A stretch of DNA of 22,238 nucleotides from the IMG/VR virus record IMGVR_UViG_3300042905_004633, positions 1-22,238 of that record, one strand, 5' to 3'. Shown here piece after piece: positions 1-22,238 of this stretch; position 1 is the first letter of the stretch; each line of letters opens with the position of its first letter. This stretch comes from a virus. The notes under the pieces were generated by a model. That model had not been told where the DNA came from and did no database searches. It worked only from the letters and a program-made list of their open reading frames with translations. The position numbers and the translations under genes are program-made.

Positions 1-24
1 CTTTTATTAATTCTAAAAATAAAC

Positions 25-1968
25 TTAGGCATATATTTTAGGTGGACTCACGTCATCAGTCGATAAAACTTTTGCAACTAAATCCCCTGTTCCCCAAGTT
101 TTTAATGATTCACATTTACTTAATTTGTCTGAACCAATATCATTTTTTAACCCATTAGTTATACATGTATAATACGGTAACAATAATGTTTTAACGGTTG
201 CCTCAATACCATAATTAGGTGTTGAATAGTTTTTAACCCCTACTTTATTGTAATCTGACATTCCTGAATCTTTACTTAATTTAAATGTTGTATTAAATGG
301 GTTGTTAGTAGCCTTACCACCCTCACCCTTTCTCCAAGCGTAAAAGAATTTTAAATTTTCATCGGTAATTGGAGCACCAACACCCGTTAAAATTGCGGTG
401 TAAAAATCCTTATCGTTACCAACATTAATTTTGTCAAAATCTGAGGTTGTTTGAATTTTACTCAAATTGGAATCTTTAAATCCTTTTGAGGTTAATAAAT
501 CAAACAATTTTGTTAAATCTTCTTCAGATAATTTACCGTCAGAATTTATACCGTTGTCAGTTTCAAACGATTTTACTGCCATTTCAGTTTCAGGGCCAAA
601 TAAACCATCAACCCCCCATTTAGGTAGCGAATAACCTAAAAACTGTAATGCGGTTTGTATTTTTTTAACATCCATATCATAAGGGATTTTTGAGTTTGGT
701 TTTTTTAAATTCACAAATTCTTTTCCTGATTTTGAAATTGTGTTTAAATCTGATAGGAATGTTCCCCCTGTTTCTTTTGAGGGTGTTTGAGCACTCTCTT
801 TTGAACCTGTGAATATTTGTTCAGAATTAACTAAAAGGTCTTTTAAATGATGACCTCTTGGTAACCCTATGTGTACGTGAGTAATATCTGGATGGTCTAA
901 CCATTCAGAGATTGCTCCGATATAGTCACCAACTTTAACAATATCACCCTTTTGTAATTTAACGTCTTTTAAATGGGTATAAAAAATATCAGGGAAATCT
1001 CCCGAACCTTTAATTGATACTTGAGTACCAAATATTTTACCCGAGTTTTTACCTGTATCCCTAACTTTACTAACCGTTCCGTCAGTATAAGAATTCACCA
1101 CCGTTCCTGGAGGTGAAAATATATCCCAAGCATTATCCGATTCCCAATTACCGAGAGCTCTTCTTCCATGGTTTTTTGGTCCGTTTTCTAAATCAGTTTT
1201 AAATGTTCCACCAATATTTGTTGTCGATTCTTTAATTGATAGTTTTTTATCGGTATACTCATTTTCAAAATCAAATAATTTTTGCATATATCCGTTTCTT
1301 CTTAGAACTTTGAACACCAAATTTTCATCTGAATATTCCCCATCTTTTTCTAATCCACAAGTCCTATATTTCTTAATTTTATCTTTATATTTTTGAATTA
1401 ATTTTTTTGCATCATCAAGAGGTTCATCTTGAGCATTTTCAAGGGCTCCATCAATAATCTCCATCCATTTGGATGCTTTATTTTTAATTAAATTTGTGTC
1501 AATCTCAACATTTTCTTTTTTAGATTTATTTATCCACTCGTCATGTAATACAGAATAGACACCACTACTAAAATGTGCTTCAGATTCGTTTTGTATGTAT
1601 AACTCCACCTCATAACCGTATATTGTTATATTATGGTTATCATTATACATTGTTTTCTTTAGAGTGAATAACTCAGTATACAACGGTAATTGTGATTCTG
1701 GAAATTGGTTGAAGTCAACTAAGATGTGTAAATCAATATCTGAAAAGGTTGACCAATTATAATTAGCCAAAGACCCCGTCATAATTATATCTGACACAAC
1801 AACATCAACTTTTAGGAATTCTATGAACTCATAAGCAATATCAAGAAGACGAGCTCTAACTTTAGGGTTCATCGTTTTTTCGTCATTTCCTGACGATTTC
1901 CATATCTTTGGATTTAATTCATCCTTTAAATGAAAACTATTTAAAATGTTTTTTAGGTTACTCATCAA
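25..1968 (-). CDS. Modular peptidoglycan hydrolase: nucleotidyltransferase-like + M23 + PG-binding + lysozyme-like domains
   Basis: A 647-residue multidomain protein, probably a tail or baseplate-associated wall-degrading protein. Residues about 30-140 look like a Pol-beta-type nucleotidyltransferase core (G65-S66, then D77-I-D79). Residues about 255-375 form an M23/LytM endopeptidase: H267 and D282 for the first zinc-ligand pair and H364-V-H366-I-G for the HxH motif. Residues about 430-485 match a PG_binding_1 repeat (KKIQTALQFLGY, VDGLFGPETEMAVKSF). The C-terminal part from about 535 (FFYAWRKGEGG, NNPFNTT, YGIEATVKTL) resembles lysozyme/transglycosylase-like domains of phage lysins. The low-complexity linker phrase GGTF appears twice, before the M23 and PG-binding parts. 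A TATTTAT motif lies just upstream of the ATG, as in other late-looking genes here. The NTase fusion has no obvious wall function; domain identities are by motif only. Confidence 0.8.
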   Translation of the reverse strand: MMSNLKNILNSFHLKDELNPKIWKSSGNDEKTMNPKVRARLLDIAYEFIEFLKVDVVVSDIIMTGSLANYNWSTFSDIDLHILVDFNQFPESQLPLYTELFTLKKTMYNDNHNITIYGYEVELYIQNESEAHFSSGVYSVLHDEWINKSKKENVEIDTNLIKNKASKWMEIIDGALENAQDEPLDDAKKLIQKYKDKIKKYRTCGLEKDGEYSDENLVFKVLRRNGYMQKLFDFENEYTDKKLSIKESTTNIGGTFKTDLENGPKNHGRRALGNWESDNAWDIFSPPGTVVNSYTDGTVSKVRDTGKNSGKIFGTQVSIKGSGDFPDIFYTHLKDVKLQKGDIVKVGDYIGAISEWLDHPDITHVHIGLPRGHHLKDLLVNSEQIFTGSKESAQTPSKETGGTFLSDLNTISKSGKEFVNLKKPNSKIPYDMDVKKIQTALQFLGYSLPKWGVDGLFGPETEMAVKSFETDNGINSDGKLSEEDLTKLFDLLTSKGFKDSNLSKIQTTSDFDKINVGNDKDFYTAILTGVGAPITDENLKFFYAWRKGEGGKATNNPFNTTFKLSKDSGMSDYNKVGVKNYSTPNYGIEATVKTLLLPYYTCITNGLKNDIGSDKLSKCESLKTWGTGDLVAKVLSTDDVSPPKIYA

Positions 1969-1995
1969 AAATAAATATTTGAGTAATTCAATTTG

Positions 1996-2238
1996 TTACA
2001 ATTTTTTATATTTAAATGTTTTTGCAATCTTAGTGCTGAAAAACTTTCCTTGAGATTCGGACATTCTAAACTGAGTGTATAATTGATGAGGGACTTCATC
2101 ATATTCGTATTTCATACCGTTTTTAAACTCAATTATTAGTTTTTTACTCTCGGTATCATATTCTGTTTTTGTTAGATTACTTGAATCTATTTCATTAATA
2201 ATCTTCGTTCCGATTATCTGTTCTTTTTTTATCGCCAT
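1996..2238 (-). CDS. KTSC-domain small protein
   Basis: An 80-residue protein matching the KTSC domain pattern almost end to end: IDSSNLTKTEYD, then LIIEFKNGMKYEYDEVP, then a SESQGKFFSTKI segment. KTSC domains occur in many phages and bacteria as stand-alone proteins or fused to other enzymes; a nucleic-acid-associated role has been suggested but the reaction is unknown. Its start overlaps the end of the next upstream minus-strand gene by 44 nt, so the two are probably translated from one mRNA. It is followed after a short gap by the wall hydrolase. The start is the first ATG compatible with the domain. Confidence 0.7.
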   Translation of the reverse strand: MAIKKEQIIGTKIINEIDSSNLTKTEYDTESKKLIIEFKNGMKYEYDEVPHQLYTQFRMSESQGKFFSTKIAKTFKYKKL

Positions 2239-2536
2239 TTTTTAAAGGTATTTCTAAATCAATTAATGCCATTTTATTTTTAAGATACTCAACAAATTCA
2301 TTATGGTCAATATCTGGAAAGAAACCTTTTAATTCTTCAAATAATTTTGAATGTAAAGAACTAAATTTTTGAAAATTTTTCATAATATCATTTGGGTAGT
2401 AAGGTGGTTTCTCCAAGTCTTTTTCAGTCCATCCTTCTCTTCGGAACGCTCGTCTTAATTCTCTATATGTTTCTAAAATATCTTCATCGGCCTTTAAAGT
2501 TGTGATATATTTTGTATAATGTTTTATCATATCCAT
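2195..2536 (-). CDS. Hypothetical protein
   Basis: A 113-residue, charged, mostly alpha-helical-looking protein that I do not recognise. The N-terminal half has an RELRRAFRREGWTEKDLEKPPYYPND segment in which helix-like runs are followed by a proline/tyrosine-rich turn. The C-terminus (NGDKKRTDNRNEDY) is polar and probably disordered; it is encoded in the 44-nt overlap with the downstream KTSC gene. There are two Met codons at positions 1 and 3, either of which could be the start. A TATAAATA/TATTTATA palindromic motif sits at 2540-2547, a few bases upstream of the ATG, suggesting a phage late-type promoter. It is divergent from the ClpC-like gene. Confidence 0.55.
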   Translation of the reverse strand: MDMIKHYTKYITTLKADEDILETYRELRRAFRREGWTEKDLEKPPYYPNDIMKNFQKFSSLHSKLFEELKGFFPDIDHNEFVEYLKNKMALIDLEIPLKNGDKKRTDNRNEDY

Positions 2537-2605
2537 ACTTATAAATATAACGTTGTTTGAGTTGAAATTACCAAATTAAAGATTATATTTAAAAAAAACA
2601 CTTAC

Positions 2606-4645
2606 ATGATAGAATCAAAAGATGGTAACGGACCTATTAAAGATAAAGGAAGTAGTGGTGATTCTGCCACACCTGTTTTAGACAACTTTAGTAGAGACCT
2701 AATTAAATTAGCCGAAGAAGGTAAATTAGACCCTGTAATAGGTCGAGAGAGAGAAATAACGAGAATCGCTCAAATCCTTTCAAGACGCAAGAAAAACAAC
2801 CCAATCATTATCGGTGAACCAGGTTGTGGTAAAACCGCAATTGCCGAAGGATTGGCGATTAAAATTTTTAACGGAGATTGTCCAAGAAATTTAATGGATA
2901 AACGAATATTATCTTTAGATATGACTTCAATAGTTGCTGGGACAAAATATCGTGGACAATTTGAGGAACGTATGAAGGTAATCATTGAAGAACTTCAAAA
3001 CGCACCAAGTATTATTATTTTTATCGATGAAATACACACAATTGTTGGTGCAGGTAATTCATCTGGTTCAATGGACGCATCAAATATCTTTAAACCCGCA
3101 CTTGCAAGGGGAGAAATCCAATGTATTGGGGCAACAACTTTAGATGAGTATCGTAAGAATTTTGAAAAAGACGGAGCCTTAGAAAGACGATTCCAAAAGG
3201 TAATTGTCGATTCCGCAACAAAAGAGGAAACAATCCAAATCCTACAACACAGTAAAGAGAGATACGAAAATTATCATAAAGTAAAATATTCTGACGAAAT
3301 CTTATCACTATGTGTTGATTTAGCTGAACGATATATCACAGATAGAGAATTTCCAGATAAGGCGTTCGATATTATTGATGAGGTTGGAGCTAGAAGTCAA
3401 GTTGAGGTGAAGATGCCCGAAATTATTGAGAAGTTAAAAGAACAGGCTCAGGACATTAAACAAGAAAAACTTAATGTTGTTAAAAAACAAAACTATGAAG
3501 AAGCCGCAAGTCTAAGAGATAAGGAAAGACGAATTTTAGATAAGTTAGATTCAGAAAAGAAAAAATTTGAGTCTGAATTACAAACACAAAAGAAAGAGGT
3601 TACTGTCGAATTAGTATACGAAGTTGTTTCAAATATGACTAAGATTCCACTATCTAAATTAAATGCTAATGAGACTCAATTATTGGCCAAATTAGACGAA
3701 AGATTAGGTAGTAAAGTTATTGGTCAATCTGAAGCGGTGTCAAGAATTGCAAAGTCTATTAGAAGAAATAGATTGGGTATTAAAGACCCTAACAAACCAA
3801 TTGGGTCTTTTATTTTCTTGGGGTCAACAGGTGTTGGTAAAACACATTTGGCAAAACAATTGGCTAAAGAAATGTTTGGTAGTGAGGAGAATTTGATTAG
3901 AATGGATATGTCAGAATTCCAAGAAAAACATACCATATCTCGTTTAATTGGCGCTCCTCCAGGATATGTTGGTTATGATGAAGGAGGACAATTAACCGAA
4001 CAGGTTAAAAACAAACCTTATTCTGTAATCTTATTTGATGAGATTGAAAAAGCAAACAAAGACATCTTTTCAACATTGTTACAAGTATTAGACGATGGTC
4101 ATATTACTGACGGATTAGGTAGAAAAATTAACTTTAAAAATTGTGTCATCATTATGACTTCAAATATTGGAGTTAAAAAACTACAGGATTTTGGGACAGG
4201 AGTTGGTTTTAAAACTTCATCAAACACTTACGTTAAGGAAGAACATAAACGAGACATGTTGAAAAAAGAACTTCAAAAATTCTTTGCTCCTGAATTTTTA
4301 AACAGAATTGACGAGGTCGTTATTTTTAACACATTAAAACGAGATGAAGTTAAACAAATCGTTAAATTAGAAATGGATAAACTTTGTGAAAGATTAGTTA
4401 AATTAAAATATAACATAACTTATGATGAATCCGTATTGGATTTAATTTCAGAAGTTGGTTTTGATGAAACCTATGGTGCAAGACCATTAAAGAGAGCTAT
4501 CCAAGACAAAGTTGAGGATTTTATTTCTGAAGAAGTTTTAAAAGGAGTTATTCTTGAGGACGTTAGTTATATTCTATATGTCGATAACACCGATGTTAAA
4601 CTAAAGATAGTTAAAAAGACTAAAAAGAAAAAAGGGGAAAATTAA
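2606..4645 (+). CDS. ClpC/ClpA-like double AAA+ protein unfoldase
   Basis: A 679-residue Hsp100 ATPase with two AAA+ modules. D1 has Walker A GEPGCGKT (70-77) and Walker B IIFIDE (to E142). D2 has Walker A GSTGVGKT (406-413) and Walker B VILFDE (474-479), with sensor/arginine segments such as NRIDEVVIF. Between them, around residues 285-320, is a UVR-type segment (QNYEEAASLRDKERRILDKL) typical of ClpC. In D2 a VGF tripeptide (533-535) sits where ClpA/ClpC carry the ClpP-docking loop, so it could feed host ClpP. Compared with ClpC (about 800 residues) the N-terminal adaptor/substrate repeat domain is absent, replaced by about 25 disordered residues. It likely unfolds phage or host proteins in the cytoplasm. 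It is the only large plus-strand gene in this area and ends in its own terminator. Confidence 0.93.
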   Translation: MIESKDGNGPIKDKGSSGDSATPVLDNFSRDLIKLAEEGKLDPVIGREREITRIAQILSRRKKNNPIIIGEPGCGKTAIAEGLAIKIFNGDCPRNLMDKRILSLDMTSIVAGTKYRGQFEERMKVIIEELQNAPSIIIFIDEIHTIVGAGNSSGSMDASNIFKPALARGEIQCIGATTLDEYRKNFEKDGALERRFQKVIVDSATKEETIQILQHSKERYENYHKVKYSDEILSLCVDLAERYITDREFPDKAFDIIDEVGARSQVEVKMPEIIEKLKEQAQDIKQEKLNVVKKQNYEEAASLRDKERRILDKLDSEKKKFESELQTQKKEVTVELVYEVVSNMTKIPLSKLNANETQLLAKLDERLGSKVIGQSEAVSRIAKSIRRNRLGIKDPNKPIGSFIFLGSTGVGKTHLAKQLAKEMFGSEENLIRMDMSEFQEKHTISRLIGAPPGYVGYDEGGQLTEQVKNKPYSVILFDEIEKANKDIFSTLLQVLDDGHITDGLGRKINFKNCVIIMTSNIGVKKLQDFGTGVGFKTSSNTYVKEEHKRDMLKKELQKFFAPEFLNRIDEVVIFNTLKRDEVKQIVKLEMDKLCERLVKLKYNITYDESVLDLISEVGFDETYGARPLKRAIQDKVEDFISEEVLKGVILEDVSYILYVDNTDVKLKIVKKTKKKKGEN

Positions 4646-4660
4646 TTCCCTTTTTTTTTT
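4631..4660. terminator. Intrinsic terminator between convergent genes
   Basis: The stem GGGAA..TTCCC is followed by a run of ten T on the plus strand; the ClpC-like stop codon lies in the loop. The A-rich flank on the other side means it can also stop minus-strand transcripts from the converging M20 peptidase gene. Confidence 0.8.
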
Positions 4661-5486
4661 AATCAAATAGTATGTAATTATTTTTTGGTTTAGGAGTAAA
4701 GGAATGTTTTGTATACCCCAATTTCTCAATCATTTTTTTACCTATTTCGATTCCACTGTAAACATCTTCGATTACAACATATTCGTTTGGTGTGTGATAA
4801 TTGTAATACCCGATTGCAAAATTAATACATGAAAAATCAAAAAGTTGTTTTAACGCATATACGTCAGTATAGGGGTGAGATTGGTATTTTTGTCTTTTCT
4901 CAAATCCCTCTGTCAACACCTCATCACAAGATGTAAAAAATTCAGTATCTCTATCAAATAATTGAACCCCCATACAAAATTCTGAAACCATCCAATTACC
5001 AGGAGCATCAAATTGAATCGCATATCCCACATTTGTGAAGAATATTTTATCCGCCTTTCTTGACCCATGACAACCTGTTTCTTCAGATACAAAGAACGCG
5101 GCCTTTAAGTTAGGAAGTTCTTTTAATAACTCCAAACAAGCATAAATTCCACATTTATCGTCACCACCAATACCTGTTGGGTTACCCTTATCATTATACG
5201 CCTTTAAGGACGGCTTCAATTCATTCTGAGCGTTTGGTAATAATCCCTCACGAATATTGATTGTGTCAATATTGTGTACGGTATCGGTGTGAGCAACAAC
5301 ACATGGAAAATATTCAATATTTTCATCGGTTTGTTTTGTTGCGTAAATGTTAGACATTCCATCAACAAAAAACGGGATATTGTTTTCAGATAACCAATTG
5401 GTGATGAACTCAACCATTTGTTCTTCTTGGTACGTTTTGGATGGAACGGACAAAACACTCTTTAAAAGTTCGTAGTCTCTTTGCAT
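4659..5486 (-). CDS. M20-type zinc peptidase (peptidase T-like)
   Basis: A 275-residue metallo-exopeptidase. Zinc-ligand motifs are in the usual M20 order: AHTD (H66, D68), GGDD (D109), EE (E135-E136), FDAPG (D160) and HTPNEY near the C-terminus. The length is much shorter than cellular PepT/PepV (about 400) because the inserted lid/dimerisation domain is missing, leaving the catalytic domain. The reaction is expected to be release of amino acids from small peptides. That would fit recycling of peptides made by Clp-type proteolysis, given the ClpC-like gene alongside, but this is inference. The start is fixed by a TAACTTTG box ending 4 nt before the ATG, implying a leaderless mRNA. It converges on the ClpC-like gene. 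Confidence 0.87.
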   Translation of the reverse strand: MQRDYELLKSVLSVPSKTYQEEQMVEFITNWLSENNIPFFVDGMSNIYATKQTDENIEYFPCVVAHTDTVHNIDTINIREGLLPNAQNELKPSLKAYNDKGNPTGIGGDDKCGIYACLELLKELPNLKAAFFVSEETGCHGSRKADKIFFTNVGYAIQFDAPGNWMVSEFCMGVQLFDRDTEFFTSCDEVLTEGFEKRQKYQSHPYTDVYALKQLFDFSCINFAIGYYNYHTPNEYVVIEDVYSGIEIGKKMIEKLGYTKHSFTPKPKNNYILFD

Positions 5487-5490
5487 AACA

Positions 5491-5520
5491 CAAAGTTAAA
5501 CCCTTTTTCGGAAATTCAAG
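5491..5520 (-). promoter_or_regulatory. Bacteroidetes-type promoter, near-leaderless, for the M20 peptidase
   Basis: On the minus strand, CTTG (5517-5520), an 18-nt spacer and TAACTTTG (5491-5498), then TGTT and ATG. It matches the TTTG/TAnnTTTG consensus except for one base in the -33 box. It lies inside the 3' end of the neighbouring gene. Confidence 0.6.
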
Positions 5521-6899
5521 ATTTTATTTTCAAATAATTCAGGATTATGTAGGAAGTCTTGGAATTCCTCAAGAGTATAACTTCTTGGTTCACCCATTGT
5601 CCCACCTGATTTGTAATATGTTAAAAATATTTTATTAGTTTTTGGGTCTATTTTTTGAATTCTAAAACTTTCGGATGGATTCCCTCTAGTTAATTTATAA
5701 GCTCTATTTAAATCGTATTGTGATAAAACTTTATCAATTATTTCTCTAAATTTAGTTAGATTTGGATACTTATTACTATCCTCAATTTCTTCTAATATTT
5801 TTTCTAACTCATACTTTGCGTTTCTATTAACAGAATCGATATCTAAATTTCCACTACCATAGTCGTACATAGAGTCCTCATATGGTCCAACCGACATTGT
5901 ATGACCAATCTTTGATAACATCTCTGTTAAGTCCACATGTCTTTCTTTCTCAATATTATACATCGCCAATAAGACATTAACAGTTGTTACATATGAGTAA
6001 AAACATCCTGACTTAGCAAATAACCCGTAATTTTGAAATGCGTCACATAATTCATTTGTTACATACTCTTCAGCGGCTTCTTGCATTGCAGAATTTTTTT
6101 CATTTGAAAAATCATCAATAATGTTGTCAATTTGTCGGCTAAAAGTGTCTCTCAATAATTCTGAAGCATCCTTATATGGTTCGTCATCCTTAAGTTCCGC
6201 AATTTCAGGTTTAACATAAATTAAAATTTGTTTAATTAACGCAATGTTTTCTTCATTAAGCTCACTCATTAAATAACCCTCATCCCAATCATGATATCCC
6301 GTATCACTTGAGTAAAACATTGAGTCGTAATGGTATGATGAACTAAATAAAGTTTTTAAAAACCATATATCCCCCTCACCTAAATCAAATAAATTAAAAT
6401 AATCCTCATTATCGGTAAATTTAAGTGTAACCATACTTTTACCAGGGGTGTTCTTGTTAAATTTGAATCCTCCTATTAATCCATCAATATCGGATAACTT
6501 ATATACATCAATTTCTTCCCCACCACTAATTCTCTTTAATGCCCCATAAATGTTACTAACACCAATGGCCTCATAAAGTTTATCTCTAATTACAGGAAAT
6601 TTCTCAAGAATATCAGTAATTGTTAAACTATTGTTGTCATAACCAATGTATTCAATTACTCCTTTATGTGGTTTGTGAATTAAATACGATAATGTCGGAG
6701 TAAGATAATCACCTTCTTTATCGACAATAATATAATTATCCCCATCACGATATCTATTATAATATTTAGAAAAAAATGGAGGCCCAAAATATTTTGCGGA
6801 CTCCAAAGTGTTACATTTTAATAACATAACCTTATCATCTTCATAGAAGATTTGACTACCGTCATAAGCTTCGTTTTTGTTTTCCTCTGTCTCTGTCAT
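5496..6899 (-). CDS. Large hypothetical protein
   Basis: A 467-residue acidic protein that I cannot assign to a family. It is rich in Asp/Glu/Tyr and contains segments such as GLIGGFKFNKNTPGK, SNIYGALKRISGGEEIDVYKL and a C-terminal basic tail (NKILNFRKRV). A region around residues 270-330 is strongly charged and may form a coiled coil. No signal peptide or membrane segment is visible. An upstream TTG at 6965 is in frame, but I prefer the ATG at 6899 (MTETEENKNEA) because the upstream stretch overlaps the tmRNA promoter and a TATTTAT motif lies at 6911-6917 just before this ATG. It is divergent from the tmRNA. Confidence 0.7.
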   Translation of the reverse strand: MTETEENKNEAYDGSQIFYEDDKVMLLKCNTLESAKYFGPPFFSKYYNRYRDGDNYIIVDKEGDYLTPTLSYLIHKPHKGVIEYIGYDNNSLTITDILEKFPVIRDKLYEAIGVSNIYGALKRISGGEEIDVYKLSDIDGLIGGFKFNKNTPGKSMVTLKFTDNEDYFNLFDLGEGDIWFLKTLFSSSYHYDSMFYSSDTGYHDWDEGYLMSELNEENIALIKQILIYVKPEIAELKDDEPYKDASELLRDTFSRQIDNIIDDFSNEKNSAMQEAAEEYVTNELCDAFQNYGLFAKSGCFYSYVTTVNVLLAMYNIEKERHVDLTEMLSKIGHTMSVGPYEDSMYDYGSGNLDIDSVNRNAKYELEKILEEIEDSNKYPNLTKFREIIDKVLSQYDLNRAYKLTRGNPSESFRIQKIDPKTNKIFLTYYKSGGTMGEPRSYTLEEFQDFLHNPELFENKILNFRKRV

Positions 6900-6926
6900 A
6901 TTTATATCAAATAAATACTTTGAAAA

Positions 6927-6957
6927 TTTGTTATCGTCAGATTTATTCGTATATTTG
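6927..6957 (+). promoter_or_regulatory. Consensus Bacteroidetes promoter of the tmRNA
   Basis: TTTG (6927-6930), a 19-nt spacer and TATATTTG (6950-6957), a perfect match to the host consensus. Transcription should begin about 6962-6965, leaving a leader of about 20 nt to be removed by RNase P before the mature tmRNA 5' end at 6983. Confidence 0.85.
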
Positions 6958-6982
6958 TAAAACAATAGTTCTTTAACATCAT

Positions 6983-7396
6983 GGGGGTAAATTGGAATTG
7001 ACTGACATAGTTGGTTGTTCGGGGCATGTCAAGGCTGAGCTAACCTTGTAAAACTGGTTTAAATCGATATACGGCAACGTTATCAACAAACTTTCTGCAG
7101 TAGGATTAATCCGCACTGAAGAAAATGTTTCAGTAGCCTAAGGCGAAAAAAACAACGGGTAGATAGACTTATACCTAGGAACAGAACAGTCTTCATGGTG
7201 TGACATCTACCATAAAAGGTGTAAACTCTAACCAATCAGAGGATAATCAGATGGCAGAGGATAAGTTCTCAGTAAACCGAACTGTATAATAAGGGAACTG
7301 TGGGATTTCGGATTGTTAGATTAAACAATGACCTAAACATGTAGTCCTTAATAATCGTTATGGACAACTACGAGGGTTCGAGTCCCTCTATCTCCA
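6983..7396 (+). ncRNA. ssrA: Transfer-messenger RNA (tmRNA)
   Basis: A phage-carried tmRNA, the trans-translation RNA that rescues stalled ribosomes. The tRNA-like domain is complete. The 5' GGGGGTA (6983-6989) pairs with 3' TATCTCC (7389-7395) with two G-U pairs, followed by discriminator A; CCA is not encoded. The T-arm is GAGGG-TTCGAGT-CCCTC. The 5' segment AATTGGAATTGAC corresponds to the conserved D-loop region of tmRNAs. The resume codon is GGC at 7073, about 90 nt from the 5' end and preceded by TATAC, which fits the known UAGUC-type signal. The tag is 22 codons, starts GNVINKLS, ends EENVSVA, and stops with TAA at 7139-7141. Between tag and T-arm lie several pseudoknot-like segments. 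It has its own consensus promoter. The tag is longer than usual and does not end in the common ALAA. Confidence 0.95.
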
Positions 7397-7406
7397 CATT
7401 TAACAT

Positions 7407-7454
7407 TTTTGTTCTTTTACTATATTTTGAAATATTTATAGTGAAAGAACAAAA
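7407..7454 (+). promoter_or_regulatory. 18-bp hairpin sequestering the endonuclease start, with late-promoter-like motif
   Basis: The arm TTTTGTTCTTTTACTATA (7407-7424) pairs with 7437-7454, 17 Watson-Crick pairs and one G-U. The A of the ATG is the last base of the stem. TATTTATA lies at 7433-7440 on the loop/right-arm border. Read-through RNA from the tmRNA promoter would fold and hide the start, whereas RNA started from the motif could not. The same logic is known for T4 homing endonucleases. The hairpin may also help end tmRNA transcription. Confidence 0.7.
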
Positions 7455-8134
7455 TGCCAAGAAAAAAACCTAATTTCCACTATATCTATAAAACCATTTG
7501 TAATTTTAATCAAAAATACTATATCGGAATGCACAGCACATCTAATTTAGAGGATGGGTATATGGGTAGTGGTAAAAGATTAAGATATTCAATAAGAAAG
7601 TATGGTAAGGATAACCACACTAAAATTATTATAGAGTTTTTACCTAACAGAGAATCATTAAAAGAACGTGAAATTGAAATTGTTAATTCGGATTTATTAT
7701 TAGATGAAAATTGTATAAATCTTAAAACAGGTGGTTATGGTGGAGGGAAATTTTATTCTGAAGAACATAAATTAAAATGTTCTAAATCCGGTAATGAAAT
7801 GTTTTTAAAAAAAATGCAAGATGAGGAGTATCGGAAAGAGTTTTCGAAAAAATTAAGTAATGCTTATAAAAAACAAGTTCTTGAAGGTAAACGAGAAAAA
7901 AAATATTTTTACCATTGGAATGGGAAAACTCACACAGATGAATCTAAACAAAAAATGAGTGAAGTGAAGAAAGGGACTGGTATTGGTATTAAAAATTCAC
8001 AATACGGGACTTGTTGGATAACTAAAAATAACGAAAATAAAAAAATTAAAAAGACTGACATTAATCTGTATTTAGATGATGGATGGGTTAGAGGTAGAAA
8101 TACAGGTATAACCAAAAAGATAACTAAAGTATAA
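7454..8134 (+). CDS. GIY-YIG homing endonuclease with NUMOD3 motifs
   Basis: A 226-residue free-standing homing endonuclease. The GIY-YIG nuclease core is at the N-terminus: HYIYKT (residues 9-14), YYIGMHS (22-28), the GYMGSGKRL segment, and a Glu in the following helix (KEREIEIV). The C-terminal part has NUMOD3-type DNA-binding repeats (YSEEHKLKCSKSG and HTDESKQKMSEVKKG), as in SegE-like phage endonucleases. It cleaves DNA at a specific site to spread its own gene. It sits 58 bases after the tmRNA, so the tmRNA locus of related phages is a natural candidate target. Expression is probably limited to late infection by the start-codon hairpin described separately. Confidence 0.9.
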   Translation: MPRKKPNFHYIYKTICNFNQKYYIGMHSTSNLEDGYMGSGKRLRYSIRKYGKDNHTKIIIEFLPNRESLKEREIEIVNSDLLLDENCINLKTGGYGGGKFYSEEHKLKCSKSGNEMFLKKMQDEEYRKEFSKKLSNAYKKQVLEGKREKKYFYHWNGKTHTDESKQKMSEVKKGTGIGIKNSQYGTCWITKNNENKKIKKTDINLYLDDGWVRGRNTGITKKITKV

Positions 8135-8135
8135 T

Positions 8136-8169
8136 AAAAAACCCCACCTGTTTAGGATGGGGTTTTTTT
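8136..8169. terminator. Bidirectional intrinsic terminator
   Basis: AAAAACCCCA...TGGGGTTTTT stem with one mismatch and T/A runs on both sides, placed between the converging endonuclease (+) and small membrane protein (-) genes. Confidence 0.85.
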
Positions 8170-8170
8170 G

Positions 8171-8470
8171 TTAGGATTTTGACTCTGTCAAAATTTGTCT
8201 AAGTTGGTCAGCTCGTTTGTCAGTATGACTTTTAGATTCTTGATGAAGTTCATCGATACGTCTATAGATGTGGTCAACAGTAACGTCTAACTCACGTTTA
8301 TTTTCGTCTAAAATTCTTTGGTCGTAATCAACATCTCTTTCATAAGATATTCTGAAATCTTCCAAATCTTTTTTTGTTCTAACAACCTTAACTAACCCCC
8401 AAACAAGAGCAACAATAAAAATTATTGCAATAATCGAAAGGACACCTAAAGTAAAATAAAATGTTTCCAT
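8171..8470 (-). CDS. Small membrane protein with coiled-coil tail
   Basis: A 99-residue protein from METFYFTLG. Residues about 3-27 (FYFTLGVLSIIAIIFIVALVWGLVKVV) form one strong transmembrane helix. The rest is a highly charged helix with heptad-like spacing (RVTKK..LEDFRISYERDVDYDQRILDENKRELD..VDHIYRRIDELHQES) that is probably a coiled coil. Topology and size resemble phage i-spanins or other single-pass accessory proteins, but nothing proves a lysis role. An upstream in-frame TTG-type start at 8500 is possible, but the ATG at 8470 begins the hydrophobic helix directly. It ends in the shared terminator and is separated from the large RNA terminator by about 65 nt. Confidence 0.75.
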   Translation of the reverse strand: METFYFTLGVLSIIAIIFIVALVWGLVKVVRTKKDLEDFRISYERDVDYDQRILDENKRELDVTVDHIYRRIDELHQESKSHTDKRADQLRQILTESKS

Positions 8471-8536
8471 TATTTTAAGATTTTGTTTTTTATACCTCAA
8501 GGGTAATAAAATATAATGGAGAGTGTAGAAAAAGGA

Positions 8537-8581
8537 AATAAAAAAAAGGGAGATAATGATGGCTAGTCAAAATCTCCCTTT
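8537..8581 (-). terminator. Intrinsic terminator ending the large structured RNA
   Basis: On the minus strand the 10-bp perfect stem AAAGGGAGAT / ATCTCCCTTT (8572-8581 with 8545-8554) is followed by a U-rich tract. Its position after about 1.4 kb of non-coding sequence fixes the 3' end of that transcript. Confidence 0.85.
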
Positions 8582-9957
8582 TAGCCTAAACATTGTCACT
8601 CGGTAAGTTCAACCCGAGGTAGTGATTAGTGAAACCTCTACCTAACTTCTATCGTGAGTTGTGATTGGTGTACGACCTAAACGTTTGTATGTTTATTACC
8701 CTTTATTAATTTTAAGACTTAAAGGGAACGTGGTTATAACAAAATCCACATCCTATAAAAAAAGTCCTGACAATTTTTACCACTATATCACCTCAGGTTG
8801 TCGTGTCAAAGACAGATTGGTACTTATTACTTTTTATATTTTCTATGAGGTAGAATCGTGAAGTCACAAGATAAAACAAACACGCAAAGACCCAAATCAT
8901 TATGTTTTCCTTCAGTTTAAACTCGTGGTGGGTGTTATGATTTAAAAAAACACGTACGGAGTCACTTAGTTGCGGGAGAAGGATTCGAACCTCCGACCTA
9001 AAGGTTATGAGCCTTTCGAGCTACCAACTGCTCTATCCCACTATATTTGGCTATAAATAAGGCTGAGATTACACCTGTTTATGAGAAACTTTAGTAGGAT
9101 TATTGATTCCCCACATATCCACTTCCTTTTGAGAAGTATTCCTCAGTGACGATTGGTTAGACCAATCACTTCTTGAGATATCAGTTACTCTCTTATTACT
9201 TAACTCTCTTCAAAGATGCCTCTCCGACTCTTCCTTATGGGAATAGAGGTTTTTGGTAAGAATACAGTCAGACTTGCGGTCTTCATGTGCAATGAACGGC
9301 TCATTACTATGTAGTCACCTTTCACTGATACCTAACGGACACTTTTGCTTATTTTTAGTTAATTTTACTTAATTTAGTATAAGTTACGTGTTGTGGATGA
9401 ATCAAAGTAGCGGTCCGTTGAAGGATTCGTTCTCTTTTGGAAAACGAAATACCAAACTACTCCGTGAGATGTCCCCATCTCCATATTTTAAGATTACTTC
9501 GTACCAAGACTTTGGTAAGTCTTTGATAAGGACAGTAGCGACACCACTCGTTCTCTATCTTACCTTTCGGTTTTAAGTCCCCTCTTATATTGGTAACCGC
9601 AATCATGTAGTTGGAGACCACATTTTTTGCTTGATACCTATGGGTTATTCTTATTGGAGTTCCCTCCTCAGACTGACAATCCACATTGCCGTTCCACCCA
9701 ACCACTTTCCCTAAAGCGTTGCCCTCAGTACTAAAGGTCGGATGATATCCCACTTGTGTACTCGACCTCGGTTTCCCAAGACGCGAACCTACTAACACTT
9801 GAAGATTCACTTTATCCCACTTTCGTGGTTTATTTAACGACCATACACGGCCGATTATCTTTTTTCAGTTATCTCAGAATCAACCCGAAGGTCTCATCAT
9901 AAACATCCTGATGGATAATACAATAATTCAAAGAACATATCGGACGTTTCCGATTTT
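8545..9957 (-). ncRNA. Large structured non-coding RNA with embedded initiator tRNA
   Basis: About 1.4 kb between a consensus promoter (9964-9994) and an intrinsic terminator, without a credible protein gene. Many perfect short hairpins are visible on the minus strand, several closed by stable tetraloops: ATCGGA-AACG-TCCGAT at the 5' end (9939-9954), ACC-UUCG-GGU (9883-9892), CCAC-GAAA-GUGG (9817-9828), ACC-GAAA-GGU (9562-9571), AAGACUU-ACCA-AAGUCUU (9506-9523), GAGAUG-GGGA-CAUCUC (9466-9481) and GAUUGGU-CUA-ACCAAUC (9151-9167). A tRNA lies inside at 8970-9042, leaving about 915 nt upstream and about 390 nt downstream. Giant ornate phage RNAs such as GOLLD and ROOL have this size, this structure density and this tRNA association. 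I cannot assign a family without a covariance search. It could be processed into several RNAs. Confidence 0.75.
8970..9042 (-). tRNA. tRNA-Met(CAU), initiator type
   Basis: A full cloverleaf of 73 nt with discriminator A; CCA is not encoded. Anticodon loop CTCATAA gives CAU. Initiator marks: position 1 x 72 is an unpaired A x A while positions 2-7 pair (GTGGGA/TCCCGC), the D-stem is GAGC/GCTC with A11-U24, and the D-arm and following bases (GAGCAGTTGGTAGCTCG) match bacterial tRNA-fMet closely. The anticodon stem is AAAGG/CCUUU, so only two of the three G-C pairs usual for initiators are present. T-arm GGAGG-TTCGAAT-CCTTC. It lies inside a long structured transcript and needs RNase P/RNase Z processing. 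Confidence 0.92.
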
Positions 9958-10012
9958 GTTTTACAAAGATAGTAAACTTTTTTGATTTACCAAATCTTTT
10001 TTTGTTTTTTTT
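9927..10012 (-). repeat. Direct repeat copy A (promoter + RNA 5' leader)
   Basis: About 86 bp nearly identical to 10235-10320. It covers a whole promoter, the first transcribed bases, a 5' hairpin with AACG loop and a following GUUCUUUGAA. Differences in the hairpin keep it paired (some G-C pairs become G-U), pointing to a conserved RNA structure rather than only a duplicated promoter. Confidence 0.85.
9964..9994 (-). promoter_or_regulatory. Promoter P1 of the large structured RNA
   Basis: Minus strand TTTG (9991-9994), 19-nt spacer, TATCTTTG (9964-9971): exact Bacteroidetes consensus. Predicted start near 9957. Confidence 0.85.
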
Positions 10013-10070
10013 TGAGATTAGGAAACCACGATTTTACAACTAACTGTCAACCCATTCTCATTTTGTTTTA

Positions 10071-10102
10071 CAAAGATAAGACATTTTTTTCAATCTGTCA
10101 AA
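10071..10102 (-). promoter_or_regulatory. Promoter P2
   Basis: Minus strand TTTG (10099-10102), 20-nt spacer, TATCTTTG (10071-10078). It would start a roughly 60-75-nt RNA before P1, or feed into the large RNA. No protein gene follows. Confidence 0.75.
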
Positions 10103-10109
10103 TCTTTTT

Positions 10110-10265
10110 ATGGTTATTATAACTGATGCGGTAACATATTTCATTTACACTTTAAATGCGAAGGAGTCCCGTAGTCACTTTCCTCACATACAACAGTAGC
10201 CCTACGGACCTAGACTGTTTCTATAACCAATTTCTTCAAAGAACTAAATCAGACGTTCCCGATTT
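10110..10265 (-). ncRNA. Candidate small structured RNA between P3 and P2
   Basis: About 155 nt downstream of promoter P3. It begins with the repeated 5' hairpin (AATCGGG-AACG-TCTGATT), has a long stem GTCCGTAG / CTACGGGAC (one bulged G) around an internal GGCTACTG...GAGGAAAG region, and a perfect CATTTA-AAGTG-TAAATG hairpin. No reading frame of note. The 3' end is not fixed by a clear terminator, so it may be the 5' part of a longer RNA. Confidence 0.5.
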
Positions 10266-10320
10266 GTTTTACAAAGATAGTAAACTTTTTTGATTTACCA
10301 AATTTTTTTTTGTTTTTTTT
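10235..10320 (-). repeat. Direct repeat copy B (promoter + RNA 5' leader)
   Basis: Second copy of the 86-bp module at 9927-10012, starting a different downstream RNA. Confidence 0.85.
10272..10302 (-). promoter_or_regulatory. Promoter P3
   Basis: Minus strand TTTG (10299-10302), 19-nt spacer, TATCTTTG (10272-10279); part of repeat copy B. Confidence 0.85.
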
Positions 10321-10384
10321 TAAAAGAACTTTTTTAAATAAAAAAGGTATTGTATAAATATCACCACTTCTTTCAAATGTTTTA

Positions 10385-10415
10385 CAAAGGTAATAAAAAA
10401 ATTTTATCTGACAAG
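10385..10415 (-). promoter_or_regulatory. Promoter P4
   Basis: Minus strand CTTG (10412-10415), 19-nt spacer, TACCTTTG (10385-10392), one mismatch in the -33 box. It is the fourth same-direction promoter in about 450 bp. Only AT-rich sequence with a weak hairpin and a U-run follows it before P3. Confidence 0.6.
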
Positions 10416-10527
10416 ACCTGTAGGTTATTTTTTTATAAAAAATAAATTTAAAAAGAAAAAGTGACGAATAAGTCGACTTATCGTAAATAAACACGTATTT
10501 ATTTATACAAATAAAAACAACAAATTT

Positions 10528-10680
10528 ATGAAAAAAGTAATTTTCGCAATAGTAATTGCAGGTAGCGTAATGTTATCATCATGCGGTGGTTCAACCACAA
10601 AATGTGAAGTCTCATCGACTGATACAACAACAGTTGATTCTGTGGTAACTCAAACAGTCGACACCGTTAAAACAAAGTAA
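10528..10680 (+). CDS. Small secreted lipoprotein
   Basis: A 50-residue protein with a classical lipoprotein signal: MKK, a hydrophobic stretch (VIFAIVIAGSVM) and lipobox L16-S-S-C19 followed by GG. The mature part is only about 32 residues and is Thr/Ser/Val-rich (STDTTTVDSVVTQTVDTVKTK), probably unstructured. It would be anchored in a membrane by lipid on C19; Gly-Gly after Cys does not match the acidic surface-export signal known in some Bacteroidetes. A role in superinfection exclusion or lysis (Rz1-like) is possible but unproven. A TATTTATTTATA motif lies at 10496-10507, about 20 nt upstream. It is followed directly by a strong terminator, so it is a single-gene unit. Confidence 0.82.
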   Translation: MKKVIFAIVIAGSVMLSSCGGSTTKCEVSSTDTTTVDSVVTQTVDTVKTK

Positions 10681-10689
10681 TTAGTTTAG

Positions 10690-10717
10690 TCCCCTTAGAA
10701 ATAAGGGGATTTTTTTT
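10690..10717 (+). terminator. Intrinsic terminator of the lipoprotein gene
   Basis: Perfect stem TCCCCTTA-GAAA-TAAGGGGA followed by eight T. Confidence 0.92.
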
Positions 10718-11285
10718 AATGGTTAATTAATTTTTTTATTTTATTAATTTCCTCTTTAATAAGTGGGTTACCATTTATAATATTTTCCTTAAAAAACGCA
10801 TTACCAACAACACCAAATGGTAACGCAATTAAATCAATGAATGGATTTCGGGTTTTACCTGTTCTATAAGTGGATGTAGATTTAGTTTCCTTTTCCTTTT
10901 TATTCTCAACGTCTTTTTCTCCACCGTTAGATGTTACAATATTTCCTGATAAAAATTTATTGGCATCAATCTTATCATTATTCTTATCCGTCACCGCATA
11001 CTCAATTGGAGAATCTCCAACAGTCCCAATAATACTCCCTTGTTTAACTTTATCCCCAACAAATGACATTATTCGATTAACCTTACAAAAATTAGAGAAA
11101 TAAGTATTACCATTAATATTATGAGCAATTTTAATATTACCGTCACATTTAAATTTATCTGAAGATACAACAACACCTTCTGATGGGTTACGTATTACGT
11201 CAGAATTATATGAAGAGAACTCAATTGTTTTTGAAAACATCGGAGAACTTATTCTGGCATTTGGTAATGGATTTAAAATCTTCAT
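10716..11285 (-). CDS. Degenerate LytM/M23-like protein
   Basis: A 189-residue protein with an M23-like beta fold by sequence: NPLPNARISSPM start, GVVVSSDKF, IKIAHNINGNTYFSNFCKV (position of the H..NG..T.Y.H strand) and GDKVKQGSIIGTVGDS. The final HxHFE catalytic strand is replaced by PIEYAVTD, and the first His/Asp pair is not visible, so it is probably inactive as a peptidase and used for binding or as a structural part. A low-complexity Lys/Glu/Thr linker follows, then a C-terminal tail NPLIKEEINKIKKLINH closely resembling the tail of the preceding gene. Its ATG overlaps the upstream stop codon (ATGA-type), so translation is coupled. Confidence 0.75.
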   Translation of the reverse strand: MKILNPLPNARISSPMFSKTIEFSSYNSDVIRNPSEGVVVSSDKFKCDGNIKIAHNINGNTYFSNFCKVNRIMSFVGDKVKQGSIIGTVGDSPIEYAVTDKNNDKIDANKFLSGNIVTSNGGEKDVENKKEKETKSTSTYRTGKTRNPFIDLIALPFGVVGNAFFKENIINGNPLIKEEINKIKKLINH

Positions 11286-11968
11286 AAGTCTATCATTTTT
11301 TTAATACGAGCAATTTCCTCATTTAATGGATTTGTTTTGTCGTTAGTCGATTCTGCCGTAATGGCGTTCCATAGTTTATCACCTGTGGCTTTTAATGACT
11401 TACCATCTAGACCTAAGACACCATAAATTGAACTCCCATAATTGGTTTTACTTATTGTCGTTGTTGTAGTTACGGAAGAATCAGTTTTTGTATCAGTTTT
11501 TGGGGCTTCAGGTGCCTCGACAGCTTTATCTATTGAAATTTGTTTACCCTTATAGTTATAATTAATCCATCTAATAAACTCTCTAAGTGTTGATTGGTTT
11601 CCCGAAAAATCTACTCCAGCACCAACTTTTGGTTGTCCTTGGAATTCTTTATAATGAAAACTATTTTTGGCGTGTTTTCCAATTTTACCATCCGAATCAT
11701 TTTTAGCGTATGGATTTTCAGTACTTGAAAGTCCCATTCCTTGTGCCTTTTCAATTAATTTCATCATTACATCTCGATTTGTTGTTCCGATATGTAAATG
11801 GTCATCATGGTTAGTCCAAGTTATTCTATCTTTTATTTTTCCACCATCAGAACCTTTATCAAACTCATCAGCGGGATTTCCTGTTACAGGATTATAAACC
11901 AATTCATCGATTCCTGCCAAATCCGATTCGGTAACGATTAAAATATCTTCTAGTTTTGTTTTTCTCAT
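11282..11968 (-). CDS. M15/LytM-like peptidase domain protein, probable virion hydrolase
   Basis: A 228-residue protein. The motifs H54-D-D-H57-L-H59-IG and, later, SFHYKEFQG...GAGVDFSG are the metal-ligand-like signatures seen in D-Ala-D-Ala carboxypeptidase (M15-like) or related wall peptidases, but in reversed order relative to standard M15 (SxHxxGxAxD first, HxH last). This suggests a permuted or different family. After about residue 150 comes a Thr/Ser/Pro-rich linker (APEAPKTDTKTDSSVTTTTT) and a C-terminal tail NPLNEEIARIKKMIDL shared with the next gene. TATTTATA lies 4 nt before the ATG (11972-11979). The operon partner is the degenerate LytM protein downstream. Likely part of a tail tip or lysis module. 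Confidence 0.7.
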   Translation of the reverse strand: MRKTKLEDILIVTESDLAGIDELVYNPVTGNPADEFDKGSDGGKIKDRITWTNHDDHLHIGTTNRDVMMKLIEKAQGMGLSSTENPYAKNDSDGKIGKHAKNSFHYKEFQGQPKVGAGVDFSGNQSTLREFIRWINYNYKGKQISIDKAVEAPEAPKTDTKTDSSVTTTTTISKTNYGSSIYGVLGLDGKSLKATGDKLWNAITAESTNDKTNPLNEEIARIKKMIDL

Positions 11969-11991
11969 AGTTATAAATAGTCTAAATACTA

Positions 11992-12600
11992 TTAGTGTTC
12001 ATTTAAATGTCCCATTAAAACACCACCTATTGATGTTGCATGAACCAATAAATGATTAATCGATTCCATATCAAGTTTAGTTTTTCTTTTTGTAAAATCT
12101 AAACCTAAAGTTCCAATAAATTTCCCTTCGATAGTTTTAATTGAAAATAAATAACTTGATTTACAACCTGATTCTTCTGCGGCATATTTTAAACCATATG
12201 TTGCAATTGTCTCATCTTTAAAATCAGGAATTTCAATAACATCATTTTCTAATAATTGATTTATTGATTTGGAAAAAAGATTTACAGGGATGTTTTGGAA
12301 TCCTGTTTGAATTGAGCCGACACCAATATTAACCGATTCATATATTACACTGAATTTAGCCATCGACTTACCTGTTGGATAAAAATGACCTCCATTATGA
12401 AATTGGGTTACCCATACTCTATCTGCTTTAAATTCTTCTTTAATGTGGTCAATTTTTGAAGTAACTAATTCACTTACCTTTAACGTTTCCATCACCATGT
12501 CAGGTTTGGTTTTTCTTTTATCTAATACATTTTTTACATATAATAGAGCTATTGGCCCTAATACCCCGGTTATAAAGGCAACAATTACTTCGTTCGACAT
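11992..12600 (-). CDS. Membrane-anchored GAF-like domain protein
   Basis: A 202-residue protein. Residues about 5-24 (VIVAFITGVLGPIALLYVKNVL) form one transmembrane helix followed by a basic patch (DKRKTKPD). A helical linker then leads to a GAF-like fold: RVWVTQFHNGGHFYPTGKSMAKFSVIYE, a middle helix and the last strands SYLFSIKTIEGKFIGTLGLDF. GAF domains sense small molecules; here the ligand is unknown. The QFHNGG segment is a memorable conserved piece in phage proteins of this type, from general recollection. A TATTTAT motif is at 12633-12639 on the coding strand. The gene neighbours the wall peptidases, so a role in envelope sensing or lysis timing is possible but only inferred. Confidence 0.65.
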   Translation of the reverse strand: MSNEVIVAFITGVLGPIALLYVKNVLDKRKTKPDMVMETLKVSELVTSKIDHIKEEFKADRVWVTQFHNGGHFYPTGKSMAKFSVIYESVNIGVGSIQTGFQNIPVNLFSKSINQLLENDVIEIPDFKDETIATYGLKYAAEESGCKSSYLFSIKTIEGKFIGTLGLDFTKRKTKLDMESINHLLVHATSIGGVLMGHLNEH

Positions 12601-12644
12601 TAATATGAATTTATTAAGTTTTTATTTTTCTAATAAATACTTGT

Positions 12645-12678
12645 AAAATTAAAAAAGTATGACATTACGTCATACTTT
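12645..12678 (-). terminator. Intrinsic terminator of the RNA ligase gene
   Basis: Perfect 10-bp stem AAAGTATGAC / GTCATACTTT with 5-nt loop, then a U-rich tract on the minus strand. The ligase stop codon touches the stem. Confidence 0.9.
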
Positions 12679-13709
12679 TAAAGTTTTCTAAACTCAGGTT
12701 TTATTAATCCCCATATAATATGGTCATATGGTTTTTTATCCCACATTGCAAACATTACAGAACGTAACTTTGGTTTAATATTGTTTAGAACCATAAATTC
12801 AGCAAATTCTTTTTTTGTTGGTTCAAGTTCTTTGTCTCCAAATTTACCATATCTAAAACCATCGTGACTTTTTCCACAATATTCAGATATTTGGAAGAAA
12901 CCATATTTTAAATCTTTAACATAAGATTTAATCTTATTATAAGATTCATCGGGAACATCTTTTAATAAATCCAATACATCTTCACCATTCTTCAAATACT
13001 CCCAAATACCAGTTGTGGTAACATTAGTCATTATTTTGTGAAGACGAAGATACTCAATACCTTTAACTTTGATTCTATCCCCATTGGAGAATTTAACCAC
13101 AAACCCCTCTTGGTCGTTTTTAACCATTTCTTTTAGTTCTTTATAGTCTTTGATACCATCGTATTTTTTAACCACGTCAAACCCGTATTCTCCCCACATT
13201 TCTATATCGTATTCTTTTCCTGCGGTATCAAAGGTTCCTAATAGGACTAACCCTTCATAATCACCATAATCTACTACTATTTGATTATTTTTATAAAGCA
13301 CTTCAAAACAAAAAGTCAGATGTCTGAACATTATGTCAGTATTATATTTTTTTAAAAGTTCTTTCGCTTTGATTGATTGGTCAGAAGTAAATGACCCACG
13401 AGTGGCAACAACCCATTGACCTTCATACCAAAATACAATACCCAATGAGCCGTCCATTTTTTCCCATACCTCAAACTTTTCAGTTGGGGTGTGTTTACCC
13501 TCTTCAATGTTAAAGAATTTTTTAAAAGGACGAGCAATTATATTCCCTTCATTGTCGGTTACCAATCCACGACACATCAATGTTATTTCGTCCCAAAGAT
13601 TTTCATACTGAACTTTTTCGCTATAGTTCCATATGGTTAATGGAAGGGTTGGATGTATTTGTTTATACACCAACCCTTTCTCATGATACTCGTTTAATTT
13701 TTCTAACAT
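12678..13709 (-). CDS. T4 Rnl1-type RNA ligase
   Basis: A 343-residue ATP-dependent RNA ligase; T4 Rnl1 is 374. Nucleotidyltransferase motifs are in order: motif I EKMDGS with the AMP-accepting K84; motif III FCFE (E136); motif IV EGFVVKF (E201-K206); motif V IKVKG (K214, K216). The N-terminal segment up to about 80 (CRGLVTDNEGNIIARPFKKFFN) matches the Rnl1 family. It seals 5'-phosphate/3'-OH RNA ends, classically to repair tRNAs cut by host anticodon nucleases. Nearby are a phosphoesterase and a cREC-like protein that could prepare the ends, and the phage carries its own tRNAs. It has a host-type promoter whose -7 box ends 4 nt before the ATG, and its own terminator, so it is a single-gene leaderless unit. 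Confidence 0.93.
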   Translation of the reverse strand: MLEKLNEYHEKGLVYKQIHPTLPLTIWNYSEKVQYENLWDEITLMCRGLVTDNEGNIIARPFKKFFNIEEGKHTPTEKFEVWEKMDGSLGIVFWYEGQWVVATRGSFTSDQSIKAKELLKKYNTDIMFRHLTFCFEVLYKNNQIVVDYGDYEGLVLLGTFDTAGKEYDIEMWGEYGFDVVKKYDGIKDYKELKEMVKNDQEGFVVKFSNGDRIKVKGIEYLRLHKIMTNVTTTGIWEYLKNGEDVLDLLKDVPDESYNKIKSYVKDLKYGFFQISEYCGKSHDGFRYGKFGDKELEPTKKEFAEFMVLNNIKPKLRSVMFAMWDKKPYDHIIWGLIKPEFRKL

Positions 13710-13713
13710 ATTA

Positions 13714-13743
13714 CAAAGATAAGTTTATTTTTCGGATTTCAAA
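13714..13743 (-). promoter_or_regulatory. Bacteroidetes-type promoter, near-leaderless, for the RNA ligase
   Basis: Minus strand TTTG (13740-13743), 18-nt spacer, TATCTTTG (13714-13721), then TAAT and ATG. Confidence 0.75.
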
Positions 13744-13752
13744 ATGTTTTAA

Positions 13753-14403
13753 TTACCCCACAATCCCCTTTATTTCATCCGTATGGTGGTCAAACAACAT
13801 ATCTGACATAATCTCACGCTTATCCATCATCCTGATAATATCGTCCATGTCATATACCCCAAACTTTGGATGACCGTCCATACCAACGTCCATTTTTTTA
13901 CCCTCACCAAATCTTAGATTTGTCGGTAAATGACAGTGCCCGTGAAGTTGGATATGACCTTTATTTAAACCATCCCAACTTTGGATAGGGTAATGACATA
14001 AGACAAATGTTTTAAATTTATACATCAATTTTGTGTAGTGATTTACACTCGTAAATAATTCCTGAACATTGTCTCGGTTATTCTCAATATGTGTATCGTG
14101 ATTTCCTAATACAAGGTGAATCTCTTTACACAAAATTCTATCTCTAAACTTTTGGATGTTTTCAAATCCCCCAAAACTAAAATCCCCAAGATGAATTAAT
14201 ACATCGTCTTGTCCAACAACACTATTAATGTTATTAACAATTGTTTCGTTCATCTGTTCTATTGTATTAAAATTTCTTGTTTGAGATATTGGGATACTAC
14301 CATCAGGAAGACGCCATTCGGTTACTCCTCTACAAATATTTTTGTGCCCGTAGTGAGAATCTGAGACCACCCATACTTTTCTATCTTTCACTATTTTAAT
14401 CAT
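13753..14403 (-). CDS. Calcineurin-like metallophosphoesterase
   Basis: A 216-residue phosphoesterase with all family motifs: D15-S-H17, G73-D74, G100-N-H-D103, H137 and H154-G-H-C-H158, which bind two metal ions. Members cut phosphomonoesters or phosphodiesters, including 2',3'-cyclic nucleotides and RNA ends. The substrate is not predictable from motifs. Its place beside the RNA ligase and near the cREC-like protein suggests 3'-end or cyclic phosphate removal in RNA repair; that is inference. The start is set by TATATTTG ending 4 nt before the ATG. A C-terminal extension after residue about 180 (MMDKREIMSDMLFDHHTDEIKG) goes beyond the core fold. Confidence 0.9.
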   Translation of the reverse strand: MIKIVKDRKVWVVSDSHYGHKNICRGVTEWRLPDGSIPISQTRNFNTIEQMNETIVNNINSVVGQDDVLIHLGDFSFGGFENIQKFRDRILCKEIHLVLGNHDTHIENNRDNVQELFTSVNHYTKLMYKFKTFVLCHYPIQSWDGLNKGHIQLHGHCHLPTNLRFGEGKKMDVGMDGHPKFGVYDMDDIIRMMDKREIMSDMLFDHHTDEIKGIVG

Positions 14404-14407
14404 AACA

Positions 14408-14435
14408 CAAATATAAACTTTTTTTTCAAAACAAA
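14408..14435 (-). promoter_or_regulatory. Near-leaderless -7 box for the phosphoesterase
   Basis: TATATTTG at 14408-14415, then TGTT and ATG. The best -33 candidate (TTTG at 14432-14435) is only 16 nt away, so the promoter is weaker by pattern than the others. Confidence 0.5.
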
Positions 14436-14453
14436 AAATTTTTTTTAACTTAA

Positions 14454-15464
14454 TTAAATACCATAAGGTGTTTTACTAAAAATAATATTTTCTTTTAATT
14501 CGGTATGGTTTGATATAAAGTTTTTAATGTTTTCCTGCATTTCATCTGAATTATCATAAGTATAAATCACATTATTATAGATTAAGTTAAAAACCCCAAC
14601 TTTTTCCAAAATATCAATTTTATTAAAAATCAAATTTGTGACTCCATTTATGTTAATTGATTTAATAATATCATCCACATTTAACCAATTAACCTGTCTC
14701 GGTCTTCCTGTCGTTGCACCAAATTCTCCACCCTCTTGTCTTATTTTCTCAAAATATTCTGATTTACCTTCAAAAGATTTTAACCCCACATATGTTCTAT
14801 ATGCTTTGGCAATACCATATACTTTTCTAATTTTTTGTGGTGGAACACCATTTAATACCGCAGAACCAACGGTACAATGTGAAGATGTGACATATGGATA
14901 ATCTCCCCAATCAATATCCAATTCAAAACCTTGGGCTCCTTCAAAAAGAATCGATACTTCATTATTCCCATACAACTCATCGTAAATATCAATAACCATA
15001 TTCCTATCATTTAAACGGGAATTGTTCTCGGCTCTAACTCCAACTCTATAATATTTATCACGATAAGAAGGACCATTTCCGGTTTTTGTTGTTCCAATTT
15101 CAGTGTCTTTGGAATCTTCCTCAATATGACTCTTGGTGATAATGTGAACTCGTTTATCAACAAATAAATTACCGTCTACTTTAATCCCATTAGATTCCAG
15201 TTCGTTAATTTCCTCAAATAGTTTATCAATATTTACAACACACCCGGGACCTATAATTGATTTTATACCGTAAAGCACCCCACAAGGGATAAGATGGGTT
15301 ACAAATTTTTTATCATTATGATATATTGTGTGTCCGGCATTACCACCACCATTATACCTAATTACTGTTGTATAATCACCTGTTTTACATAAGGAATGTG
15401 TGACTTTACCTTTACCTGTGTCTCCCGCTTGTAGGTCAACAACAACATCTGCGAATTTAATCAT
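14454..15464 (-). CDS. purA: Short adenylosuccinate synthetase (PurA family)
   Basis: A 336-residue GTP-dependent ligase of the PurA family; cellular enzymes are about 430. Motifs: QAGDTGKGK (12-20) with D15 at the catalytic Asp position and the P-loop; GGGNAGHT with H45; GTTKTGNGPSYRDK (123-136) for IMP binding; FEGAQG (173-178) and YPYVTSS (188-194); GATTGRPRQ for aspartate/IMP binding. It makes adenylosuccinate from IMP and aspartate. Short phage relatives include PurZ, which uses dGMP to make 2-aminoadenine DNA. Retention of the catalytic Asp, which as I recall is substituted in PurZ, favours true PurA activity, but this needs alignment. No DatZ, MazZ or DNA polymerase is in the window. 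It is third in a run with the cREC-like and conserved phage genes. Confidence 0.92.
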   Translation of the reverse strand: MIKFADVVVDLQAGDTGKGKVTHSLCKTGDYTTVIRYNGGGNAGHTIYHNDKKFVTHLIPCGVLYGIKSIIGPGCVVNIDKLFEEINELESNGIKVDGNLFVDKRVHIITKSHIEEDSKDTEIGTTKTGNGPSYRDKYYRVGVRAENNSRLNDRNMVIDIYDELYGNNEVSILFEGAQGFELDIDWGDYPYVTSSHCTVGSAVLNGVPPQKIRKVYGIAKAYRTYVGLKSFEGKSEYFEKIRQEGGEFGATTGRPRQVNWLNVDDIIKSININGVTNLIFNKIDILEKVGVFNLIYNNVIYTYDNSDEMQENIKNFISNHTELKENIIFSKTPYGI

Positions 15465-15474
15465 TATTTAAAAT

Positions 15475-15954
15475 TTAGTTATAGGTTAATTTAAAATCAA
15501 ACCAAAATGGTTTTTCTCTGTTTTTCCATACCGCAAATCCTGACTTTGCTCCCATATAATAATTTCTATAGGATTCTACCACTGATTTGACTTTATATTC
15601 ATCCGGCATTGCCATCGCAGGTTCTGTAAAACCAATATCAGGAATGTTTGGTTTATTAATTAAACACCATTCAATAACATCCTGAGATTTATGTCTTTTT
15701 CCATATCGGTAAGTGTACTCCTTAGATAACTCCAACCCCAACTCACACAAGTACAAATAGTTTGATAATGACTTTCTCGCCCATATTGAACAGGGGTGAT
15801 TTTTGTGGGATAACTTGTATGGTGCGGACCCTCCTGTAACATGGTGAGCCGAACATAAAAGTTGTGCGGTTTCCAATATCATCTTAACAACGTGTTTGTC
15901 GCAATGGTATTCCGCACACTTTTTAACATCAAAATCTAAGAAGAAAATATTCAT
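15475..15954 (-). CDS. Conserved phage protein with His/Cys-rich N-terminus
   Basis: A 159-residue protein from MNIFFLDFDVKKC. The pattern C-x3-H-C-D-K-H-VVKMILETAQLL-x3-HH, then KNHPCSIW and NYLYLCELGLELSKEY is a conserved block that I recall from many unrelated large phages, without known function. The cluster of His, Cys and Asp near the start could bind metal or form an active site, and the C-terminus is aromatic (SYRNYYMGAKSGFAVWKNREKPFWF). I chose the ATG at 15954 rather than an upstream one because conserved sequence starts there and it falls right after the stop codon of the preceding gene, forming an operon with the cREC-like gene and purA. Confidence 0.75.
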   Translation of the reverse strand: MNIFFLDFDVKKCAEYHCDKHVVKMILETAQLLCSAHHVTGGSAPYKLSHKNHPCSIWARKSLSNYLYLCELGLELSKEYTYRYGKRHKSQDVIEWCLINKPNIPDIGFTEPAMAMPDEYKVKSVVESYRNYYMGAKSGFAVWKNREKPFWFDFKLTYN

Positions 15955-15956
15955 TT

Positions 15957-16364
15957 TTATACAGTATGTTCGATTTGTACTCTGATACAATTTTGTGGTA
16001 AACAATTGATGTGGCGATAGTTATTGATGTAACCCATCATATTCGCGCTACCGATAGCGTTTGCTGAGTGTATTACTACATCTACAACAGGTTCACCATC
16101 CATCCATTTTTCCACTAACCATTTAGTACAATCCATTCCTGTTTTTTCAGTAATGTTATCGTAATTCAATTCGTAGTTGTGGTAAACATTTTTATGCCAT
16201 TCCGCCATCGCAGTATCACCTAAGTCATGGTCCAAAGAGATTACATCAATATTTTCGAATCCAACTTCAGTCACCAATTTAACGAAATCTTCATAGTTAC
16301 GAACAACCAACCAACTTTTGTCTTTTGGACTTCTAACATCGTCCAAGTAAATTTTCTTTTTCAT
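15957..16364 (-). CDS. cREC-like (cyclic-phosphate processing receiver domain) protein
   Basis: A 135-residue receiver-like protein. L7-D-D-V-R11 is followed by P13, then an R22-N-Y-E segment, and SLDHDLG (43-49) supplies further acidic residues. This LDDxRxP ... SLDHDLG layout is typical of the cREC family, predicted from genome context to process cyclic phosphates at RNA ends. It lacks the conserved Lys/Thr phospho-relay layout expected of a normal response regulator and has no output domain. The RNA ligase and phosphoesterase nearby fit an RNA-repair job. The ATG at 16364 is favoured over an upstream ATG at 16379, because the latter lies within the TATATTTG promoter box. First gene of the operon with the conserved phage protein and purA. 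Confidence 0.7.
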   Translation of the reverse strand: MKKKIYLDDVRSPKDKSWLVVRNYEDFVKLVTEVGFENIDVISLDHDLGDTAMAEWHKNVYHNYELNYDNITEKTGMDCTKWLVEKWMDGEPVVDVVIHSANAIGSANMMGYINNYRHINCLPQNCIRVQIEHTV

Positions 16365-16368
16365 AACA

Positions 16369-16376
16369 CAAATATA
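16369..16376 (-). promoter_or_regulatory. Near-leaderless -7 box for the cREC-purA operon
   Basis: TATATTTG followed by TGTT and ATG, identical through 15 bases to the phosphoesterase start region. No good TTTG is found at the usual distance upstream. Confidence 0.5.
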
Positions 16377-16390
16377 CAAATAATTTTTGA

Positions 16391-16420
16391 AATAAAAAAC
16401 CCCTCCGAATAGAAGGGGTT
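16391..16420 (-). terminator. Intrinsic terminator of the second structured RNA
   Basis: Minus strand stem AACCCCT / AGGGGTT (16414-16420 with 16398-16404) with an extra U tract directly after. It is followed immediately by the promoter of the cREC operon. Confidence 0.9.
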
Positions 16421-16888
16421 AAAAAAGTCAGACACTCACACCGATAGGGTTCACATCGGAACTGACGTTAGGTTATATAGTATCCCTTAACTGCTATTAT
16501 CCCTCCCGACTATCCCTTTTGAGTTAAAGAGCTTAGTAACCATCCATCGGGGGTTTCTACTTTCACACTCCGTCCATGTTTACTTATCTAATCGATGCGT
16601 CATAGAGTTTTCAACATAGCGTTCAGTGCTATCCTCAGAACATCTTCACCCTACCCCCAAAGTTACGTGGTGAGTCTCACTCGGAAGAAGAGTGTATATT
16701 GTAAGATTGTTCAGTATTCTTACAACTTGTGGATTGTATTACGACTAATTAAAGCCCCTTACCCCCTTAACCCATAATGGGGAATCCTTACCTAACCTGT
16801 GTAGCCTCCCCCATAGCCTTGAAGCCTTCAAGTCAGGTTCACACGCCATAACAGTCGGATATCTCTGTTAATCGTGGGGTCTTATTTT
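16391..16888 (-). ncRNA. Second structured non-coding RNA, about 490 nt
   Basis: Transcription unit bounded by a host-type promoter (16895-16926) and an intrinsic terminator, with no believable protein gene. Perfect hairpins on the minus strand include CTTGAAG-G-CTTCAAG (about 16819-16833), TTGTAAGA/TCTTACAA (16699-16725), CACTC/GAGTG (about 16679-16695), ATAGC/GCTAT (16616-16632) and CCGAT/ATCGG (16441-16459). AACCTG and CAGGTT enclose the CTTGAAG hairpin as a multi-branch element. Two separate hairpins show the same ACTGAAC sequence in their loops. I see no match to RNase P RNA, 6S or SRP RNA landmarks. It may belong to a GOLLD/ROOL-like class of large ornate phage RNAs, which I cannot confirm. 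Confidence 0.7.
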
Positions 16889-16894
16889 GTTCTA

Positions 16895-16926
16895 CAAATG
16901 TAGTAATAGTTTTTCAAACTATCAAA
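16895..16926 (-). promoter_or_regulatory. Promoter of the second structured RNA
   Basis: Minus strand TTTG (16923-16926), 20-nt spacer, TACATTTG (16895-16902); predicted start near 16888. The first bases (GTAGAACAAAAT) resemble those after promoter P1 (GTAAAACAAAAT). Confidence 0.8.
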
Positions 16927-16930
16927 TATT

Positions 16931-17024
16931 ACCGTGAAATTGGTTAACCACATCGTGAAAGCCGCCCCTCACGCGTTGTTTAAAGGAATCCGATTGCGGC
17001 CTCATCCTATTAACTTATCACGGT
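16931..17024 (-). ncRNA. Compact 94-nt structured element after tRNA-Leu
   Basis: A perfect 7-bp closing stem ACCGTGA / TCACGGT surrounds internal CCG-CAAT-CGG, GTGA...TCAC and TGGTTAACCA helices. It starts 5 nt after the tRNA-Leu 3' end and stops just before the -33 box of the next promoter. It could be a small RNA cut from the same precursor as the tRNA. Confidence 0.5.
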
Positions 17025-17028
17025 TTTG

Positions 17029-17112
17029 TACCCTTGGAGAGATTCGAACTCTCAATGTCGTTATGACTCCTGAACCTAAATCAGGCGGCTATACCAATTT
17101 GCCTACGAGGGT
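17029..17112 (-). tRNA. tRNA-Leu(UAG)
   Basis: 84-nt class II tRNA. Acceptor ACCCTCG / CAAGGGT (one C x A mismatch), D-arm GGC/GCC, anticodon stem CCTGA/TCAGG with loop TTTAGGT (anticodon UAG, reads CUA), variable arm with a GTC-ATAAC-GAC stem, T-arm GAGAG-TTCGAAT-CTCTC, discriminator A as required for Leu. CCA is not encoded. Confidence 0.93.
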
Positions 17113-17117
17113 ATTTT

Positions 17118-17324
17118 TTATTGTTTCACATACATCATCATCTCACGCATTTTGAGAATCAGTAACTCCATTTCATCTTCATTGAGATACATTCTTGGAT
17201 TTCCTGTTTTATCATCCAATTCTTTTGTTTCTACAATGATACCGTCAAATGTTTCTGTTGGATAAACTTCTACATTCTGCTCTTCTGTTGATATTGTTAT
17301 TTTACACCAAATTTTATTTTTCAT
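17118..17324 (-). CDS. Small hypothetical protein
   Basis: A 68-residue protein of unknown function. The N-terminal half alternates like beta strands (MKNKIWCKITISTEEQNVEVYP, GIIVETKEL) and the C-terminal half is a Met/Leu-rich helix (EDEMELLILKMREMMMYVK). The ATG lies one base after the stop of the upstream gene, so it is the last gene of the small accessory operon. It ends 5 bases before the 5' end of tRNA-Leu, which is therefore probably co-transcribed. Confidence 0.65.
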   Translation of the reverse strand: MKNKIWCKITISTEEQNVEVYPTETFDGIIVETKELDDKTGNPRMYLNEDEMELLILKMREMMMYVKQ

Positions 17325-17325
17325 A

Positions 17326-17715
17326 TTATTTATTTTTAGCCATTTCTATTAATCTAATTAGACATTCAAGTTCTGCTTCTTCTGGAGAATGTAAATTAAA
17401 ACTTTCATCCCAATTATTACTAAAGTCAGTAATCTCGTAGCACCATTTTTTGGTATCTTGTAATAAGGCAAGTGGATGAATATAACTTATTAAACCATAC
17501 TTCTCTCTAAACCATCTAAATGATTGAGAGAATGTTGGTGCATGACAAACATTATCTACCCATTTAAATTGTTCTTTTTCTGATTGAATTTGTATTAATT
17601 TAAACGGTATTTCTTTATTATCAGCAAAACTCACATAATAACCAAAACAAGGTTCATCAAAGCCTAATTCTTTAAGTGCTAATGCTTGTTCGTATGGTAT
17701 AAATTCGTTTTTCAT
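17326..17715 (-). CDS. Accessory phage protein, paralogue of the gene at 17908-18378
   Basis: A 129-residue protein of unknown function. The N-terminal block QALALKELGFDEPCF, a middle block APTFSQSFRWFREKYGL and the C-terminal block EAELECLIRLIEMAKNK are shared with the neighbour at 17908-18378. The region between the shared blocks differs and is shorter. Proteins with this three-block plan are familiar from Bacteroidetes phages and mobile elements, without known role. Both copies are in one operon with a small unrelated gene between them, indicating a tandem duplication followed by divergence. No signal peptide or membrane segment. Confidence 0.75.
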   Translation of the reverse strand: MKNEFIPYEQALALKELGFDEPCFGYYVSFADNKEIPFKLIQIQSEKEQFKWVDNVCHAPTFSQSFRWFREKYGLISYIHPLALLQDTKKWCYEITDFSNNWDESFNLHSPEEAELECLIRLIEMAKNK

Positions 17716-17735
17716 GTTATTTCTTTAAAAGTTTA

Positions 17736-17906
17736 TTAATTTTGATACTTGTTGTTTAATGAGGTAATAAATACTTTTAAAGTTTTGCCATCATCTTGAT
17801 AAGACAATACCACTCTGCAATTGTAATTTGTGTATGCTCTGCCTTCCTCATCAATAACTTCAAATCTTGTTACTTTTGTAGTGTCGGCTTTATTTTCTTT
17901 TGTCAT
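17736..17906 (-). CDS. Small hypothetical protein
   Basis: A 56-residue protein starting MTKENKADTTKV, followed by a likely beta-sheet core (TRFEVIDEEGRAYTNYNCRVVLSYQDDGKTLKVFITS). Function unknown. I chose the ATG at 17906, one base after the upstream stop codon; a start 8 codons earlier would lie inside the upstream gene. It sits between the two paralogues. Confidence 0.6.
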   Translation of the reverse strand: MTKENKADTTKVTRFEVIDEEGRAYTNYNCRVVLSYQDDGKTLKVFITSLNNKYQN

Positions 17907-17907
17907 G

Positions 17908-18378
17908 TTATTTGTTTTTACAGATTTCAATTAATTTAATTAAACAAGCGAGTTCTGCTTCTTCATAGGTTTCTGATGATTTATGTTTAAAATCTTTTTC
18001 TACCAAACTATCATATGTTTCCATTGATTTATCTGATGCAATATCATCTTCATCACCTAATTCATCATCAGTAGGTAAAACTAAACTAAAAATATCGTAG
18101 TCAAATTCCGACCCACCTTTGTACTTACTCCAACTTATTTCATGTACTAAACTATACTTCTCTCTAAAAAACTTAAAACATTGGGAAAACGTTGGTGCAA
18201 GAACCTTTAAATTACTTGTTGTGGCTTCATTAATTCTGTTTAATGAGCTAATGTCCCAGTAATCAGATGTACATTTTTGCAAAACACCTTTGCTATCATA
18301 TGCTTTAAAAGATGGTTCATCAAACCCTAACTCTTTAAGAGCTAATGCTTGGTTGTATGTGCAAAATTCTTTATTCAT
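17908..18378 (-). CDS. Accessory phage protein, longer paralogue
   Basis: A 156-residue protein with the blocks QALALKELGFDEPSF, APTFSQCFKFFREKYSL and EAELACLIKLIEICKNK shared with the product at 17326-17715. It differs by an acidic insert in the C-terminal half (LPTDDELGDEDDIASDKSMETYDSL). Function unknown. First gene of a four-gene minus-strand run (17118-18378) with 1-20-base gaps, preceded by the odd tRNA-like gene whose 3' end is about 18 bases upstream. Confidence 0.75.
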   Translation of the reverse strand: MNKEFCTYNQALALKELGFDEPSFKAYDSKGVLQKCTSDYWDISSLNRINEATTSNLKVLAPTFSQCFKFFREKYSLVHEISWSKYKGGSEFDYDIFSLVLPTDDELGDEDDIASDKSMETYDSLVEKDFKHKSSETYEEAELACLIKLIEICKNK

Positions 18379-18396
18379 TTTTATATAATTTATTTG

Positions 18397-18484
18397 TGTT
18401 GGAGACAGGATTCGAACCTGTATTCAGGGACTTAAAGTAAATTCCCCCTCTAAGTTTGTATGGCAACCATTACGCCACTCCAAC
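18397..18484 (-). tRNA. tRNA-like gene with abnormal anticodon region
   Basis: 88 nt. The acceptor stem is perfect (GTTGGAG/CTCCAAC), the T-arm is perfect (ACAGG-TTCGAAT-CCTGT), the D-arm is plausible (TGGC/GCCA around a TGG loop) and the discriminator is A. No position allows a 5-bp anticodon stem with a 7-nt loop bearing U33. The best alternative is GGGGA/UCCCU closing a 12-nt loop, leaving 14 extra bases after the D-arm and a 4-nt variable region. It could be an interrupted tRNA, a decayed class II tRNA or a tRNA mimic. Confidence 0.6.
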
Positions 18485-18571
18485 TATATTGCTCTTATTC
18501 TAATACCCTTTTATTTCGAGCTAACCTGCTTATCTATGAGAATGTATCCGATGATACTCCGCTCCTCTTTA

Positions 18572-18585
18572 GTAGAACGTCCACT
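18572..18585. repeat. 14-bp direct repeat, copy 1
   Basis: GTAGAACGTCCACT recurs at 18653-18666, 81 bp away, within the otherwise empty 180-bp gap between the tRNA-like gene and the next gene. Nearby ATGATAC and GTATCAT also form an inverted pair. Confidence 0.7.
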
Positions 18586-18652
18586 TCTGAGTGTGGACCC
18601 TTTCTCAACAATACGAGTTTTTCAAGGGCACAGGTTATTAATTTCTATTTTT

Positions 18653-18666
18653 GTAGAACGTCCACT
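18653..18666. repeat. 14-bp direct repeat, copy 2
   Basis: Second copy of GTAGAACGTCCACT. It overlaps the stop codon of the gene at 18665-18892, so the first copy may be the remnant of a duplicated gene end. Confidence 0.7.
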
Positions 18667-18892
18667 AACATCGAAGTGTATCATCATTATTCATTGGGAA
18701 TATTGAATTTGGTTTGTGAATAGCATTTAATTCATCTTGATGTTTATCATCACCCATACTTGGGTCAATTTCGTGTTTAAATACCAAATTCAAATGGTTC
18801 TTAATCACTTGTGTTTGTTCTTTGGTTATTGTTTCAGCATTGCTTACTTCAAAAAAACCTTGTAGCCAAAAGGCAAAATCTCTACTTTGCAT
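18665..18892 (-). CDS. Conserved small phage protein
   Basis: A 75-residue protein beginning MQSRDFAFWLQGFFEV. The pattern RDF.FWLQGFFE...IT.EQ...I..HL..VF.HEID is one that I recall in many phages as a stand-alone small protein of unknown function. The C-terminal part (DDKHQDELNAIHKPNS) is polar. The start lies one base after the stop of the upstream gene, so it is the third gene of the archaemetzincin operon. Confidence 0.7.
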   Translation of the reverse strand: MQSRDFAFWLQGFFEVSNAETITKEQTQVIKNHLNLVFKHEIDPSMGDDKHQDELNAIHKPNSIFPMNNDDTLRC

Positions 18893-18893
18893 A

Positions 18894-19172
18894 TTATTTT
18901 AAATTAAAGGTTAACAATTTTTGAACTTCTATCATGTACTTGGTTACCTCTTCTTCAGAAAGGTGTCCTAATACATCGTTAGTTACAGGTGTTTTGTATG
19001 TGATATCCTCACCTGAATCTAATACGGCCAATTCATATAGACCCATTTTTCCACCATAAGAGAACGGTGTTTTAATTACCGATACACCGTATCCGTTATC
19101 AAACATCATAACTGAATGGATACCATCCGCAGCACGATGAGGTCGGAATTTTAAATCTTCGAAAGTTTTCAT
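18894..19172 (-). CDS. Conserved hypothetical phage protein
   Basis: A 92-residue protein, probably a small alpha/beta fold: FRPHRAADGIHSVMMFDNGYGVSVIKTPFSYGG, GLYELAVLD, then TPVTNDVLGHLSEEEVTKYMIEVQKL. I recall similar short proteins in diverse phages, always without function. It follows the archaemetzincin gene by two bases and precedes the 75-residue gene by one base, so the three are translated from one mRNA. Confidence 0.68.
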   Translation of the reverse strand: MKTFEDLKFRPHRAADGIHSVMMFDNGYGVSVIKTPFSYGGKMGLYELAVLDSGEDITYKTPVTNDVLGHLSEEEVTKYMIEVQKLLTFNLK

Positions 19173-19174
19173 TT

Positions 19175-19762
19175 TTATTTTAATTTAAGTTTTAATTTAC
19201 AGTTATTACAAAATTCACCATTACATGTCATTATGTTATGAGTTGCCATAATACATTTGTTATTAACACAATGGTCCATTCCTAACGTATGACCAAATTC
19301 GTGAAGAACAGTTTTTCTCACATGATTACCAGTATTTGAGATAATAATGAATTTCCCATTTTTTTTTGCTGCCCCCGCTTTATATTTAGAACTAAGAGAT
19401 TCGTTTGTAACATATACGGTCTTATTTTTTGGGTTAAGTGAAACCATACATTTATTTTCATCTAATCTATCAGTATTAGTGACATATAATTCAGAAGTAG
19501 TTTTAATTGGGTCAATAATTTCACACTTAAACCCAAAAACCTCCGTAATTTCTTTTGACGCAGTTTCTAAATCAGATTGGTTAAAATCGCCTAAACCTGA
19601 GATATAAATAACTTGGTCCTCAACTGAAATATCTGACTTAGGGATATCTCCACCATTTGTCATTTTTGAAAATATCTCACTGTAATTTTTACAATGGTAT
19701 TCTTCTTTCAACGCCACCATAACCCCAAAAGAAATAAAAAGAAATCCTAATATATTTTTCAT
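19175..19762 (-). CDS. Archaemetzincin-like zinc protease, exported
   Basis: A 195-residue protein from MKNILGFLFIS. Residues 1-18 are a hydrophobic signal or anchor. Near the C-terminus HEFGHTLGMDHC-x4-CIM gives the metzincin HExxHxxGxxH zinc site with Met-turn; C..C spacing and a later CNGEFCNNC provide the structural zinc Cys set typical of archaemetzincins (M54). The Cys linker is shorter than the usual 17 residues. It cleaves peptides or proteins, here probably outside the cytoplasm because of the N-terminus. The start is fixed by TATCTTTG ending 4 nt before the ATG, better than an ATG at 19792 that would overlap the promoter. First gene of a three-gene operon. Confidence 0.82.
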   Translation of the reverse strand: MKNILGFLFISFGVMVALKEEYHCKNYSEIFSKMTNGGDIPKSDISVEDQVIYISGLGDFNQSDLETASKEITEVFGFKCEIIDPIKTTSELYVTNTDRLDENKCMVSLNPKNKTVYVTNESLSSKYKAGAAKKNGKFIIISNTGNHVRKTVLHEFGHTLGMDHCVNNKCIMATHNIMTCNGEFCNNCKLKLKLK

Positions 19763-19766
19763 AAAA

Positions 19767-19797
19767 CAAAGATACAAAAAAAATTTAACCATCCAAG
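19767..19797 (-). promoter_or_regulatory. Bacteroidetes-type promoter, near-leaderless, for the archaemetzincin operon
   Basis: Minus strand CTTG (19794-19797), 19-nt spacer, TATCTTTG (19767-19774), then TTTT and ATG. Confidence 0.65.
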
Positions 19798-19802
19798 AAA
19801 AA

Positions 19803-20036
19803 TCAAATATTTTTTGTGTCTTCTTTCACATCTTTATTAAAAGTCGTTAAATCGTATTTCCACTCCTTCCAATAATCAAAATCTTTTAATCGTTCTAAAG
19901 TTTGTTCAGGTATTAAGATAAACCCTTCAGGGGCAATCCCATCATATTTGTGATAATGAGAATTTTTAATTTTATCCTTAATCATTTGACAAAATAGTTC
20001 GTCATTAACAAACTCATTATGTTCTTGTTTTCCCAT
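19803..20036 (-). CDS. Small hypothetical protein
   Basis: A 77-residue protein from MGKQEHNEFVNDELF, rich in Lys, Asp and His (KDKIKNSHYHKYDGIAPEGFILIPEQTLERLKDFDYWKEWKYDL). Unknown function. An in-frame ATG further upstream at 20069 would translate a tRNA-like remnant (20050-20082), so I prefer 20036. Its 3' end abuts the promoter of the archaemetzincin operon. Confidence 0.6.
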   Translation of the reverse strand: MGKQEHNEFVNDELFCQMIKDKIKNSHYHKYDGIAPEGFILIPEQTLERLKDFDYWKEWKYDLTTFNKDVKEDTKNI

Positions 20037-20049
20037 ATAAATTAAAATA

Positions 20050-20082
20050 GTAGTCCCGACAGGACTCAAACCTGTGACCTAC
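20050..20082 (-). pseudogene. tRNA 3'-end remnant
   Basis: On the minus strand the T-arm ACAGG-TTTGAGT-CCTGT is followed by a 7-base acceptor strand CGGGACT and A, exactly as in a tRNA 3' end. Position 56 is T instead of the invariant C, and no matching 5' acceptor/D-arm is present upstream. Either a decayed tRNA or a piece of one left by recombination. Confidence 0.6.
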
Positions 20083-20094
20083 GGAACTGTTTGA

Positions 20095-20271
20095 CTAAAT
20101 TTTCTTAACCTCGTATTTGTAACCCGAATCAGAGTTTTGTTCAAATAGTACTCTCATAGATTCCGCTTCCTCAAGAGTGTCAAACTCCCAAATTTCCGAA
20201 TCACCATTAATTAAAATTACAGGAACGTTAATACCTGATTTATTTTTTACGTGTTTAATAATAACAAACAT
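20095..20271 (-). CDS. Small hypothetical protein (58 aa)
   Basis: A 58-residue reading frame starting MFVIIKHVKNKSG and ending YEVKKI, with a regular small beta-alpha-beta layout: INVPVILINGDSEIWEFDTLEEAESMRVLFEQNSD. The phrase 'DTLEEAESMRVLFE' resembles helices in short phage proteins that follow a strand, but I do not recognise the family. Support for being real: codon usage like its neighbours, its own host-type promoter just upstream, and a stop before the tRNA remnant. It is too short to be picked up by common length cut-offs. Confidence 0.68.
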   Translation of the reverse strand: MFVIIKHVKNKSGINVPVILINGDSEIWEFDTLEEAESMRVLFEQNSDSGYKYEVKKI

Positions 20272-20286
20272 ATCTTTTATTTTTTG

Positions 20287-20318
20287 TAAATGTAAGAATA
20301 TTTTTTTAAAAAATCAAA
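20287..20318 (-). promoter_or_regulatory. Host-type promoter of the 58-aa gene
   Basis: Minus strand TTTG (20315-20318), 20-nt spacer, TACATTTA (20287-20294; last base differs from TAnnTTTG). The ATG follows about 16 nt later, so this mRNA has a short leader unlike the leaderless group. Confidence 0.6.
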
Positions 20319-20325
20319 GTTAATC

Positions 20326-22140
20326 TCAACCTTTTCTTCTGTTATTACTACTAAAAATATTTGGAGGAGAACTTTTTTTATTTTTTTTAACGTCACCAAA
20401 CTCTCTTGATTGATAGACTAATGAATCTTTTTTAATTTCGGTTATCTTCATTCTGTCAACAGGTTTATTTTCTCTAATAGGTTTTATATGATTTACAGGG
20501 ATATAAACTCCTTTTTGTTGGGTAATTTTATTTATTAAATCATAATCAACCTTTGTTTTAGGTAATTTGGGGTTAGTTAGAATATTACTCAACACCTCAT
20601 TAACAACCATCTTTTTATGTTTAATTTCATCGAACCCTTCAATAGGGTTAAAATGATTGACAAAAACTTCGTAGAATTGAGATATCTGTAACATAGGTAA
20701 AGGTCCAAATGTTTTTTTATTTTCAATGAGGTTATTATATTTAGTCCTCACTATTGACCCATAACCTGTCTGTCTTGATTGTGTTAAACTATTTTGATGT
20801 AGTCTTCTATAAAATAAAACTGTTGGGCTATTAATTGATTTACAATTATTTTTATATAACCTACCCATAAAATCTGTATCAGCCGATGTTCTCCAACCTT
20901 CAAACCCATTCATAGATAAGAATAACTCTTTTTTTATACTAAAAACCCCTTCACCCCAAAAGTTTTCTTTACTTACAAAATTATTGTTAGGTGTTTCTCC
21001 TGTAAAATTTAAATATTTAGGTCTTACGAAATCAATAAACATTTGTAATCTAAGAATTTCTTTAATCATATTTTCCCCCATAACATCATCGGAATCAAAA
21101 AATAGAATTATATTTGAATTAGAATTTTTAACTAATGTGTTTTTAACAATGTATGGTCCAACATTTTGTTGGAAATAGAAAAATCGTATCCTATCATCAA
21201 AAATATTATGTTTAATAAACTCTAAAGTTTTTTCACAATTATCGATACCCACTAAAATTTCACAATTCAACGACTTTACCGACTCAATAACTGACGATAA
21301 ACATTGTATTATAAATTCGGTATTATTAAACGTAGGTATTATTATTGAAATCTCTTTGTTTGTCAGTATGTTAATTTGAGGTCGGTTAATATATTTTAAT
21401 TTAATATCATTAAAAGACTCACCATTAACTTCAATAAAAGGAGCAATCTTTAACACATTTAAAGGTCCATGTTGGTTTTTTATTTGTTTTATTTTCTTTT
21501 TTTCGTGATATTTTTTTCTTAAAGGAGAATTCATACCAGTAATACCACCACCCGTTAAATTCGACTCATGTCTTCTATAAAAAAGACCCACCGTATTTAA
21601 AGTTTTTATTTTTTTTCCACTGGACAACATCCTCCAATAAAACTCACCATCCGAAGCACAAACCCACGGCTCAAACCCATTTGAGTCAGTAAAAACTTTT
21701 TTAATTATTCCAAAAGTACCTGAATGGTAGTTGGAATCAGTCATAACCAATTCTATATTAGTAGGTAATGTAAGTTTTCCTTGGAATGTCCTATACCCAT
21801 ATCTAACATAATCATAAGATTTTAAAGAGTCGATAACCTTAGTTACTAACGTAGTTAACATAACATCATCAGAATCAAAAAATAATAGTTTATCATATTT
21901 TGAAATTGATACCAAAGTATTACGAATAATATACGTCCCGACTTTTTCGGTAAAAAAAAGAATTTTAATATTTGGGGGGAATGTTTTCTTAATTAAATTA
22001 AGATATGTTAAGGTTTTTTCACAGTTATCAATACCAACAAGTAACTCATATTCAGTATTTCCACAAGACTTTACTATAGAATCTAAAGCCTCTTTAATAT
22101 AAAGAGTGTTATTGTGTGCGGTTACAATTATTGATATCAT
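20326..22140 (-). CDS. Tandem two-domain GT-A (family 2-like) glycosyltransferase
   Basis: A 604-residue protein built from two copies of a GT2-type domain. Copy 1 (about 1-235) begins ISIIVTAHNN, contains ELLVGIDNCEKTL and the metal/nucleotide-sugar motif FFDSDDVM with D89-S-D-D92. Copy 2 (about 262-495) begins ISIIIPTFNN, repeats EILVGIDNCEKTL and FFDSDDVM with D349-S-D-D352, 260 residues later. Both have an acidic catalytic-site candidate (SDGEF in copy 1, SADTDF in copy 2) and an LFYRRH/LFYRRL segment. It transfers sugars from nucleotide-sugar donors, perhaps onto virion proteins, DNA bases or host surface glycans. About 110 C-terminal residues are basic and not glycosyltransferase-like. 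The ATG overlaps the stop of the preceding gene. Confidence 0.88.
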   Translation of the reverse strand: MISIIVTAHNNTLYIKEALDSIVKSCGNTEYELLVGIDNCEKTLTYLNLIKKTFPPNIKILFFTEKVGTYIIRNTLVSISKYDKLLFFDSDDVMLTTLVTKVIDSLKSYDYVRYGYRTFQGKLTLPTNIELVMTDSNYHSGTFGIIKKVFTDSNGFEPWVCASDGEFYWRMLSSGKKIKTLNTVGLFYRRHESNLTGGGITGMNSPLRKKYHEKKKIKQIKNQHGPLNVLKIAPFIEVNGESFNDIKLKYINRPQINILTNKEISIIIPTFNNTEFIIQCLSSVIESVKSLNCEILVGIDNCEKTLEFIKHNIFDDRIRFFYFQQNVGPYIVKNTLVKNSNSNIILFFDSDDVMGENMIKEILRLQMFIDFVRPKYLNFTGETPNNNFVSKENFWGEGVFSIKKELFLSMNGFEGWRTSADTDFMGRLYKNNCKSINSPTVLFYRRLHQNSLTQSRQTGYGSIVRTKYNNLIENKKTFGPLPMLQISQFYEVFVNHFNPIEGFDEIKHKKMVVNEVLSNILTNPKLPKTKVDYDLINKITQQKGVYIPVNHIKPIRENKPVDRMKITEIKKDSLVYQSREFGDVKKNKKSSPPNIFSSNNRRKG

Positions 22141-22238
22141 TTCACGGGTTTTTCTCCTTCGTTTAATTTTGATAATGTATTATTATCATGAATAACTAAT
22201 TTTACATCACCAATTGCGGGAATGTAAATAATATTTCT
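22137..22238 (-). CDS. C-terminal end of an unidentified protein (partial)
   Basis: The last 33 residues of a reading frame that enters from the window edge (RNIIYIPAIGDVKLVIHDN...), ending KLNEGEKPVK with TGA at 22137-22139. The stop overlaps the ATG of the glycosyltransferase (ATGA type), so the two are translationally coupled. Too little is present for a function. Confidence 0.65.
   Translation of the reverse strand, partial: RNIIYIPAIGDVKLVIHDNNTLSKLNEGEKPVK

Follow-up and report, generated by a model that had tools for sequence, protein, structure and literature searches.

An apparently undescribed large structured RNA encoded in phage tRNA arrays

To our knowledge, there are few well-supported bacterial or phage RNA classes that exceed ~400 nt and have an unknown function, GOLLD, ROOL and OLE among them. 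Several such large RNA classes form unexpected RNA-only assemblies. GOLLD and ROOL RNAs build RNA-only nanocages and are frequently encoded near phage tRNA islands, their function being unknown (PMC12286853). Here, we analyzed a 22,238-nt stretch of viral DNA (IMG/VR record IMGVR_UViG_3300042905_004633, positions 1–22,238; hereafter, the window), in which a first-pass annotation had proposed a second large structured RNA at 16391–16888, independent of another at 8.5–10 kb. We term this unit RNA-2.

Comparison with known RNA families

Rfam searches of the window detected GOLLD (9464–9060, minus strand), tmRNA (6983–7399, plus strand) and tRNAs, with nothing at 16391–16888. Neither RNA-2 of the window nor its homologues matched any Rfam family, permissive thresholds (E up to 10) included; matches appearing at lax thresholds were discarded as chance only and lay mostly over the terminator. 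The RNA at 8.5–10 kb proved to be GOLLD, and a covariance model of the RNA-2 middle domain, run on the window, matched RNA-2 itself and nothing else, leaving the GOLLD region without a match and bearing out the proposal of a second, independent RNA.

GOLLD (RF02032) is, like RNA-2, large, structured, phage encoded and located within or beside tRNA arrays, and in the window both are preceded by the same promoter type. Of 50 RNA-2 contigs, 26 also carry GOLLD. However, GOLLD combines a conserved 3′ domain with a variable 5′ domain, whereas RNA-2 is shorter and has a single compact core, and no likeness was seen by sequence or covariance model; the 416-position GOLLD 3′-domain model gave no RNA-2 match at E up to 10. 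ROOL resembles RNA-2 as a large ornate RNA with several pseudoknots that occurs in phages near tRNA islands (PMC12286853), and its Rfam model matched neither RNA-2 of the window (E up to 10) nor divergent members. OLE RNA shares the large size, complex fold and high conservation but is reported to be a membrane-associated ribonucleoprotein found mostly in Bacillota (PMC12054373 and PMC10898510), and RNA-2 has no Rfam match to it. Finally, tmRNA (RF00023) is a structured phage RNA of ~400 nt in the same window, from which RNA-2 differs in lacking a tRNA-like domain, a tag frame and a model match.

The genomic setting shared with GOLLD and ROOL might suggest that RNA-2 is a strongly diverged member of one of these or of another known family that escaped Rfam. 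We consider this very improbable, as a full-length GOLLD domain was recognized in the window at 319 bits, not even a weak GOLLD or ROOL match was obtained for RNA-2 and the RNA-2 model in turn misses the GOLLD region. No description of the family was found among the open-licence papers searched. On sequence comparison, RNA-2 represents a strongly supported RNA family outside Rfam that apparently has not been described before.

The known RNAs of the window have features of their own. The GOLLD 3′ domain is full length at 9060–9464 (minus strand), and tRNA-Met (9042–8969, minus strand) lies 17 nt further on; it follows the detected GOLLD core, and the annotated arrangement, with the first RNA surrounding this tRNA, does not hold for the detected part. 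Three Bacteroidetes-type promoter motifs are located 5′ of GOLLD (9964–10302), two of them identical and 308 nt apart. The tmRNA has a promoter motif just upstream and is followed by a NUMOD3-containing protein (7454–8134, plus strand) that, judged by eye, looks like a GIY-YIG homing endonuclease. Elsewhere, an adenylosuccinate synthetase homologue (14454–15464, minus strand; Pfam PF00709, E 1.4e-81) may be of the PurZ type, and a tRNA-like Rfam match of 32.5 bits at 18397–18484 (minus strand), not called by ARAGORN, is possibly degenerate or unusual.

Extent of the unit, promoter and terminators

The unit at 16391–16888 is encoded on the minus strand, with conserved RNA-2 running from 16883 to ~16421 (~463 nt); lengths in the family range from ~410 to ~550 nt. 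The locus comprises the following features.

16421..16883, minus strand: RNA-2, conserved structured noncoding RNA (alignment of 46 distinct homologues and covariation)
16895..16926, minus strand: Bacteroidetes-type promoter TTTG-N20-TACATTTG (motif count and sequence)
16394..16420, minus strand: second GC-rich intrinsic terminator (also precedes cREC in relatives that have no RNA-2 at this spot)
16931..17024, minus strand: RNA-3, a separate ~90-nt structured element between tRNA-Leu and RNA-2 (no Rfam match)
17028..17112, minus strand: tRNA-Leu (TAG anticodon), upstream of RNA-2

RNA-2 begins with AAGACCCCACG at 16883 and ends in its own hairpin followed by U6 (16466–16421), an arrangement that is terminator-like in many members, not in L005, L006 and L008. 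The GC-rich terminator at 16420–16394, previously taken as the boundary of the unit, recurs 5′ of the gene cREC in L004, L005, L006, L008 and L009, none of which has RNA-2 at that spot. It therefore lies outside RNA-2, was rejected as a component of it and is part of the next gene's neighborhood. This gene, cREC (Pfam PF20274), is directly downstream of RNA-2 in the window, on the same strand, and shows 76% nucleotide identity to Flavobacterium phage immuto; this match and the Bacteroidetes-type promoter motif make a flavobacterial host likely for the window phage. The position directly upstream of cREC would also suit a long untranslated leader or riboswitch-like region of a neighboring gene. 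Such a role is hardly credible for RNA-2, given that two terminator-like hairpins separate it from cREC, that the downstream neighbor varies among homologues (different tRNAs or genes) instead of being constant and that relatives contain cREC without RNA-2 at the same place.

The annotated promoter is present exactly as proposed, with TTTG at 16926–16923, a 20-nt spacer and TACATTTG at 16902–16895 (minus strand). Motifs of the type TTTG-N19–21-TAnnTTTG occur five times in the window (1.07 expected; a count of five in none of 100 shuffles), upstream of GOLLD (three), tmRNA (one) and RNA-2 (one). As a family-wide feature, however, the promoter did not hold: a TAnnTTTG box immediately 5′ of RNA-2 exists in the window, L025/L027 and L214, while most members lack it, many of these being located inside tRNA arrays. 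An own promoter is, hence, lineage specific and not a general RNA-2 feature.

The tRNA-Leu noted earlier as the partner of the unit is indeed near, 144 nt upstream, but does not directly adjoin it, the small structured element RNA-3 lying between, and is no fixed partner. Flanking tRNAs differ by homologue (Leu/Thr, Leu/Phe, Ser/Arg, Arg/Pro and others), which rules out a fixed tRNA-Leu partnership. The next tRNA often begins just 3–7 nt beyond the RNA-2 3′ hairpin, and arrays of at least 20 tRNAs occur nearby, so that RNA-2 has the phage tRNA-array location typical of GOLLD.

Several small elements accompany RNA-2 in these arrays. RNA-3 (~75–95 nt) forms a closed stem with two hairpins, the loops of which look complementary and show a compensatory change (GCCGC/GCGGC versus GCUGC/GCAGC). 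Copies were located at L015:2918–3005, L025:3706–3781, L005:4461–4560, L047:7673–7774 and L028:6106–6178, and the pattern occurred in 12 viral contigs, including two beyond the fetched RNA-2 carriers. A second conserved element of ~66 nt (GCGGATGGAAACAACTAYARRACGAGCATACGTCATAC) lies directly 5′ of RNA-2 in 15 loci (L012, L164, L165, L168, L171, L173, L177–L180, L184, L186, L198, L201 and L202) and also at the L010 empty site described below. Its outer stem seems to covary (AAGUAAAG/CUUUACUU versus AAAUAGAG/CUCUAUUU), and no Rfam match was obtained at gathering score. A CTA-anticodon tRNA (Pyl according to ARAGORN) abutting the RNA-2 5′ end at L016:16558–16632 and in L199 possibly suppresses TAG in a phage with a recoded genome. 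Freshwater-1 RNA (RF02979) was also identified in RNA-2 tRNA arrays (L006:6123–6184, L172:996–1056).

A covarying fold without a conserved reading frame

Alignment of 46 distinct RNA-2 copies with pairwise identities of 46–99.8% yielded one fold of 15 helices, including four pseudoknots (PKa–PKd), with 81 pairs. Its elements in the window, together with those of a separately aligned 3′ domain (P13 and PKe), are as follows.

16849..16870, minus strand: helix P1, two-sided changes at 4 of 6 pairs
16857–16860 (P1 loop) with 16784–16787, minus strand: pseudoknot PKb, two-sided changes at 4 of 4 pairs
16841–16844 with 16799–16802 (span 16799..16844), minus strand: helix P2, nearly invariant
16833–16837 with 16817–16822, minus strand: helix P2i, inside P2, two-sided changes at 2 of 5 pairs
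16823–16826 with 16803–16806, minus strand: pseudoknot PKa, inside P2, two-sided changes at 1 of 4 pairs, among the weaker helices
16762–16783, minus strand: helix P3 (covariation alignment)
16743–16756, minus strand: helix P4 (covariation alignment)
16770–16774 (P3 loop) with 16730–16734, minus strand: pseudoknot PKc, a single covarying pair
16698..16726, minus strand: helix P6 (9 bp), two-sided changes at 7 of 9 pairs, 37 tree events
16708–16712 (P6 loop) with 16638–16642, minus strand: pseudoknot PKd, two-sided changes at 2 of 5 pairs, 11 tree events
16678–16694, minus strand: helix P7 (covariation alignment)
16653–16675, minus strand: helix P8 (covariation alignment)
16565..16629, minus strand: variable extension P9, ~14 or ~60 nt by member
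16502..16553, minus strand: helix P10, enclosing GGAUGGUUACUA and P11, two-sided changes at 6 of 7 pairs
16514–16531, minus strand: hairpin P11, two-sided changes at 6 of 6 pairs
16421..16466, minus strand: terminal hairpin P13 (16466–16462 with 16431–16427) with inner stem and U6, from 27 homologues of subtypes other than that of the window
16484–16487 with 16446–16449, minus strand: pseudoknot PKe, from the same 27 homologues

Across the 46 copies, 97.6% of cells were paired, and two-sided changes occurred at 48 of the 81 pairs (396 cells), against 26 pairs and 109 cells in a shuffle control. With slid partners, at most 17 pairs, 68 two-sided cells and 46.5% pairing were reached; since these very sequences served in part to derive the fold, it should outperform slid versions to some degree, but the observed gap goes far beyond that. 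Relatedness among copies was checked with a tree built from unpaired columns only. On this tree, the fold gave 193 compensatory events, 95 one-sided events and 48 changes to unpaired, as opposed to 3–20 compensatory events and 259–316 changes to unpaired for slid partners, counts in which phage recombination could inflate compensatory events but would affect the slid controls as well. The comparative folding with homologues suggested by the first-pass annotation, thus, revealed abundant compensatory changes in favor of a structured RNA. The series of hairpins noted earlier fared differently on its own: the window copy folded alone was no more stable than chance (z = −0.80; 23 of 100 shuffles as stable), and single-sequence folding energy was discarded as evidence. 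Covariation constitutes the proof of the RNA-2 fold.

In the 3′ domain, a separate alignment (A3) of 27 homologues supported P13, its inner stem and PKe, with 97.9% of cells paired and two-sided changes at 10 of 18 pairs, all for members other than the window's subtype (window, L005, L006, L008 and L164). In that subtype, per-sequence stems indicate a terminal hairpin that differs from P13 but is analogous to it. Among the helices, support is lowest for PKa and PKc, which show little covariation of their own. The 5′ CCCCA may additionally pair with UGGGG at 16809–16813, both arms being invariant.

No conserved open reading frame was present in RNA-2 homologues, in agreement with the annotated lack of a gene. 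The longest ATG reading frames had a median of 41.5 aa (range, 14–101 aa), those above 75 aa occurred in three members only and each was confined to a single member. The alignment also contains one-base indels between relatives. Judged by these patterns, RNA-2 is noncoding; like the ornate GOLLD and ROOL RNAs, it combines a large covarying fold containing pseudoknots with the lack of a protein product.

Variation in length is concentrated at two places, a ~75-nt segment present or absent between the PKb arms and P9, whereas long stretches are conserved outside helices as well. A role of the GGGGGAGG segment as an anti-Shine-Dalgarno binder was dropped after inspection showed that L207, L208 and L224 lack GGAGG. 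Strong conservation outside helices, a compact pseudoknotted core with variable periphery and a position flush with tRNA genes would also fit a ribozyme that has the invariant single-stranded segments as its active site and processes tRNA-array transcripts or itself. We regard this as unlikely: RNA-2 matched no RNase P model at permissive thresholds, no group I or group II intron model in Rfam and no other Rfam family, and it interrupts no gene but sits between intact tRNA genes, for which splicing is unneeded.

Distribution, cassette behavior and proposed function

Besides the window, RNA-2 was identified in ~62 IMG/VR contigs. Initial homologues came from blastn and nhmmer searches of loci reached through neighboring proteins, later ones from pattern scans of viral contigs and covariance-model searches of whole contigs. 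L193 and L209 were rejected, as they contain the pattern but gave no match in the profile search, and covariance-model matches of 10–16 bits at other loci were taken as noise. No homologue was found among 50,697 phage records, which gave only weak chance matches of 20–35 nt; one in Bacteroides phage DAC16 was dismissed, being located in a gap just before a gene, with the best model match of that record (E 1.03) elsewhere. A pattern scan of 84,980 bacterial and archaeal genomes likewise yielded no homologue and a single chance match, to a Methylophaga MAG whose sequence beyond the pattern is unrelated. Since only 4 of 50 large contigs of related phages carry RNA-2, its presence is sporadic and it is dispensable.

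Comparison of close relatives revealed precise empty sites. The RNA-2 flanks of L179 are contiguous in L010, L011 and L013, all without RNA-2 (CTT|TTTATTGTC versus the interrupted CTT|AAGACC...AACCTTTT|TTCATTGTC). In L006, the sequences flanking RNA-2 in L015 and L185 adjoin each other to within ~12 nt, and an RNA-2 copy (96% identical over 262 nt) lies elsewhere in the L006 array. These empty sites and changed positions indicate a unit that was gained, lost and moved with constant ends, and at the sequence level RNA-2 is a discrete cassette with precise boundaries. The same RNA at different array positions in close relatives would also be expected of a mobile cassette class in which the RNA itself may catalyze or guide its movement or assembly, an idea that we deem improbable; recombination is enough to explain the behavior, while self-mobility is possible but unsupported.

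Varying presence among related phages and shifting array positions are further typical of accessory arms-race genes. With arrays of many tRNAs nearby, RNA-2 might act as a decoy or in counter-defence by binding a host factor, for example a nuclease directed at tRNAs or a protein associated with ribosomes. This, too, seems unlikely, as RNA-2 contains no tRNA-like domain and the high conservation of its core contrasts with the rapid evolution of decoys.

By a modest preference, we favor the reading that RNA-2, a large structured noncoding RNA that phages encode as a discrete unit, forms a new ornate class and works like GOLLD and ROOL. This claim concerns a similar way of working and not membership because RNA-2 matches neither family. 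The analogy builds on how large and intricately folded RNA-2 is and on its position in tRNA arrays; its conservation and phage origin also agree with the kind that includes GOLLD and ROOL. RNA-2 would be transcribed from its own promoter or within the tRNA-array transcript, and would be released at its 3′ end either through termination at the RNA-2 hairpin or when the next tRNA undergoes 5′ processing. In the last and least certain step, RNA-2 would persist as a stable folded RNA, as for GOLLD and ROOL, and serve as a scaffold or self-assembling particle that assists the phage in late infection, probably through a link to translation or tRNAs.

The alignment and fold are a sufficient start for probing and cryo-EM. 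The occurrence of RNA-2 beside GOLLD and tmRNA in the same phages shows that a phage can devote itself to more than one large RNA, each unrelated to the others, and RNA-2 provides an independent case for examining the role of large RNAs in infection and the frequency of RNA-only assembly.
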